In this document: positions 1-64,000 of the stretch, piece by piece | How positions within the stretch are numbered: the first letter of the stretch is position 1 | How the letters are laid out: every line of letters begins with the position of its first letter | NCBI RefSeq assembly: GCF_900100755.1 | Contig: NZ_FNCI01000006.1 | Coordinates: forward strand, 1 to 64,000 | Length of the DNA stretch: 64,000 nucleotides | From: Onishia taeanensis | Lineage (GTDB): Bacteria; Pseudomonadota; Gammaproteobacteria; Pseudomonadales; Halomonadaceae | Direction of reading: 5' to 3' | Translations under genes and position numbers: made by a program | The notes under the pieces: model-generated | Seen by the model: the letters and a program-made list of their open reading frames with translations, nothing else | What the model was told of the DNA's origin: nothing | The model's database searches: none

Positions 1-2
1 AG

Positions 3-767
3 GAGATTACCTCTACCGTGGATCACAGCGCCCAGTCTGCCCAGCAGGCCAATCAGTTGGTGCTGAGCACCGGTGAAGTGGCGCGCCGCGGCGAGACGGC
101 CATGCAGGATGTCGAGCGCACCATGGCGGATATTCACGACTCGTCCAGCAAGGTCAGCGACATCGTCACCATGATCGACTCGATCGCCTTCCAGACCAAT
201 ATTCTGGCCCTCAACGCCTCGGTAGAGGCCGCGCGTGCCGGTGAGCACGGGCGTGGCTTCGCCGTGGTCGCTGAAGAAGTACGCACCCTGGCGCAGCGCT
301 CGAGCGATGCCTCCAAGGAGATTCGTGGGCTGATCGATACCTCTGCCGCGCATACCGAATCGGGTGCCAAGCTGGTGCGCAATGCGGGAACCACCATGCA
401 GGAGATCGCCGAGAGCGTGGCCAAGGTGACGGACGTGATCGGTGAAATTTCGGCCGGCGCCAAGGAGCAGAGCACCGGTATCGGCCAGGTCAATACGGCG
501 GTTACCGAAATGGACACCATGACGCAGCAGAATGCGGCCATGGTCCAGGAGTCGACCACCACGGCGAGCCAGATGCGCGATCAAGCCGAGCAACTGCAGC
601 GGTTGCTCGATACCTTCGTGCTGGGTGGCGATGACGCCTCGTCTCACCAGTACGACGAGCCAACAGCACCTGCGCTGCCCTCGGCGTCGAGCCTAGCATC
701 GCGTCAACAGGCGCCCGCTCGCAGCAAGTCGGCGGCCCATGCCGAGGAAGAGTGGGAAGCTTTCTGA
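3..767 (+). CDS. Methyl-accepting chemotaxis protein, C-terminal part (5' truncated by window edge)
   Basis: The reading frame is open from the first bases, so the N-terminal sensor part lies outside the window. What remains is the cytoplasmic coiled-coil signalling domain that couples receptors to CheA/CheW. The hairpin tip is intact: it contains the near-universal [20 protein letters not shown] segment about one third into the visible part, followed by LAQRS. The C-terminus ends in EEEWEAF after a Pro/Ala/Ser-rich linker. EWEAF resembles the xWxxF pentapeptide that tethers CheR and CheB in high-abundance receptors, so this receptor probably undergoes methylation-dependent adaptation. The ligand cannot be inferred. 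A good intrinsic terminator follows, and the next gene runs in the opposite direction. Confidence 0.95.
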
Positions 768-830
768 CGGTACGGCTCCGGCCAGCGGTGGTCGGTGGCT
801 AACGAAATAGATCGAACGCCTCAGTTGATT

Positions 831-866
831 GGTCGAAGGAGTGCCCCGCTTCTTCGACCTTTTTTA
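831..866 (+). terminator. Rho-independent terminator after the chemoreceptor gene
   Basis: GGTCGAAG (831-838) pairs perfectly with CTTCGACC (852-859). The pairing can be extended by a G-T and an A-T pair. The hairpin is followed directly by six T residues (860-865). It lies about 65 bp after the stop codon at 767. The opposite orientation lacks a T tract, so it serves the plus-strand gene; the convergent LysR gene ends at 887 with no clear terminator of its own. Confidence 0.85.
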
Positions 867-886
867 TGTTCCCAGCACCTTGCCTG

Positions 887-1831
887 TCAGAGGACGCAGC
901 CGTTAGTGAGTGCCTCGCGCAGAAACTCGCGAAATACCCGCACCCTCGCCGGTGCTTGAAGCCCAGATAGCGTGATGGCATAGAGCCTTGCCTGCGTGAC
1001 GCTATGGTCCGGCAGGACGGGCACTAGTTTGTGCTCATCGACGAGAGGCTGAGCGATCAGGTCGGGCAGCACGCCGACACCCCCACCCGCGGCCAGCAGT
1101 CGGGCGAGACTGGCGTAGTCGGTCGTACGCAAGCGAGGCTGCACGTTGACTTCGCTTCGCTTACCGCGTCGGTCGGTGAGCACCAATGGCGTGGGGCCCT
1201 CCAGGCCGCGGCGAATCGCCAGCGCGTGATGCTGCAGATCGCCAGGATCTGCCGGTGTGCCGTGCCTTTCCAGGTAGCCGGGGGCCGCATAGAGGCGCAT
1301 GCAGAAGTCGGCGATGCCAGAGGCACGGTAGTTCATATCGGGCAGGTCGTCGGCGCTGGCGCGCAGTGCCAGGTCGATGCGGTTGGCGGCCAGGTCCAGC
1401 GGCGTATCGGTCATCAAGAGTTCGATGCGTATCTGCGGGTGGCGCTCCTGGAAGGCCACTACCAGGCTAGGCAACAGGTCGATGCCCATATCGACCGGTG
1501 CGGTGACGCGCAGGTTGCCTTCTGGCACCGAGCGCGACGCGCGGGCGCTTTCGGTGGCATCTCCCAACAGCTGCAGCGCCTCCCGGGCCTTGGCATGGAA
1601 CAAGAGCCCCTCTTCGGTAGCCGATACCGCCCGCGGGGTGCGGGCCAGAAGCGCTGCACCGAGCCGGCCCTCCAGGCGTGAAATGCGCCGACTGACGCCG
1701 CCTTTGGTTTCATCGAGCTCCCGAGCCGCCGCGGAGATGGAGCCAAACTCCACTACGGCACAGAACGCGCGGATGTCCTCAATGGCGCCGCCCAGCGTGA
1801 CACTGTTCAGGGTTTCCAATTCATCAACCAT
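887..1831 (-). CDS. LysR-family transcriptional regulator
   Basis: This is a DNA-binding one-component regulator. An N-terminal winged helix-turn-helix (AVVEFGSISAAARELDETKG, then VSRRISRLE and LGAALLARTPR) precedes a periplasmic-binding-like effector domain (LRVTAPVDMG through VGVLPDLIAQPLV). I place the start at 1831, giving 314 residues. An in-frame ATG at 1888 would add 19 residues ahead of the wing-helix that family members normally lack. The gene is divergent from the DoxX gene at 1993, and the shared gap holds an inverted repeat suited to LysR binding, so it may control that gene. Lys-Gly-Gly replaces the usual Ser-Gln-Pro/Ser in the recognition helix. The effector is unknown. Confidence 0.9.
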   Translation of the reverse strand: MVDELETLNSVTLGGAIEDIRAFCAVVEFGSISAAARELDETKGGVSRRISRLEGRLGAALLARTPRAVSATEEGLLFHAKAREALQLLGDATESARASRSVPEGNLRVTAPVDMGIDLLPSLVVAFQERHPQIRIELLMTDTPLDLAANRIDLALRASADDLPDMNYRASGIADFCMRLYAAPGYLERHGTPADPGDLQHHALAIRRGLEGPTPLVLTDRRGKRSEVNVQPRLRTTDYASLARLLAAGGGVGVLPDLIAQPLVDEHKLVPVLPDHSVTQARLYAITLSGLQAPARVRVFREFLREALTNGCVL

Positions 1832-1908
1832 GCGTTGCCATTCCGCTATCTCCCGAAAAACCGGAAACCCCAATATGCTGTCTTCCATCCACAGGGCGCA
1901 AGCGCCTG

Positions 1909-1936
1909 TTGCGATCCACTAGCTTTTGCATCGCAA
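1909..1936. promoter_or_regulatory. Candidate LysR operator between the divergent LysR and DoxX genes
   Basis: A perfect 7-bp inverted repeat, TTGCGAT (1909-1915) and ATCGCAA (1930-1936), is separated by 14 bp. A shorter nested repeat TTGC-ATC-GCAA (1926-1936) and another TTGCAA (1946-1951) follow. LysR proteins usually bind T-N11-A-type dyads in the gap between divergent genes, which fits the position. Assignment to the adjacent regulator is inference. Confidence 0.4.
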
Positions 1937-1992
1937 CGCCAGACGTTGCAAGTCACAGGCGCTACGACCACAGACGATTCGAGGACACGCTC

Positions 1993-2463
1993 ATGAGCCA
2001 GAATACCGATACCGCCGTTTCCACTGCCACCCCCGGTCCGGCGATCTTCCAGCGCCTGTCGGTGCTGTCCTATCCGCTGATTCGCGTGACCGCGGGCTTG
2101 CTGCTGATGCCTCACGGCGCCCAGAAGCTGTTTGGCTGGTTTGGCGGCTATGGTCTCGAAGCGACCGGTCAGTTCTTCGCCGACAGTCTCGGTATGACGC
2201 CCGGCGTGCTGTTTGCGCTAATGGCGGGCCTGGTCGAGTTCTTCGGAGGTCTAGCCTTGGTGCTTGGTCTGCTGACACGCCCTGCGGCACTGGGCGTGAT
2301 GGTGCTGATGGGCGTCGCGCTGAGCGTGCATATTCCCAACGGTTTCTTCTGGACCAACGGGGGGCTCGAGTATCCGCTGATGTGGGGACTGGTGGCCTTG
2401 GGTATCTTCCTGCGCGGCGGTGATCGCTTCTCGCTGGATGCCAAGCTTGGCCTCAAGATCTAA
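1993..2463 (+). CDS. DoxX family membrane protein
   Basis: The protein has 156 residues and about four hydrophobic membrane segments, as in the DoxX/YphA family. Typical features are the first helix (YPLIRVTAGLLLMPHGAQKLFGWFGG), a second around LVEFFGGLALVLGLLTRPAALG, and the NGFFWTNGGLEYPLMW segment before the last helix. The ATG at 1993 is chosen because GAGGA lies 8-12 bp upstream and the N-terminal region is short and polar; a GTG further upstream would add a non-conserved extension. DoxX proteins are linked to redox or sulfur metabolism in some organisms, but the biochemical role of this subfamily is not settled. It is divergent from the LysR gene. Confidence 0.9.
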   Translation: MSQNTDTAVSTATPGPAIFQRLSVLSYPLIRVTAGLLLMPHGAQKLFGWFGGYGLEATGQFFADSLGMTPGVLFALMAGLVEFFGGLALVLGLLTRPAALGVMVLMGVALSVHIPNGFFWTNGGLEYPLMWGLVALGIFLRGGDRFSLDAKLGLKI

Positions 2464-2529
2464 GCCGTCATCCTGAGTGACCCCTTATCTTGGGCTTCAC
2501 CCCCGACTACTTCATCCTTACTACTTCGC

Positions 2530-2568
2530 GCCGGCTTGAAAAAGCCGGCTGGCGGCAATGTTGCCGCC
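2530..2568 (+). other. Two adjacent perfect hairpins just upstream of the dioxygenase gene
   Basis: GCCGGCTT (2530-2537) pairs with AAGCCGGC (2542-2549) around a GAAA tetraloop (2538-2541). Two bases later GGCGGCAA (2551-2558) pairs with TTGCCGCC (2561-2568). Neither hairpin is followed by a T tract, and the second ends 10 bp before the GGAGG ribosome binding site (2578-2582). They could stabilise the DoxX mRNA end or modulate translation of the next gene. Confidence 0.5.
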
Positions 2569-2590
2569 CTCGCGTCTCGGAGGTTCGACC

Positions 2591-3412
2591 ATGTCTTATC
2601 GCGCTGCTGCTACTTCCTTGCCGACAGTGTTTCTGCCCCATGGCGCCGGGCCTTGCTTCTTCATGGATTGGCAGCCGGCCGGGCTTTGGGATCGCATGGC
2701 TGCCTGGTTGAGCGGCTTGACCAAAACGCTAGAGGAGACGCCTCGCGCGATCTTGGTGATCTCCGCGCACTGGCAGGCTGACACCTTCACCGTTAATACC
2801 CAGGCGTCGCCATCGCTTTATTTCGATTACTACGGTTTTCCCGATCACACCTATCGGCTGAGCTGGCCGGCGGCGGGTGACCCTGAGCTTGCTGCCGAGG
2901 TGCGCAAGCGGCTGACCGAGGCCGGGCTTTCCTCAAGTGAAGAGGGTCAGCGCGGGCTCGATCATGGCGTCTTCATCCCGCTCAAGCTGGTGTTCCCCGA
3001 GGCTGAGGTGCCGGTGGTACAGCTATCGTTGAAGAAGGGGCTCGACCCCGCCGAGCATCTGGCGTTGGGGCGCGCCTTGTCGCCGCTGCGCGACCAGGGC
3101 GTGCTCATCATCGGCAGCGGTATGAGCTATCACAACATGGCGCGATTGAGGCGTGGCGGTGCGGATGTCGATCCGGATTCCCGCGCCTTCGATAGCTGGC
3201 TTGCTGAGACGGTGGCGCTTCCCGACTCGGCCCGCTCTTCGCGTCTTATGAATTGGGCGTCAGCGCCTGGCGCGCGCGCCTCCCACCCGGAAGAAGAGCA
3301 CCTGCTGCCGCTGTTTGTGGTGGCAGGGGCCGGCGGTGAAGCCGCTGGCAAGAAGGTATTTGAGGATGAGGTAATGGGCAGCGTGCAGTCGGCCTTCGTT
3401 TTCGGCGCTTGA
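2591..3412 (+). CDS. Extradiol ring-cleavage dioxygenase, DODA/YgiD type (class III, LigB fold)
   Basis: The protein of 273 residues belongs to the LigB-like group that includes YgiD and plant 4,5-DOPA dioxygenase, which open catechol rings with a single metal ion. Metal-binding positions are visible: His17 in LPHG, His60 in SAHW, the DHG motif with FIPL following, and the SYHN histidine. The start ATG at 2591 has GGAGG 8 bp upstream; an upstream in-frame ATG is unsupported. The physiological substrate in bacteria is usually unknown. The first motif reads LPHGAG where many family members have GHGSP, so some substrate-pocket divergence is likely. It lies in the same direction as the DoxX gene but more than 120 bp after it. 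Confidence 0.87.
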   Translation: MSYRAAATSLPTVFLPHGAGPCFFMDWQPAGLWDRMAAWLSGLTKTLEETPRAILVISAHWQADTFTVNTQASPSLYFDYYGFPDHTYRLSWPAAGDPELAAEVRKRLTEAGLSSSEEGQRGLDHGVFIPLKLVFPEAEVPVVQLSLKKGLDPAEHLALGRALSPLRDQGVLIIGSGMSYHNMARLRRGGADVDPDSRAFDSWLAETVALPDSARSSRLMNWASAPGARASHPEEEHLLPLFVVAGAGGEAAGKKVFEDEVMGSVQSAFVFGA

Positions 3413-3614
3413 TTCGCCGTCAGAAGGGCAGGTTAAGACTGTATCCAATGTCGTCTTGGCCGGGGTGGAACCGGCGCCTAAGATAGTGTTCCGCTACCGC
3501 CCTTCGGGTCGCCATTCCGCTATAGCGGGGGCAAGGTTGCCAGGAACCGGCATTGCCAAGGAGGGCGGTCGGCGAACACTCAGGGCCAGCCAATCATGAA
3601 ATAAGGAGATACTC

Positions 3615-4223
3615 ATGCCGTTCACCCTGTGGCTGTCGCTTGCGGCAGTCTGTGCCATGGGCGCCATGTCGCCTGGGCCTAGTCTCGCGCTGGTGTTGCG
3701 CCATACCTTGGGCGGTGGTCGCCTGCCGGGCGTGGCGGCCGCGCTTGCGCATGCCATGGGCGTGGGGCTCTATGCGCTGTTGACTGTCTGGGGGCTCGGC
3801 GCCTTGATCGCCCGCCATCCGGTACTTTTCCAGGCGATTACCTGGGCCGGCGCCGCCTATCTCGCCTGGCTTGGGGTGAAGGCGCTGCGGGCCGGCCAGG
3901 CATCAGCCCTGCAGGCCAGTGGCGTGGCCACGACCCAAGTACAGGCCGCCCGCGACGGGGTGCTGGTGGCGCTTGGCAACCCCAAGCTGATCCTGTTCTT
4001 CGTCGCGCTGCTGAGTCAGTTCGTCAGCCCTGATATGAGCGCGGCGGCCAAGGCGTTGATCGTTGCCACGGCGATGATCATCGACGGTGGCTGGTACGTG
4101 CTGGTGGCGGTGGCGCTATCGCATTCTTCCGTGCTGCCCTGGCTTCAGGCCCGGGCTCACTGGCTTAACCGTGTTACCGGCGTGATCTTGCTGGGGTTGG
4201 CTGCCAGGGTGCTCATCGGGTAG
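3615..4223 (+). CDS. LysE/RhtB family amino-acid exporter
   Basis: The protein has 202 residues and about six hydrophobic helices, the normal size for the family that exports amino acids and homoserine lactone-type compounds. The characteristic first-helix region ends in GAMSPGPSLALVLRHTLGGGR, and the middle carries GNPKLILFFVALLSQFV, both typical of RhtB proteins. The start has AAGGAGA 6-7 bp upstream. The 200-bp gap before it holds nothing I can identify. No regulator is attached, and the substrate cannot be read from the sequence. Confidence 0.9.
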   Translation: MPFTLWLSLAAVCAMGAMSPGPSLALVLRHTLGGGRLPGVAAALAHAMGVGLYALLTVWGLGALIARHPVLFQAITWAGAAYLAWLGVKALRAGQASALQASGVATTQVQAARDGVLVALGNPKLILFFVALLSQFVSPDMSAAAKALIVATAMIIDGGWYVLVAVALSHSSVLPWLQARAHWLNRVTGVILLGLAARVLIG

Positions 4224-4317
4224 CGCAGATATTTGTTCGCTATTCACCTCGTGGGCCGCATCAGTTGGGTGTATAAGTTAAGAGCTAGGCTCATTTGGCC
4301 TGCGATAACTTAATCGT

Positions 4318-5589
4318 GTGAGAGCTCTGATGCCGCTGGATACTGCGCCACTGGCCGTCGTCGTCGACAGGGATCCGGGGGTTTTGGCGGACCTGACGTC
4401 CCTGTTACGTACCTTGGGGCTCGAGACTCACCACCAGCCTACCGACCTGCGTGCATGCCTCACCGTCCTTAGGCCGCGGTTAGTGATCCTCGACCTGGAA
4501 ATCGACGGGGTAGAGGGAATCGATACCCTGCGTTATATGGCGGACGTCGGCTATCGCGGTTCGGTGCTGTTGCTCAGCGCCGTGGACCCCAAGATTATGC
4601 GGATTGCCGAGCGGGTAGGTCAGACCCTTGGCCTGGACATGCTGGATTCGTTGGGCAAGCCGTATGAGCTGAGCGCATTGAACGACAGCCTCGGTGCCAT
4701 TGGGATGCCGTCAAAGGGCGAAACTACCCGCCAGCGTGATCGAGACTGGGGCCGAGAGGAGATCACTCGTGCCCTGGTGGAGAATGAATTGGTGGTTCAT
4801 TACCAGCCGCAGTTCGATTTGACCTCTCAGACGCTCAGCGGGGTCGAAGCGCTGGTACGCTGGCAGCATCCCGACTTGGGACTGATCTGGCCGGGCCATT
4901 TCCTCAAACTGATGACCCTTGACCAAACGCGGCTGATGACTCGCCACATCGTGGCGCAGGTGGCGCGCGATTCTCAGCTCTGGGGCGTAGAAGACCAGCA
5001 GCTATCGGTTTCCATCAATGTCTCCCCCAATGAACTCCTTCACGATGATCTCGTGCCGCTGATGGATGAACTGCAGCAGTCGCTGGGGCGTCGCCTGTCG
5101 CTGGTGGTGGAAATCACCGAAAACGATGCCATGCATGACGAGCTACTCAGCAGCGAGGTGGCGGCTCGGCTGCACCTGCTGGGCATGGAACTGTCGGTCG
5201 ACGACTTCGGTGTTGGCTTCTCGTCTCTGGCACGCCTGCAGTTGTTGCCGATCAGTGAAGTGAAAATCGACCGAGGGTTCGTGCGCCACCTGCATGACAA
5301 CCCTGAGGACGCGGCCATCGTCGAAGCCGTGGCCTTGCTCGGTCAGCGACTCGGTATCCGGGTGGTGGCCGAGGGCGTCGAGACGCTAGAGAGCCTGAAG
5401 CAGCTGTCGCGCTTTGGCTGCACCCATGTTCAAGGCTATGCGCTGGCAAGGCCCATGCCGGTCGATGACCTGCTGGTGCTGATCTCGAGCCTGGGCAACG
5501 CCCAACCCGGGTCTCAGGACGCCGCTGCGTCCGAGGCCTATCCCTTCTGGGCGCCGCGTACCGCCAAGCCCGCCAAAAGCGTGCCCTGA
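4318..5589 (+). CDS. Response-regulator receiver fused to an EAL c-di-GMP phosphodiesterase
   Basis: The 423-residue protein has an N-terminal receiver domain with the acidic pocket (Asp17, Asp19), the phospho-acceptor Asp59 (VILDLEIDG) and Lys114 (GKPYE). An EAL domain follows from about residue 145 to 400. Its catalytic signature is complete: VEAL at 176-179, NVSPNE, VEITEND, the DDFGVGFSS loop, KIDRGFV, VAEGVET and QGYALARPM. It should therefore hydrolyse cyclic di-GMP to pGpG under control of phosphorylation. The start is GTG at 4318; an ATG four codons later is an alternative. No histidine kinase is adjacent, so the partner is unknown. The order REC-EAL resembles VieA/RocR-type proteins but without an output HTH. 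Confidence 0.93.
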   Translation: MRALMPLDTAPLAVVVDRDPGVLADLTSLLRTLGLETHHQPTDLRACLTVLRPRLVILDLEIDGVEGIDTLRYMADVGYRGSVLLLSAVDPKIMRIAERVGQTLGLDMLDSLGKPYELSALNDSLGAIGMPSKGETTRQRDRDWGREEITRALVENELVVHYQPQFDLTSQTLSGVEALVRWQHPDLGLIWPGHFLKLMTLDQTRLMTRHIVAQVARDSQLWGVEDQQLSVSINVSPNELLHDDLVPLMDELQQSLGRRLSLVVEITENDAMHDELLSSEVAARLHLLGMELSVDDFGVGFSSLARLQLLPISEVKIDRGFVRHLHDNPEDAAIVEAVALLGQRLGIRVVAEGVETLESLKQLSRFGCTHVQGYALARPMPVDDLLVLISSLGNAQPGSQDAAASEAYPFWAPRTAKPAKSVP

Positions 5590-5662
5590 GCGCGTCACCC
5601 CGCCTTATCCAACGACGACCTGGCCCACATCCATGGACGGCAGCAGGCGCCTTGCGTGGTGC

Positions 5663-7315
5663 CTAGGGCGTGATTCGCTCGAGGATAGCAACCAAGGGCG
5701 CATCCGCTGGAAGGACACCATAGGCCGGGCTCGGTGCCTCGCCGAGCCGTGATCGGCAGAAAGTCTCCGACACCGCTGCGGGCGCGTGGCGCAGCAGCAG
5801 GGCCGCCTGCAGGGCCTGAGCCATGCGCTGGGCCAGCCATCGAGCGCGCAGCATCAGGCTCTCCTCGGGCAGGGTCAGCGTCCGGTCGAGCTCGGCCAGG
5901 GCGCGGTCGAAGTCGGCCTGCTGGCCACGCGCCGCCTGGAGCTCGCCCATCAGCGCCTCGATGCTTTCCGGGTGGCGGGCCATCACTCGCAGCACGTCCA
6001 GGCAGATGACGTTGCCCGAGCCCTCCCAGATCGAGTTCACCGGAGCCTCCCGATAAAGCCTTGCCAGCGGCAATTCCTCTACATAGCCGATGCCGCCCAG
6101 GCACTCCATGGCCTCGGCCATGAAGCCGGGCCCGCGCTTGTTGTGCCAGTACTTGGCCAGTGTCGGTAGCAGGCGTGCCAGGGCACGGGCGTGCGCGTCG
6201 CCATTGGCGGCGCCGTCTAAGGCACGGGCGGCACCTAGGCCAAGAACCACGCCGGCCTCGACTTCCAGCGCCAGGTCGGCGATCACCATCTGCATCAGGG
6301 GCTGCTCGGCCAACGGCTTGCCGAAGGCATGGCGATGGCGGGCATGGCGCCAGGCCTCGCGCAGAGCCTGGCGCATCATGCCCACCGGGGCCACGGCGGC
6401 GTCGAGGCGGGTCTGCTGGACCATCTCCAGGATGGTAGCGATGCCGCGGCCCGGTGCGCCGATGGGCGTGGCCCAGGCGTGGCGATACTCGATCTCCGCA
6501 GAGGCGTTGGCGCGGTTGCCGCACTTGTTTTTCAGGCGCTGAATCTCGATGGGGTTGCGATGGCCATCGGGAAGAAAGCGCGGCACCAGAAAGCAGCCGA
6601 GGCCGTCCGCAGTCTGCGCCAGGGTCAAAAAGGCATCCGACATCGGCGCGCTGCAGAACCACTTGTGGCCGGTCAGCCAGGCGCCGTCCGCGTCTATCTG
6701 CGCGCTTGTGGTGTTGGCCCGCACGTCGCTGCCGCCCTGTTTCTCGGTCATCGCCATGCCCAGCGTCACCGTGGCTTTTTCATCGCTTGGGCAGGGGCGG
6801 GGATCGTAGCCCCAGGCCAGCAGCCGCGACCCCCAGTGCGCCAGCAGCCTCTCATCTTGGCGCAGCACCGGCATGGCGGCATGGGTCATGGTCAGCGGGC
6901 AGCAGATGCCGGGCTCGGCCTGGGTCAGCAGGTAGAGGGCGGCGACATGGGCCTGATGGCCGCCGCGGCCTTCCTCCTGCCAGGCCACGGCCTGCCAGCC
7001 GGGGTCGAAGGCTTCATGCATCAGCGCATGGTAGGCGGGGTGATACTCGACCTCATCCAACCGCCGCCCGTATCGATCGAAGAGCCGCAGGCTCGGCGGG
7101 TGCTGGTTGGCGGCCTCGCCCAGCGCCTGTAGCCGCTGGCTGCCCACCGCTCGGCCGAGCGGAGCCAGCCTGTCGGTGACCCAGGCGGGGGCCTCTCGCG
7201 CCAGCGCTTCGCGCAGCGGTATATCGTCGGCCAGCCAGTCCTCATCGCCGGGAACGGGCGGCTGATTGATGACCTCATGGGTAGCGACGTGTTCGCGTGG
7301 GGCGCTATCGGCCAT
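5663..7315 (-). CDS. aidB: AidB-like acyl-CoA dehydrogenase family protein
   Basis: The 550-residue flavoprotein matches the length of AidB. The N-terminal signature THEVINQPPV, followed by a DEDWLADDIPLREAL-type segment, marks the AidB subfamily. Further motifs are MTEKQGGSDVRANT in the FAD/substrate region and AMECLGGIGYVEE followed by APVNSIWEGSGNV near the C-terminal half. In E. coli AidB is part of the adaptive response to alkylating agents, binds DNA and has weak isovaleryl-CoA dehydrogenase activity. Whether this copy protects DNA or handles acyl-CoA is not decidable here. It is transcribed toward the EAL gene and is divergent from the Nudix operon. Confidence 0.9.
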   Translation of the reverse strand: MADSAPREHVATHEVINQPPVPGDEDWLADDIPLREALAREAPAWVTDRLAPLGRAVGSQRLQALGEAANQHPPSLRLFDRYGRRLDEVEYHPAYHALMHEAFDPGWQAVAWQEEGRGGHQAHVAALYLLTQAEPGICCPLTMTHAAMPVLRQDERLLAHWGSRLLAWGYDPRPCPSDEKATVTLGMAMTEKQGGSDVRANTTSAQIDADGAWLTGHKWFCSAPMSDAFLTLAQTADGLGCFLVPRFLPDGHRNPIEIQRLKNKCGNRANASAEIEYRHAWATPIGAPGRGIATILEMVQQTRLDAAVAPVGMMRQALREAWRHARHRHAFGKPLAEQPLMQMVIADLALEVEAGVVLGLGAARALDGAANGDAHARALARLLPTLAKYWHNKRGPGFMAEAMECLGGIGYVEELPLARLYREAPVNSIWEGSGNVICLDVLRVMARHPESIEALMGELQAARGQQADFDRALAELDRTLTLPEESLMLRARWLAQRMAQALQAALLLRHAPAAVSETFCRSRLGEAPSPAYGVLPADAPLVAILERITP

Positions 7316-7480
7316 GGCGGTGGGCTCCAGGCGGCATCTCGAGGCAGGCGCTGACGATAGGACTCAACCTCTTGGTCTTTTGAGCATGGTCAGCGAGCGG
7401 TGATCGGTCAAACGTCGCCAGGCTGGCCCCGGCCCGGTGGACTGGTTAGGCTACAGGGCTGATCCGATAGGGAGAGCCCG

Positions 7481-8020
7481 ATGACCGCCGATGATTCCAC
7501 GCTGCCGACGCCGGTGATCGCCGATGAACATATTCAGCTGGTCGATGCCCGCAATCGCCCCTGTGGCAGTGCCCCCCGGGCGCTGATGCGTCGCTTCCAC
7601 TTCTGGCATCGGGCCACCTATATCGTGGTGCGCAACGCCCAGGGCGAGATCTGCGTGCAGCGTCGCACCCTGATCAAGGAGGTCTTCCCCGGCGGCGACG
7701 ACTTGGCCGCCGGTGGTGTCGTCGGCGCCGGCGAGGCAGTGCACCTGGCCGCCCGCCGCGAACTCGCCGAAGAGCTTGGCATTCGCGGCCAGCCACTTCG
7801 CCCCTGTGGCGGTTTTCGCTATTCAGAAGGCGGTAACCATATCTACGGCAGTGTCTATCTGGTCGATTACGATGGGCCGCTCTGCCTGCAGCCCGAGGAA
7901 GTCGATTCAGTGCGCTGGATGCCGCTCAAGCAGGCGCTGGCCCTGGATACCGCCACGCCGGATACCCGCTGCGCCTTGGGCATGCTGCATGCGGGTGGCT
8001 GGCTCGAGGAGGCGGCATGA
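7481..8020 (+). CDS. Nudix hydrolase (YfcD-like)
   Basis: The protein of 179 residues contains an exact Nudix box at residues 79-101: G-x5-E-x7-R-E-L-A-E-E-L-G-I. It resembles E. coli YfcD and the isopentenyl-diphosphate isomerase-like branch (VDARNRPCGSAPRALMRRFHFWHRATYIVV at the N-terminus). It likely hydrolyses a nucleoside diphosphate derivative, but the substrate is unknown. The start ATG has GGGAGA upstream. Its stop codon overlaps the start of the following MoxR gene by 4 bp (ATGA), so the two are translationally coupled and probably co-transcribed with the DUF58 and transglutaminase genes. Confidence 0.92.
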   Translation: MTADDSTLPTPVIADEHIQLVDARNRPCGSAPRALMRRFHFWHRATYIVVRNAQGEICVQRRTLIKEVFPGGDDLAAGGVVGAGEAVHLAARRELAEELGIRGQPLRPCGGFRYSEGGNHIYGSVYLVDYDGPLCLQPEEVDSVRWMPLKQALALDTATPDTRCALGMLHAGGWLEEAA

Positions 8021-8946
8021 ATCAGCTCGCGCAGCGTCAGGCAAGCTTCAATGAGGTCATGGCGACGCTGTCGACGGTGGTGCGCGGCAAGCCGCGAGAG
8101 GTACGGCTCGCACTGTGCTGCCTGCTGTGTCGCGGCCACCTGCTGATCGAGGACCTGCCTGGGCTTGGCAAGACCACCCTGGCCCAGGCGCTGGCCCGGG
8201 TGACCGGGCTCGATATGCAGCGGCTGCAGTTCACCAGCGACCTGCTGCCCGCCGACGTGCTCGGCGTATCGGTATTCGACCCGGGGCAGGGGCGCTTTCA
8301 TTTTCATCCCGGGCCGGTCTTTCATGGCCTGGTGCTGGCCGACGAGGTGAACCGTGCCACGCCCAAGACCCAGAGCGCATTGCTCGAGGCCATGGAGGAA
8401 GGGCAGGTGACCGTCGAGGGCGAGACGCGAGCGCTGCCGGATCCGTTCTTCGTGATCGCCACCCAGAACCCCCAGGATCAGGCGGGTACCTTTCCGCTGC
8501 CGGAATCCCAGCTCGACCGCTTCCTGATGCGCCTGTCGCTTGGCTACCCCGACCGCCAGGCCGAGCGCGAGATTCTGCGCGGCGAAGCCGGGCGCTCGCG
8601 TCTCGATGACTTGCCGGTATTGCTCGATGCCACGACCTTGCGAGACATGCAGTCGCGCCTGGCAAGCCTGCATGTCGCCGACCCCTTGCTCGACTACGTG
8701 CAGGCGCTGGCGTCGGCCAGCCGCAGTCATCGCGACCTGCCCTGGGGGCTTTCCACCCGCGGTGTGCTGGCGCTGCTCCAGGCCGGCCGGGGCTGGGCGC
8801 TGCTCGAAGGCCGCGATCATGTCCTGCCGGAGGATATCCAGGCGGTATGGGTGCCGGTGGTCGCCCACCGCTTGAGCAGCGGCGACCGCGAGGCCGATGA
8901 ACGGGTGGCGCGCGAGCTGCTCGCCGCCGTGCCGGTGCTGGGCTAG
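8017..8946 (+). CDS. MoxR-family AAA+ ATPase
   Basis: A single AAA+ domain of 309 residues. The Walker A motif is GLGKTT (49-54), Walker B is LVLADE (105-110) followed by VNRATPKTQSALLEAMEE, and sensor-1 lies in FFVIATQNP. MoxR proteins act as chaperone-like ATPases that mature or insert cofactors into partner complexes. They are nearly always encoded beside a DUF58 protein, as here. The gene overlaps the Nudix gene by 4 bp and lies 3 bp before the DUF58 gene, so all belong to one operon. The partner complex of this particular cluster is not known. Confidence 0.95.
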   Translation: MNQLAQRQASFNEVMATLSTVVRGKPREVRLALCCLLCRGHLLIEDLPGLGKTTLAQALARVTGLDMQRLQFTSDLLPADVLGVSVFDPGQGRFHFHPGPVFHGLVLADEVNRATPKTQSALLEAMEEGQVTVEGETRALPDPFFVIATQNPQDQAGTFPLPESQLDRFLMRLSLGYPDRQAEREILRGEAGRSRLDDLPVLLDATTLRDMQSRLASLHVADPLLDYVQALASASRSHRDLPWGLSTRGVLALLQAGRGWALLEGRDHVLPEDIQAVWVPVVAHRLSSGDREADERVARELLAAVPVLG

Positions 8947-8949
8947 CCA

Positions 8950-10113
8950 ATGTCCAAGCGGGGCGCTCCCTTGGCCGGGCCACTGACTCGCGGCTGGGCC
9001 AGGCTGCGTGCCTGGAGCTGGTCGCGGCGCTCAACCGCTACCGAGACGCCGCTCTCTCAGCACCGGCTGTTCGTGGTGCCGACCGGCTTCGGGCTGGCCT
9101 GGGCGGGCCTGATCGTGATCCTGTTTCTGTTCGGCACCAACTATCAGAACAATCTGGCCTATGGCCTGGCGTTCTGGTTGCTCGCCATCGCCCTGGTGGC
9201 ATTGGTGCGCGGCTGGCGGAATCTGCTGGGCGTGCGTGTAACGATCACCCCTGAAGGCGAGGCCTTCGCCGGCGACGAGGCGCGACTGCGCGTGACCCTC
9301 GCCGCCTCCCGGGACCGCCAGGCGCTGGCGGTATGCCTGGGGCGGCGTCTGGGGCGGCGTGCCGGACGCAGCAGGACTCGCCGCTCGGAACGTGAGGGTC
9401 GTTGTGCGGTGGCCGATCTCGTCGATGGTGAGGCTAGCCTGACCATTGGCTGGCCGGTCACTTTGCGAGGTGACCAGCCACTGCCACGGCTACGCCTGGA
9501 AAGCGACTGGCCGCTGGGACTGGTGCGGGCCTTGGCCTGGGTCGAGAGCCCAGAGACGCTGCTGGTCTATCCCCGCCCCTGGTCGAGCCGCGATCCCGCC
9601 ATGGCGGCGTCTCGCCCGCTGGATGAGTCGTCGCCCCCATCGGCGACGCCGAAAACGCCGCGCGATACCCAGGAGTTCGCCGGCCTCAAGCGCTATGTGC
9701 CCGGGGATGCTCCCTCGCGGCTGGCCTGGAAGCAGTGGAGCCGCACCGGGGTGCTGGCCACCAAGCACTTCAGCGAGCCTCCGGTGGCGCCTACCTGGCT
9801 CGATTACGCGGCGGTGACCGGCGATGTGGAAACGCGCCTGTCTTGGCTCTGCTATCAGGTGAACGCCTACCATGGCCGCGGCGAGCCCTTCGGCCTGCGA
9901 CTGCCCGGCCTGACGCTGCCGCCAGCCAGCGGCTCCGTCCAGCGTCGCCGCGCGCTTAGCGCTCTGGCGCGCTTTTCTCTCCCAGGCAGCGAATCGACAG
10001 GCACTGTCCATGACGGTTTAGACGACGCTGTGGACGACAGTGCCTCTGCCAATGGCGCGTTCGCTCCTGCGACAGGTGTGACGGCCGGCGATGCACGGCA
10101 GGAGGGCGCATGA
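8950..10113 (+). CDS. DUF58 domain protein with N-terminal membrane segments
   Basis: The 387-residue protein has two closely spaced hydrophobic segments at about residues 40-60 and 70-90 (VVPTGFGLAWAGLIVILFLF and then AYGLAFWLLAIALVALV). A DUF58 region follows; its typical feature is the segment TQEFAGLKRYVPGDAPSRLAWKQWSRTG. DUF58 proteins are linked to von Willebrand factor A-like partners of MoxR ATPases. The start follows the MoxR stop by 3 bp, and the end overlaps the transglutaminase gene by 4 bp (ATGA). An Ala/Asp/Ser-rich C-terminal tail of about 45 residues is probably disordered. Confidence 0.9.
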   Translation: MSKRGAPLAGPLTRGWARLRAWSWSRRSTATETPLSQHRLFVVPTGFGLAWAGLIVILFLFGTNYQNNLAYGLAFWLLAIALVALVRGWRNLLGVRVTITPEGEAFAGDEARLRVTLAASRDRQALAVCLGRRLGRRAGRSRTRRSEREGRCAVADLVDGEASLTIGWPVTLRGDQPLPRLRLESDWPLGLVRALAWVESPETLLVYPRPWSSRDPAMAASRPLDESSPPSATPKTPRDTQEFAGLKRYVPGDAPSRLAWKQWSRTGVLATKHFSEPPVAPTWLDYAAVTGDVETRLSWLCYQVNAYHGRGEPFGLRLPGLTLPPASGSVQRRRALSALARFSLPGSESTGTVHDGLDDAVDDSASANGAFAPATGVTAGDARQEGA

Positions 10114-12434
10114 GCGAATCAGCCACGCCCGTCCTGCTGGCCGATGGCGAGAGCCTGTCGGCAGCCATGCTGCGCCGGCTGTTCATCGGCCAGTGTCTGG
10201 TGCTGATCATGCATCTGCCCTTCATGCCGCTGTGGTTGCTGGCGGTGGCCGCGCTGGTGGCCTGGCGTCGTCATCGTCAGCTCATTGCGCGGGCCCCGCG
10301 AGCCAGCGTGACCCTGCGCCTGGCGGCGATTGCGTTGCTTTGCGTGGCGCTGTGGGCCCAATACGGTGGCTTTGGCGATCTCGAGGCGCTGCTCGGGGTC
10401 TTGATTGGCATCTACTTGCTGAAGCTTCTGGAGACCCGTACCCGGCGTGATGCGCGGGTGGTGGTCGGTATTGGCTTCGTGGTGCTGACGGCGAGCTTCC
10501 TGCATGACCAGAGCATCTTCATGGCGCTGGGCGCGGTGGCGGCGGCGACCTGGCTGGTGCACTCGCTGGTGATGTTGTCGGGCGGCGCGCAGGCGCGTCC
10601 CAACCGTGTCGCCTGGCGTGAGACCGCCTGGCTACTGGGCCTGTCGGCGCCGCTGATGGTGGCGCTCTTCATCGTCATGCCGCGGCTCGGGCCGCTGTGG
10701 AGTCTGCCGACGCTCGAGCGCGCCTCGACGGGGCTCTCCGACAGCATGGCCCCCGGCGATATCGCCAAGCTGTCTAGAAGCGATGCCCGGGCCTTTCGGG
10801 TCAGTTTCGCCGGCCCGGTGCCGGCGCCGGCCGAGCGCTACTGGCGGGTTTATACCCTTTCGCATTTCGACGGTGAGCGCTGGTCGCGGGAGACGCCGGA
10901 AGCCCTGGCCGCGATGCTGGAGCGACCGCTCAGCGACTTCGCCAAGACCGCGCGGCGCAACCCCTTTGCGGCGGATACGTTTACAAGTGCGGCCACCGAT
11001 CGATCCGGCGGCGTGACCGGCTCAGGCTCGACGTCAGGCGGTTCGTCTCGCTACCGGACGGAATTCCTGCTGGAGCCGGACAGCCGGCCCTGGCGCCCCT
11101 CGCTGGGGACGCCGCTGGCAAGCCCTGAACGACAGCGCTTTTTGGGTGATGGCACCTTCGAGGGCGTGGCCGCGCTTTCCTCGCGGGGCCTGATGAGCCT
11201 TGCAAGTAGCGGCGAGGCGCCGGCTTTTGCCTCCCCGGCCGGCCGTGCCTGGCATACGCTGCTGCCCCGTGGGCGCAACCCGCGCACCCTGGCGCTGGCG
11301 AAGCGGCTATGGCAAGACGCCGAAGGCGACCCCGAGGCCTATATGGCCGCCGTCATGGCGCGCTTCGGCGAGGCACCCTATCGCTATACCCTCGAGCCGC
11401 CGCGTCTAGCGGGTGAGCATCGCGTCGATGACTTCCTGTTCGATAGCCAGGCCGGCTACTGCTCTCACTATGCCTCGGCCACCGCGGTGCTGGCGCGGGC
11501 GGTGGGCATCCCCGCGCGGGTAGTCGCCGGCTTTCAGGGCGGCGAGCGCCATCCGGACGGCCACCTGACGGTGCGGGATTACGATGCCCACGCCTGGGTC
11601 GAGGTCTGGCATGACGGCGCCTGGCGCCGGCTGGACCCCACCGCGGTGATCGCCCCTGAGCGCATCGAACAGGGCACGGCCGCCCTGAGTGCCGGAAGCC
11701 AGGCCTTCCTGGCCGATGCCGGCCTATCGCCGCTGCGCTTTCGCGATGTCGCCTGGGTGAATCGGGCCAGGCTTGCCTGGGAGCGGCTCGAGTATCGCTG
11801 GCAACTCCAGGTCGTGGGCTATGAGAGTCGCGACCGTGAGGCCCTGCTGTCGCAGTTGCTGCAGGCGCTGGAGACGCCCTGGCAGTCGTTCAAGGCGCTG
11901 AAGGAGCGGATTTCATCGCTGGCCTCGAGTGGCGCCGGGGCCCTGCGCCTGGGCGCCGAGGTGCTGGGCGTGCTGATGCTCGCTGCCCTGGTGGTTGTCG
12001 GTGTGCAGGCGGGAGCGAGGCGCTGGCGCCGACCGTCGACGCTGCGCGAGCTGCTGCTCGAGGATGCGGCCTGGCTCGCCCGCCATGGCTATCCGCCGCG
12101 GCCCGGGGAATCGCCGGCAGCGCACTTGCGGCGTTTGGCGGCAGCGTCTTCAGGTGATGAGCCGTCACCTGATGAGCCGGGCTTGGCCAGGGGGCGGGCG
12201 GCTGACCTTCAGCAGCGTCAGCGCGACCTTAAGGCGGCCAGTCAAGCCTTGGCCGAGGCCATCGAGCGGGTCTATTACGCGCCTCTCGACGAGCGCGAGC
12301 GCCGCCGCTGGCATGAGGCGTTTCATGCGCGGCGCCGGCGCTGGCGACGTGCTTTTCGCCGTGTGAATCGATGTCGCGGGAGAGGCGCCGGCAGGCTGGC
12401 GCGTTGGCGACAGACATGGCATCTTGGACGCTAA
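10110..12434 (+). CDS. TgpA-like membrane transglutaminase-family protein (DUF3488-transglutaminase-DUF4129)
   Basis: The 774-residue protein begins with a hydrophobic region of several membrane helices (about residues 15-195), followed by a large extracytoplasmic part. The transglutaminase core has a complete catalytic triad: Cys451 in AGYCSHYASA, His494 in YDAHAWVEVW and Asp509 in RRLDPTAV. A further membrane helix near residue 610-640 leads into a C-terminal cytoplasmic DUF4129-like part that is rich in arginine. This architecture matches TgpA of Pseudomonas aeruginosa, which is needed for viability there. It is the last gene of the Nudix-MoxR-DUF58 operon and overlaps its predecessor by 4 bp. 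Confidence 0.9.
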   Translation: MSESATPVLLADGESLSAAMLRRLFIGQCLVLIMHLPFMPLWLLAVAALVAWRRHRQLIARAPRASVTLRLAAIALLCVALWAQYGGFGDLEALLGVLIGIYLLKLLETRTRRDARVVVGIGFVVLTASFLHDQSIFMALGAVAAATWLVHSLVMLSGGAQARPNRVAWRETAWLLGLSAPLMVALFIVMPRLGPLWSLPTLERASTGLSDSMAPGDIAKLSRSDARAFRVSFAGPVPAPAERYWRVYTLSHFDGERWSRETPEALAAMLERPLSDFAKTARRNPFAADTFTSAATDRSGGVTGSGSTSGGSSRYRTEFLLEPDSRPWRPSLGTPLASPERQRFLGDGTFEGVAALSSRGLMSLASSGEAPAFASPAGRAWHTLLPRGRNPRTLALAKRLWQDAEGDPEAYMAAVMARFGEAPYRYTLEPPRLAGEHRVDDFLFDSQAGYCSHYASATAVLARAVGIPARVVAGFQGGERHPDGHLTVRDYDAHAWVEVWHDGAWRRLDPTAVIAPERIEQGTAALSAGSQAFLADAGLSPLRFRDVAWVNRARLAWERLEYRWQLQVVGYESRDREALLSQLLQALETPWQSFKALKERISSLASSGAGALRLGAEVLGVLMLAALVVVGVQAGARRWRRPSTLRELLLEDAAWLARHGYPPRPGESPAAHLRRLAAASSGDEPSPDEPGLARGRAADLQQRQRDLKAASQALAEAIERVYYAPLDERERRRWHEAFHARRRRWRRAFRRVNRCRGRGAGRLARWRQTWHLGR

Positions 12435-12453
12435 AGCCGGACCGGTGCTCGCC

Positions 12454-12948
12454 ATGCATATCCACGACATAGACTGTCAGACTGCCGCGGGCGACCCCTT
12501 CAACCTGCTGGCCCTGCGCGGGCAGGTACTCCTGGTGGTCAACGTCGCCAGCCGCTGCGGTTATACGCCCCAGCTCAAGGAGCTCGAAAGCCTCTATCGG
12601 CGCTATCGCGACCGAGGCTTTACGGTGCTCGGTTTTCCCTGCAACCAGTTTGCCCGCCAGTCGCCGGAATCGGCAGGCGCCTTCTGCACCTTCGGTGAGC
12701 AGGAATTCGGGGTGACCTTCCCGCTGCTTGAGAAGGTCAAGGTCAACGGTTCGGGCGCTCATCCGCTGTTCATCGAGCTGCGCCGCCAGGCGCCGGGGCT
12801 ACTGGGTACCAAGATGATCAAGTGGAACTTCACCAAGTTCCTGGTGGGTCGCGAGGGGCAGGTGCTGCGTCGCTTCGGCCCCCGGGATGGCGCGCGGGAG
12901 ATGCGCGTGGCCCTGGAAGCGGCGTTGGATGCGCCTTTTTCTGCCTGA
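12454..12948 (+). CDS. Glutathione peroxidase (thiol peroxidase of the GPx family)
   Basis: A 164-residue cytosolic peroxidase of the size usual for bacterial BtuE/GPx proteins. The catalytic tetrad is visible: Cys35 in ASRCGYT (cysteine instead of selenocysteine), Gln65 in FPCNQF, and Trp124-Asn125 in IKWNFTKFLV. It reduces hydrogen or lipid peroxides; bacterial members often use thioredoxin. The ATG at 12454 is preferred because the conserved region begins directly after it. A TTG at 12424 would extend the protein by 10 residues into the preceding gene. It may be read through from the transglutaminase operon, since its start is only 20 bp after that stop. Confidence 0.93.
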   Translation: MHIHDIDCQTAAGDPFNLLALRGQVLLVVNVASRCGYTPQLKELESLYRRYRDRGFTVLGFPCNQFARQSPESAGAFCTFGEQEFGVTFPLLEKVKVNGSGAHPLFIELRRQAPGLLGTKMIKWNFTKFLVGREGQVLRRFGPRDGAREMRVALEAALDAPFSA

Positions 12949-12981
12949 GGCGCCGCTTTCAGGTCACCTTCTTCGGCTTAC

Positions 12982-13023
12982 GTTCTTCCACCCGGGTTCT
13001 TCCACCCAGGTTCTTCAACCCAA
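12982..13023. repeat. Three tandem 14-bp repeats between convergent genes
   Basis: The unit GTTCTTCCACCCGG (12982-12995) is repeated as GTTCTTCCACCCAG (12996-13009) and GTTCTTCAACCCAA (13010-13023). It lies in the 115-bp gap between the stop codons of the convergent peroxidase and DUF7079-like genes. No hairpin plus T tract is present, so it is a simple tandem repeat rather than a terminator. Confidence 0.8.
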
Positions 13024-13063
13024 GGCCAGGTGCTGCAACTCACCATCATGGTGCTGGGGTGGG

Positions 13064-13459
13064 TCAGCGTGAGTCCGGTGCTTCGCCCATCGCCAGCATC
13101 ACTCGCATCATCAGCTCGTTCCAGCGGTGTCGGGCCATCATGGTGGTCAGGCCCGAGAACAGCATCCACATCTTCTTGCGCCAGCCGGTGAGCCGCTTGT
13201 AGTGGGCGACCAGCTGGCCGACCAGCTTGCGATCATCGAAGCGTCGCCATTCGCCGGCCACCGACAGCTGGTGGCGCGATAGCACCGGTGCCAGTTCCAG
13301 GCGAAAGATCCATTCCAGCTCCTTGAGCGTCAGATCGTGGCGTTCGATCACCTCGACCATGCGTGCGTAGTCGCTCTCGCGGGGCTCGCGTTCGAGCCAA
13401 AGCGGCGCCAGGGCGAGCCAGAGTTCGGCGCGCAGGTCGACCAGGGCTTGAGTGTCCAT
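13064..13459 (-). CDS. Small uncharacterised protein, DUF7079-like
   Basis: A 131-residue soluble protein without a signal peptide. The pattern [39 protein letters not shown] and the motif [11 protein letters not shown] resemble the small DUF7079 family, from memory and without an alignment. The start at 13459 is chosen because GAGGA lies 5-6 bp upstream; the 34 extra codons of the longer frame overlap the fabV promoter region. The C-terminal third is basic and methionine-rich. The gene is divergent from fabV and convergent with the peroxidase gene. No function is known. Confidence 0.75.
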
Positions 13460-13517
13460 GGTTATCCTCTCGGTTGAGGAGGGCATCTTCGGTGATGGGC
13501 GCAGCCGACTCAAGGGG

Positions 13518-13546
13518 CGGACACTCGCGCGCCAAGCCGCTAGAAT
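13518..13546 (+). promoter_or_regulatory. Candidate sigma-70 promoter of fabV
   Basis: CGGACA (13518-13523, four of six matches to TTGACA) and TAGAAT (13541-13546, five of six matches to TATAAT) are separated by 17 bp. This would place transcription start about 45 bp before the GTG start of fabV. It lies in the gap between two divergent genes. It is predicted from pattern only. Confidence 0.4.
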
Positions 13547-13598
13547 ATGCACCACTGTCATTTTGCTTGCACTTTATCACCGACTGTCGAGGTTGCCT

Positions 13599-14798
13599 GT
13601 GATCATCAAACCCAAGGTTCGCGGTTTCATCTGTACCACCACCCATCCCGTCGGCTGCGAGAAGAACGTCCTCGAGCAGATCGAAGCCACCAAGGCGCGT
13701 GGTCTGGACAAGGCGAGCGGACCCAAGAAGGTGTTGGTGATCGGGGCCTCCAGCGGCTATGGCCTGGCGGCACGCATCACCTCGGCTTTCGGTTACGGCG
13801 CCGACACCCTGGGCGTATTCTTCGAGAAGCCGGGCACCGAGAAGAAGCCCGGCACCGCCGGCTGGTACAACTCGGCGGCTTTCGACAAGTTTGCCAAGGC
13901 CGAGGGCCTGTACAGCAAGTCGATCAACGGCGACGCCTTCTCCCACGAGGCCCGTGAGAAGGCCATCGAGCTGATCAAGCAGGACATGGGCCAGGTCGAC
14001 CTGGTGGTTTACTCGCTGGCCTCTCCGGTGCGCAAGCTGCCGGATAGCGGCGAGATGAAGCGTTCGGTGCTCAAGCCGATCGGCGAGACCTACCGCGCCA
14101 CCGCCATCGACACCAACAAGGACGCCATCATCGAGGCCGAGGTCGAGCCGGCCAACGAGCAGGAAATCCAGGACACCATCACCGTCATGGGCGGCGAGGA
14201 CTGGGAACTGTGGATGAGCGCCCTCGACGAAGCCGGCGTGCTGGCGCCGGGCGCCAAGAGCGTGGCCTTCAGCTATATCGGCACCGAGATTACCTGGCCG
14301 ATCTACTGGCACGGTGCGCTTGGCAAGGCCAAGGAAGACCTGGACCGTGCCGCTCACGCTATCGATGCCAAGCTCAAAGAGACCGACGGCGGTGCCAATG
14401 TCGCGGTACTCAAGTCGGTGGTCACCCAGGCCAGCGCCGCCATTCCGGTCATGCCGCTCTACATCGCCATGGTCTACAAGATCATGAAGGAGCAGGGCCT
14501 GCACGAGGGCACCATCGAGCAGCTCAACCGCCTTTACGGCGAGGCGCTCTACGCCGGCAAGCCGGCGGCCACCGATGAGGCCGGACGCCTGCGCATGGAT
14601 GACTGGGAGCTGCGTGACGATGTGCAGAAGGCCTGCCAAGACCTGTGGCCGCAAGTCACCACCGAGAATCTGTTCGATATCACCGACTACGCCGGCTACA
14701 AGCACGAGTTCCTGAAGCTGTTTGGCTTCGAGCGTGATGACGTGGACTACGACGCCGACGTGGCGACCGTCGCCGACTTCGACGTCGTCAATCTGTAA
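13599..14798 (+). CDS. fabV: FabV-type trans-2-enoyl-ACP reductase
   Basis: The 399-residue protein performs the last reduction of each fatty-acid elongation cycle (NADH-dependent enoyl-ACP to acyl-ACP). FabV is the triclosan-resistant alternative to FabI. The N-terminus [19 protein letters not shown] is diagnostic, as is the nucleotide-binding [12 protein letters not shown] region. The active-site pair Y-x8-K is present as Tyr236 and Lys245 ([11 protein letters not shown]). The start is GTG at 13599 with GAGG 6 bp upstream. The longer ATG frame at 13452 adds 49 non-family residues. It appears monocistronic with its own promoter and terminator. Whether a fabI also exists elsewhere cannot be seen. 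Confidence 0.97.
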
Positions 14799-14827
14799 CG
14801 GGTCGGCGCTAGCTACCTGCCTGATTG

Positions 14828-14860
14828 CGCCTGCCGGCCCCCATGCCGGCAGGCGTTTTT
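14828..14860 (+). terminator. Rho-independent terminator of fabV
   Basis: CGCCTGCCGGC (14828-14838) pairs perfectly over 11 bp with GCCGGCAGGCG (14845-14855) around a CCCCAT loop. Five T residues (14856-14860) follow immediately. It begins 29 bp after the fabV stop codon. Confidence 0.95.
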
Positions 14861-14975
14861 CATGCAGGCGCCAACACTTCCATTTTCGCTCCGCTTGCCG
14901 TGCCGCTCGGCTGTCGTCGGGGCGTCGATGCCCTATGATGTGCTTTCCGCGCTGGATGGATGATGTCGATTCGCC

Positions 14976-15950
14976 ATGCATGACCTTTCTGTTGATTCTT
15001 CGGCCCAGCCGCCGCGTCGTGTCGGGGTGCTGCTGCTGCCGGGTTTTTCGCTGCTGGCCCAGGCCTGTGCACTGGAGCCTCTGGCGGTGGCTAGCCAGTT
15101 GGCTGGCCGGCGGCTCTACGCGCCGGTGGCCTTCGGCCTCGATGCCCGGGCGGTGACCAGCGCCGCCGAAATGACGCTTTCACCGCCGTTGGTGCTTGGC
15201 GACGACGACCGGGAACTCGACTTGCTGCTGGTCTGTGCGCCGAGCCCGCTGGCCGCCACACTGCCGGCAAGCCTCGCCCAATGGCTCAAGCGTTTGGCGG
15301 GGCGGGGCGTGGTACTGGGTGGCATCGCTGGTGGCGCCGAAGTGCTGGCCTGGGCAGGCGTGCTGGATGGCTACCGGGCGACGCTGCCCTGGCAGCGGGT
15401 CGATGCCGTGGGCCAGGAGCATCCGGCCATCAATCTGTCGCCGCAGCTATTCGAGATCGATCGAGACCGGCTGACCTGTGGCGGCGGCACCTCGGCCATG
15501 GACATGGTGATGACCCTGATCGGCATGCACCACGGCCAGCGGCTGGCCGAGAAGGTGTCCGAGCACTTCGTCTGCGAGCGTATCCGCATGGCCGATGAGC
15601 CTCAGCACGTGCCGCTGCGCTCGCGGCTTGGCCACGCGCCGCAGAGCCTGATCGATGCCGTGGCGTTGATGGAAGCCAATATCGAGGAGCCGCTGACCAC
15701 CCACGAGCTGGGCGAGCATCTGGGCATTTCCCGGCGTCAGCTCGAACGCCTGTTCAAGAAGTACCTGCAGGCGGTACCCAGCCGCTACTACCTGGATCTG
15801 CGTCTGCAGGAGGCGCGTAAGCTGCTGCGCGAGAGCGACCGTGCGGTGGGCGACATCGCCCTGCAGACCGGCTTTTCTTCCGGCGCCCACTTCTCCACCG
15901 CTTACCGTAACCATTTCGGCATGACGCCCCGGGAAGAGCGCCTGGCCTGA
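14976..15950 (+). CDS. GlxA-family AraC-type regulator, ArgR/CdhR/GbdR-like
   Basis: The 324-residue regulator has an N-terminal DJ-1/PfpI-like amidotransferase-fold sensor (VGVLLLPGFSLLAQACALEPL) and a C-terminal double helix-turn-helix. The C-terminal region ANIEEPLTTHELGEHL, SRRQLERLFKKYL and GFSSGAHFSTAYRNHFG is very like the arginine-responsive ArgR of Pseudomonas aeruginosa and its relatives CdhR and GbdR, which sense carnitine or glycine betaine derivatives. P. aeruginosa ArgR activates the aru (AST) operon, and an AST operon lies 15 kb downstream in this window. Control of that operon by this protein is a plausible but untested inference. It is expressed alone, after the fabV terminator. 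Confidence 0.88.
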   Translation: MHDLSVDSSAQPPRRVGVLLLPGFSLLAQACALEPLAVASQLAGRRLYAPVAFGLDARAVTSAAEMTLSPPLVLGDDDRELDLLLVCAPSPLAATLPASLAQWLKRLAGRGVVLGGIAGGAEVLAWAGVLDGYRATLPWQRVDAVGQEHPAINLSPQLFEIDRDRLTCGGGTSAMDMVMTLIGMHHGQRLAEKVSEHFVCERIRMADEPQHVPLRSRLGHAPQSLIDAVALMEANIEEPLTTHELGEHLGISRRQLERLFKKYLQAVPSRYYLDLRLQEARKLLRESDRAVGDIALQTGFSSGAHFSTAYRNHFGMTPREERLA

Positions 15951-16173
15951 TCCGCAGCGCTGGCCACGCCCTTGCACGTCGATCTAGCCCCGCCGGTGCG
16001 GCATTAACCTCCTAGCGATGAGGGCCAAAGCTTGGCGGTTTTCGACAATCCCTGGCGGCGATGTTCGAGCGGCCTTTTGCTGATGCGTTAAAGGTATTAC
16101 CGATTCAGCAATTCCCGGCCTGGCGCGTCCGCGCCATGCTGTGCCTCGACACTCCATCACCACGAGGCAACCG

Positions 16174-17205
16174 ATGACATCTTCTACTACGACTTCTTCA
16201 CCGCTTCCCGAACGCGTGCTTGGCCAGGGCCTTCGCGTTTCTAGCATGGGCTATGGCGCCATGGGCCTCAGCGAGTTCTATGGCCATACCGAGGAGGCGA
16301 GTGCACTGGCCATCCTGCACGAGGTGGTCGAATCCGGGGTCACCCTGATCGATACGGCGGACGTGTACGGTCGTGGCCACAACGAGCGCCTGATTGGTCA
16401 GTTGTTGGCCTCGCCAAACGCCAGTCGCGAGCTTGGTAATCTTAAGGTGGCCACCAAGTGCGGCATCGACCGGCCGGCGGATGCCAGCTATGCCCGCAGC
16501 ATCAATAACCGGCCCGAGTACATTCGCGCCTGCTGCGAGGCGTCTCTGACGCGGTTGGGCGTCGAGCAACTGGATCTTTACTACCTGCATCGTGTCGACC
16601 CAGAGGCGGATATCACCGAGACCATGGGCGTGATGAAGCAGCTCGTGGAGGAGGGTAAGGTGGCGCATGTCGGCCTGTGCGAAGTCTCGGCCAGTACTCT
16701 AAAGCGGGCCCATGCCGTTCATCCGCTGACGGCCCTGCAGACCGAATACTCCCTTTGGTCGAGAGATATCGAGGCCGAGATTCTACCCGCGGTCGAGGCC
16801 CTCGATATCGGCCTGGTGGCCTACTCGCCGCTGGGGCGGGGCTTTCTGACCGGGCGCATCGCCTCGACGCAGGACCTGGCCGACGATGACTTTCGACGCC
16901 ACAACCCGCGCTTTCAGGATGAAAACCTGGCGCACAACCTCGAACTGCTGAAGAGCGTCGAGGCCGTCGCCCAGCGCCATTCGGCGACGCCTGGACAGGT
17001 CGCGCTTGCCTGGCTGCTCGGCAAGTACTCACGGCTGGTGCCCATTCCCGGCACTCGCCGCTCGCGCTACCTCAAGGAAAACCTGGCGGCGTTGTCACTG
17101 CGCCTGGAGGCGCAAGAGGTCGCTGAACTGCAGGCGGTGATGCAGCCCGAGCGCATTCATGGGCAGCGCTATACGGCCGAAGGCATGAAGGGCGTTAACA
17201 CCTAA
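16174..17205 (+). CDS. Aldo/keto reductase
   Basis: A 343-residue NADPH-dependent oxidoreductase with the family TIM-barrel signatures: SMGYGAMGLSEFYG at the first strand, DTADVYGRGHNERLIG with catalytic Asp and Tyr, the lysine in VATKCGI, and histidine in LYYLHRVD. The cofactor-binding end is represented by IPGTRRSRYLKENL. It resembles the AKR13/YakC-like group that acts on small aldehydes and ketones. The ATG at 16174 is chosen because GAGG precedes it by 8 bp; the GTG at 16141 would add 11 residues. No neighbour points to a specific substrate. Confidence 0.92.
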   Translation: MTSSTTTSSPLPERVLGQGLRVSSMGYGAMGLSEFYGHTEEASALAILHEVVESGVTLIDTADVYGRGHNERLIGQLLASPNASRELGNLKVATKCGIDRPADASYARSINNRPEYIRACCEASLTRLGVEQLDLYYLHRVDPEADITETMGVMKQLVEEGKVAHVGLCEVSASTLKRAHAVHPLTALQTEYSLWSRDIEAEILPAVEALDIGLVAYSPLGRGFLTGRIASTQDLADDDFRRHNPRFQDENLAHNLELLKSVEAVAQRHSATPGQVALAWLLGKYSRLVPIPGTRRSRYLKENLAALSLRLEAQEVAELQAVMQPERIHGQRYTAEGMKGVNT

Positions 17206-17224
17206 CCTAACCAGTGCGCCGGTA

Positions 17225-18172
17225 TCAGCTATCGCCGGCAGGCCTGACCTGGAAGGAAAACGCCTCGATGAGCTGTCGGACTTTAGGGCGCTGTTCATTG
17301 TCACGCCAGGCGAGGTGAATATTGATGGCCAACGACTGCTTCAGGTCGGGAATGAGGTCACGATACACCACGCCGATGCGGCTGGCGGCGAGCATGGAGG
17401 TTGGCAGCAGGGCGAGCCCTTCGCCGTCGGCGATTCTAGCCAGCAGGGTGATGTGCTCTGCGGGTTCCGCCAGGCGCGGTGGGTGGTAACCCGCTGCGCT
17501 GAAGATAACCTCGCAGCGGTCGAAGAAGGCGGGGTTGTCCGGGCGCGGGAACCAGTAAAGAGGCGTGTCGGCGATATCCTGCAGGTCGACGATGTCACGC
17601 GCGGCGGCCGGATGCTGGGCCGGCAGCGCGACGACCAGCGGGTCGGTGGCGATATGGCTGATGCGCAGCCCCACCGGCAGGCGCTCGATCTCGCCGATGA
17701 TGGCCAGATCGATCTGTCCGGAGGCCAGCCGCTCCAGCAGGTGCTTCGAGTAGTCATACTCCAGCCGGGCATGCTGATGGCCTCGAGCCTCGCTCAGGGC
17801 CTGATGCAGGGCCGGAAACTGGCTGAAATCGAGCACGCTGGTCAGGCCGATGCGCACATCCTGAGCGGCGTCATCGACCTGTGCGAGGCGGGTGGCCACG
17901 GCCGCTTCCAGCTGGCTAAGCAGGCGCTCCGCTTCGAGCAGAAAGTCCTGGCCGGCAACGGTCAGGGCGACTCGGTGGGTGTCACGATCGATTAGCCGGG
18001 TACGCAGCAGCGTTTCCAGGCCATGGATCTGCCGGGACAGCGGCGGCTGCGACATATGCAGGCGCTCGGCGGCGCGGCGGAAATTGAGTTCCTGGGCCAC
18101 GGCAACGAAGCATTGCAGCTGCTTGATGGTGGGCAAGCGAGGCGAATGGGGCAGACGCGGGACGTGAGGCAT
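17225..18172 (-). CDS. LysR-family transcriptional regulator
   Basis: A 315-residue regulator with a classical winged HTH (QCFVAVAQELNFRRAAERLHMSQ, then PPLSRQIHGLE and LIDRDTHRVALTVAG) and an effector domain ending near residue 300. The recognition region MSQPPLSRQI is typical of the BenM/CatR/CbnR type, which control aromatic or organic acid catabolism, but no such operon is adjacent. The start at 18172 begins MPHVPRLPHS, about 15 residues before the conserved HTH; the open frame continues upstream over the rluF start region without family similarity. It is divergent from rluF and convergent with the aldo/keto reductase gene, with only 19 bp between their ends. Confidence 0.9.
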   Translation of the reverse strand: MPHVPRLPHSPRLPTIKQLQCFVAVAQELNFRRAAERLHMSQPPLSRQIHGLETLLRTRLIDRDTHRVALTVAGQDFLLEAERLLSQLEAAVATRLAQVDDAAQDVRIGLTSVLDFSQFPALHQALSEARGHQHARLEYDYSKHLLERLASGQIDLAIIGEIERLPVGLRISHIATDPLVVALPAQHPAAARDIVDLQDIADTPLYWFPRPDNPAFFDRCEVIFSAAGYHPPRLAEPAEHITLLARIADGEGLALLPTSMLAASRIGVVYRDLIPDLKQSLAINIHLAWRDNEQRPKVRQLIEAFSFQVRPAGDS

Positions 18173-18434
18173 GACATGAGCCTGGTCGGTCGAGGAGCCC
18201 GCCGGCAGGCGGGAAAATATCGGGTGGCGCTTTCCACACAGAGCCACCTCAAGATGCCAGCCGTCGAGTATATCAACCGAGAACGCCGCTTGCTGCGAAG
18301 CACGATCTAGGCCCCGGCGCTGGGCGCGGGCGGCCCGGGGCGCTACCATTGGTCGACATTCTTTCACGCAGTAGCCGGCGACGCGCACCTCGTCGCGATG
18401 GCCGCCTTCTGCCTCGACTCTCCACGGTTTCCCC

Positions 18435-19643
18435 ATGGCTCTCGACGCAAGCGATACCCGCCTCAACAAGTTCATCAGCGAGACCGGCATCGTCTCGCGT
18501 CGCGAGGCCGACCGGCTGATCGAGGAAGGCGCGGTCAAGGTCAATGGCCGCCGCGCCGAAATGGGCATGCGGGTGACCGATGTCGACCGGGTCACGGTGC
18601 GAGGCAAGCCGCTGCGGGCCAAGCCGCGGCCGGTCTATCTGCTCTATAACAAGCCGGTCGGCGTGACCTGCACCACCGACCCCGCCGACCCCACCAATAT
18701 CGTCGATGCGATCAACTACCCCGAGCGCATCTTTCCCATCGGCCGACTCGACAAGCCCTCCCAGGGACTGATCCTGCTGACCAACGATGGCGATATCGTC
18801 AACAAGATTCTGCGGGCCGGCAACGCCCACGAGAAGGAATACCAGGTGCGGGTCGACCGTCCCATTGATCAGGCCTTCATCGAGCGCATGGGCGCGGGTA
18901 TTCCGATCCTCGGCACCGTGACCCAGCCCTGTCCGGTCCACCAGACAGGGCCCAACAGCTTCACTATCGTGCTGACCCAGGGCCTCAATCGCCAGATCCG
19001 TCGCATGACCGAGTACCTGGGCTATGAGGTCACCTACCTCAAGCGGGTACGGCTGATGAATATTCATCTCAACCGGCTGTCTCCCGGCCAGTGGCGAGAG
19101 CTGAGCGACGATGAGATGGCCACTCTGGAGGGCATGCTCGGCGATTCGCGCAAGACCGAAGAGGCCTCGTTGCCCAAGCGCAAGGCCAAGCCCGCCAAGC
19201 AAGGACCTGGAAAGCAAGGGTCTGGCAAACAAGGGTCTGGGAAGCCGGGGGCCGGAAAATCAGGTGCCGGCAAGCCCGGCGCCAAGCGAACCGCCCAGCC
19301 CAATCAGAGAAAGACCGCTCAGGGAAAGCCAGGCCAGGGAAAACCGGGGCAGGGTAAGCCAGGGTCGACTAAGCCCAAACGCGCCATCCGGCAGGGAGCG
19401 AAGTCCGCTGAAGGCCAGCAAGGTGACGCTGCCAAGCCCAAGCGGGCGATCAAGCAGGCGAGCAAACCCGGCGCCGGCAAGCCGACAGGCAAGGGCGGTC
19501 AGGGCAAGGCAGGCGCCGGCAAGCAAGGAGCGGGTAAGAGTGCCCAGAGCAAGGGTGCCCCGAGCAAGAGAGGGCCTGGCAATAAAGGGCCCAACAGGGC
19601 CGGCGGCGGGCCCGCCAAGCGCTCGCCGCGCGGGCGTTCCTGA
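18435..19643 (+). CDS. rluF: 23S rRNA pseudouridine synthase RluF with long repetitive basic tail
   Basis: Residues 1 to about 235 form a standard RsuA/RluF enzyme. An S4 RNA-binding domain (LNKFISETGIVSRREADRLI) precedes a pseudouridine synthase domain with the catalytic aspartate in GRLDKPSQGLILLTNDGD. RluF modifies 23S rRNA near the peptidyl-transferase centre (U2604 in E. coli). The remaining roughly 160 residues are unusual: a low-complexity tail of Lys, Gly, Pro, Ala, Ser and Gln with recurring GKQGSGKPG-like units and several PKRAI blocks. It is probably disordered, highly basic and suited to RNA binding. E. coli RluF is much shorter. Frameshifted translations of the tail have no merit. 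Confidence 0.92.
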   Translation: MALDASDTRLNKFISETGIVSRREADRLIEEGAVKVNGRRAEMGMRVTDVDRVTVRGKPLRAKPRPVYLLYNKPVGVTCTTDPADPTNIVDAINYPERIFPIGRLDKPSQGLILLTNDGDIVNKILRAGNAHEKEYQVRVDRPIDQAFIERMGAGIPILGTVTQPCPVHQTGPNSFTIVLTQGLNRQIRRMTEYLGYEVTYLKRVRLMNIHLNRLSPGQWRELSDDEMATLEGMLGDSRKTEEASLPKRKAKPAKQGPGKQGSGKQGSGKPGAGKSGAGKPGAKRTAQPNQRKTAQGKPGQGKPGQGKPGSTKPKRAIRQGAKSAEGQQGDAAKPKRAIKQASKPGAGKPTGKGGQGKAGAGKQGAGKSAQSKGAPSKRGPGNKGPNRAGGGPAKRSPRGRS

Positions 19644-19752
19644 CGTGCATGCCAGCATGGCCGAAAGTGTCCGCTTCCTAGCCGATAGTCGCCGTTCTTG
19701 CAGCCACTGCAGCGCTATGCTGGTCTCTCCATTCCCTTGAGAGAACCGAGCC

Positions 19753-20310
19753 ATGACCACCGCCCTGTTGATGATCGACGTTCAGGCCTCCTTTCCCGCT
19801 CGTGATTACTGGGATGAGGCCCTGGCGGCCCCTTGGCGCATCCACCAGCGAAAGCTGCTGAACCTGGCGAGCGAGGCGGGTATTCCGATGGTGCGCATCT
19901 TCCATGAGGCGCCGGGAAGCGCTTCGCCTTTCGACCCCGAGCGTGGCCTGATTCGTCCGCTCGAAGGATTCAATGATGCTGCGGCAGCGACCTTTCACAA
20001 GCGAGCCCACAATGCTTTCACCGACACCGCGTTAGGCGAATGGTTGGATGCGCGCGGCATCCGGCGGCTGCTGATCAGCGGCATTCGCACCGAGCAATGT
20101 TGCGAGACCACCACAAGGGTCGCCGCTGACTTGGGCTACGAGGTGGATTTCGTCAGCGAAGCGACCCTGACCTTCCCCATGCAGCGGCACGGCAGGACCT
20201 GGAGCGCCGAGGAGATTCGCGCCCGTACCGAGCTGGTGCTGGAAGGGCGCTTCGCCCGGATCGTCGAGGTGGCCACCCTACAGGAGGAGTGGCGTGAACA
20301 CGCTGCCTGA
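19753..20310 (+). CDS. Isochorismatase-family cysteine hydrolase
   Basis: A 185-residue hydrolase with the family catalytic triad: Asp in LMIDVQASF, Lys in HKRAHNAF and Cys in SGIRTEQCCETTTR. Members hydrolyse amides or ethers such as nicotinamide, carbamoyl sarcosine or isochorismate; the substrate is not deducible here. There is no adjacent enterobactin-type synthase, so a siderophore-biosynthetic role is unlikely. Its 3' end overlaps the following GlxA-type regulator by 17 bp, so the two are translationally linked. Since DJ-1-domain regulators often sense substrates of linked enzymes, the pair may form a small sensing and degradation unit. Confidence 0.88.
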   Translation: MTTALLMIDVQASFPARDYWDEALAAPWRIHQRKLLNLASEAGIPMVRIFHEAPGSASPFDPERGLIRPLEGFNDAAAATFHKRAHNAFTDTALGEWLDARGIRRLLISGIRTEQCCETTTRVAADLGYEVDFVSEATLTFPMQRHGRTWSAEEIRARTELVLEGRFARIVEVATLQEEWREHAA

Positions 20311-21271
20311 GGACAGGACGCTGCGGGTCGGGGTGCTGATGCTCCCCGGCCAGGTGCCGCTGGACTTGGTCGGGCCCCTGCAGGTGCTCCACAACGCCCA
20401 GCGGCTGGTGTCCGGCATCTCGATTCGCTATTTCGGCCCGCTTGCGTCGCTGGAGTGGCTGGGGCCGCTATCGCTTGCCGGCATCGAGCCGCTGCCGGAG
20501 ACGCTGGAGCCACTGGACTTGCTGGTCGTGCCCGGCCAGTACCGGCGGGGGATCGATCCCCATTTGCAGCCGGGCTGCGTGGCCTGGCTGCGCCGCCATG
20601 CCGGGTCCGCCGAGACCCTGATGGGTATCTGTTCCGGATCGCTGCTGATGGCCGAGGCCGGCCTTCTGGACGGCCGGCGCTGCACCACCCACCACACCTT
20701 GCTTTCGCGGCTGAAGGCGTTGGCACCGGGCGCCCAGGTGCAGGGCGACTGCATCTTTATCGAGGACGGCCCCTGTCTGACCAGTGCCGGCATCTCCACC
20801 GGCATCGATACCATGCTGCACTGGCTGACCCGACGGCTCGGGCATCGCCTGGCGCTGGCCGTGGCCCGGGAAATGGTCCTTTACCTGAGGCGCAGCGGGC
20901 ACGAGCCTCAACTGGGCAGTTGGCTGGAAGGGCGTAATCATGTCGACGAGCGCATCCATCAATTGCAGGATGCGCTCTGCGCAGGGTTGAAGGAACACTG
21001 GACCCTCGAGGCCATGGCGAAAGTCGCGGTGATGAGTGAGCGTCACCTGCGGCGCCGTTTCGCTGCCGTGGCCGGCATGTCGCCAGGCGACTACCTGACG
21101 CGGCTGCGCCTGCAGTTGGCTCGCCAGCTGATGGAGGAAACGCCCTGGAGCATGGCCCGGATTGCCGGTGAGGTGGGACTCGGCGATGACCGCCAACTGC
21201 GCCGGGTGTGGAAACGCTTCGCTGAGGGCTCGCCTCAGGCATGGCGTGAGCGTTTAACGCCGCCGGCCTGA
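20294..21271 (+). CDS. GlxA-family AraC-type transcriptional regulator
   Basis: A 325-residue regulator starting at GTG 20294, with an ideal AGGAGG site 6-10 bp upstream inside the preceding gene. Residues 10-185 form a DJ-1/PfpI-like domain (VGVLMLPGQVPLDLVGPLQV; LMGICSGSLLMAEAGLLDG with the nucleophile-elbow cysteine; GISTGIDTMLHWL). The C-terminal 100 residues are the AraC HTH pair (MSERHLRRRFAAVAGMSPGDYLTRLRL; IAGEVGLGDDRQLRRVWKRF). Unlike many regulators, the elbow cysteine typical of DJ-1 enzymes is retained. It is coupled to the isochorismatase-like gene and probably controls it. Confidence 0.9.
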   Translation: MNTLPEDRTLRVGVLMLPGQVPLDLVGPLQVLHNAQRLVSGISIRYFGPLASLEWLGPLSLAGIEPLPETLEPLDLLVVPGQYRRGIDPHLQPGCVAWLRRHAGSAETLMGICSGSLLMAEAGLLDGRRCTTHHTLLSRLKALAPGAQVQGDCIFIEDGPCLTSAGISTGIDTMLHWLTRRLGHRLALAVAREMVLYLRRSGHEPQLGSWLEGRNHVDERIHQLQDALCAGLKEHWTLEAMAKVAVMSERHLRRRFAAVAGMSPGDYLTRLRLQLARQLMEETPWSMARIAGEVGLGDDRQLRRVWKRFAEGSPQAWRERLTPPA

Positions 21272-21278
21272 ACCCGGC

Positions 21279-21908
21279 TTAGTGCGACGCTAGCCCCTTG
21301 CGTGCCAGCAGGGCGCGAAACAGCTCGCCCATCATCACCGGCTCGTCGTTCTCGATCACGAAGCCGGCCTCTTCCAGCAGTGGCCGAGCCTGACGGGTGA
21401 TGTCGCTGGCGATGGCGCTGGTCACCAGGTTCAGGGCCCGCCTCGCCATGCTGGCCGGACGGCGGTCGGGCTGGAACTTGTCCAGCACGCACAGTTGACC
21501 GTCATCGGCCAGCACCCGGTAGGCTTCCCGCAGGCCCTGCTTGGGGTGTGGCATGACGGCGAGTATCAGGTGCATGATCACCACATCGAAGTGACCGTCC
21601 GGGTAGTCGAGGTGCTCGGCGTCCATGACGCGGGCGCTGGCGTCGATGCCCAGGCGGTCGGCCCTGGTCTGGAAGCGGCGCACCATGGCCGGGGCGAGGT
21701 CGGTGCCGTGCAGCTCGACGCTGCGCGGCAGCCAGGGCAGGTCGAGCCCGGTGCCGGCGCCGACGATCAACACCCGCTGGCCGGCCTTCCAGTCCACCTC
21801 GGCGAGCGCCTGGCGCCGGGCACGGCGAAAGGCGCGCTCGGCGACCAGGTCATAGATCGGAGCGTAGAGGCTGTAGCGCAGCCGGTTCCAGCCGGTGGTG
21901 TTGAACAT
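21279..21908 (-). CDS. Class I SAM-dependent methyltransferase
   Basis: The 209-residue protein has the SAM-binding motif I VLIVGAGTGLDLPWLP, motif II HGTDLAPAMVRRF and an acidic DAEHLDYPDGHFDVVIMHLILAVMPHP region. The N-terminus YSLYAPIYDLVAERAFRRARRQAL resembles UbiE/PmtA-like lipid or quinone methyltransferases, so a lipid-type acceptor is possible. The start at 21908 is chosen for the GGGAGAGG site 5 bp upstream; the longer frame to 21935 has none. It ends 7 bp from the end of the convergent regulator gene. Confidence 0.85.
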   Translation of the reverse strand: MFNTTGWNRLRYSLYAPIYDLVAERAFRRARRQALAEVDWKAGQRVLIVGAGTGLDLPWLPRSVELHGTDLAPAMVRRFQTRADRLGIDASARVMDAEHLDYPDGHFDVVIMHLILAVMPHPKQGLREAYRVLADDGQLCVLDKFQPDRRPASMARRALNLVTSAIASDITRQARPLLEEAGFVIENDEPVMMGELFRALLARKGLASH

Positions 21909-21950
21909 CGCGACCTCTCCCTTGGGCTCTCGCACCCATGCATTTTCGCA

Positions 21951-22829
21951 TCATGCGCCTGTCTGGCAACGCTGAGAAGTTCCTTGAGCGCCGTCGCCTT
22001 TCACTGCTGCGCGGGTGCGGCGCATATTGGTCAGTATTGGGCTGCCAGTAGCGGGGTCGCTGAGCAGCGTGCAGTCGATCCCGTAGAGCGTGCGGACTAG
22101 GTCTTCGGAGACCACGTCGCTTGGTCGGCCAGCGGTGATGATGCGCCCGCCTTGCATGGCCACCAGGTGGTCGGCGAAGCGGCAGGCGCTATCCAGGTCA
22201 TGAACCACCATGACCACCGTCTTGCCGTCGGTGGCGAGGTTGCGGATCAGCTCGAACACTTCGAGTTGATGCCCCAGGTCCAGGGCCGAGGTGGGCTCGT
22301 CGAGCAGCAGCAGCGGCGTCTGCTGGGCGATCGCCATGGCGATCCAGGCCCGCTGACGCTGTCCGCCGGACATGGCATCCAGCGTTCGGTCGGCGAGATC
22401 GGTAAGATTGGCGGCCGACAGTGCCGCCTTCACCACGCGCTCATCCTCCTCGGACCACTGGCGCAGAAAGCCCTGGTGGGGCTGGCGGCCGAAGCGTATC
22501 AGCTCGGCCACGGTCAGACCTTCGGGGGCCTTTGTATCCTGGGGCAGGAGGGCAAGGCGCCGAGCGAGCTCTCGGGCTGGCAGGCGTCGAATATCTTGAC
22601 CGTCCAGGTGCACGGCGCCTTTGCGCGGAGCATGCAGCCGGGCGAGACCGGCCAACAGGGTCGACTTGCCGCAGCCGTTGGGGCCGACGATGGCGGTCAC
22701 CTGGCCGGCGGGCAGGGTGATATCGAGATTCTCGATAACCGCACGACGTGCCTGGCGGCGGCCGGTGCCATAGCCGAGTTCGAGCCTTTGGGCGCTAAGC
22801 GGTGCGCATCGCTGGCTGTTTTGGCGCAT
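21951..22829 (-). CDS. Iron-siderophore ABC importer, ATP-binding subunit (FecE/FepC-like)
   Basis: The 292-residue ATPase carries Walker A GPNGCGKST, Q-loop LLPQD, signature LDAMSGGQRQRAWIAMAIAQ, Walker B LLLLDEPTSALD and the H-loop in VVHDLD. The sequence around the signature is characteristic of siderophore and cobalamin importers. The start is ATG 22829 with AGGAGG 8 bp upstream. Its first base is shared with the permease stop codon (TGATG), so the two are translationally coupled. The C-terminus extends about 25 residues past the usual end. It is the last gene of the uptake operon that begins with the TonB receptor. Confidence 0.94.
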   Translation of the reverse strand: MRQNSQRCAPLSAQRLELGYGTGRRQARRAVIENLDITLPAGQVTAIVGPNGCGKSTLLAGLARLHAPRKGAVHLDGQDIRRLPARELARRLALLPQDTKAPEGLTVAELIRFGRQPHQGFLRQWSEEDERVVKAALSAANLTDLADRTLDAMSGGQRQRAWIAMAIAQQTPLLLLDEPTSALDLGHQLEVFELIRNLATDGKTVVMVVHDLDSACRFADHLVAMQGGRIITAGRPSDVVSEDLVRTLYGIDCTLLSDPATGSPILTNMRRTRAAVKGDGAQGTSQRCQTGA

Positions 22830-23968
22830 CAGCAGATCCTCCTGGAAGGGCGCAACAGTATCCATAGCAATAAGGGACCGCCGATCACGGCGGTAACGAT
22901 GCCGACCGGAATCTCCAGTGGTGCCAGCATCAAGCGTCCGGCGAGGTCGGCGCTCACCATCACCAGAGCGCCGGCCAGCGCCGAGCCCATTAGTGGTACG
23001 CCTCGTGGTGACGAGACATGACGGGCAAGCTCGGGGCCAATCAGGGCCACCATGCCCACCGGCCCGGCTACTGCGACGGCAAGCGCCGTGAGCCCTACCG
23101 AGAGCATCAGCGCCCCGCGGCGACAGTGCCGAACCCTGATGCCGAGCCCCGCCGCTACGCTGTCGGAGAAGCGCAGCACGTTCAGGGCCTGGGCGATGCA
23201 TCGCGATATCGCCAGGCCAATCACAAGTGCCGCGCCCAGCGCCCATAGTGAGGCCGGGTCGCGGGCATTCAGGCTGCCTACCGTCCAGGGATAGGCGGCG
23301 TTGGCGGTGTCGATATCGACCCTGGCCAGCATCAGCTGGGTTACCGCCCCGAACACCGCGCCAACCCCGATCCCGGCGACGATGAAGCGATACCCGCGCG
23401 TACCGACGCCGCCGGCAAGGCCGAACGTCAGCGCAGTAGCGGTCGCCGCCCCGGCCAGCGCCAGGGGCGGTGGGGCGAGGCTCATGCCCAATCCCACCAC
23501 CGAAGCCACCGCGAAGGCAGTGGCGCCGTTGTCGATGCCGATGATGCCGGGCGTGGCCAGTCGATTGCGGGCCAGGGTCTGCATCAAGCAACCAGAGAGG
23601 GCGAAGGCGGCGCCGGTGGCGATGCCGGCCGCTAGTCGGGGCAGGCGCAGTTCCTGCACCAGGAAGGCGTTCATCGCATCGCCCTGGCCGAGCAGTGCAC
23701 GTGTGGTCTCCAGCGGTGCCAGCGTCACGCTGCCCAGGCATAGCGACAGCCCGCCGAGGATCAGCAGGGCGACGATCAGGCCAAGGTTGGCGACAAGGGC
23801 ACGACGGTCGATAAGAATCGCCCCGTCTTTGCCCGCCATCGGCAGTGCGAGTCGCCAGTAGCCCGCAGGCGGCCGGACGGCGTCAGCATGACGACCGGAG
23901 GCCGCTGGCGAGCCAGTGTCGCCCAGACCCTGGCGGTGCGGGATCGAATCGAGTGAGCTAGCGTTCAT
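22829..23968 (-). CDS. Iron-siderophore ABC importer permease (FecCD family)
   Basis: A 379-residue inner-membrane permease with about nine to ten helices. A 50-residue polar N-terminal extension precedes the first helix. Family landmarks are LRLPRLAAGIATGAAFALSGCLMQTLARNRLATPGIIGI and the coupling region AVAVAGPVGMVALIGPELARHV. It pairs with the second permease at 24050-25099 to form the heterodimeric channel. The ATG at 23968 has an AAGG site close upstream. The 81-bp gap before it is the largest inside the permease part of the operon. The extension may instead be non-coding if translation starts at a later codon such as Met44. Confidence 0.92.
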   Translation of the reverse strand: MNASSLDSIPHRQGLGDTGSPAASGRHADAVRPPAGYWRLALPMAGKDGAILIDRRALVANLGLIVALLILGGLSLCLGSVTLAPLETTRALLGQGDAMNAFLVQELRLPRLAAGIATGAAFALSGCLMQTLARNRLATPGIIGIDNGATAFAVASVVGLGMSLAPPPLALAGAATATALTFGLAGGVGTRGYRFIVAGIGVGAVFGAVTQLMLARVDIDTANAAYPWTVGSLNARDPASLWALGAALVIGLAISRCIAQALNVLRFSDSVAAGLGIRVRHCRRGALMLSVGLTALAVAVAGPVGMVALIGPELARHVSSPRGVPLMGSALAGALVMVSADLAGRLMLAPLEIPVGIVTAVIGGPLLLWILLRPSRRIC

Positions 23969-24049
23969 GCGCCTTCATCATTTTTCGGGATCGGGAATCG
24001 GGGCTTCATCGGGTGTCGGGCTTGATCGAGCGTCGTTGTTGGTGTGGCG

Positions 24050-25099
24050 TCATAGGGATGGCAGGCGGCGCGATCGCACCACTGCGACCAGCACCGGCGC
24101 GCCGATCAGCGCAGTAATCACTCCAAGCGAGAGCTCCGAGGGCCTCACCGCCAAACGGGCGACGATGTCGGCGGCGATCACCACGATAGGGCCTAGTAGT
24201 AGAGCGAGCCATAGGGTACGGCGGATGTCGGGGCCGGCGAGGGCTCGTGCGGCGAAGGGCACCACTAGGCCGACGAAGGCGATCGGGCCAGCCACTGCGG
24301 TCGCCGCGCCCACTAACAGGGCGACCACGGCGATAGCCAGCAGCCGGACGCGGCTTGGGTGATGGCCAAGCCCGACGGCGACCCGTTCGCCAAGCGCCAG
24401 TGCCGACAGGGGGCGAGCGATGCTCAGCGTGATGACTGCGGCTAGCGAAAGGCTTGGCAGAATGGCCTGCAGGTCGGAGAGACGTCGTCCGGCCAGGCTA
24501 CCCACCAGCCAGAAACGAATTTCGTCGGCGGCGCGCTGATCCATCATCAACAGCAGCGAGGTCAGGGCGCCGAGTAGGCCGGAAAGCACGGCGCCGGTCA
24601 GCACCAGGCGAACCGGGTCCTGACCCAATGCACTGAGACGACCGGCAGCCAGCACGCCGGCACAGCCGGCCAGCGCGCCGAGTTGGGCGACCGAGACACG
24701 CAGGGTGGCGGCGCTGGCGCCGAGTACCAGCGCCAGGGCAATCGCGAAGGCACTGCCGGCACTGACGCCGAGCAGTCCGGGCTCGGCGAGCGGATTACGG
24801 GCGACCGTTTGCAGCAGCGCCCCGGCCACACCCAGCGCAGCGCCCACCGCCAGTCCGATGAGAGTGCGTGGGCCGCGCAGTTCGAGAATCACGAAACGCG
24901 CCTCATCGCTTGCGGCCGCCGCGCCTAAGGGGTGGCCGGCAAGCGTCGCCAGTGAGGCCAGCGGCCCGACCTCTCCGGCGCCGATCACCAGGCTTGCCAG
25001 GCACAGCAGGCACAGGGCGCCCAGCAGCCAGAGCCCTGGAACGACCAGGGGACGTCGACGCTCATCGCAAGGAGCGTCGTCCTCGCTGGTAGTGGCCAT
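24050..25099 (-). CDS. Iron-siderophore ABC importer permease (FecCD family), second subunit
   Basis: A 349-residue permease homologous to its neighbour. It contains ELRGPRTLIGLAVGAALGVAGALLQTVARNPLAEPGLLGVSAGSAFA and AVAGPIAFVGLVVPFAARAL, the usual substrate-path and ATPase-coupling regions of the BtuC/FecD fold. I choose ATG 25099 because GAGGA lies at the right distance (about 7 bp). ATGs at 25105 and 25126 are in frame but poorly placed. The gene begins 23 bp after the binding-protein stop. Confidence 0.92.
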   Translation of the reverse strand: MATTSEDDAPCDERRRPLVVPGLWLLGALCLLCLASLVIGAGEVGPLASLATLAGHPLGAAAASDEARFVILELRGPRTLIGLAVGAALGVAGALLQTVARNPLAEPGLLGVSAGSAFAIALALVLGASAATLRVSVAQLGALAGCAGVLAAGRLSALGQDPVRLVLTGAVLSGLLGALTSLLLMMDQRAADEIRFWLVGSLAGRRLSDLQAILPSLSLAAVITLSIARPLSALALGERVAVGLGHHPSRVRLLAIAVVALLVGAATAVAGPIAFVGLVVPFAARALAGPDIRRTLWLALLLGPIVVIAADIVARLAVRPSELSLGVITALIGAPVLVAVVRSRRLPSL

Positions 25100-25122
25100 C
25101 GCCATTCCTCGCCGCGCAGCCG

Positions 25123-26052
25123 TCACGGCTGCGCTGACGCGATGTCATCGAGAATCGCGTTGGCGGCCAGCGGCCCTGAAGCGCTGGTCCACAGCTGGCC
25201 GTCGACCGGTACCACATGGTCGCGCTTGGCCGCGTCCAGGCGGGCGAAGGCCGGCGAGCTCTTGGCAGCCGCCAGGGCGTCGTCGCCTTCGGCATTGAGC
25301 GTGGCCATGAACAGCCAGTCGCCATCCAGGCGCGACAGATTCTCGAGGCTCAGTGGATCGCTATGCGGGCGGCCCTCGGGCACGCTCTCGCCGCCCAGAA
25401 CCGTGAAGCCGCTATCCCGTAGCAGTTGGGTGGCGAAGAGCCGGGGCGACATCAGGAGTGCTCCCTGGGGCATCCAGCGTGCCAGAGTGGCGGTTTGGTT
25501 GTCCGCCGCCTTGGCGCGCAGCGTTGCGGCGCGTTCTTCCACCGCGTCGATGGCGGCCTCAACGGGGGCCTCGCGGCCCAGCGCCTCGGCGAAGAAGCGG
25601 GCCTCTTGTTTCCAGGCGTCTTGAGAAAAGGGCTCGACGGCGGGCACCAGGGTCGGGGCGATCTGCGACAGCAGCCGGTACTGCGTCTCGGGCAGGCGCG
25701 GTGAGGCAAGAATGATATCGGGCCGTTGGGCAACGACGGCTTCGATATTGGTCTCGCGAGCCGTACCGACGATGGCAATGCCGGCCACGCGCTCCTGTAG
25801 ATAGCGGGCCACGTCATCGCCGCCTCGGGTCGCGATGGCGGCCAGTGGCGTCACCCCGGCGGCCAGGGCGGTATCCAGGGCGCCTTCATAGAGGGTGACC
25901 ACTCGCGCTGGCTGGCCTTCGACGTTGACCTCACCATAGGCGGTGTCCAGGGTCCGCGCCGTTGCCGGCGGGGCTGCCAGCAGTAGGCCAAGGCCGAGGC
26001 TCGCGAGCAGGGTGAAAAGGGCCTTGCCCCGGTGGCGTTTGGCGATCCGCAT
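25123..26052 (-). CDS. Periplasmic iron-siderophore binding protein (FecB/FhuD type)
   Basis: The 309-residue protein has a Sec signal peptide (basic RHRGK, hydrophobic LLASLGLGLLLAAP, cleavage near ATA-RTL). Two lobes with the class III helix-linker fold follow, recognisable from RVVTLYEGALDTALAAGVTPLAA, then VAQRPDIILASPRL and the C-terminal half ending DDIASAQP. It delivers ferric siderophore from the outer-membrane receptor to the two permeases. Its ATG shares one base with the stop of the DUF2218 gene (TGATG at 26050-26054), so coupling is tight. The siderophore class is not evident. Confidence 0.92.
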   Translation of the reverse strand: MRIAKRHRGKALFTLLASLGLGLLLAAPPATARTLDTAYGEVNVEGQPARVVTLYEGALDTALAAGVTPLAAIATRGGDDVARYLQERVAGIAIVGTARETNIEAVVAQRPDIILASPRLPETQYRLLSQIAPTLVPAVEPFSQDAWKQEARFFAEALGREAPVEAAIDAVEERAATLRAKAADNQTATLARWMPQGALLMSPRLFATQLLRDSGFTVLGGESVPEGRPHSDPLSLENLSRLDGDWLFMATLNAEGDDALAAAKSSPAFARLDAAKRDHVVPVDGQLWTSASGPLAANAILDDIASAQP

Positions 26053-26369
26053 CAGGCGTCTCCTGCGGTGGAATGGGCCGCTGGGGCGCCTGGCTGCCAG
26101 TCGATTGTCAGGGGCTCCTTGCGGGCGAAGCGCAGCAGGTGATCGGCGGTCACCTGCTGGAGTCGCTCGAGCTGCGCCTCGTCGTCTGCCTGGCCTTCGA
26201 GCACCAGCGTCTGGTCGCGAACCTCGAGTCGGGTCAGGCCCATGGGAAAGTGGATCTCACCCTGGTGATCGTCGAACGAGACCTCCAGCTTGTGTGAGAA
26301 ATGGCGGCATAGCTTCTTCATGTGGAGCGACGGCGACGCGGTGACAATCAGTGCATGCGTCTTGAGCAT
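26052..26369 (-). CDS. DUF2218 family protein
   Basis: A 105-residue cytosolic protein with the DUF2218 pattern: KKLCRHFSHKLEVSFDDHQGEIHFPMG at residues 18-44 and a hydrophobic LRFARKEPLTIDW near the end. Conserved His residues could bind metal. DUF2218 genes commonly sit in siderophore uptake or biosynthesis operons, as here between the receptor and the binding protein. The family has no established function; a role in releasing or sensing iron is only a guess from context. An Ala/Gly/Pro tail follows the domain. Confidence 0.9.
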   Translation of the reverse strand: MLKTHALIVTASPSLHMKKLCRHFSHKLEVSFDDHQGEIHFPMGLTRLEVRDQTLVLEGQADDEAQLERLQQVTADHLLRFARKEPLTIDWQPGAPAAHSTAGDA

Positions 26370-26427
26370 CAGGGCTCTCCTTCGAGTTGGGTGGGTGTGA
26401 AAGGGTGAACTTGAGTCGGGACGTTTT

Positions 26428-26449
26428 CCGGCACGCTCAGGCGTGCCGG
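26428..26449 (-). other. Hairpin in the receptor-DUF2218 gap
   Basis: CCGGCACGC (26428-26436) and GCGTGCCGG (26441-26449) form a perfect 9-bp stem with a 4-nt loop, starting 14 bp after the receptor stop codon. On the transcribed strand it is followed by AAAACG rather than T residues. It is therefore more likely to be an mRNA-stabilising or attenuating element than a full terminator. Confidence 0.55.
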
Positions 26450-26463
26450 GCGTTCGTGGCGCG

Positions 26464-28446
26464 TTAGAAGTCGATGTTCAGGCCCAGCCAGTAGCGGCGG
26501 CCGTCCTCGACGTAGCCGTAATCGTCGTAGGTGACTGATTCATCGAAGAGGTTGTAGACACCTAGATTGAGCTTGGCCTGCTCGGTCAACTGATAGCCAA
26601 GGCCGGTGTCGACGAAGGTGTAGGAGGGCGCGACGATGGCATCCTGAGATGGGCCGGTATTGGGCTGGCTTTCCTCGCCTCGATAGGTCACGCGAGCCCA
26701 GGGCGTCAGGCGCTGTGAGGCCTGCCAATCAAGCGACAGGCTAGCCAGATACTTGGGTAGTTGAGTCAGCGGTTCGCCCTCGTACTGTCCGCTCTTCTGT
26801 TCGGAGTCGGTGTAGGTATAGCTAGCCGAGGCCTCGACGCTATCCCCAAGCGGCGCCGACAGTGACAGCTCGACGCCCCGAGTGACGGCTTCATCGACGT
26901 TGATGCGGTAGGTCGGGTCGGAGCCGAACTGGTTGGGGCCGGCGGTGCAGACGTCGTCCGGGCAGGCGATGCGGGTGATCTTGTCCTTGAAATCGTTGTG
27001 GAAAACGGTAATGCCAGCATCGACTCCGCCACGCGTTGAGTAGAGCAGGCCGAGTTCTTTGTTCAATGAGGTCTCAGGTTCGAGATCCGGGTTGCCGTAG
27101 ACGTTGCCCCCGCGGCTGATCTGGCCCCAGTCGGCGGTGATCTCGCGAAGGCTGGGCGAGCGATAGCCGGTGGATACGCCGCCCTTGAGGGTCCAGCGGG
27201 GCGTCAGGTTCCACACGCTGTAGAGGCGCGGGCTCAGGTGGCTGCCATAGTTTTCGTTGTCGTCCAAGCGCAGCCCGCCGGTGAGCGACCAGTCCTGGGT
27301 GAGCATCCATTCGTCTTCGACGAACAGCGCCCACTGCGAGGATTCTATTTCGTCCCGGTCGGAGATCTGGTTGGAGGTGTCATCGGAGAGCGACTCTTCC
27401 TCGTAGCCGGCCCCTAGGGTGACGATATGTGCTGCGAGTGGTATCACCAGGCTGGATTTGGCCGTGGTGTTGGTGATCTCCATCTCCCGGGACTTGTTTT
27501 CGCTGACCTCGCGCTGCACATAGGATTCGCTGGTGCCAAGATCCCAGCGGCCGCTGTGGCTCAGGGCAATATGCTCGCGGGTGTACTCGTTGTACGAGTC
27601 CTCGCAGCCGCCGCGGCAGCCTTCGCTGGGTGCGGATCGCCCTAGTCTTTCCTCTCGGGCCTGCTCCGAACGGCCGGCTTCCAGGGTGAGATCATGGTCC
27701 TCGTTGGCGGTCAGCGTCAGGCGCGCGGTAAGGCTGCGCAGGTCGCTTTTGGCATGGCCATTGACGATCTCATCCTCGTCTCGGGCACTGGTCTGGCCGT
27801 ATACCTGAAGGCCCAGCAGCCCCGGTGCCAGCGGGCCACTAAGATAGACATTGGTCTGCTGGCTGTTGCCTGAGGCACTGTCTTCCTGGAGAACCGTCTG
27901 GGTCTGTAGGTTGCCGTGCCAGTCATCGGCCACCTTGCGGGTGATGACATTGATGACCCCGCCGATGGCATCTGAACCGTAGAGGGTCGACATCGGCCCG
28001 CGCACTACCTCGATGCGCTCGATGGCGGAAAGCGGCGGCAGCCAGCCCTGTTCAATGCCGGGACCGTCGCTGTTGGGACGCGACTCGCGGCTGCTTTGCG
28101 GCTTGCCGTCGATCAGCAGCAGAGTGTAGTCGGCAGGCATCCCCCGCATACTGATGTCCTTGGAGGCGCCCGCGCCGGTGACGATTACCCCAGGCACGTC
28201 GCGCAGGGCATCGGTGACGTCGCGATAGTAGCGATCTTCCAGGTCCTCGCGTGTCAGTACGCTGATCGAGGCCGGAGCATCTTTCGTCTGCTGCTCGAAG
28301 CCTGCTGCTGTCACCACGATGTTATCCAGTGTGGCGGTATCTTCCGCTGTGACTGGATCGGTCTGTGGGGCTGAAGCGGCCTGCGCCGTGGTGCCAAGCC
28401 CGGCCACCATCAAGCCGAGCAGGGTTTTTTGAAAATGAATTGCCAT
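26464..28446 (-). CDS. TonB-dependent outer-membrane siderophore receptor
   Basis: The 660-residue receptor has a signal peptide (MAIHFQKTLLGLMVAGLGTTAQA), a TonB box region TLDNIVVTA and a plug domain with GVIVTGAGASKDISMRGM and RIEVVRGPMSTLYGSDAIGGVINVIT. A 22-stranded barrel follows, ending LGLNIDF with the terminal Phe used by the BAM complex. It most resembles FepA/CirA-type catecholate receptors. Two short Cys pairs (GCRGGC and CPDDVC) probably form disulfides in extracellular loops. The start at 28446 has AGGGAC upstream; the track's longer frame runs into the regulatory palindrome. It heads the minus-strand uptake operon. Confidence 0.94.
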   Translation of the reverse strand: MAIHFQKTLLGLMVAGLGTTAQAASAPQTDPVTAEDTATLDNIVVTAAGFEQQTKDAPASISVLTREDLEDRYYRDVTDALRDVPGVIVTGAGASKDISMRGMPADYTLLLIDGKPQSSRESRPNSDGPGIEQGWLPPLSAIERIEVVRGPMSTLYGSDAIGGVINVITRKVADDWHGNLQTQTVLQEDSASGNSQQTNVYLSGPLAPGLLGLQVYGQTSARDEDEIVNGHAKSDLRSLTARLTLTANEDHDLTLEAGRSEQAREERLGRSAPSEGCRGGCEDSYNEYTREHIALSHSGRWDLGTSESYVQREVSENKSREMEITNTTAKSSLVIPLAAHIVTLGAGYEEESLSDDTSNQISDRDEIESSQWALFVEDEWMLTQDWSLTGGLRLDDNENYGSHLSPRLYSVWNLTPRWTLKGGVSTGYRSPSLREITADWGQISRGGNVYGNPDLEPETSLNKELGLLYSTRGGVDAGITVFHNDFKDKITRIACPDDVCTAGPNQFGSDPTYRINVDEAVTRGVELSLSAPLGDSVEASASYTYTDSEQKSGQYEGEPLTQLPKYLASLSLDWQASQRLTPWARVTYRGEESQPNTGPSQDAIVAPSYTFVDTGLGYQLTEQAKLNLGVYNLFDESVTYDDYGYVEDGRRYWLGLNIDF

Positions 28447-28466
28447 GTTGTCCCTTGCGCTTTTGT

Positions 28467-28493
28467 TAATGCGAATCCTTGTGATTTGCATTA
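28467..28493. promoter_or_regulatory. Putative Fur box between the receptor and the divergent LysR gene
   Basis: The arms TAATGCGAATC (28467-28477) and GATTTGCATTA (28483-28493) form an inverted repeat matching at 10 of 11 positions with a 5-bp spacer. The sequence resembles the GCGAATNATTCTCATTTGC-type Fur sites found before TonB receptor genes in gammaproteobacteria. It lies 20 bp upstream of the receptor start, close enough to block transcription or translation initiation under iron-replete conditions. Confidence 0.6.
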
Positions 28494-28595
28494 TTTCATC
28501 GGCTCGGGTCAGATGTCCTGCGACGCCGCGTTGCAGCTTCTGCAACGTTTGGCCCTGCACAGCGGATGACGCGAAGGATAGGAAGACGTTAAAAC

Positions 28596-29516
28596 ATGTA
28601 TGACTTTGATGAGTTGGCTGCTTTCGCGGCCGTCATGGAGGATGGCAGCCTTGCGCGCAGTGCCACGCGACTGGGGGTGTCCAAATCGACCCTGAGCCGA
28701 CGCATCCATCAACTGGAGCACCACCTGGGCCAGCCGCTGCTGCGCCGTCAGTCCAACCGCATGATCGCCACTGAGGCCGGAGAGGTCTTCCTGCGCTATT
28801 GCCACCAGCTTCAGCAACTGGCCCAGCAGAGCCATCAGGCGCTGGATGAGCTCAAGGAGGCGGTCAGCGGTGAGATCACTGTGCACGTGCACAGCATGTT
28901 CCTGCGCGGCTGGTTCACGTCCTGCGCCGAGGCGTTCCTTGCGCGCTATCCGGGCGTGAGGCTCGATGTACGCACCCAGGGCGCGGTGCCATCGGTGGGC
29001 GACGACCGGACGCTATGCCTGTGGCTTGGCAGGGTGCCGGAATGCGGCCTGCGTCAGGAAATCCTCGGGCGCTTGAGTCGCCATCTCTACGCGCATCCGG
29101 ATTATCTGAACCGGCGTGGGGAACCGTCGCATCCTCGTGAGCTTGCCGGGCATGACTGGGTGGATCTGCTGGGGGACAGCATGGAAGGGCTTACCCTGCA
29201 TCATGATCAGGAAGGCATCGTCGACGTAGCGCCATCACCGTCGCGGCTGCGAGTCGACCAGTACAGCATGCACATCGATGCCATCGCCCGGGGGAGAGGA
29301 CTTGGGGTGTTACCGGACTGGATGGTGGCGGGGCGCGAGCAGGCGCATCCCGGTGAGCTGATGGCCTGTCTCGAGACATGGCAACCGGCGGATTTGCCGG
29401 TCACCCTGCTGTACCCTTTTGGCCATCAGCCCAGGCGGGTCACCAGTTTTTTGGAGATGCTTCGGCAGTCGGTCCCACCGGCATGGCAGCGTGACCGACA
29501 CTCGGCGCTGGCCTAG
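28596..29516 (+). CDS. LysR-family transcriptional regulator, divergent from the siderophore operon
   Basis: The 306-residue protein has an N-terminal HTH (DELAAFAAVMEDGSLARSATRLGVSKSTLSRRIHQLE and LLRRQSNRMIATEAG) and an effector domain of the CrgA/TrpI-like branch (EITVHVHSMFLRGWF; ARGRGLGVLPDWMVAG). Siderophore receptors are usually governed by Fur plus AraC, two-component or ECF-sigma systems, so a divergent LysR gene is less common. Its start is about 150 bp from that of the receptor, and the Fur-like palindrome lies between. It may respond to the siderophore or to oxidation, but nothing in the sequence says which. Confidence 0.9.
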   Translation: MYDFDELAAFAAVMEDGSLARSATRLGVSKSTLSRRIHQLEHHLGQPLLRRQSNRMIATEAGEVFLRYCHQLQQLAQQSHQALDELKEAVSGEITVHVHSMFLRGWFTSCAEAFLARYPGVRLDVRTQGAVPSVGDDRTLCLWLGRVPECGLRQEILGRLSRHLYAHPDYLNRRGEPSHPRELAGHDWVDLLGDSMEGLTLHHDQEGIVDVAPSPSRLRVDQYSMHIDAIARGRGLGVLPDWMVAGREQAHPGELMACLETWQPADLPVTLLYPFGHQPRRVTSFLEMLRQSVPPAWQRDRHSALA

Positions 29517-29567
29517 TCATGGTTGGAATGATCATGGCCTAGGGAGCCAAGCCATCGAGTGGTGCCG

Positions 29568-30362
29568 TCAGGCCATGGTGTCGACGATGCCGCCTTCCAC
29601 CCGCAGCGCTGCGCCGGTGGTGGCGCTGGCCTGAGGCGAGGCCGCATAGACGCTCATGTTGGCGACTTCCTCTGGCGTTGCCAGGCGCTGAATGATCGAG
29701 GAGGGACGATTTTCCTGCACGAAGCGAGCTTCCATCTCTTGCTGAGAGATGCCCGCCTCATCGGCGGCCTGCTTGAGCATCTCGAGCACGCCTTCGGAGC
29801 GGGTCGGCCCCGGCAGAATGGCGTTGACGGTGACGTTGGTGCCGGCAAGCACCTTGGCAAGCCCGCGAGAGATCGACTGCACCGCGCTCTTGGTCATGCC
29901 GTAATGGACCATTTCGCTGGGAATGTTCAGCGCCGACTCGCTGGACAGGAACTGGATCCGCCCCCAGTCGCGCTCGCGCATGCCCTTGGCGTAGTGGCGT
30001 GACAGGCGCACCGCACTCATCACGTTGACGTCAAAGAACTGCTGCCAGGTCTCGTCGTCGGTCTCGAAGAAATCCTGAGGGGCGAAGATGCCTACGTTGT
30101 TGATCAGGATGTCGGTGTTGGGCTGGGCGTCGATCAGCGCCTGGCAGCCCTCGGCCGTGCCCAGGTCGGCGGCAACCCCGCTGATGCTTGCCTGGGGCTG
30201 CGCTTGCTTCAGACTGGCAATGGCGTCGTCGACGCGGGACTGAGTGCGCCCGGTGATCACCACCTCGGCGCCGGCTTCGGCGAGTCCGCTGGCGATGGAA
30301 TAGCCGATGCCGGCGGTGGAACCGGTAACGATGGCATGCTTGCCGGATAGATCGATACGCAT
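29568..30362 (-). CDS. Short-chain dehydrogenase/reductase (SDR)
   Basis: The 264-residue classical SDR carries the nucleotide-binding TGSTAGIG at residues 14-21, the structural NNVG (NAG variant), catalytic Ser in FLSSESA and the YGMTK active-site pair. The motif after the active site, NAILPGPTRSEGV, and the long helical segment AADEAGISQQEMEARF are shared with a group of oxidoreductases of unknown substrate. The gene is convergent with the LysR gene and divergent from the AST operon. The ~260-bp gap to astC is probably where the AST promoter lies. Confidence 0.9.
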   Translation of the reverse strand: MRIDLSGKHAIVTGSTAGIGYSIASGLAEAGAEVVITGRTQSRVDDAIASLKQAQPQASISGVAADLGTAEGCQALIDAQPNTDILINNVGIFAPQDFFETDDETWQQFFDVNVMSAVRLSRHYAKGMRERDWGRIQFLSSESALNIPSEMVHYGMTKSAVQSISRGLAKVLAGTNVTVNAILPGPTRSEGVLEMLKQAADEAGISQQEMEARFVQENRPSSIIQRLATPEEVANMSVYAASPQASATTGAALRVEGGIVDTMA

Positions 30363-30567
30363 GTGGCAGACTCCTTGTGGAATAGGCCCTGGCGGGCTCG
30401 TCTGAAAGCCCTGGTGGGGCAGGAGATGTTTTTAGCCTGCTAATAAGATGGGGTGCTCCCCGGATTCTTCAAGGGCCGTCTTCAAGGGTGGTTATCGACG
30501 CCGATGGCCTGATGGCCGCCCGCCGCTTTTCATAATTCGCCGTCCCATCGCTGAAAGCCGAGCGTGA

Positions 30568-31836
<1,269 letters not shown>

Positions 31837-31901
31837 GCGCTACCGTGACGGCCTCAGCCCAAGGTTCAGCCCCCACTCATGGCCACGATGGAGGACAGCC
31901 C

Positions 31902-32966
31902 ATGCTGGTCGTTCGTCCTGCCCGGTCGGCGGATCTGCCGGCCCTTGAGCGCCTGGCCGGCACCGCCACGCCGCGCCTGACTAACCTGCCGGCCCACCGC
32001 GATCGTCTGGAAGAGCGGATCACTCGCTCCCAGCGCTCCTTTAGTCGCGCGGTCGACTTTCCCGGCGACGAGCACTACACCTTCGTGCTCGAAGATCGGG
32101 AACGCGGCGAGGTGGTGGGTACCGCTACCATCCGCGCCCAGGCCGGCGCGGTGGATGCCTACTACACCTACCGTCAGGAAACCCTGATTCACGCCTCGCA
32201 GCAGCTCAACGTGCGCCGCGAGGTGCAGACCCTGTCGCTGTCCCACGAGGTTTCCGAAGCGTCACTTTTGTGCGCGCTGTCGCTGGACCCGCGCTACAAG
32301 GGCACCAGCGCCGAGAGCCTGCTGCGCCGGGCGCGACTGATGTTCATCGCCCAGTACCCGGAGCGCTTCGCCGATCTGTTGGCGGTGGCCTTCCCGGGGT
32401 TTCTCGACGAGGCGGGCGAGTCACCGTTCTGGGCGAGCGTCGGCGAGCACTTCTTCCAGCGCGGCTATCAGGAGATCAACCATATCGCCGGGGTGCGCTC
32501 GAAGAGCTTCATCGCCGAGGTGATGCCGCAGTTCCCACTCTATCTGCCGCTGCTCACGCCGCCGGCGCGGGCCGCCATCGGCCGCGAGCATCCGGACCAT
32601 GAGTCGGCGCTCGAGGAGATGCTGGCCGAGGGCTTCGTGCGCAGCCGCCATGTCGACATCTTCGATGCCGGCCCGGTGATCAAGGGCGAGCGAGAGCGTC
32701 TGGAGACCTTCCGTCGCGCCAGCTGGCACCCGGTACGCATCCGCCCGGCCGCCTCACTGCCCGATGCGGAACCGGCGATGATCGCCAACCAGAAGCTCGG
32801 CGAGTTCCGCTGCGTGGTGGCCCGCTATGCGCTGTCGCCCACCGGGCAGTTGATGCTCTCTCCCGAGCATGCCGAGATCCTCGGCGTCGAGGAGGGCCGC
32901 GCCGTGCTGGCCGCGCCCCTGGCGCTGCCCGACGCCATCGATGCCCTCGACGAAGGAGAACTGTGA
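31902..32966 (+). CDS. aruF: Arginine/ornithine N2-succinyltransferase, first subunit (AruF type)
   Basis: The 354-residue protein starts MLVVRPARSADLPALERLA, matching the alpha subunit of the Pseudomonas enzyme. Conserved blocks are SPFWASVGEHFF, SFIAEVMPQFPLYLPLL and VDIFDAGPVIKGE. The enzyme transfers succinyl from succinyl-CoA to the alpha-amino group of arginine, the committed AST step. I prefer ATG 31902 because GGAGG lies 7 bp upstream and the family N-terminus begins there. An alternative ATG at 31833 would overlap the astC stop (ATGA) and add 23 residues. It is coupled to the second subunit by a TGATG junction. Confidence 0.93.
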   Translation: MLVVRPARSADLPALERLAGTATPRLTNLPAHRDRLEERITRSQRSFSRAVDFPGDEHYTFVLEDRERGEVVGTATIRAQAGAVDAYYTYRQETLIHASQQLNVRREVQTLSLSHEVSEASLLCALSLDPRYKGTSAESLLRRARLMFIAQYPERFADLLAVAFPGFLDEAGESPFWASVGEHFFQRGYQEINHIAGVRSKSFIAEVMPQFPLYLPLLTPPARAAIGREHPDHESALEEMLAEGFVRSRHVDIFDAGPVIKGERERLETFRRASWHPVRIRPAASLPDAEPAMIANQKLGEFRCVVARYALSPTGQLMLSPEHAEILGVEEGRAVLAAPLALPDAIDALDEGEL

Positions 32967-34012
32967 TGCGCATTCGTCCGATTGCCCGCGGCGACCTGGA
33001 CGGCCTGCAGGCCCTCTCCCGACAGACCGGCGTCGGCTTCACTTCGCTGCCCGACAACCGCGAATTCCTGGCAAGCAAGATCGAGTCGGCGGCGCGTGCC
33101 TTCGAGGAGCGCACTCCGGTCGATGATCGCCTGTACTTCTTCGTGCTGGAAGACGAGGACAACGGCGAGCTGGCCGGCTGCTGCGCCATCGAAGCCCAAG
33201 TGGGCCGCGAGGTGCCTTTCTATCACTACCGGCTCGGCACCCTGGCGCATTCCTCGGTGCAGCTCGATCTGCACCGCACCATCGACACTTTGTTTCTGAG
33301 CTCGGATCACACCGGCGATGCCGAGGTGGCCTCGCTGTTCCTGCGTCCGGAATACCGCGGTGCCGACCGTCGCCACGAGCGCAACGGCGCCCTTTTGTCC
33401 AAGGCGCGCTGGTTGTTCATGGCCCAGTTCCGCGACCGCTTCCCGGACAAGGTGCTGGCCGAGATGCGCGGCGTCTTCAACAAGGAAGGCGTGAGCCCTT
33501 TCTGGGAGAACCTGGGCAGCCACTTCTTTCCGCTCGAGTTCAATCAGGCCGACCGCCTGACGGGCCTTGGCCAGAAGAGCTTCATCGGCGAGCTGATGCC
33601 CAAGTTCCCGATCTACACCACCTTCCTCTCGAAGGAGGCCCAGGCCTGCATCGGCGAGGTCCACGAGCACACCCGCCCGGCGCTCGAGATGCTCAAGAAG
33701 GAAGGGCTGCGCTGGGAAGGCTATATCGACATCTTCGATGCCGGCCCGACCGTCGAGGCCTATATCGACGATGTGCGCGCGGTGCGCAACTCGACGCTCT
33801 GCCGGGTGGAAGTGGGCGCCGAGCCCGCCACTGAGCTTGGCAGCGATACCCGCGAGCGCCCGGAATGGCTGGTGTCGACCACCGCTATGGTCGGCTTCTG
33901 CGCCTGCTGGGTGGGTCGCGGCCCCGAGGGCGAGGTCATCACTCTGACCGAGACTGAGGCACGCCGCCTTGGCGTCGGCACCGGCGACAGCGTGCGGGTG
34001 CTCAGCACCTGA
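32966..34012 (+). CDS. aruG: Arginine N2-succinyltransferase, second subunit (AruG/AstA type)
   Basis: The 348-residue paralogue of the upstream gene contains LRPEYRGADRRHERNGALLSKARWLFMA, SPFWENLGSHFFPLEF and IDIFDAGPTVEAYIDD. These blocks are closest to E. coli AstA and Pseudomonas AruG, the beta subunit. The two paralogues probably assemble as a heteromer. The ATG at 32966 has AAGGAGAA upstream and overlaps the previous stop by one base; a GTG one codon earlier is less likely. A 114-bp gap with no obvious hairpin separates it from astD. Confidence 0.94.
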   Translation: MRIRPIARGDLDGLQALSRQTGVGFTSLPDNREFLASKIESAARAFEERTPVDDRLYFFVLEDEDNGELAGCCAIEAQVGREVPFYHYRLGTLAHSSVQLDLHRTIDTLFLSSDHTGDAEVASLFLRPEYRGADRRHERNGALLSKARWLFMAQFRDRFPDKVLAEMRGVFNKEGVSPFWENLGSHFFPLEFNQADRLTGLGQKSFIGELMPKFPIYTTFLSKEAQACIGEVHEHTRPALEMLKKEGLRWEGYIDIFDAGPTVEAYIDDVRAVRNSTLCRVEVGAEPATELGSDTRERPEWLVSTTAMVGFCACWVGRGPEGEVITLTETEARRLGVGTGDSVRVLST

Positions 34013-34127
34013 GCCGCGACGGACCACCACAACAATTCGCGACCGGACGTCACGGCAGCGCCGCGCTATCCGGTTGGCCACCCACTTCGCAGGCGCGGCG
34101 GTCCCGCCGCGCGCAAGGAGAGATTCC

Positions 34128-35597
34128 ATGCACGCCAAGCAGCAACTCCTGATCGGCGCTACCTGGCTTCCCGGTGAGGCCGAGGGCTTCGTCAAGACCG
34201 ACCCGGTGTCTCATGACACCCTGTGGCAGGGCAGCAGCGCCAGTGCCGAGCAGGTCGGGGCCGCGGTCGAGGCCGCCCGTGGCGCCTTCCCGGCCTGGGC
34301 TCGTACCCCCTTCGCCGAGCGCCAGGCGCTGGTCGAGCGCTTCCGCGACGTGCTCGATGGCCGCCGTGAGGTGCTGGCTACCGCCATCGCCCAGGAAACC
34401 GGCAAGCCGCTCTGGGAAGCGCGTACCGAAGTCGGCGCCATGATCGGCAAGGTGGCGCTGTCGGTGGCCGCCTATCACGAGCGCACCGGCGAGCGCAGTA
34501 AGGACGTCAACGGCACCCAGGCGGTGCTGCGCCATCGCCCGCATGGCGTGCTTGCCGTGTTTGGCCCCTACAACTTCCCCGGCCACCTGCCCAACGGTCA
34601 CATGGTGCCGGCGCTGCTGGCCGGCAATACCGTGGTTTTCAAGCCCAGCGAGCAGACGCCGCTGACCGCCGATCTGACCCTGCAGTGCTGGCGAGAGGCC
34701 GGCCTGCCGGACGGCGTGATCAATCTGGTCCAGGGCGCCGCCCCGGTCGGCCAGGCGCTCTCCGCCCATCCCGGCATCGACGGCCTGCTGTTCACCGGCA
34801 GCGCCAAGGTTGGCGGCATCCTGCAGCGCCAGTTCGCCGGCCAGCTCGACAAGATCCTGGCGCTGGAGCTTGGCGGCAACAATCCGCTGGTGGTCAAGGA
34901 CGTGCCGGATGAGCGCGCCGCGGTGCTGGCCATCCTGCAGTCTGCGTTCCTTTCCGGCGGCCAGCGCTGCACCTGCGCGCGTCGCCTGATCGTGCCGGAA
35001 GGCCCGGTGGGTGATCGCCTGATCGAAGCGTTGGTCTCGGCCATCGCCAAGCTGCGGGTGGCCGGCCAGTTCAGCGAGGACGCGCCCTTCTACGGAGGCC
35101 TGGTCAGCCGCGAGGCGGCCGATGGCCTGCTCAAGGCTCAGGATGACCTGGAAGCCATGGGCGGCAGCGTGCTTTCGCGCATGCGCCGCCTGGAAGAGGG
35201 CACCAGCCTGCTGTCGCCGGCATTGGTCGATGTCACGGGCATCGCGGTGCCGGACGAGGAGCACTTCGGTCCGTTGCTCAAGGTTTACCGCTACGCCGAT
35301 TGGGACGAGGCGATCGCCCTGGCCAACGATACTCGCTACGGCCTCTCCGCCGGGCTGATCGGGGGCAAGCGGGCCGACTGGGACGACTTCCTGCTGCGGA
35401 TTCGCGCCGGCATCGTCAACTGGAACCGCCAGACCACCGGCGCCTCCGGTGACGCGCCCTTCGGCGGGGTGGGCGACAGCGGTAACCACCGCCCTAGTGC
35501 CTACTATGCTGCCGACTACTGCGCCTACCCGGTCGCCTCCATGGAGGCCGAGAGCCTGGTACTGCCCGAGACCCTGCCGGCGGGGGTGGTGCTATGA
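34128..35597 (+). CDS. astD: Succinylglutamate-semialdehyde dehydrogenase
   Basis: The 489-residue aldehyde dehydrogenase oxidises N-succinylglutamate semialdehyde to N-succinylglutamate with NAD. The substrate-binding ELGGNNPLVV motif contains the general-base Glu, and the catalytic cysteine is Cys281 in SGGQRCTCARR. The C-terminal segment [42 protein letters not shown] is the AstD signature. AAGGAG precedes the ATG by 8 bp. The last 90 bp are duplicated 158 bp downstream, and the stop codon overlaps the ATG of the resulting 53-codon ORF (ATGA). Confidence 0.95.
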   Translation: MHAKQQLLIGATWLPGEAEGFVKTDPVSHDTLWQGSSASAEQVGAAVEAARGAFPAWARTPFAERQALVERFRDVLDGRREVLATAIAQETGKPLWEARTEVGAMIGKVALSVAAYHERTGERSKDVNGTQAVLRHRPHGVLAVFGPYNFPGHLPNGHMVPALLAGNTVVFKPSEQTPLTADLTLQCWREAGLPDGVINLVQGAAPVGQALSAHPGIDGLLFTGSAKVGGILQRQFAGQLDKILALELGGNNPLVVKDVPDERAAVLAILQSAFLSGGQRCTCARRLIVPEGPVGDRLIEALVSAIAKLRVAGQFSEDAPFYGGLVSREAADGLLKAQDDLEAMGGSVLSRMRRLEEGTSLLSPALVDVTGIAVPDEEHFGPLLKVYRYADWDEAIALANDTRYGLSAGLIGGKRADWDDFLLRIRAGIVNWNRQTTGASGDAPFGGVGDSGNHRPSAYYAADYCAYPVASMEAESLVLPETLPAGVVL

Positions 35598-35598
35598 G
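35509..35598 (+). repeat. Direct repeat, copy 1: 3' end of astD
   Basis: These 90 bp encode the last 29 codons of astD plus its stop. They recur at 35667-35756 with a single mismatch (A at 35561 versus G at 35719, a silent third-base change). The offset is exactly 158 bp. Confidence 0.95.
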
Positions 35599-35755
35599 TG
35601 AGCCTGTGATTCAGCAAAGGATGGTATCGGTGGCCAAGGCACTCCCAGTGCGCTCATACAAGACCACTGCCGACTACTGCGCCTACCCGGTCGCCTCCAT
35701 GGAGGCCGAGAGCCTGGTGCTGCCCGAGACCCTGCCGGCGGGGGTGGTGCTATGA
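35594..35755 (+). CDS. 53-codon ORF between astD and astB, C-terminal half copied from AstD
   Basis: The frame opens at an ATG overlapping the astD stop and closes at a TGA overlapping the astB ATG, so both junctions are ATGA. The first ~25 residues ([20 protein letters not shown] onward) come from unique sequence; the remaining 28 are identical to the AstD C-terminus. It may be translated by coupling. However, it more likely reflects a duplication scar than a selected protein, because the tail is only the end of a dehydrogenase oligomerisation arm. Conservation in relatives would decide. Confidence 0.5.
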
Positions 35756-35756
35756 G
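35667..35756 (+). repeat. Direct repeat, copy 2: second astD 3' end before astB
   Basis: This copy matches 35509-35598 at 89 of 90 positions. It also carries the ribosome-binding context (GGGGGTGG) and overlapping ATGA that serve astB. The 68 bp between the two copies (35599-35666) are not similar to either flank and contain a small palindrome, GCACT-CCC-AGTGC (35639-35651). Confidence 0.95.
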
Positions 35757-37107
35757 CCAGACCATTAGCGACGTGCGGGAAGTGAACTTCGATGGCCTGG
35801 TCGGGCCGACCCATAACTACTCGGGGCTGGCTCACGGCAATGTGGCCTCGATGAGCCACGGTGGCCTGGTCTCCAACCCTCGGGAAGGGGCCCTGCAAGG
35901 CCTTGGCAAGATGAAGTCGCTGATGGATGCGGGCTATGCCCAGGGCGTGCTGCCGCCCCAGCAGCGCCCGGACCTCGGTGCGCTGCGGGCGCTGGGTTTC
36001 TCCGGCAGCGACGGCGAAGTGCTGGCCCGGGCCGCCAAGGAGGCGCCGCAGATCCTGCGTGCGGTCTGCTCGGCCTCCAGCATGTGGACCGCCAACGCCG
36101 GCACCGTGACGCCGAGCGTCGATGCCCCGGATGGCCGTGTGCACTTCACCCCGGCCAATCTTCAGTCGAGCTTCCACCGCTACCTGGAGCCGCAGACCAC
36201 GGGTCGGGTGCTGGCGGCGATCTTCGAGAACGAGGGCTACTTCGCCCACCATCCGGTGCTGCCCGCCACTCCTGCGTTCTCCGATGAGGGCGCGGCCAAC
36301 CACACCCGCCTGTGCGGTGCCTACGGCGAGCCTGGCGTGCACTTGTTCGTTTACGGCCGCCAGGCCTTCGGCGGTGATGGCATCGAGCCCAAGCGTTACC
36401 CTGCCCGCCAGACGCTGGAGGCCAGCCAAGCGGTGGCCCGCCAGCATGGCCTGACTGACGCCCAGACGGTATTCGCCCAGCAGCATCCAGAGGCCATCGA
36501 CGGTGGCGTTTTCCACAACGACGTGATCGCGGTGGGCAACGGCCCGGTGCTGCTCTACCACGCCAAGGCCTTCCGCGACGAGGAAGGCACCCTGGACGAA
36601 CTGCGCGCCAAGATGGCCACGCCCTTGATCCCGGTGCGGGTGCCGGAAGAGGCTGTCAGCCTCGAGGATGCCGTGGGCTCGTATCTGTTCAACTCGCAGC
36701 TGCTTTCGAACCCGGACGGTTCGATGACCCTGGTGGTGCCCGGCGAGTGTCAGGAGAACGAGGCAGTGTGGCGCACCATTCAGGATCTGCTGATCGCTGG
36801 CGCGAACCCGATCAACGAGGTGCTGGTCAAGGACGTCAAACAGAGCATGCGCAACGGCGGTGGCCCTGCCTGCCTGCGCCTGCGCGTGGCGCTGTCCGAT
36901 GCCGAGCGTAGCGCCGTGACCGGTCGAGTGCTGCTCAACGATGGCCTCTACGCCGATCTCACCGCCTGGGTGGAGAAGCACTATCGCGATCGCCTAGCGG
37001 TGGAGGATCTGGCCGACCCGCAGCTTGCCGTCGAGACCCTGACCGCCCTGGACGAGCTGACCCAGCTTCTCAAGATCGGCTCGGTATATCCGTTCCAGCT
37101 GGGATAG
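35752..37107 (+). CDS. astB: N-succinylarginine dihydrolase
   Basis: The 451-residue enzyme hydrolyses N2-succinylarginine to succinylornithine, two ammonia and CO2, the second AST step. It belongs to the amidinotransferase superfamily. The N-terminal [21 protein letters not shown] is diagnostic, and the catalytic triad is visible: Glu179 in FSDEGAANH, His255 in GGVFHNDV and Cys374 in [11 protein letters not shown]. The length is typical (E. coli AstB 447). The start overlaps the stop of the 53-codon ORF. The gene is followed by a strong terminator, so it ends the operon without astE. Confidence 0.96.
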
Positions 37108-37138
37108 GTCGCTGCACCTTGGTGACTGGCAACATCAT

Positions 37139-37176
37139 GCCCTCGTCGGCCTTCCTGGCCGGCGGGGGCGTTTTTT
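37139..37176 (+). terminator. Rho-independent terminator of the AST operon
   Basis: GCCCTCGTCGGCC (37139-37151) pairs with GGCCGGCGGGGGC (37157-37169) over 13 bp, including two G-T pairs, around a 5-nt loop. One more G and then six T residues (37171-37176) follow. It starts about 30 bp after the astB stop. Confidence 0.93.
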
Positions 37177-37295
37177 ATCCTGCCCCGACGCCAGCAGGTT
37201 TTAGTGCGCCGCTTTCTAGCCTGCCGTGAGGCTGGCACAGTAAAGGCTCTTTCGATCTTTTTTTACTACGACATCTTACTGCGCAGGCACCGCCG

Positions 37296-38462
37296 ATGAC
37301 TATTTCGCCCCTTGACGCCTACGAGCATGCCCTCGAGCACGGCTTCGTCGAGGATGCTGCCCAGCGTCAAGCCGTCGAGGCGCTGGACGCCTGTGCCCGG
37401 GCGCTGCACGGAGCCTGCGCCAAGGGGACAGAAGACGAGCAAGCGCCCTCTGGCCCAGAACGCGTCAGGGGGCTCTACCTCTGGGGGCCGGTGGGGCGCG
37501 GCAAGACCTGGCTGATGGATCGGTTCGTTGCCTCGCTCGAGGTGCCGGTGCGTCGCCAGCATTTTCATCACTTCATGCGCTGGGTGCACCAGCGTCAGTT
37601 CCAACTGATGGGCACCTCCGACCCGTTGGGGCGGCTGGCGGCCGAACTGGCTGACGAGGTGCGGGTGCTGTGCCTGGATGAGCTCTACGTCAACGACATC
37701 GCCGATGCCATGCTGCTGGGCGGGGTGCTGATCGCGCTGTTCGAGCAACGAGTGGCGCTGGTGACCACCTCCAACCAGGCGCCTGACCAGCTTTATGCCG
37801 ACGGCTTCAATCGCGAGCGTTTCCTACCGGCCGTCGCTGCCCTCAAGCAGCATCTGAAGGTGATTCACCTCGACGGCGGTCAGGACCATCGCCAGCATCC
37901 GGGCGAGGCCCGCAAACGTTACTGGATAGTCGAGCCAGGAGCGCCGAGCCCGCTGCCTGCGGTCTTCGATGAGTTGGCCTCAGGGCAAGCGACCACCAGT
38001 GAGCCCATCAGCCTGGGGCACCGTGAAATCGAAGTGAAGCGGCAAGGGAAAGACGTGCTCTGGTGTTCTTACGCTGCGCTTTGCGAGCAGCCGCTATCGG
38101 CGCTGGATTTCATCGGCCTCTGTGACCGCTTTCGGGCCATCCTGCTGGACGGGGTGCCGAGCCTTAGCGGGGAGCCGGAGGCCGCGCGCATCGCCCGCGG
38201 CACCGAGGACGGCGTAGAGCGAGTCGAAGCGGGCGACCGGTCGCTACCGGCGCTTTCACCTCAGGATGACGGCGTGCGCCGCTTCATTGCCCTGGTCGAT
38301 GAGTGCTACGACCGCGGCATTCCTCTCTACCTCGCCGCCCAGGTGCCCCTCGAAGCGCTTTACTCCAAGGGGCACCTGGCCTTTCCCTTCCGGCGTAGCC
38401 TGAGTCGCCTGCAGGAAATGCAGCTCAGCCGCTTCGGTGTCGACCTGGCGGCTGAGGGCTGA
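37296..38462 (+). CDS. zapE: Cell-division ATPase ZapE (AFG1-like)
   Basis: A 388-residue AFG1/ZapE-type P-loop ATPase with Walker A GPVGRGKTWLMD (about residues 64-75), HFHHFMRWVH following it, Walker B VLCLDELYVND and the sensor VTTSNQAPDQLY. In E. coli ZapE binds FtsZ and destabilises its polymers under stress; the mitochondrial homologue AFG1 aids turnover of respiratory subunits. The start ATG at 37296 has only a weak AGG upstream. The gene stands alone between the AST terminator and the convergent PepSY gene. Near position 330 the LYLAAQVPLEALYSKG segment is conserved in the family. Confidence 0.93.
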   Translation: MTISPLDAYEHALEHGFVEDAAQRQAVEALDACARALHGACAKGTEDEQAPSGPERVRGLYLWGPVGRGKTWLMDRFVASLEVPVRRQHFHHFMRWVHQRQFQLMGTSDPLGRLAAELADEVRVLCLDELYVNDIADAMLLGGVLIALFEQRVALVTTSNQAPDQLYADGFNRERFLPAVAALKQHLKVIHLDGGQDHRQHPGEARKRYWIVEPGAPSPLPAVFDELASGQATTSEPISLGHREIEVKRQGKDVLWCSYAALCEQPLSALDFIGLCDRFRAILLDGVPSLSGEPEAARIARGTEDGVERVEAGDRSLPALSPQDDGVRRFIALVDECYDRGIPLYLAAQVPLEALYSKGHLAFPFRRSLSRLQEMQLSRFGVDLAAEG

Positions 38463-38481
38463 AGCTAGAAGGCAGTTTCGC

Positions 38482-39870
38482 CTAGCGCGAATCGCTGATG
38501 GCCGTGCTTTCCATCGCGTGTCTGTTAGCACGCAGACCGTCGATGCCTAGCAGTATGAGCAGGCTCACGCCCATCACCGGCATGGCGATGCCCAGCCCCA
38601 GGGCGGTAGCGCCCATCACGATCAGCGTGGCCGGTGGCAGGCGGCGCAGTAGCGGCCACAGGGCCTGACCGGCGTTTGGCTGACGGCGGCGCCACCACAT
38701 CGCGTATCCCCAGCTCACCATGACGATGATGCCGATCCCCAGCGCGGCTAACATGAGTTGGTTGGGCAGGCCGAACAGCACGCCCATGTGGGCATCGATG
38801 CCCCAGCGGGTCAGCTTGGCCGGCAGCGGATAATCGCCGAAGCGCACCTGATCGAGCACTGCAAAGCTCTGCGGATGGATGGCGACCTCGTCGACCTGCG
38901 AGGGCCAGGCGCGGTCAATTTCTCGCACCTTCCATGCCTGCTCAGGGCCGGGCACACGGAGCTCGATCTTGCCGGCATCCAGGCCTGCCTGACGGGCCGC
39001 GGCCAGCACCCGGTCGGCATCGCCCACATTCGACAGGGCGCTCTGGGTGTGCGATGCCTGATGGTCGGCGTGAGCATTCGTGGCGCTGGGCGCGCCCAGC
39101 TCGAGCGATACCCGGGGCGTGCCCCAGCCGCCGGCCTTGAGCAGGGTAAAGAAGTTGGCGCCTGCCCATTTGGACCAGGTCATGCCGGTGGCCGAGAGGG
39201 CAAGCAGGCCTATCAGCAGCACGAGCCCCAGCAGGCTGTGACGTCGGCGGGTGCGCAGGCGCTTGGCCGTCCGGGTCTGCTTGCCTGCGTCGACCCTGGG
39301 GCTTGGCGAAAAGGCCCAGATGGCAAGCCCGCCCAGCGCCGCGAGCCACAGCCAGGACGCGGCCAGTTCGCTGTAGAGCCGGCCGATATCGCCCTGCAAC
39401 AGGTTGCGGTGCAGCTGGTCGATGATGCGTCGCAGCGGCAGCACGCCGCTGGTGCCGTAGACCGTCATGTCGCCGCGCACGACAAGGCTCGTTGGGTCGA
39501 TGAAGATGGCGCGATGTTCGCTGCCCTTGAGGCTTGGATCGTTGAACATCACCCGGGTGGTGGTGCCGGGTTCGGGAGCGGGACGGATGGCGCTGGGGGC
39601 GCGGTCATCCCCCAGATAGGCTTGGGCCACGGCGATCTGCTCTGCCAGCGGCGCGGGGGCGGCATCGGCTGTGCTTTGCGTCGGGTCGGTGGTCAAGGCC
39701 TGGTGATAGATCGCCTGCTCGAGGGCCGGCGTCAGCGCGTAGAGAGTGCCGGTCAGGGCGGCGAACAGAATGAAGGGGCCGACCATTAGGCCGATATAGC
39801 CATGCAGGCGGATGATCAGCGCCTTGAGGATGCTGGCGGTACGGGGTGGCGCGGTTGCGTGTTCGGTCAT
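38482..39870 (-). CDS. PepSY-associated membrane protein (PiuB/iron-uptake type)
   Basis: The 462-residue inner-membrane protein has an N-terminal helix (LHGYIGLMVGPFILFAALTGTLYAL), a large periplasmic part with PepSY features and further helices near residues 185, 235, 375-400 and 430-455. Conserved His and Gln residues in RIIDQLHRNLL and the LSATGMTWSKW region are typical. Relatives lie near TonB receptors and are thought to be ferric-siderophore reductases or uptake factors. The start at 39870 (MTEHATAPP) is preferred over the upstream frame. It lies 98 bp downstream of the DUF2946 gene, with which it is probably co-transcribed. Confidence 0.87.
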   Translation of the reverse strand: MTEHATAPPRTASILKALIIRLHGYIGLMVGPFILFAALTGTLYALTPALEQAIYHQALTTDPTQSTADAAPAPLAEQIAVAQAYLGDDRAPSAIRPAPEPGTTTRVMFNDPSLKGSEHRAIFIDPTSLVVRGDMTVYGTSGVLPLRRIIDQLHRNLLQGDIGRLYSELAASWLWLAALGGLAIWAFSPSPRVDAGKQTRTAKRLRTRRRHSLLGLVLLIGLLALSATGMTWSKWAGANFFTLLKAGGWGTPRVSLELGAPSATNAHADHQASHTQSALSNVGDADRVLAAARQAGLDAGKIELRVPGPEQAWKVREIDRAWPSQVDEVAIHPQSFAVLDQVRFGDYPLPAKLTRWGIDAHMGVLFGLPNQLMLAALGIGIIVMVSWGYAMWWRRRQPNAGQALWPLLRRLPPATLIVMGATALGLGIAMPVMGVSLLILLGIDGLRANRHAMESTAISDSR

Positions 39871-39968
39871 GGGGTATCTCTGATGGGTGAAGCAGCACCC
39901 TGCGATAGCGGCAGGGCACAGGCCTGTTGGCAAGACGACCGGAGCCGTCTTGCATCAGGGGGAGTGGC

Positions 39969-40418
39969 TCACGACATCAGAGGGAGCGGCGGGGCACGGG
40001 GCGCGAACGCCGGATGGTCGGTTTCTCCATGCGGCAGTTGGGTGCTGGCCAACGGCCGGGCATGGGAGGGGGCTGGTGTCGCTGCCAGCAGCGCCAGCGT
40101 CGGCGTAAGCCCCGGGGTGTGGGCGAACAGCAGGCAATAGCCGCAGGCGGCCAGAGCATCGGCGTGGTGGCATGCCCCGCCATGCGCTGAGTGCTCCTCG
40201 GTCTCAGCCATGCTCGTCGAATGAACATGAGCCTGAGCCATGGGCATAACGGCCCGTTCATGCTCGAGCAGGCGCTGCGACTGGCTGATCAACGGGCCGA
40301 CGAATATTAGCAGCATGGCGACCAGCGCCAGCCAGGCCAGGCGGCGATCGGGTCTTATCCGGGGCCCGGTGTCGCCGTGCGGGCGGCGGGCGTAGGCGTG
40401 TCGGGCAGGCCTTGGCAA
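39969..40418 (-). CDS. DUF2946 family protein
   Basis: A 149-residue protein with a single hydrophobic helix (AWLALVAMLLIFVGPLISQ) and a His/Cys-rich segment: HVHSTSMAETEEHSAHGG, CHHADALAACGYCLLFAH. The CGYCLL motif and the histidines identify DUF2946, which often neighbours copper- or iron-transport genes. The His cluster suggests metal binding in the periplasm. The start is uncertain: the frame opens with TTG at 40418, with no convincing ribosome binding site, and no better in-frame start lies before the membrane helix. Confidence 0.78.
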   Translation of the reverse strand: MPRPARHAYARRPHGDTGPRIRPDRRLAWLALVAMLLIFVGPLISQSQRLLEHERAVMPMAQAHVHSTSMAETEEHSAHGGACHHADALAACGYCLLFAHTPGLTPTLALLAATPAPSHARPLASTQLPHGETDHPAFAPRAPPLPLMS

Positions 40419-40611
40419 GAGAGCGGGTATCCGGTGTGAGAGGGAGAATCGGACTCAGGCGCGATGCCGCGCGCTAGCTCAGCTCATTAAGAATAAAGCA
40501 CGATCATGTCATCGCCCAGCGCGGCTATGGGACGTGTTGTCGCAGCGAGTCGTGGGCAGGCGACAATATGGCGGCATGGCCGGTAGTTAAGGGCACTCGC
40601 ACTTGGATTGC

Positions 40612-42108
40612 TCAGGCTATAGAGGAGGCACTGTCGTACACCACCATGCGGTTGCGGCCATGATGCTTGGCGGCATACAGCGCCCGGTCGGCTCGGGCGA
40701 TGGCAATGGCCTGGCAGTCATAGGGGTCGTCGCTGTCGGGAAGCGCTACCAGCCCAAGGCTGAGGGTAACGTGCAGCTCGATCTTTTGATGGGAATCGGG
40801 GATCGTCAGGCAGAAGGGATGCTGATCGATGACATGACGAATGCGTTCGCCAAGCTCGATTGCCTGGTCGGGCGTCACTTGATCGAGCAGGACGGCGAAC
40901 TCTTCACCGCCGATGCGGGCGAAGCTGTCCTGCCGGCGCAGCACCTGTTGAATGCGTCGCGCCATTAGACACAGCAGGGCATCGCCTGCAGGGTGGCCGT
41001 GTTGGTCGTTGACCCGCTTGAAATGATCGATATCCATCAGCAATAGATAGGGCCAGCGCTTGTCGCCTTTTTTGGTGCTGGGGCGCTGGGCAAGATGCTC
41101 GAAGTGCTGTTCCAGGCCGCGACGGTTGAGCAGTTCGGTCAGGGCATCATGATTGGAGGCCGTTAGCGCCTGCTGTTCCTGGTGCTTGCGGTGGCTGATG
41201 TCGATCAGCAGCCCGGCGATACTCAGCGGGCGGCCCTTATCGTCATAGCTGATTTCGGCAACGATTTCGCTCCAGCGAAGCGCACCGCCAGCGACTCGCA
41301 CTCTGGCGTCTTGTCGCCAATCACTGGCCTTGGCTTGTAGCGCCTCGCGCAGGCGCTTGAATAGCGGCGGTCGATCCTCTGCCACCACGCAAGCCAATAA
41401 GCGTCGCAGAGGAATATGGGGATAGGTCGCCGGATAGTTGAGGATCCGCCGTAGGCCCTGGGAGCAGTAAAGCTCGCCGCAGACCAGGTCGATCTCCCAG
41501 ACGCCGCAATCGGTCACCCGGTGCAGCAGCTCGAGCTGCAGGGAGCGGCTATTCAACTGCTGGCGATAAAGCCCTGAGGCGATCAGCTCGGCGGCGATGG
41601 TCAATACCTGGAGTCCGCTTCCTTCCCAGCGCAGCGCCCTCTGGCAGTCGTCGATTCCCAGGGTGCCCCACCACTTGCCATTGAAGCGGATCGGCACGGT
41701 TGCCATGGAAAGGATGCCCTGACTTTCCAAGTTGGTACGCAAAGACCCCGGCGTCAGCTCGTGCGTGACCATGCTTTGACCTTGGCCCTTCAGGCGTTGG
41801 TCAATCAATTGCTGGTATTGAGGGTCGTCGAAGAGCGTGGAAAAAAACCGAAAACGCCGTTGATTGCTCTGCTGATAGTGGCTTGTGGCATTCCATTCGA
41901 AGACATAGTCCTGAACGATGGCATCGTCACTGAGCTCGATCAGTTGAAACACCCAGACCCGGCTGCCGCCGGTGGCGGCGCCAATCAGGGCCAGCAGATG
42001 CTTTACGCCCTCAGTGAAGCGGGATTGGTCAGCCATGTACCCTGCGCTATCGGCCAAGGCTGACAGCAACTTGGTGGCATCGAGGCGTCCCTGTTCACTT
42101 TCGGGCAT
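40612..42108 (-). CDS. Diguanylate cyclase with GAF and PAS sensor domains
   Basis: The 498-residue protein has a GAF-like region (about residues 20-175), a PAS-type fold around residues 190-310 (CGVWEIDLVCGELYCSQGLRRIL; GLLIDISHRKHQEQ) and a C-terminal GGDEF domain. The GGDEF core is LLMDIDHFKRVND, with the active-site loop GGEEF. RRQD lies five residues before the loop, giving an RxxD inhibitory site. It should synthesise c-di-GMP with product feedback. The ligand of the GAF/PAS part is unknown. It counteracts, in principle, the EAL protein at 4318-5589. The 375-bp gap upstream probably holds its promoter. Confidence 0.93.
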   Translation of the reverse strand: MPESEQGRLDATKLLSALADSAGYMADQSRFTEGVKHLLALIGAATGGSRVWVFQLIELSDDAIVQDYVFEWNATSHYQQSNQRRFRFFSTLFDDPQYQQLIDQRLKGQGQSMVTHELTPGSLRTNLESQGILSMATVPIRFNGKWWGTLGIDDCQRALRWEGSGLQVLTIAAELIASGLYRQQLNSRSLQLELLHRVTDCGVWEIDLVCGELYCSQGLRRILNYPATYPHIPLRRLLACVVAEDRPPLFKRLREALQAKASDWRQDARVRVAGGALRWSEIVAEISYDDKGRPLSIAGLLIDISHRKHQEQQALTASNHDALTELLNRRGLEQHFEHLAQRPSTKKGDKRWPYLLLMDIDHFKRVNDQHGHPAGDALLCLMARRIQQVLRRQDSFARIGGEEFAVLLDQVTPDQAIELGERIRHVIDQHPFCLTIPDSHQKIELHVTLSLGLVALPDSDDPYDCQAIAIARADRALYAAKHHGRNRMVVYDSASSIA

Positions 42109-42483
42109 AGGCGTGCCGTCTTCTCAGGAAGGGGTGGGCTGTACTGCTGTCTCGCCTTGGGCATGACGTAGTGTCGGGTTACTTATACAGACATAACATG
42201 ACAATTGGAAAAAGGCTGCAATTATCCACTTGGGGCAATCTACAAAAGTCCTTTTTACTGGCGCTTATTCGCTGTGTTTTTTCAAACGGCGCCGTGCGTC
42301 TTCAACGAGCTGTCTGGCCAATGGTGGGGGAGGTCGAGGCTGGCATCATCGAGCTTGTCGATGTGAGCGGAAAACGGCGGGCGTCAGGGGCAGATCGTGC
42401 GCCTGTCGCCTGAATGAGGCGAGGCGCACGATCTTCTATACGAGCGATAAGCAGACTAGGAGGTTGCTGCTATCGAACAGGGC
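42109..42483. other. Gene-free gap between the cyclase and SPFH genes
   Basis: The segment is relatively A+T-rich between 42171 and 42290. TATAAG (minus strand, 42187-42182) with TTCCAA 17 bp further away could be a promoter for the cyclase gene. Open frames here are short and have no recognisable family; one minus-strand frame ends EDARRRLKKHSE at about 42262, with a stop upstream, and might be the remnant of a lost gene. I see no terminator with a T tract. Confidence 0.4.
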
Positions 42484-43533
42484 TCAGGAGGCGCTGCTGG
42501 CCCCGCCTAGCATGCCGCTGCGCAGCCCGGATTGGCTGGCATTGTCGTTGAGGTGCTGGCGCACGCTGTCTTCCGGGGAGCCGGCCATTTCGCGGAACAT
42601 GCCCATCGAACCAAGCAGCGCCGAGGATTCGTAGGGCACGAAGACCCGCTCGCCTTCCTTGGCCATGGTCGGCAGAGCCTTGATGTAGCTCTGGCCGAGC
42701 AGATATCCCACTACGGTGCGCTTGTTCTCTTCGCTCTCGCCGATGGCGTTGAGTACCAGCTTGATCGATTCCTGCTCGCCCTGGGCGCGCAGAATGGCGG
42801 ATTCCTTGTCGCCTTCGGCGTTGAGGATCGCCGACTCCCGCTGACCTTGGGCCATGGCGATGGCGGCGGACTTCTCGCCCTCGGCCTCGGTGACGGTGGC
42901 ACGGCGCTTACGCTCGGCGGCCATTTGCAGACGCATGGCGGACTCGACCTCTTCGGGCATGGCGATGTCCTGCACCTCTACCCGGGAAATCTTCACGCCC
43001 CACTTGGAGGCAGGCTCTTCCATCGACGCCTGGATCTCGTTGTTGACCTCGGCACGGGACTCGAACAGCTTGTCGAGTTCCATCTTGCCGACCACCGAAC
43101 GCAGGGTGGTCTTGGCCAGCACTTCGACGGCCTGGCTCATGTTCTCGACTTCGTAGACCGCCCGCTTGGGATCGATGATCTGATAGTAGAGAGCGCCGTT
43201 AATGGTCACGGTGACGTTGTCGGTGGTAACCACCGGCTGGCCGGGGAAGTCCATGACCGTTTCACGGCGGTCGATGCGAATTTCGTCGCTGGTCAGCGGC
43301 AGATACTCTTCTCCCATCTTCTTGTAGCGGATCATGGTGATGGCACGGGGCTGCTCGATGAAGGGGATGATGATATTGATGCCGCTCTCAAGGACTCGGT
43401 GGAACGAGCCCAAGCGCTCGATGACCATGACCTCGGACTGACGGACGATGACCAGCCCCTTGGCGATGATCACGATACCCATGACGACCACGATCAGACT
43501 GAGAATAAGTCCTGGGCTCAACGGAAATTCCAT
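42484..43533 (-). CDS. SPFH/stomatin-family membrane-associated protein (QmcA-like)
   Basis: The 349-residue protein has one N-terminal membrane helix (LILSLIVVVMGIVIIAKGLVIV), an SPFH domain (QSEVMVIERLGSFHRVLESGINIIIPFIEQPR; VTTDNVTVTINGALYYQI) and a helical region rich in Glu/Ala with AEGEKSAAIAMAQGQRESAILNAEGDKESAIL repeats, as in QmcA and stomatin. It forms large ring assemblies in membrane microdomains. It belongs with the NfeD protein directly upstream. The ATG at 43533 has AGGAG 8 bp upstream; a GTG two codons earlier (43539) overlaps the NfeD stop but is too close to the site. The C-terminus has a small Gly/Ser tail. Confidence 0.93.
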   Translation of the reverse strand: MEFPLSPGLILSLIVVVMGIVIIAKGLVIVRQSEVMVIERLGSFHRVLESGINIIIPFIEQPRAITMIRYKKMGEEYLPLTSDEIRIDRRETVMDFPGQPVVTTDNVTVTINGALYYQIIDPKRAVYEVENMSQAVEVLAKTTLRSVVGKMELDKLFESRAEVNNEIQASMEEPASKWGVKISRVEVQDIAMPEEVESAMRLQMAAERKRRATVTEAEGEKSAAIAMAQGQRESAILNAEGDKESAILRAQGEQESIKLVLNAIGESEENKRTVVGYLLGQSYIKALPTMAKEGERVFVPYESSALLGSMGMFREMAGSPEDSVRQHLNDNASQSGLRSGMLGGASSAS

Positions 43534-43535
43534 TT

Positions 43536-44009
43536 TCACTGCTCCTGTGATGGTGTGCCGGCGGATGCCAGCGTGACGATGGCGGTGGTGCCATCGAATT
43601 CCTTGAAGATGACGTCGGTACCTGGCGGCAGACGAGTGGTGCTGCTGTCGGCAACGCGCAGGCGGTAGAAGTCACCGTTTATCTTGAGGCCGCTGGCGCC
43701 ATCGAAGTCGCGATCCAGCGTCAGATAATGGCGCCCCTGCTGGGCACCGGTGCCGGTGGTGCCATAGGCCACGCCCTTGGGCGAGAAGCGTGGCCGGATC
43801 ACCTTGATGGTCAGGGGCACCAGCACCCCGGACAGCACGCCCATGGCGAGCAACTGCCCACTAAGGGGTAGCCCGAGGAGGGCGGTGGTCGCGGCGGTCA
43901 GTGCGGCGGCGATGGCGAGTGCCAGCAGCAGCAGCGCGCCGGATGTCAGCTCGGCCAGGCCGAGCGCCAGGGCGGCGGCGAGCCAGAGCATCGCAGGGGT
44001 CCATTCCAT
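43536..44009 (-). CDS. NfeD-family protein, partner of the SPFH protein
   Basis: A 157-residue inner-membrane protein. Two to three hydrophobic helices in the first 70 residues are followed by a soluble OB-fold part (LTLDRDFDGASGLKINGDFYRLRVADSSTTRLPPGTDVIF). NfeD and SPFH proteins form a conserved pair; here their reading frames are 2 bp apart. The start has AAGGAAA upstream. It lacks the ClpP-like protease part of long NfeD proteins and is therefore the short NfeD1b type. Confidence 0.9.
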   Translation of the reverse strand: MEWTPAMLWLAAALALGLAELTSGALLLLALAIAAALTAATTALLGLPLSGQLLAMGVLSGVLVPLTIKVIRPRFSPKGVAYGTTGTGAQQGRHYLTLDRDFDGASGLKINGDFYRLRVADSSTTRLPPGTDVIFKEFDGTTAIVTLASAGTPSQEQ

Positions 44010-44133
44010 GACGTTTCCTTGTGGGCAGGCCGGCTAGTGGCCTGTCGTGTGCCGAGTGCAGTGTTTCAGAGTCGAATATCCATGCGATTTAGCCGCGCCC
44101 TGCGTCGTTCTGGGCGCCATCGAGACAGAGGGG

Positions 44134-44343
44134 TCAGCGAGGTGCGTCGGAAATCGCTCGCGGTTCACCTGTCTCGTCGAGAATCACGCCCGGTGAGTAG
44201 GGGGTAGGCGTTGCGTCGCCGGGTGCGCCGAGCACGGTCTCGCGGTGGCCATCCGGGTAGGTGTTGATGGTACAGCCAGGGAGCAGCATCGCCAGCAGGA
44301 GGCCGGCAATCAGCGGCAGGGCGCACAGACGGAAACGTGGCAT
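44134..44343 (-). CDS. Small putative lipoprotein
   Basis: A 69-residue protein with a lipoprotein signal: hydrophobic LPLIAGLLLAMLLPGC with the lipobox LPGC giving Cys24 as the lipidated residue. The mature part is Thr/Pro/Asp-rich with no recognised fold. AAGG precedes the ATG by 8 bp. It is divergent from the DUF2252 gene and about 125 bp downstream of the NfeD start. The asparagine at +4 and threonine at +2 of the mature protein give no firm inner-membrane retention signal, so outer-membrane sorting is likely. Confidence 0.72.
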   Translation of the reverse strand: MPRFRLCALPLIAGLLLAMLLPGCTINTYPDGHRETVLGAPGDATPTPYSPGVILDETGEPRAISDAPR

Positions 44344-44528
44344 GACGGGTGCCTTCTAGGGATGTCACAAGATCGAAGCGTAATGTCGTGATCATACCCT
44401 GCTAGCCCTTTCGGTGACATCTTCGCGACCGCTCTTCTTGGTGCCATATCATCGAACCTCATCCGCCTCTACCATGAAGGGACAGGCCGCTCTCATGGCT
44501 ACTGCCCCTTATCGAGGAGACACGCCGC

Positions 44529-45872
44529 ATGCCGCAGCCCCTGACGCGCCATAACCGACCCCAGCAGGTGCTCGATGCCATCGACGCCGCCAACGCCAGC
44601 CTTTCCGATGCCGACCGGGAGGCCAAGTTCGCCAAGCTGGCACAGTCGCCGTATCGCTTCTTTCGCGGCACCAACCACCTCTACTGGGACGATGTCTGGC
44701 ACGATTGGCGCTTCGCGCTGTTCGGCGGCCTGCCCGAAACCCAGACCTGGCTGCAGGGCGATGCCCATGCCTACAACTTCGGCGCCTATGGCCACCACGA
44801 CGATGCGGTGCGCTACGGCATGGATGACTTCGACGACGCCCTGATCGGCGACTATCAGTACGATCTCTGGCGGCTAGCCATCAGCCTGGTGCTCGACGCC
44901 CGCGAAAATGTCGGCCTTTCCCGCAAGGGCATCCGCAAGGCATTGAAAAAACTGCTCGAAAGCTATCATGACGAACTGGCCGGCCATGTGCGCGGCGAGG
45001 CGCCGATGGCCGTGACCCTAGAGACCGCCAAGGGCCCCCTGGCGCCTTTCCTCGAGAAGGTGACGCGTAAGGAGAGCCGGGCCAAGATGCTCGACAAGTG
45101 GACCACTCTCGACGAGGACGGACGCCGCTTTGCCGTCGAAGAGCGCCCCGAGAAGCTGGCCCGGTTGCCCGCGCACCTGAGTAGCCAGCTGCGCAAGGCC
45201 ATCGAGGAGGAGTATTGCAACACCCTGAGCGGAGCGCGCGCCCAGGCCGAGGAAGATCACTTTCGGATCAAGGACATGGCGCGGCGTCTCGACGCCGGTA
45301 CCGGCTCGCTGGGACTCGAGCGCTACTACGTGCTGATCGAAGGCGGGCGCAGGCTCGAGCACAAGCATGAGCACGACGACGTCATCCTCGATGTGAAGCA
45401 GCAGACGACCCCCGAAGGCTGGCGCAAGATGAATGCCGCCGAGAAGCGTGCCTGGAGGGCGGCTTTCCCTCACGAAGGTACCCGCCATGCCGCCGCCTTC
45501 AGCGCTATCGCCGAGCATCCCGACATCTATCTGGGCTGGCTGCATCTGGGCGACAGAGTGTTTTCGGTGCGCGAGCGCTCACCGTTCAAGGAAGACTTTC
45601 CTACCCACAAACTCGACGGCGCCAAGCCCTATCGCCAACTGGTCAAGCAGTGGGGACGGATTCTTGCCCGCGAACACCTGCGCGGCGCCCGTGCGCTAAA
45701 CCAGGACGACCCGGCGCGCTTTGCGCGCAACGTCTGCGAGCGACTCGATGGACGCCTGGAGCCGTTCATCGAGGTGGTCAGCACCCTGGCGGTGACCTAT
45801 GCCGACTGCGTCGCCCAGGATTACCGCGTCTTCGTCGACGCGTGCATGCCTGGCTATTCGGACAACCCCTAG
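44529..45872 (+). CDS. DUF2252 family protein
   Basis: A 447-residue protein with the DUF2252 landmarks: FFRGTNHLYWDDV at residue 40-52, LQGDAHAYNFGAYG, and MDDFDDALIGDYQYDLWRLAISLVL, followed by LDVKQQTTPEGWRKM further on. The motifs GDAHAYNFG and FDDA resemble the HxDxxxxN and D residues of aminoglycoside-phosphotransferase folds, so a kinase-like function is conceivable but unproven. No membrane segments or signal peptide. The start has GAGGAGA upstream. It precedes cysK but is separated by 57 bp. Confidence 0.87.
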   Translation: MPQPLTRHNRPQQVLDAIDAANASLSDADREAKFAKLAQSPYRFFRGTNHLYWDDVWHDWRFALFGGLPETQTWLQGDAHAYNFGAYGHHDDAVRYGMDDFDDALIGDYQYDLWRLAISLVLDARENVGLSRKGIRKALKKLLESYHDELAGHVRGEAPMAVTLETAKGPLAPFLEKVTRKESRAKMLDKWTTLDEDGRRFAVEERPEKLARLPAHLSSQLRKAIEEEYCNTLSGARAQAEEDHFRIKDMARRLDAGTGSLGLERYYVLIEGGRRLEHKHEHDDVILDVKQQTTPEGWRKMNAAEKRAWRAAFPHEGTRHAAAFSAIAEHPDIYLGWLHLGDRVFSVRERSPFKEDFPTHKLDGAKPYRQLVKQWGRILAREHLRGARALNQDDPARFARNVCERLDGRLEPFIEVVSTLAVTYADCVAQDYRVFVDACMPGYSDNP

Positions 45873-45929
45873 CCGGTGCTATGATCGGCCAACATTCGAT
45901 TTCATACATAGACCCGCAGGGACATATTC

Positions 45930-46901
45930 ATGGCCAATATCCACGACGACAACTCGCTGTCCATCGGTAATACCCCGCTGGTGCGTCTTAACCGGGTCAA
46001 CGCGGGCGCGACCATCTGGGCCAAGATCGAGGGCCGCAACCCGGCCTATTCGGTGAAGTGTCGGGTCGGTGCGGCCATGATCTGGGACGCCGAGGAGCGT
46101 GGCCTGCTCACGCCGGACATGACCATCATCGAGCCGACCAGCGGCAATACCGGTATCGCGCTGGCCTTCGCCGCTGCCGCTCGCGGTTACAAGGTGATGC
46201 TGACCATGCCGGCGTCGATGAGCCTCGAGCGGCGCCAGGTGCTCAAGGCGCTGGGCGCCGAGCTGGTGCTGACCGAGCCCGCCAAGGGCATGCCGGGGGC
46301 CATCGCCAAGGCCGAGGAAATCGCCGCGTCTGAACCGGCGCGCTATTTCATGCCCCAGCAGTTCAATAACCCGGCCAACCCGCGCATCCATGAGACCACC
46401 ACCGGCCCCGAGATCTGGAACGACACCGACGGCGCAGTGGACGTGTTCGTCGCTGGGGTCGGCACCGGCGGGACCCTGACGGGCGTCTCGCGCTATATCA
46501 AAAAGACCCAGGGCAAGGCGATTCATAGCGTGGCCGTCGAGCCCACTGACTCACCTATCATCAGCCAGACCCTGGCCGGCGAGCCGCTGGCCCCCGCGCC
46601 ACACAAGATTCAGGGGATCGGCGCTGGCTTCGTGCCTAAAAACCTCGATCTCGAGATGATCGACCAGGTCGAGCAGGTCAGCAACGAAGAGGCCATGGCC
46701 ATGGCCCACCGCCTGATGCTGGAAGAAGGCATTCTCTGCGGCACCTCCTGCGGGGCCGCCGTGGCCGCCGCCGTGCGTATCGGCCAGCAGCCCGAACATC
46801 GCGGCAAGAATATCGTCGTGGTGCTGCCCGACAGCGCCGAGCGTTATCTGAGCTCCGCGCTCTTTGCCGACCGCTTCAGCGAGCAGGAAACGGTGCAGTA
46901 A
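45930..46901 (+). CDS. cysK: Cysteine synthase A (O-acetylserine sulfhydrylase)
   Basis: The 323-residue PLP enzyme makes cysteine from O-acetylserine and sulfide. PLP lysine lies in [11 protein letters not shown], the substrate loop is [12 protein letters not shown], and the phosphate-binding [10 protein letters not shown] segment and SCGAAVAAA are present. The C-terminal half [16 protein letters not shown] is typical of CysK rather than CysM. AGGGA lies about 8 bp upstream of the ATG. It may be co-transcribed with rmuC, 55 bp further on, but no functional link is obvious. Confidence 0.95.
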
Positions 46902-46956
46902 GGCCGGTTGATGCCAGACACAGGCCATCGGCCACGCCGAACACAAGGACTGATGC

Positions 46957-48981
46957 ATGACGCTTGATCCCATAATGATGGCCGCGCTGGCGGCCGTGGC
47001 GGCTTTCGTGTTGGGGGCGTTATCGGCTGCTTGGCTGGCCCGTCGACGCCATCGTGAGGCGCTCAAGCACGCTCACGCCGAGGCAGACGCGCAGGCTGAG
47101 TCGCTGCGCGAGGCCTTGGCCCGCCAGACGGAGACGCTCGACGCCCGTGACGCCATGCTTGCTGAGCGTGATAAGACGCTGGCCGAGAAGGCCGAGGCTT
47201 TCTCCCAGGCCGAGCTTGCCAGGGCGCGTCTGGAGACCGAGCTTTCAAGCCTGCGCGATGGGCTCGCCGCCCGCGAGCAAGACGTCGAACGGCTGACCGA
47301 TGCGCTTGGCGAGGCCCGCGAACGGGCTCAGGCGCTCGGCGAAGAGAAGGCGACCCTGACCGAGTCGCTGGCTCGCCTGCGGGAGCATCAGACGGCGCTG
47401 TCGGATGGTTTCCATGAGCGGCTGGCCGAGCGTGAGCAGCGCCTCGAGCGGGCCGAGTCGCAGCGCGTCAAGCTCGAACAGGCGCTCGAAGATAGCCAGG
47501 AGAAGGTCGCCGACCTGCGCGAGAACCTGCGCTCGGCAAGTACTCAGCGTGACGAGAAGCAGGCGTCGCTGGTCAACTATCAGGCCTGGTGGGAGCGCGA
47601 GAAGGCCGCTCGCGAGACGCTGGCCGACGAGCTTGCCAACCTGAAGACCACCCATGGCGAGCTGACCAGCACCCTCGCCCAGAAGCAGCAGCACTTCGAT
47701 GAGCAACTCACGCTGGTCAAGGAGAGTCGCGATCAGTTGAAGCAGGAGTTCGAGAACCTGGCCAACGAGATCCTCGAGCGTAAGGGCAAGGCCTTCTCGG
47801 ACATGTCGCAGCAGCGTCTGACCGGCCTGCTGCAGCCGATTCAGAGTGAGATGAAGGGCTTTCGCGAGAAGGTGGAGTCCATCCACCAGCAGGAGAGCGA
47901 GCAGCGCGTGCAGCTGCGCACCGAGCTCAAGCACTTGCAGAGCCTGAACCAGGCGATCACCGACCAGGCCGACAAACTGACCAACGCCCTGCAGGGTCAG
48001 AAGAAAATCCAGGGCAACTGGGGCGAGCTGATGCTCGAGAACGTGCTGGACGGCGCCGGCCTGCGCCGGGGTAAGGACTATGATCGCGAGGTCAGCTTTA
48101 CCACCGAGGATGGGCGTCGCCGGCCGGATGCCATCGTCTACCTGCCCCAGCAGAAGCATCTGGTGATCGACGCCAAGACCTCGCTTGCTGCCTATACCCG
48201 CTATGTGAACGGTGATAGCGACGGCGAGAGATACCAGGCACTTGCCGAGCACTGCAAAGCGGTGGGCGACCGCATCACCGAGCTTTCCGACCGCCACTAC
48301 TATGACCTGCCGGGGCTCAACTCGCCGGAAGTGGTGGTGATGTTCATTCCCGTCGAGTCCGCCTACGTCGAGGCGCTCAAGCACGACGAGAGCCTCTATC
48401 AGCGTGCCATCGAAAATAACGTGCTGGTGGCCACCCCGACCACGCTGCTGACCAGCCTCAATATCGTGCGCCAGCTATGGCGCTTCGAGGATCAGAGTCG
48501 CCATTCGGCCGAGCTTGCCAGCCGCGCCGAGAAGTTCTACGACAAGCTGCGCGTCTTCCTCAACAGCATGGAAGACGTCGGCAAGAAACTCGACGGGGCT
48601 CGGTTGAGCTTTGACCGCGCCATGAACCAGTTGAGCGCTGGCAAGGGCAACCTGATCAAGCAGACCAACGAGTTTCGTGAGCTTGGCGTGGCGGTGAAGA
48701 AGGAGTTGCCGCGAGAGCTTACCGAGCGGGCGCGCCTGGAGCTGGAGCCCGGTGGCATGGAAGGTGGCATGGACAGCGGCGATGAAAATGCCGACAAGGT
48801 CCGTGACGAGGCGGCCGATGGCGATACAGAGACTGAGTTAGAATCATCGTCAAGTGTAGAAGCAGGAGCGGCCCCGGTGGATGACGACGCGTCGCGGGAA
48901 GTGAGAGCTCCCGCCGAAGAACAGGGCGAGCCGTCGCCAGCATCGCCAACGCCGGCTTGGGAAATCGACGAGCAACGATAG
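46957..48981 (+). CDS. rmuC: DNA recombination protein RmuC
   Basis: The 674-residue protein has an N-terminal membrane anchor (ALAAVAAFVLGALSAAWLA), a long coiled coil to about residue 330, and the RmuC nuclease-like domain around GNWGELMLENVLDGAGLRRGKDYDRE, PDAIVYLPQQKHLVIDAKTSL and VVMFIPVESAYVEAL. RmuC limits inversions at short inverted repeats in E. coli. An acidic Glu/Asp/Ala/Pro-rich tail of about 80 residues extends beyond the domain and makes it longer than E. coli RmuC. It lies alone, upstream of the GH32 gene. Confidence 0.95.
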   Translation: MTLDPIMMAALAAVAAFVLGALSAAWLARRRHREALKHAHAEADAQAESLREALARQTETLDARDAMLAERDKTLAEKAEAFSQAELARARLETELSSLRDGLAAREQDVERLTDALGEARERAQALGEEKATLTESLARLREHQTALSDGFHERLAEREQRLERAESQRVKLEQALEDSQEKVADLRENLRSASTQRDEKQASLVNYQAWWEREKAARETLADELANLKTTHGELTSTLAQKQQHFDEQLTLVKESRDQLKQEFENLANEILERKGKAFSDMSQQRLTGLLQPIQSEMKGFREKVESIHQQESEQRVQLRTELKHLQSLNQAITDQADKLTNALQGQKKIQGNWGELMLENVLDGAGLRRGKDYDREVSFTTEDGRRRPDAIVYLPQQKHLVIDAKTSLAAYTRYVNGDSDGERYQALAEHCKAVGDRITELSDRHYYDLPGLNSPEVVVMFIPVESAYVEALKHDESLYQRAIENNVLVATPTTLLTSLNIVRQLWRFEDQSRHSAELASRAEKFYDKLRVFLNSMEDVGKKLDGARLSFDRAMNQLSAGKGNLIKQTNEFRELGVAVKKELPRELTERARLELEPGGMEGGMDSGDENADKVRDEAADGDTETELESSSSVEAGAAPVDDDASREVRAPAEEQGEPSPASPTPAWEIDEQR

Positions 48982-49099
48982 GCCATCCGGGCTGATAGCT
49001 ATTGGCCCGGCGAGCCAAGGTGGTAGGGTACGCGTTTTCTGTCGTCGCCCTTTCTCTCTTCGACCTTTCGTTCACCGCTATTAGCGCCGCGAGTTCCTT

Positions 49100-50677
49100 A
49101 TGACCGATGCCGCCTCCACCTCGCCGGAATTTCGTCCGCTGTTGCACTTCACGCCGCCCAAGGGCTGGATGAACGACCCCAACGGGCTGGTACATCACGC
49201 CGGGCAGTACCATCTCTTCTATCAGTATTATCCGCATGACACCGTCTGGGGGCCGATGCACTGGGGGCATGCCAGCAGCGGCGACCTGGTGCACTGGACC
49301 CATCGGCCGGTGGCGCTCACCCCCGATGAACACGGCATGTGCTTTTCGGGCAGCGCGGTGGTCGACTGGCAGCATGCCTTCGTGCCGGAATGCGAGATCA
49401 CCACGGCGCCACGCAAGGCAGAGTGCGGCACCCTGCGTGCCGACATGCTCACGCCCCTGGTGGCCTTCTTCACTCGGCATGTACCGGGCGCTTCCCCCGA
49501 GCTTGGCCATCAGTCCCAAGCGATGGCCGCCAGCCGCGATGGCGGCCGTACCTGGCAGGCGCGCGATGCGGCGATTCTCGACAATCCGGGGCTTCAGGAC
49601 TTTCGCGATCCCAAGGTGTTCTGGCATGCCGAAAGCGCGCACTGGGTGATGATCCTTACCGAGGGGCAGACGCTCGGCATCTATCGCACCCAGGGAGGCG
49701 CGGACTGGGAGAAGGTCTCCACCTTTGGTGCCGGTTACGGTGCGCATGACGACCTGGCCTGGGAATGCCCGGACCTCTTCCCGTTGCCGGTAGAGGGCCA
49801 AGCCGGCGTCGGTCAGCAGGGGGATGAAGGCACGGATCGTGACGCTGGCGCCGGGAGCTTGGAGGAGCGCTGGGTGTTGATGGTCGGCGTGCAGCAGTGC
49901 GGCCCTGCCGGAGGCTCCGGCACCCAGGTGTTCATCGGTGACTTCGACGGCATTCGCTTCACGCCTCAACAGGCGTCTGAGACGGTGACCTGGTTCGATC
50001 ACGGCGCCGACTGCTATGCCGCCCAGAGCTGGTCGGATCATCCCGGCGAGCGACTGGTGATCGGCTGGATGAGCAACTGGCTATACGCCCATCAGACACC
50101 GACCGGTGACTGGCGCGGCGCGATGACGATTCCCCGGGCGCTTAACCTGACGCGTGACGAGCAAGGCGAGGGCCTCGTGCTGCGCCAGGCGATTCCGGAC
50201 CGGGTTCGCGATAGCGCCCTGGCCCTCGATGCGGTTGTGGTGCCGCGTCGGCCGGCGCCCGGTAGCGTACTGGAGCTCGGCGAGGCCGAAGCCGCCTTGG
50301 CCGAATTCCGGCTCGATCTCGCACCGGGCGCTGCCGTGGTGCTTCGACCCTTCGGCGACGACAGCCTGGTCTATCGGCTGGAATATCTGGACACGGGCCT
50401 CGTCGTGAGTGTTGAGCGCGCTGCGCCGCGTGATCCTGAAGCCAGCCAAGCGGACGCGCTTAGCGAGCACTTCCCTCACCGCAGCCACTATCATTTGCCC
50501 GCCGGGCAGCGCATCGCCTGTCAGCTGCTGCGCGACCGCTGCTCGGCGGAGCTATTCATCGATGACGGCAGGCTGGTGATCACCGAACTCGCCTTTCCAA
50601 ATGAGCCGCTGCCGATATTGCTGAGCGTCGAACAGGGCGACGTGGGCCTAAGTGCCGTCAGCGGCCGGCACTGGTAG
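49100..50677 (+). CDS. GH32 sucrose-6-phosphate hydrolase / invertase
   Basis: The 525-residue glycoside hydrolase carries the GH32 signatures: WMNDPNG (nucleophile Asp), RDP in FRDPKVF and EC in WECPDLF (acid/base Glu). There is no signal peptide, so it is cytoplasmic and acts on sucrose, sucrose-6-phosphate or fructosides. Two insertions are noticeable: a 20-residue stretch after VVDWQHAF containing extra Cys, and a Gly/Asp/Gln-rich segment after LFPLPVEG. The C-terminal part is the usual beta-sandwich. No sucrose permease or PTS gene is adjacent, and the LacI gene at 50734 is convergent. Confidence 0.9.
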   Translation: MTDAASTSPEFRPLLHFTPPKGWMNDPNGLVHHAGQYHLFYQYYPHDTVWGPMHWGHASSGDLVHWTHRPVALTPDEHGMCFSGSAVVDWQHAFVPECEITTAPRKAECGTLRADMLTPLVAFFTRHVPGASPELGHQSQAMAASRDGGRTWQARDAAILDNPGLQDFRDPKVFWHAESAHWVMILTEGQTLGIYRTQGGADWEKVSTFGAGYGAHDDLAWECPDLFPLPVEGQAGVGQQGDEGTDRDAGAGSLEERWVLMVGVQQCGPAGGSGTQVFIGDFDGIRFTPQQASETVTWFDHGADCYAAQSWSDHPGERLVIGWMSNWLYAHQTPTGDWRGAMTIPRALNLTRDEQGEGLVLRQAIPDRVRDSALALDAVVVPRRPAPGSVLELGEAEAALAEFRLDLAPGAAVVLRPFGDDSLVYRLEYLDTGLVVSVERAAPRDPEASQADALSEHFPHRSHYHLPAGQRIACQLLRDRCSAELFIDDGRLVITELAFPNEPLPILLSVEQGDVGLSAVSGRHW

Positions 50678-50733
50678 CGGCGCGGTGATCTATCCATGGC
50701 CAGGCCGGCGGCGCCGAGTGCTGGCTCATGAAC

Positions 50734-51762
50734 TCAGGTGCTTTCGCCGGCCAGTAGCTCGAAGCCGACGTCGTGCTGTTCGGGGGTGCGATCGGCGCCC
50801 TGGAGCCTGGCTATCACCCGGCGGGCGGCCTCGCGGCCAATGGTCTCGCGGGGTGAGAGGATGGTGGTCAGTCGCGGGGTGATGCGTTGGCCGATCGGCA
50901 GGCCGTTGAAGCCGGCGATGGCGATCTCTTCGGGTACCCGGATGCCCTGACGCTGGGCGTGCAGGATGGCGCCGGTGGCCAGGTCATCGTTGGCGAAGTG
51001 GATTGCCGTGGCCTCTGGGTGATGGGTGAGCACCTCTTCCAGCGCCTGGGCGCCGGTCTCGAATTGGCCAAGATGCTCCAGATCCAGCAGCGGTGCCGAT
51101 AGCCCCTGTTCTTCCAGTACCTCGCGGTGTCCCGCAAAACGCAGGCCGGCACGATAGTCGCGTTCCAGCTGCGCCGCCACATAGACGATCTGGCGATGAC
51201 CGCGCCCGAGCAGGTGTTTCGCCATGCAGCGCCCGGCTTCGGCATGATCGAGCCCAATGTTCAGGTCGCGGGTCTCGCCAAGTTCCATGATTTCGGCAAC
51301 CGGGTGCTCCCAGTGCTCGAGCACGCGCTGGCAGGCCTCGCTATGGCGCAGGCCGGTCACGACCAGTGCCGAGGAAGACCAGCCGAGAAAGGTACGCACC
51401 AGCTCGCATTCCCGGTCCAGGTCGTAGTCGGTGTTGCCCAGCAGGATCTGGTAGCCGTGGCGCTCGAACTCCGCCTGCAGGCCGGCGATCACCTCGACGA
51501 AGACGATATTGGCAAGCGATGGCACGATCACCGCAATGAAGCGGGAGTTGGCCGAGGCCAGGCTGCCGGCCAGCATGTTGCGCACATAGCCCACCTTGTC
51601 GATGGCGGCCTCGACGGTGGCTCGCGTGGCAGGACGTACCGCCTGCGGTGAGTTGAGCACCCGGGAGACGGTGATGGCTGAAACGCCGGCCTCCCGCGCC
51701 ACGTCAGCAAGCGTCGGCTGCATGACACTCTTGCGATTGCGCCGCTGTTTGTCGCCCCCCAT
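50734..51762 (-). CDS. LacI-family repressor (GntR-like), probable regulator of the tetronate locus
   Basis: The 342-residue regulator has the HTH (TLADVAREAGVSAITVSRVLNSPQAV), the hinge helix NMLAGSLASANS and a sugar-binding-type core (VVIPSLANIVFVEVIAG; IAIAGFNGLPIG). The pattern resembles the GntR/IdnR group that bind gluconate-like acids. The start has GGAGGG 8 bp upstream. It is divergent from ltnD, and an 18-bp LacI-type operator lies in the gap between them. It therefore most likely represses the tetronate locus, with a four-carbon acid or intermediate as inducer, rather than acting on the convergent GH32 gene. Confidence 0.92.
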   Translation of the reverse strand: MGGDKQRRNRKSVMQPTLADVAREAGVSAITVSRVLNSPQAVRPATRATVEAAIDKVGYVRNMLAGSLASANSRFIAVIVPSLANIVFVEVIAGLQAEFERHGYQILLGNTDYDLDRECELVRTFLGWSSSALVVTGLRHSEACQRVLEHWEHPVAEIMELGETRDLNIGLDHAEAGRCMAKHLLGRGHRQIVYVAAQLERDYRAGLRFAGHREVLEEQGLSAPLLDLEHLGQFETGAQALEEVLTHHPEATAIHFANDDLATGAILHAQRQGIRVPEEIAIAGFNGLPIGQRITPRLTTILSPRETIGREAARRVIARLQGADRTPEQHDVGFELLAGEST

Positions 51763-52110
51763 GGGCTTTCCCTCCTGTGATCAGTCCCTGACTGCTTGCT
51801 GACTGTCCGACGGCGCCTTTGCTGACCGGTCGTCCCTCGCCGTGTTCTCGACCGCTGTGCGCTTTCCGGCCGGATTCTAGCCTTCGATACGGCCACACAC
51901 GAGGGCGGCTATCTTGGGCGAGGCGTGTGCTTAGACATTGGTCTCGCTTTGTGCGCTGCGTCTTGCTCTGACTTGAATCCTACTCTAAGAATGAATGGTA
52001 GCGCTAACATTAGCGCATCGCCAGCGGTACTCGGCGGCCATTCAGTGCCACTTCGGTCCCGCCAGGCGAGCGCCATATTCGCTCATGATCCACTCAGCTA
52101 GGAGTCTTCC
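51763..52110. promoter_or_regulatory. Intergenic control region of the LacI gene and tetronate operon
   Basis: This 348-bp gap is mostly ordinary G+C-rich sequence near the LacI start and turns A+T-rich from about 51960. It holds the operator at 51994-52011 and the AGGAG ribosome site of ltnD (52100-52104). TTGAAT (51973-51978) might be a -35 element overlapping the operator region, but I cannot identify a convincing -10 box. Confidence 0.55.
51994..52011. promoter_or_regulatory. LacI-type operator upstream of ltnD
   Basis: AATGGTAGCGCTAACATT is an 18-bp palindrome with one mismatch per nine-base half, centred on a CG step. It closely resembles the TGTTAGCGCTAACA-type sites of GntR-like LacI proteins. 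It is the best palindrome in the gap and lies 99 bp before the ltnD start. Binding by the adjacent regulator is inferred. Confidence 0.7.
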
Positions 52111-53064
52111 GTGTCCTCACAAAACGCCTCATCCATCGGTGTCGTCGGCCTTGGTGCCATGGGTCTCGGCTCGGCCACGGCCATGCTCGAAGCCGGTCTG
52201 CCGGTCATTGGCTGCGATATTTCGGCCAAGGCCCGCGAGATCTTCGAGGCAAGGGGGGGGCGCTGCGTGTCCACTCCCGCCGAGCTTGCTGCCGAGTGCC
52301 GCGTGGTAGTGCTGGTGGTGGTCAATGCGGAGCAGGTCGAGAGTGTGCTCTTCGATGCCCCGGCTTCGGGTGAGGCGGCTCTGGCCGCGAGTCTGGCGCC
52401 GGGCAGCCTGGTGATTCAGTGCGCCACGGTGGCCCCTAGCTATGCCACGGCGCTCGGTGAGCGGCTGGCGGCGTTGAACCTCGAGATGCTCGACGCGCCG
52501 ATCAGCGGCGGTGCCGCCAAGGCGCGCAGCGGCGATCTGTCGGTGATGGCCTCCGGCGCCGAGACCGCCTACGCCAAGGGTCAGGCGGCACTCGACGCCA
52601 TGGCGGCCAAGGTCTATCGCCTCGGCGGTGCGCCGGGGCCGGGCTCCAGCGTCAAACTGGTCAATCAGCATCTGGCCGGGGTGCATATCGCCGCGGCCGC
52701 CGAGGCGCTGGCGCTGGGCATCCGCATGGGCATCGACCCCGAGGTGCTGTATGAGGTGATCACCCACTCGGCGGGTAACTCCTGGATGTTCGAGAACCGG
52801 GTGCCTCACATCCTCAAGGGCGACTACACCCCGCTCTCGGCGGTCGACATCTTCGTCAAGGATTTGAACATCGTGCACCAGACCGGCCGCGAGCTGCGCT
52901 TCTCCATGCCGGTGGCGGGCAGCGCCCTGCAACAGTTCACTGCCGCCAGCAGCGCGGGCTTCGGCCGCGAAGATGACTCGGCGGTGATCAAGGTCTACCA
53001 GCGCCTGTCCGGCATCGATCTGCCGGCCGCCAACGACGGCGACGCGGGGGAGGGGCTGTCATGA
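52111..53064 (+). CDS. ltnD: L-threonate dehydrogenase (LtnD family beta-hydroxyacid dehydrogenase)
   Basis: The 317-residue NAD-dependent enzyme has the Rossmann motif GVVGLGAMGLGSA, the substrate-binding DAPISGGAAKARSGDLS and the catalytic Lys in GSSVKLVNQHLAG. LtnD (YgbJ-like) oxidises L-threonate to 2-oxotetronate. Assignment within the 3-hydroxyisobutyrate dehydrogenase superfamily rests on the otnK-otnC-otnI neighbours. The start is GTG at 52111 with AGGAG 7 bp upstream. Its stop overlaps the otnK ATG (ATGA). Confidence 0.9.
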   Translation: MSSQNASSIGVVGLGAMGLGSATAMLEAGLPVIGCDISAKAREIFEARGGRCVSTPAELAAECRVVVLVVVNAEQVESVLFDAPASGEAALAASLAPGSLVIQCATVAPSYATALGERLAALNLEMLDAPISGGAAKARSGDLSVMASGAETAYAKGQAALDAMAAKVYRLGGAPGPGSSVKLVNQHLAGVHIAAAAEALALGIRMGIDPEVLYEVITHSAGNSWMFENRVPHILKGDYTPLSAVDIFVKDLNIVHQTGRELRFSMPVAGSALQQFTAASSAGFGREDDSAVIKVYQRLSGIDLPAANDGDAGEGLS

Positions 53065-54419
53065 GCCGTGAGCAAGCCTCCCAGATCGTGCTCGGCGCCA
53101 TCGCCGATGATTTCACCGGCGCCACGGACCTTGCCAACAACCTGGTGCGCTCAGGCATGCGCACCCTGCAGGTGATCGGCGTGCCGAGTGCCGACGTGGC
53201 GCTGGACGATATCGATGCGGTGGTGGTAGCCCTGAAATCACGCTCCTGCCCGGCGGCGGATGCCATCCGCGACTCCCTGGCGGCCCTCGACTGGCTTCAG
53301 GCTCAGGGCGCTCGTCAGATCTTCTTCAAATACTGCTCGACCTTCGATTCCACCGATGACGGCAATATCGGCCCGGTGGCCGATGCCTTGCTAGAGAGGC
53401 TGGGTGCCGCTCAGCCAGAGGCGCAGGAGCTTCCGCAGACGGTGATGGTGCCGGCTTTCCCGATCAATGGCCGCACCGTTTATCAGGGCCATCTGTTCGT
53501 TGGCGACCGCTTGCTCAACGACAGCGGCATGCAGCATCACCCCTTGAACCCGATGCGTGACGCCGACCTGGTGCGAGTGCTCGCTCGTCAAACATCGCAT
53601 CGGGTGGGCCTGCTCAATCGGGCGACCCTTGCCAAGGGAGCGCCGGCGGCCAGCGCTCATCTCGCCGAGTTGCAGCAGGCCGGGGTTCGCCATGTAATTT
53701 GCGACAGCCTGGATGAAGCGGATCTCGAGGTGATCGCCGCGGCCGTGGTCGAGATGCCGCTGGTCACCGGTGGCTCCGGCCTCGGCCAGGCGCTGCCGGC
53801 GCAGTATCGCCAGAAAGCCTGGCTGGCTCCGGTGGAAAACGCTGGGCGACTGGCGCCGGCCAGCGGGGCGGCGCTGGTGCTCTCCGGCAGTTGCTCCCGG
53901 GCGACGCTTGGCCAGGTCGAACATTTTCTCGGCCGTCATGAAGGCCTGGCACTGGACCCGCTGGCGCTGGCCGAGGGCGACGCACCGATCGACGATGCGC
54001 TCGAGTTCGCCCGTACGCGGCTATTCGGCGCTGCTAAAGGCCCGGTGCTGATCTATGCCTCGGCGGCGCCGCAGGCAGTGGAAACCGCTCAGGCGACGCT
54101 GGGAGCGGCCCGGGCCGGCGAGCTGGTCGAGCGGGCGCTGGCGACCATCGCCCAGACGCTGGTCGCCGAAGGCGTGGGGCAGCTGCTGGTCGCCGGTGGT
54201 GAGACCTCCGGTGCGGTGGTGTCGGCGCTGGGCGTTGGCGAGCTGCGCATCGGCGAGCAGATCGATCCTGGCGTGCCCTGGACCCAGACACAGCTTGCTG
54301 GCCGCGAAGCGCCGTTGTCGCTGGCGCTCAAGTCCGGCAATTTCGGCGGCGTCGATTTCTTCACCCGCGCCTTCGACGTCCTGATCGAGCAGTCGAATGC
54401 GGTAGAGGTGGGCGCATGA
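53061..54419 (+). CDS. otnK: 3-oxo-tetronate kinase (DUF1537 family)
   Basis: The 452-residue kinase belongs to the DUF1537 acid-sugar kinases. Its N-terminal domain holds ADDFTGATDLANNLVRSGMRT and FFKYCSTFDSTDDGNIGPV. The C-terminal nucleotide-binding domain holds LVLSGSCSRATLGQ, LLVAGGETSGAVVSALG and LALKSGNFGGVDFF. It phosphorylates 3-oxotetronate to 3-oxotetronate 4-phosphate. ATGA overlaps join it to ltnD upstream and otnC downstream. Confidence 0.94.
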   Translation: MSREQASQIVLGAIADDFTGATDLANNLVRSGMRTLQVIGVPSADVALDDIDAVVVALKSRSCPAADAIRDSLAALDWLQAQGARQIFFKYCSTFDSTDDGNIGPVADALLERLGAAQPEAQELPQTVMVPAFPINGRTVYQGHLFVGDRLLNDSGMQHHPLNPMRDADLVRVLARQTSHRVGLLNRATLAKGAPAASAHLAELQQAGVRHVICDSLDEADLEVIAAAVVEMPLVTGGSGLGQALPAQYRQKAWLAPVENAGRLAPASGAALVLSGSCSRATLGQVEHFLGRHEGLALDPLALAEGDAPIDDALEFARTRLFGAAKGPVLIYASAAPQAVETAQATLGAARAGELVERALATIAQTLVAEGVGQLLVAGGETSGAVVSALGVGELRIGEQIDPGVPWTQTQLAGREAPLSLALKSGNFGGVDFFTRAFDVLIEQSNAVEVGA

Positions 54420-55063
54420 GCACCCGAGACGACAACCGCTTGCGCGAGCAGATTGCCGTCTACGGCAAGTCGCTGTTCGATCGCGGCCTGACCATGGGCT
54501 CCAGCGGCAATATCAGCGTGCGCCTCGATGACGGCGGCTGGCTGATGACGCCCACCAACGCCTGCTTGGGGCGGCTCGACCCGGCGCGCATCTCGCGGCT
54601 CGACCGCGATGGCCGCCATCTAGACGGCGCCAAGCCGACCAAGGAAAGCGTGCTGCACATGGCCATGTACGGCGAGCGACCTCAGTCCGAGGCCATCGTG
54701 CACCTGCATTCGACCCATTCGGTGGCGGTCTCCTGCCTGCCCGAGGTGGACCCCTGCGACTGCATTCCGCCGCTGACCGCCTACTACGTTATGCGGGTCG
54801 GGCGGTTGCCGCTGGTGCCCTACCACATGCCGGGTGACCCGGCGCTGGGCGATGCGGTCAAGGGGTTGGCCGGCAAGCACAGCGCCGTGCTGCTGGCCAA
54901 TCACGGCCCGGTGGTGGCCGGCAAGTCACTGGAAGCCGCGGTCTATGCCACCGAAGAGCTCGAAGAGACCGCCAAGCTCTATCTGCTGCTGCGTGGCCAG
55001 AACCCTCGCGGCCTGACCGATGAGCAGGTGGCCGAGTTGGAGGCGCGGTTTCCCCGCGATTGA
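54416..55063 (+). CDS. otnC: 3-oxo-tetronate 4-phosphate decarboxylase (class II aldolase fold)
   Basis: The 215-residue metal-dependent enzyme has GSSGNISVRL, the catalytic Glu/Lys region KPTKESVLHMAMY, zinc ligands in HLHSTHS and ANHGPVVAGKSL. OtnC decarboxylates 3-oxotetronate 4-phosphate to dihydroxyacetone phosphate. The fold is shared with fuculose-phosphate aldolase and AraD-type epimerase; the family assignment relies on the otnK neighbour. The 92-bp gap to otnI contains the first A/C-rich leader repeat. Confidence 0.93.
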   Translation: MSTRDDNRLREQIAVYGKSLFDRGLTMGSSGNISVRLDDGGWLMTPTNACLGRLDPARISRLDRDGRHLDGAKPTKESVLHMAMYGERPQSEAIVHLHSTHSVAVSCLPEVDPCDCIPPLTAYYVMRVGRLPLVPYHMPGDPALGDAVKGLAGKHSAVLLANHGPVVAGKSLEAAVYATEELEETAKLYLLLRGQNPRGLTDEQVAELEARFPRD

Positions 55064-55118
55064 CACAGAGCACGATGCGCCGCTGCTTGCGGTGGACGTA
55101 ATGAGCGACACGATCGTG

Positions 55119-55147
55119 ATAACGACGAGATAACAACGAGACAACAG
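55119..55147 (+). repeat. A/C-rich tandem leader repeat before otnI
   Basis: ATAACGACGAG (55119-55129) and ATAACAACGAG (55130-55140) are 11-bp tandem copies, followed by ACAACAGGAA, which merges into the otnI ribosome binding site. Similar sequence precedes denD, dctP and the aldehyde dehydrogenase gene in the same locus. Confidence 0.7.
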
Positions 55148-55155
55148 GAATCGAC

Positions 55156-55950
55156 ATGATCCGACTGGCCGCCAATCTCAGCATGCTGTTTCCGGAACAG
55201 GCCTTCATGGAGCGCTTCTCGGCCGCCGCCGCAGCGGGCTTTCAAGGCGTCGAATACCTCTTTCCCTATGCCTTCGAGGCCCGGGAACTGCGCGCGGCGC
55301 TGGATGACAACGCCCTGAGCCAGGTGCTGTTCAACCTGCCGCCGGGAGACTGGGACGCCGGCGAGCGGGGGTTGGCGAGTCTGCCCGGCCGCGAGGCCGA
55401 ATTCCGCGATAGCGTCGTCGAGGGCATTCGCTATGCACAGGCGCTGGACTGTCCGCGACTGCACGCCATGGCGGGCCTGCTGCCCGAAGGGGCCGATGCG
55501 GCGACCCGAGAGGCGCACCTGGCGACCTATATCGAGAATCTACGCTTCGCGGCGGGCGAGCTCGAGAAGGTCGGCAAGACCCTGCTGATCGAGCCGATCA
55601 ACGGCCGCGACATGCCGGGCTTCTTCCTGCAGCGCCAGGGGCAGGCCCGCGAGGTGCTCGAACGGGTCGGTGCCGACAATCTCAAGGTGCAGTTCGATCT
55701 CTATCACTGCCAGATCGTCGAGGGTGACCTGATCCGCAACATGGAGGCGCAGTTCCCGAATATCGGCCACGTGCAGCTCGCCGGGGTGCCGGAGCGCCAT
55801 GAGCCGGACCTGGGTGAGGTGAATTACCCGGCGGTGCTCGCCCACCTGGATGCCCTGGGCTATCAGGGCTGGGTGGGCTGCGAATATCGGCCGGCCGGCG
55901 ATACCCGCGCAGGGCTGGCCTGGGGGCGTGATTACGGGCTGCGCGCCTAA
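55156..55950 (+). CDS. otnI: 2-oxo-tetronate isomerase (Hyi/OtnI family)
   Basis: The 264-residue TIM-barrel enzyme of the hydroxypyruvate isomerase family starts MIRLAANLSMLF and shows the metal-site residues in LLIEPINGRDMPGFF, VQFDLYHCQI, GHVQLAGVPERHEPD and GCEYRPAGDT. OtnI interconverts 2-oxo- and 3-oxotetronate, connecting both dehydrogenases to the kinase. A glyoxylate-pathway hydroxypyruvate isomerase is the main alternative, but the neighbours favour OtnI. An AGG box lies close upstream. Confidence 0.92.
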   Translation: MIRLAANLSMLFPEQAFMERFSAAAAAGFQGVEYLFPYAFEARELRAALDDNALSQVLFNLPPGDWDAGERGLASLPGREAEFRDSVVEGIRYAQALDCPRLHAMAGLLPEGADAATREAHLATYIENLRFAAGELEKVGKTLLIEPINGRDMPGFFLQRQGQAREVLERVGADNLKVQFDLYHCQIVEGDLIRNMEAQFPNIGHVQLAGVPERHEPDLGEVNYPAVLAHLDALGYQGWVGCEYRPAGDTRAGLAWGRDYGLRA

Positions 55951-56024
55951 TGCCAGGCGCTAACCCGCTGTGTGGTAAACAGCGGCGTGCTCGACGATCA
56001 CGATTTCGCACCACGAAAGTTCAC

Positions 56025-56062
56025 ACAACAACGCCTTATACAACAACGATTTATACAACAAC
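56025..56062 (+). repeat. 15-bp periodic ACAACAAC repeats before denD
   Basis: ACAACAAC occurs at 56025-56032, 56040-56047 and 56055-56062, exactly 15 bp apart. The first two units continue GCCTTAT and GATTTAT. The third merges into CAGGTAG, ahead of the denD start at 56075. The run is free of stable structure and matches (ARN)n triplets. Confidence 0.75.
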
Positions 56063-56074
56063 CAGGTAGCTGCC

Positions 56075-57037
56075 ATGCACGTTCTGATCACCGGTGCCGC
56101 CGGTTTCCTCGGCCAACGCCTCGTTCACGCCCTTGCCGCCTGCCGCGAGCTGGACGGTCAGCCGCTCTCGCGCCTGACTCTGGTCGATCAGGTGGAGGCC
56201 CCCGCACCCGAGATTGCAGGTGTCGAGTGCGTCGCTCGGGCCGTCGACATCGCCGCGCCCGGTGCGCTGGACGCAAGCCTCGACGAGCACCCGCAGGTCA
56301 TCTTCCATCTGGCGGCGGTGGTCAGCTCGGCCGCCGAGGCCGATCTGGACTTGGGCACCACCGTCAATTTCGAGGCCACGCGGGCGCTGCTCGAAGGTTG
56401 CCGAGCCCGCAAGCTCTCGAGCACTCGTCTGATCATGGCCAGTTCGGTGGCGGTCTATGGCGGTGATCTGCCGGATGTGGTCGAGGACATGACCGCGCTG
56501 ACGCCGCAAAGCTCCTACGGTACCCAGAAGGCCATGTGCGAGCTGTTGATCACCGACTATAGCCGCCGTGGCCTGGTCGATGGCCGGGTGCTGCGTCTGC
56601 CAACCATCGTTATCCGCCCGGGGCGGCCCAATGCCGCGGCCTCGAGCTTCGCATCCAGCATCCTGCGCGAGCCGCTCAACGGCGAGGATGCCGTTTGCCC
56701 GGTGCCCACCGATCTGGAGCTATTCGTGATGTCGCCGCGCCGGGTCACCGAGGCGCTGATTCACGGTGCCGAGGTGGCCGGCGAGGCCTTCGGCCCCTCC
56801 CGCGCGCTGATGCTGCCGGGCATCACGGTGAGCGTCGCCGAGATGCTCGAGGCACTGCGCGAGACCGGGGGCGAGGCGGCCCTGGCCCGGGTACGCCATG
56901 AGCCGGACCCGCGCATCGAGGCCATCGTCGCCAGCTGGCCAGCTCGCTTTATCAACGCACGTGCCCGGGAGCTCGGCTTCCAGGGCGATGCCAACCTTCG
57001 CGACATTGTCGAGAGCTATCTCGGCGAGCGTGACTGA
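56075..57037 (+). CDS. denD: D-erythronate dehydrogenase (NAD-dependent epimerase fold)
   Basis: The 320-residue extended SDR begins MHVLITGAAGFLGQRLV (GxxGxxG nucleotide site). It has the catalytic Ser in IMASSVAVYGG and the YGTQKAMCELL Tyr-Lys pair, followed by the LRLPTIVIRPGRPNAAASSF segment shared with DenD. DenD oxidises D-erythronate to 2-oxotetronate. Homologues act as uronate dehydrogenases or epimerases, so the assignment depends on context. It leads directly into the TRAP transporter genes. Confidence 0.88.
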   Translation: MHVLITGAAGFLGQRLVHALAACRELDGQPLSRLTLVDQVEAPAPEIAGVECVARAVDIAAPGALDASLDEHPQVIFHLAAVVSSAAEADLDLGTTVNFEATRALLEGCRARKLSSTRLIMASSVAVYGGDLPDVVEDMTALTPQSSYGTQKAMCELLITDYSRRGLVDGRVLRLPTIVIRPGRPNAAASSFASSILREPLNGEDAVCPVPTDLELFVMSPRRVTEALIHGAEVAGEAFGPSRALMLPGITVSVAEMLEALRETGGEAALARVRHEPDPRIEAIVASWPARFINARARELGFQGDANLRDIVESYLGERD

Positions 57038-57096
57038 GTCCTCGATTCCGTCGAGGAACACCCCAGCGTGTCTCTGCAACCCAAGAGGTCATAACA

Positions 57097-58098
57097 ATGA
57101 AAGCCAAGTTTGCACGCCACAGCCTGTCCGTTGCCATCGGCAGCCTTACCACCGCGGCCCTGGCGCTCGGCGCCATGAATGCCCAGGCGGCCCAGACCAT
57201 TAACCTGGGGCATACCCTCTCCGACAGCTCCCACTATTCGGTGGGCGCGGATGCCTTCAAGGAAACCCTAGAGCGCCTGAGCGACGGCGAGTTCGAGGTG
57301 GTCGAGCATCCTTCCGGCGCCCTGGGCGGCGAGCGGGCGATGATCGAGGGGCTGCAGATCGGCACCGTCGATGTGGTCATCACCTCTACGGGCCCGCTGG
57401 GCAACTTCGTACCGCAGACCTACGTGCTCGACCTGCCGTTCCTGTTCAAGGACTACGATCAGGCGCGCTGCGTGCTGGACGGCGAGATCGGCCAGGATCT
57501 GCTCGACAAGATGGGCGAGCATAATCTGGTGGGTCTTGCCTGGTCGGAGAACGGCTTCCGTCACATGACCAACAGCAAGCGCCCGGTGACCTCGCCGGAG
57601 GACGCCGAGGGCCTGAAGATCCGCACCATGGAGAACAAGGTGCATATGGCGGCCTTCGAGCAGATGGGCGTGCACCCGACTCCAATGGCCTTCCCGGAGG
57701 TCTTCACGGCGCTGCAACAGGGCACCGTGGACGGCCAGGAGAATCCCATCACGGTGATCGTGGCAAGCAAGTTCTGGGAAGTGCAGGATAACCTGTCGTT
57801 GACCGGCCACGTCTACTCGCCGGCCATCGTATTGGGCTCTCCGGTGCTGATGGATGGCCTCAGCGAAGAAGAGCAGGGATGGTTTGAACAGGCCGCTCAG
57901 GCGTCTGCCCAGGCCACTCGCGAGGAAGTCTCGCGCCTCGAGCGTGACGGCGTGGAACTGCTGCGTGAAAACGGCATGACCGTCGAGACCGACATCGACA
58001 AGGCGCCGTTCCAGGAAGCCGTCAAGCCCGCCTACCAGATCTACACCGACCAGTACGGCAGCGAGATGCTCGACCGTATCCGTGCCAGCGACTGCTAA
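57097..58098 (+). CDS. TRAP transporter substrate-binding protein (DctP family)
   Basis: The 333-residue periplasmic protein has a signal peptide (basic KAKFARHS, then AIGSLTTAALALGAMNAQAAQ with cleavage near residue 30). DctP landmarks are INLGHTLSDSSHYSVGADAFKE, GALGGERAMIEGLQIGTVDVV, the LDLPFLFKDYDQARC segment and WSENGFRHMTNSKRPV, in which the conserved Arg anchors the ligand carboxylate. The family binds organic acids, including aldonates, so threonate or erythronate is a likely ligand. GAGG precedes the start by 8-9 bp. Confidence 0.93.
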   Translation: MKAKFARHSLSVAIGSLTTAALALGAMNAQAAQTINLGHTLSDSSHYSVGADAFKETLERLSDGEFEVVEHPSGALGGERAMIEGLQIGTVDVVITSTGPLGNFVPQTYVLDLPFLFKDYDQARCVLDGEIGQDLLDKMGEHNLVGLAWSENGFRHMTNSKRPVTSPEDAEGLKIRTMENKVHMAAFEQMGVHPTPMAFPEVFTALQQGTVDGQENPITVIVASKFWEVQDNLSLTGHVYSPAIVLGSPVLMDGLSEEEQGWFEQAAQASAQATREEVSRLERDGVELLRENGMTVETDIDKAPFQEAVKPAYQIYTDQYGSEMLDRIRASDC

Positions 58099-58114
58099 CG
58101 CTGGCGACACCCTG

Positions 58115-58138
58115 ATCCGGCGCCGCCCGGCGCCGGAT
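58115..58138 (+). other. Strong hairpin between the TRAP binding-protein and small-permease genes
   Basis: ATCCGGCGCCG (58115-58125) pairs with CGGCGCCGGAT (58128-58138) over 11 bp, leaving two nominal loop bases (in practice a 4-nt loop with 10 bp). No T tract follows, and dctQ starts 12 bp later. Such hairpins often protect the upstream binding-protein mRNA end and reduce expression of the membrane subunits. Confidence 0.75.
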
Positions 58139-58150
58139 TCTCCCTAAAGT

Positions 58151-58723
58151 ATGGTGGATGTGATGGTGGAGCTTTTCCTGCGCTTCGAGCGCCTGACCAC
58201 CCGGATCGCCCTGCTGGCGGCGATCGCGATGCTGATCATCTCGGTCACCCTGGGCTTCTACCAGGTGGTGACTCGCTTCGTGCTGGATGCGCCTTCGACC
58301 TGGTCGGAGGTGATCTCCCGCTCATCGATGATCTGGTGCGTGTTCCTAGGCGCGGCGGCCGGCTTCCGTGGCGGCTTCATGATGTCCGTGGAGGTCATCT
58401 ACAAGCTGCTGCCTGCCCGTCGGCTGATCTGGCTCGAGGTCTTCGTGGCCCTGTGCTGCCTGATCGTGTTCGTGGTGCTGATCCAGTACGGCACGTCCAT
58501 GACCCTGAGGGTGCGGACGCAAATGCTTTCCGGGCTGGAAGTGTCGATCGCCTGGGCCTATGCGGCCATGCCGGTAGGGGCTGGCTTCGCGCTGATCGCC
58601 GTGCTGGCGCGCCTGCTTGCTCAGATCACCGGTCGGGAGACCATCGGTCCCGAGGAAAGCGAGACACCCAAGGTCGCCGCTCCCACGCCTGACACCCATC
58701 CGCAAGACGAGGTGCGCTCATGA
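58151..58723 (+). CDS. TRAP transporter small permease (DctQ family)
   Basis: The 190-residue inner-membrane protein has four helices, including ALLAAIAMLIISVTLGFYQVVTRFV at the N-terminus and WCVFLGAAAGFRGGFMMSV near residue 60-80, which carries the family W(S/C)xxLGAA pattern. A Pro/Thr-rich cytoplasmic tail follows. The start ATG at 58151 has no strong ribosome site; an ATG at 58163 (four codons later) is possible. Its end overlaps dctM by 4 bp (ATGA), which suits a QM complex made in equal amounts. Confidence 0.92.
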   Translation: MVDVMVELFLRFERLTTRIALLAAIAMLIISVTLGFYQVVTRFVLDAPSTWSEVISRSSMIWCVFLGAAAGFRGGFMMSVEVIYKLLPARRLIWLEVFVALCCLIVFVVLIQYGTSMTLRVRTQMLSGLEVSIAWAYAAMPVGAGFALIAVLARLLAQITGRETIGPEESETPKVAAPTPDTHPQDEVRS

Positions 58724-59994
58724 ATGCGGCCATTGGTCTGTCGTTGATCATCCTGTTCAGCCTCGGGGTGCCCATTGCCATCTCGATTCTGCTGGCCTCG
58801 ATCATTGGCATCGAGTTCTTCTCGCGCCTGCCTTTGTTGCTGGTGCCACAGCAGATGTTCGTCGGCATCGACAATTTTCCGTTGATGGCGATTCCCTTCT
58901 TCATTCTTGCCGGCAACCTGATGGCCGCCGGTGGCATTTCCCGGCGCTTGGTCGATCTGGCCAAGGCGATGGTGGGCGGGGTGCAGGGTGGCCTGGCCAT
59001 GACCTGCGTGTTGACCTGCATGATGTTCGCCGCGGTGTCTGGCTCAAGCGTGGCGACGACCTTCGCCATTGGCTCGATCCTGATTCCAGCGATGGTCAAG
59101 CACGACTACCCGCGGCCGCTGGCGGCCTCCATCCAGGCCTCGTCGGCCGAGCTCGGGGTGCTGATCCCGCCCTCGATCCCGCTGATTCTGTACGGCGTCA
59201 GCACCGATACCTCGATCGGCAAACTGTTCATCGCCGGTATCGGCCCTGGGCTTTTAATCGGCGGTGCGCTGCTGCTGTTTTTGTATCTCTTCTGCAAGAT
59301 CCGCGGCTATGGCCTGAGAGACCGTGAGGATCGCCATGATCTGCCCACGGCCTTCAAGCGCGCCTGGGCGGCGATGCTGATGCCGGTCGTGGTGATCGGT
59401 GGTATCTACGGCGGCGTCTTTACGCCCACCGAGGCATCCGCGGTGGCGGTGGTCTACGCCGTGATCGTCGGCGGGCTCGTCTATCGCGAGCTGAACATGG
59501 ATGAGCTGGTGCCGATCCTCAAGCAGAGCGTGATTTCCACGGCGGCGGTGATGCTGATCATCGCGGCCGCGGCGCTGTTCAGTTTCCTGATCAGCCGTTC
59601 GGGGCTACCGGCCGAGGTGGCGAGTTGGGTAACCCAGGTCTTCGATAGCCCGATCTCCTTCCTGCTGGCGGTGAACGTGATGCTGCTGGTCGTCGGCATG
59701 TTCATCGAGACCTCGGCGGCGATCCTGGTGCTGGCCCCGATCTTCACGCCGATCGCCATCCAGTACGGCATCGACCCGGTGCACTTCGGCCTGATCGTGG
59801 TGGTCAACCTGGCACTCGGCATGTTCACGCCGCCGCTGGGCGTCAACCTGTTCGCCGCCTGTGCGGTCGCCAAGCTGTCGATCGACCAGCTGTTGCCCTG
59901 GCTGATGCGCTTTGTGCTGGTAGTGCTGGCCTGCTTGATCGCCATTACCTATATGCCCTGGATCTCGCTGGGGTTGGTCGACCTGCTGTATTGA
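58720..59994 (+). CDS. TRAP transporter large permease (DctM family)
   Basis: The 424-residue protein has about twelve hydrophobic segments and the DctM hallmarks FVGIDNFPLMAIPFFILAGNLM, AAVSGSSVATTFAIGSILIPAM and the YPRPLAASIQASSAELGVLIPPSIPLILYGV segment, together with LALGMFTPPLGVNLFAA at the end. It couples substrate uptake to the sodium gradient, as is common in halophiles. It ends 98 bp before the aldehyde dehydrogenase gene. Confidence 0.95.
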   Translation: MNAAIGLSLIILFSLGVPIAISILLASIIGIEFFSRLPLLLVPQQMFVGIDNFPLMAIPFFILAGNLMAAGGISRRLVDLAKAMVGGVQGGLAMTCVLTCMMFAAVSGSSVATTFAIGSILIPAMVKHDYPRPLAASIQASSAELGVLIPPSIPLILYGVSTDTSIGKLFIAGIGPGLLIGGALLLFLYLFCKIRGYGLRDREDRHDLPTAFKRAWAAMLMPVVVIGGIYGGVFTPTEASAVAVVYAVIVGGLVYRELNMDELVPILKQSVISTAAVMLIIAAAALFSFLISRSGLPAEVASWVTQVFDSPISFLLAVNVMLLVVGMFIETSAAILVLAPIFTPIAIQYGIDPVHFGLIVVVNLALGMFTPPLGVNLFAACAVAKLSIDQLLPWLMRFVLVVLACLIAITYMPWISLGLVDLLY

Positions 59995-60064
59995 GCGGCG
60001 TACGTTATTTGAAAGACATCATTCAATGGCGCACGACTAAAGTACGAGCGCGCAACACTCGGAT

Positions 60065-60084
60065 ATAACGACAAACAAAGGAGA
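60065..60084 (+). repeat. A/C-rich leader before the aldehyde dehydrogenase gene
   Basis: ATAACGACAAACAAAGGAG (60065-60083) joins an ATAACGAC motif like that before otnI to the GGAG ribosome binding site. It lies 9-28 bp before the ATG at 60093. It is a single copy, weaker than the otnI and denD leaders. Confidence 0.5.
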
Positions 60085-60092
60085 GTGAAACG

Positions 60093-61553
60093 ATGCGTGA
60101 GCTGCCTATCATGCCTCCCGCGGGTGCCTTGATCGATGGCCGCTGGGTGGATACTGCCGAGACGCTGATGGTCGAGGCCCCGGCCAGTGCGGAGCCGCTG
60201 GCGCGCATTGGCCGCGGCGGTGAGGCCGAGATCGACGCTGCCGTGGCGGCGGCGCGCCGTGCCTTCGATGGTGAGACCGGCAGCTGGCCTGCCTGGCCGG
60301 CGCGTCGTCGCGGTGAGTGGCTCTCGGCCTTCGCAGACGCCATCGAGGCGGATGCCGAGACGCTGGCGGCCCTCGAATGTGCCGATACCGGCAAGCCGAT
60401 CAGCCAGGCCCGGGCAGATATCGCAGCCTGCGCACGCTATTTCCGCTTCTATGCCGGCGGGGCCGACAAGCTGCACGGCGAAACGATTCCCTTCGAGACC
60501 GACTATGCGGTGATGACGCTGCGTGAGCCCTTCGGCGTCTGCGCGCAGATCATTCCTTGGAACTATCCCTCCCAGATATTCGGTCGCTGCGTGGCCGCAG
60601 CGCTGGCGGCCGGCAACACCGTGGTGTTGAAACCCGCCGAGGACGCCTGCCTGAGCGTATTGCATCTGGCAACGCTTGCCAGCCGCACGGAGCTGCCGCC
60701 TGGGGTGCTCAACGTGGTACCGGGCCTGGGGCGCGAGGCGGGGGCGGCGTTGGCGGCGCACCCGGGCATCGATCATCTGTCGTTTACCGGTTCGCCCGAG
60801 ACCGGCACTCGAGTCAACCAGGCGGCCGCCGAGCACCATGTGCCGGTGACCCTGGAGCTTGGCGGCAAGTCGCCGCAGCTGGTGTTCGCCGATGCCGACC
60901 TGGACGCGGCGCTGCCGGCGGTGCTGCGCGGCATTATCCAGAATGCGGGCCAGACCTGTTCGGCGGGGAGCCGTCTGCTGGTCGAGGCCGCCTGCTTCGA
61001 TGAGGTCGTGGCGCGATTGTCCGATCAGTTCTCGGCGTTGCGTTGCGATGAGGGCGAGCGTGATGCGGACTGTGGGCCGCTGATCAACGGCCGCCAGCGC
61101 GAGCTGCTGGAAACGCGGCTTGCGGCGGCGAAGGCCGACGGCATACGCGTGGCCGCGGCAGGACAGCTTGCCCCGGGTGCACCCGAGAGTGGCTACTTCG
61201 TGGTGCCGCAGCTGCTGGTGGATGTGCCCGACGGGCATGCAGTGACCCGCGAGGAGCTGTTTGGGCCAGTGCTGGTGGTGCAGTCCTTCGACAGCGAGGC
61301 TGATGCCCTGCGGCTTGCCAATGCCACCGACTTCGGTCTCTGTGCCGGCGTCTGGACACGCGACGGTGGGCGTCAGCTGCGCCTGGCCAAGGGCATTCGC
61401 AGCGGTCAGGTATTCGTCAATAACTATGGCGCCGCTGGTGGCGTCGAGCTGCCCTTCGGCGGGGTGGGGCGCTCGGGTCATGGTCGTGAAAAAGGCTTCG
61501 AGGGTCTGAAAAGCTATACCCGCCTCAAGACCGTTGCCATCCGCCACGGCTAA
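60093..61553 (+). CDS. NAD(P)-dependent aldehyde dehydrogenase
   Basis: The 486-residue enzyme has the cofactor region IIPWNYPSQIFGRCVAAALAAGNTVVLKPAE, the general-base motif LELGGKSPQLVF and catalytic Cys289 in NAGQTCSAGSR. It resembles betaine/gamma-aminobutyraldehyde and other omega-aldehyde dehydrogenases, but the substrate cannot be read from sequence. Its position directly after the TRAP genes suggests oxidation of a tetrose or glycolaldehyde-type aldehyde to a tetronate or glycolate. AAAGGAGAG lies 7-10 bp upstream. Confidence 0.92.
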   Translation: MRELPIMPPAGALIDGRWVDTAETLMVEAPASAEPLARIGRGGEAEIDAAVAAARRAFDGETGSWPAWPARRRGEWLSAFADAIEADAETLAALECADTGKPISQARADIAACARYFRFYAGGADKLHGETIPFETDYAVMTLREPFGVCAQIIPWNYPSQIFGRCVAAALAAGNTVVLKPAEDACLSVLHLATLASRTELPPGVLNVVPGLGREAGAALAAHPGIDHLSFTGSPETGTRVNQAAAEHHVPVTLELGGKSPQLVFADADLDAALPAVLRGIIQNAGQTCSAGSRLLVEAACFDEVVARLSDQFSALRCDEGERDADCGPLINGRQRELLETRLAAAKADGIRVAAAGQLAPGAPESGYFVVPQLLVDVPDGHAVTREELFGPVLVVQSFDSEADALRLANATDFGLCAGVWTRDGGRQLRLAKGIRSGQVFVNNYGAAGGVELPFGGVGRSGHGREKGFEGLKSYTRLKTVAIRHG

Positions 61554-61642
61554 GCAAAGCCTAGGAGAGCGCAGACTGACATTGGCTTATTTATTCCCCT
61601 TTTATCATGGCCTGTTCATCAAGGCTTGCAAGGAGCAAGAGC

Positions 61643-62530
61643 ATGACGGATTCCCGACGGGTAGGGCTGATCGGTGTTGGCCTAATGGGACATGGCATCG
61701 CCCGTAATCTGCTGCGCCATGGCCACGCACTGAGTTTTCTCGATCATCCGGGCAATCAGCCGGTGGATGACTTGTTGGCCGAGGGCGCAACGCGCCTGTC
61801 GAGCGCCGCCGAGGTCGCTGCTTCGGCCGATGTGGTGATCCTGTGCGTGACCGGTTCGCCGCAGGTGGAAGCCGTGCTCAACGAGGCCGGCGGCGTGTTG
61901 GAGGGCCTGGCGCCCGGTAGCATCGTCATCGACTGTTCCACGGCCATTCCCAGCTCGACGGTGGCGATCGCCGAGCGGGTCGTCGACCGGGGTGGACGTT
62001 TCTGCGATGCGGCCATGACTCGTACGCCCAAGGAAGCCGAAGAAGGGCGATTGAACCTGATCGTCGGCGCGCCGGATGAGCTCTTCAGCGAGATTCGGTC
62101 CTTGCTCGAGAGTTTCGCCGAGGCGATTACCCATGTCGGGCCGGTGGGTAGCGGGCATCGGGTCAAGCTCCTGCACAACTTCGTCTCCCTGGGTTTCTCG
62201 GCGGTGCTCGCCGAGGCGTCAGCTGCCGCACGTCGCGCCGGTGTCGCGCCGCAGGCGCTGATCGAAGTGCTCGGCAATGGCGGTGGTGCAGGGGTGGTCT
62301 TCGAGCGCCTGAAGCCCTTCATCCTTGCCGATGATCCCTCGAGTTTTCGTTTCTCGCTGTCCAATGCCAATAAGGATATTGGCTACTACCAGCAGATGGT
62401 CGAGGAATTGGGGGCCAGCCACCAAGCAGCCGATGGTATCGCCGGCCTGTATCGGCAGGCTATCGAGCAGGGACACGGGCAGGCGGCGGTACCGGAGCTT
62501 GTCGCCCTGCTGGCCGAGGCATCTCGTTAG
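61643..62530 (+). CDS. Beta-hydroxyacid dehydrogenase (3-hydroxyisobutyrate dehydrogenase superfamily)
   Basis: The 295-residue enzyme shows the dinucleotide motif GLIGVGLMGHGIARNLL and the catalytic Lys in GSGHRVKLLHNFVSLG. The substrate loop reads DAAMTRTPKEAEEGRL instead of the usual DAPVSGG. This variant occurs in a distinct subgroup of the family, so the substrate may differ from tartronate semialdehyde or 3-hydroxyisobutyrate. The ATG at 61643 has AAGGAG 7-9 bp upstream; an ATG at 61607 is in frame but lacks one. It is probably the last gene of the tetronate locus. Confidence 0.88.
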   Translation: MTDSRRVGLIGVGLMGHGIARNLLRHGHALSFLDHPGNQPVDDLLAEGATRLSSAAEVAASADVVILCVTGSPQVEAVLNEAGGVLEGLAPGSIVIDCSTAIPSSTVAIAERVVDRGGRFCDAAMTRTPKEAEEGRLNLIVGAPDELFSEIRSLLESFAEAITHVGPVGSGHRVKLLHNFVSLGFSAVLAEASAAARRAGVAPQALIEVLGNGGGAGVVFERLKPFILADDPSSFRFSLSNANKDIGYYQQMVEELGASHQAADGIAGLYRQAIEQGHGQAAVPELVALLAEASR

Positions 62531-62615
62531 GGCAGGAGGATTCTCCAAGCGGAACAGCCTCAGCGCCGTCACAAATCGCGTATCCTTAGCGGGAACATGA
62601 GTAAGGAGCGATGAC

Positions 62616-63353
62616 GTGGCGGCGTTGGTCTATTGGATGGACATGGCAGGGGTAATCGTCTTTGCGCTGTCGGGGGTGATTCTTGCCTGCCGTACGCGCA
62701 TGGATCCCTTCGGCATGCTGGTGCTGGCGGCAGTAGCCAGCATCGGTGGCGGCACCATTCGAGATCTGGTGCTGGGCGTACGCCCGGTGTTTTGGGTCAC
62801 AGATCCCACTTATTTGTGGGTGGTGCTGGCCACCGTGGCTCTCTCGATTCTCGGCTTTCACTACATTCATCGCCTGACGCGCACTTTCCTGCCGGTGACC
62901 GACGCCTGCGGACTTGCGCTGTTCACCGTGATCGGCACCCATAAAGCGCTGATGCTGGGCAATGCCGGCGTGGTGGCGGTGCTAATGGGCATGATGACCG
63001 GGGTTGCCGGCGGCATGTTGCGCGATGTGCTGGCGCGGCGGGTACCGATGGTGTTGCGCCAGGAGATCTATGCGACGGCGTCGATCATTGGTGGCACGAG
63101 CTATGTGCTGCTGCTCGAACTCCAGATGAATACTGTCCTTTCCATTGGCTTGGCGCTAGGGCTGACCCTGTCACTGCGACTTGCGGCCATTTACTGGCAA
63201 CTGAGCCTGCCCACCTTCGCCTGGGTAGTGACGCCACCACCAGAGCCCTCTGAGACGAAATCCCGTGACGTTAAGCCCCCGGCACACGTACGGCGGCGTC
63301 CTAAAGTCAGGGTCAAGCTGATCAGCCCCAAAGCGGCACGACGTCGGCGCTGA
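62616..63353 (+). CDS. TRIC-family (UPF0126/YadS-like) trimeric cation channel
   Basis: The 245-residue membrane protein has seven hydrophobic helices in two repeats. Each repeat carries a glycine-rich motif followed by RD: GGGTIRDLVLG and GGMLRDVLARR. These are the hallmark of bacterial TRIC channels, which conduct monovalent cations. The start is GTG at 62616 with AAGGAG 8-9 bp upstream; the ATG at 62611 is out of frame. An unusually basic C-terminal tail (HVRRRPKVRVKLISPKAARRRR) of about 45 residues follows the last helix, probably cytoplasmic. Confidence 0.9.
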   Translation: MAALVYWMDMAGVIVFALSGVILACRTRMDPFGMLVLAAVASIGGGTIRDLVLGVRPVFWVTDPTYLWVVLATVALSILGFHYIHRLTRTFLPVTDACGLALFTVIGTHKALMLGNAGVVAVLMGMMTGVAGGMLRDVLARRVPMVLRQEIYATASIIGGTSYVLLLELQMNTVLSIGLALGLTLSLRLAAIYWQLSLPTFAWVVTPPPEPSETKSRDVKPPAHVRRRPKVRVKLISPKAARRRR

Positions 63354-63412
63354 AACGACTTCCAGAGTGTGCCTATACTGTGGCTGCAGCCATATTCCGG
63401 TAAGGGGGCGTC

Positions 63413-64000
63413 ATGCGGTCGAAGGCATTTGGGTATGAGGCCTATCATCCGGTACAGCATCGCCTGCGCTGGGTTCTACTATGGCTGCTCTACTGTCTGG
63501 TTGTTGGATGTGCGACAGCCGCTCCGCTTTCACAGCAAGACATCGCGGCCGAGATACGTGCCCGCTACGACACTGCCTTCGACACCCTGCCTGCCGCCAA
63601 GCAGCGCCACTATGCGCAGCGGCTGTACCGCATTACCGGAGATGAGCGTTATCTTCCGCCACTTGAGGACTATGGCAGGCGATTGGTCGCGTCTTTGCAA
63701 AAGGATATCGCCGGCTTGGCCGAGCCGGGATATGCCGCTCAGCGTGCCGCCGGAATGCTAGAGCGCTATCCCGAACGCACGCGAAAGCAGCGCATACGCA
63801 AAGAGATGCTGGGGGAGTGGGGTGAGATGATCTTCGCCAAATATCTCGCCTTCCGTCTGAACCAGGCGCGCGCTCACGGCCTGTTGAATGAGCAGCAACT
63901 GTCGGGAGTCGATAGGGCGATGGCGTATCTCGACGAGCAGCCGTATCGCGATTTCTTGACGTCTCCTGAGGTACTCGAGGTCTATGCCGCCCAGGTCGCA
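63413..64000 (+). CDS. Putative lipoprotein of unknown function, 3' truncated by window edge
   Basis: The frame is open from an ATG with AAGGGGG upstream to the end of the window, 196 codons. The N-terminus is a signal region: basic QHRLR, then WVLLWLLYCLVV with a lipobox-like VVGC giving a lipidated Cys around residue 34. The mature part is helical, rich in Arg, Glu, Tyr and Leu (DEQPYRDFLTSPEVLEVYAAQ at the visible end), with no catalytic motif I recognise. It may belong to the DUF3541 group, but that is a recollection of the pattern and not a confident assignment. Confidence 0.7.
   Translation, partial: MRSKAFGYEAYHPVQHRLRWVLLWLLYCLVVGCATAAPLSQQDIAAEIRARYDTAFDTLPAAKQRHYAQRLYRITGDERYLPPLEDYGRRLVASLQKDIAGLAEPGYAAQRAAGMLERYPERTRKQRIRKEMLGEWGEMIFAKYLAFRLNQARAHGLLNEQQLSGVDRAMAYLDEQPYRDFLTSPEVLEVYAAQVA

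Follow-up and report, generated by a model that had tools for sequence, protein, structure and literature searches.

In the window (the whole stretch of 64,000 nucleotides of Onishia taeanensis that was analysed), the gene order is astC (30610), two arginine/ornithine succinyltransferase subunits (31833 and 32963), astD, astB, and zapE; it is zapE (37296-38462), not astE, that comes after astB in this operon. Several short 15-bp tandem repeats are also present in the window, at 19197-19570 and 56025-56062. At the astD-astB junction, our repeat analysis found a pair of 90-nt copies of the astD 3' end (35509-35598 and 35667-35756) which are identical at 89 of 90 positions (99%), are spaced 158 nt from start to start with 68 nt intervening, and share ATGAG as their last letters; the sole mismatch (GTA/GTG) is silent, with Val in both. 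Chance is far too weak to give a 90-nt repeat at 99% identity. The astD stop lies at 35595-35597 and the astB start at 35752, and the features of the junction are as follows.

34128..35597, forward strand: astD, succinylglutamate-semialdehyde dehydrogenase, with 34128 as the likely start (NCBIfam TIGR03240, 736.8 bits, cut-off 579.3)
35509..35598, forward strand: copy 1 of the astD 3' end, from the repeat (last 84 nt 80-81/84 against G003, G004, and G006)
35594..35597, forward strand: ATGA overlap of micro-ORF start and astD stop, from sequence reading
35594..35605, forward strand: ATGAGTGAGCCT, 12 nt resembling the native astB start of G006 (MSEPV...)
35594..35755, forward strand: relay micro-ORF, an open frame of 53 codons (24-residue filler part plus AstD C-terminus)
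35599..35666, forward strand: filler of 68 bp, homologous to the fillers of 11 other genomes
35639..35651, no strand assigned: palindrome GCACT-CCC-AGTGC, whose arms covary among carriers
35667..35756, forward strand: copy 2 of the astD 3' end (last 84 nt 81-82/84 against the astD ends of G003, G004, and G006)
35752..35755, forward strand: ATGA overlap of astB start and micro-ORF stop, from sequence reading
35752..37107, forward strand: astB, N-succinylarginine dihydrolase (NCBIfam TIGR03241, 691.9 bits, cut-off 538.3)

The sequence-only reading of this stretch had described the duplication, with its one silent change, 158-nt spacing, and 68 bp between the copies, and had held that the coupled start was retained through the same ATGA at the end of both copies; our analysis bears it out on both counts. 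The micro-ORF, which is composed of the filler and the second copy, overlaps both neighbouring genes by 4 nt (ATGA at each end), and no Pfam family matched it. Copy 2 supplies astB with a GGGGG Shine-Dalgarno-like stretch and with its ATGA. The RNA fold of the 231-nt junction was no better than that of shuffles (z 0.93).

Using the micro-ORF as query, we searched the genomes of the family, and 263 had a matching astD end. A homologous unit was found at the astD-astB junction in 12 of the 263, from four genera (G000, G010, G060, G061, G068, G079, G082, G083, G086, G088, G097, and G174), with two units in G060, G068, and G097 and one in the other nine. With one genome per species, the number among species is 0, 1, or 2, i.e., head-to-tail repeats of varying number; G068 has the 146-bp unit in two copies and then a third astD end. 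As regards an assembly error in the window's draft, the same repeat structure also occurs in two assemblies of a single contig each, G068 and G097. When 275 genomes of the family were searched with the filler, the matches beyond the window were confined to G068 (two, both at the astD-astB junction) and G212, where the match lies in an unrelated gene and is apparently due to chance. In a 390-genome sample of the order, no second astD end was seen outside the family, and a literature search that combined astD, astB, and Halomonas gave no paper on the junction. A different situation is that of G191, which has two separate astD-like genes (C1:873695-873835 and C1:3038994-3039131).

Across the carriers, the unit consists of a filler of about 66 nt (63-78 nt) followed by the last about 84 nt of astD. 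The unit lengths are 143, 146 (the usual one), 152, and 158 nt; each leaves a remainder of 2 on division by 3, as the 4-nt overlaps require. The left part of the filler is variable and astB-head-like, most carriers have a palindrome of the form GCRCT-N3-AGYGC, and the right part aligns by profile with the stretch of astD directly before the last 28 codons (model positions 14-16 onward). The filler is not simply the unrelated sequence that had been proposed: ATGAGTGAGCCTGTGA at the start of the junction matches the astB start of G006, of the same genus, at 15 of 16 positions; nor is its origin a blank, as homologous fillers occupy the same junction in other genera. The filler may be an astB head joined to astD, the resemblances being short stretches (15 of 16 nt shared with G006 for the window, NPT-type heads for G068). 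The window has 12 extra nt, ATGAGTGAGCCT, like a native astB start, ahead of GTGATTCAG, which is common to G083; these 12 nt are missing from most other carriers' fillers, which align from GTGATTCAG (35606) on, and the boundary may mark where the unit joined. The astB head before VNFDG is very variable in length (mostly 8-50 nt, about 100 in some), with the 4-nt overlap always kept (junctions L143-L242). The palindrome arms covary among carriers with a score of 0.237 against 0.113 when shuffled (0 of 500) and at most 0.073 for slid versions, in rows that are related. The idea that the palindrome forms an exceptional hairpin in all carriers was set aside; since the codon-shuffle P varies from 0 to 0.26, only the covariation is informative.

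We then compared the history of the unit with that of its flanking genes, using a tree of astD and astB (111 rows, repeat omitted). On this tree, 11 changes are needed to account for the 12 carriers, against a mean of 11.6 for shuffled labels; the 11 changes are forced by well-supported branches, and gains and losses are indistinguishable in such counts. Tested on the filler alignment, the astD/astB topology is rejected (AU p = 0.0004), and the astD/astB data likewise reject the filler tree, which is weak at many nodes because the filler is short (63-78 nt). Fillers pair across distant species (G083-G097, G060-G086, and G082-G061), and close relatives differ in filler (G061-G086: filler 0.67, astD 0.94). 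The first tail of G086 matches G060 at 79 of 84 positions and its own relatives at 66-69; the second matches native non-carrier relatives at 77-80 of 84 and G060 at 66, while the filler is G060-like and astB is native. G086 (locus L103) is thus the most direct case of the exchange, with two astD tails from different lineages in one junction. In G009 (L223), the sister of carrier G010, a decayed unit is present whose astD tail is about 22 nt; both overlaps are kept, the filler start resembles that of G010, and G009 also has a small tandem repeat, GAGTCTATGAGT. The scattered presence and the mutual rejection of filler and gene histories are indicative that the unit has been laterally exchanged and/or repeatedly lost, though part of the conflict could come from the sorting of old paralogous units.

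In none of the 112 junctions read was the relay between the astD stop and the astB start interrupted: 97 were direct, 12 carried the unit, one had a decayed unit, and two had an unrelated micro-ORF. Each micro-ORF was included at both ends, and every junction has the stop/start overlap of 4 or 1 nt by which termination-reinitiation gene pairs are recognized. The unrelated micro-ORF, in G178 and G180 (L230 and L232), has 22-26 codons (MSDSVS...SGVTR), carries no astD tail, and forms an ATGA-to-ATGA relay between astD and astB. Published experiments in E. coli and Haloferax found that reinitiation is nearly lost with gaps of about 20 nt, and that the upstream gene's last 15 nt are enough to support it (PMC10666635). 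Because of the former rule, a 146-nt insert would uncouple astB unless its frame ends in the right place; the two results together fit the copied astD tail and the shortened tail of G009, which still forms a relay.

We consider it likely that this is a laterally spreading, family-specific tandem unit at the astD-astB junction, tolerated since the copied astD end restores termination-reinitiation. Most likely it would have arisen once, through a tandem duplication that joined an astB head to an upstream point in the astD end. Homologous recombination in astD tails would carry it between species, an exchange which G086 and the tree conflict support, and recombination between the same astD-tail repeats would remove it. 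Ribosomes ending astD would translate the micro-ORF of 48-53 codons, whose frame and overlaps are seen at the junctions, and then pass to astB; an insert of 143-158 nt would leave the two genes coupled because ribosomes are handed on in this way, and the unit would survive because the copied tail supplies a Shine-Dalgarno-like stretch and ATGA. Two considerations count against mere tolerance. Near-identical adjacent tails should often be deleted, so the persistence of the unit may mean selection, and the peptide could be constrained, given that differences of the tails from their own astD are mostly silent (pN/pS 0.15).

Selection of the first kind is conceivable, though we think it unlikely, in the form of an expression tuner: a laterally exchanged relay cassette, selectively kept, in which each unit would add a termination-reinitiation step and lower astB protein relative to astD, the extra stop/start hand-overs setting the protein ratio, and repeat recombination resetting it, like a VNTR-like dial, whenever a unit is gained or lost. 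The one or two units per carrier, the relay that is always intact, the frame kept across all length changes, and the scattered presence would suit such a tuner; but the unit is rare (12/263), and an intact relay is equally expected if broken coupling is merely harmful. It is improbable that the micro-ORF encodes a functional small protein with the AstD C-terminal segment, e.g., one binding AstD subunits. The frame is open in all 15 units, and the silent tail differences agree with such a protein but are also expected if both tails came from functional astD genes by recombination. The filler half is about neutral (pN/pS about 0.88), and a Tyr invariant in 112 astD ends is lost from the units of 3 of the 12 carriers, one of which also lost a codon; purifying selection along the whole peptide, as in small-protein genes, is thus not seen. 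The stop-free filler was rejected as coding evidence, being weak because in 11 of 12 a further frame is free of stops too. With the filler about neutral and the Tyr lost in three carriers, ribosome passage is a likelier target of selection than the peptide, which is probably without function.

The sequence-only reading had favoured a single scar of slippage, RecA-mediated recombination, or a lost element. Copies that are 99% alike and six same-genus genomes (G001-G006) with a plain ATGA or GTGA junction would suit a one-off event private to the strain, but 11 more genomes of the family, other genera included, have homologous units and fillers at this junction, and the filler and the flanking genes have conflicting histories; we regard a private scar as very improbable. 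The comparison with relatives which that reading had called for showed absence from the six same-genus genomes and contradicted a feature private to the strain. The unit is rare and scattered, and does not show the pattern named there as telling against a scar, namely presence throughout the genus with diverged copies. Hardly any probability falls to the palindromic filler as a miniature mobile element inserting with a long target duplication. The conserved palindrome with covarying arms and the scattered presence recall one, but the filler's right part can be aligned with astD, and copies at several sites, as an IS, MITE, or REP would have, were not found: in the 275 family genomes, matches of the core pattern at other sites were about as frequent as with the reversed pattern used as a control. 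The filler as a known or multi-copy element was likewise rejected, as the search of its own genome gave nothing above noise except the window itself and the family pattern scans gave chance-level matches elsewhere.

Quasi-palindromes can be corrected by template switching, with an example in yeast (PMC3820800). The palindrome arms here similarly change together among carriers, whereas what is seen here is covariation in sequence alone, and selection on a binding site may be at work. The 4-nt ATGA/GTGA overlaps at every step resemble the ATGA-overlap termination-reinitiation coupling of Huber et al. (2019, PMC6728339; 2023 follow-up, PMC10666635), and the duplicated part agrees with it too, being far longer than the 15 nt reported as sufficient for reinitiation. 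The differences are that ribosomes leaving astD would reach astB through an inserted micro-ORF, in two or three steps, and that coupling is predicted here from the sequence. Tandem duplications and VNTRs share the head-to-tail units of ~146 bp, the one to three astD tails per junction, and the near-identity of units within a genome; unlike them, the unit is half gene end and half filler, preserves a stop/start relay instead of a single reading frame, and passes from species to species.

The relay unit is real, recurrent, and laterally exchanged, and we infer the mechanism of its spread and any tuning effect. An operon junction can absorb 143-158 bp, or two such units, with its stop/start overlaps kept, when the insert comes with a short frame, a ribosome-binding stretch, and overlaps of its own. 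The family offers a natural series for chained termination-reinitiation, with 0, 1, or 2 relay steps, the shortened relay of G009, and the unrelated relay of G178 and G180, and is a case of very short segments passing between species. In essence, as these junctions read, a unit of ~146 bases comes, goes, and passes among Halomonas-type species, always built for the hand-over of ribosomes from gene to gene.
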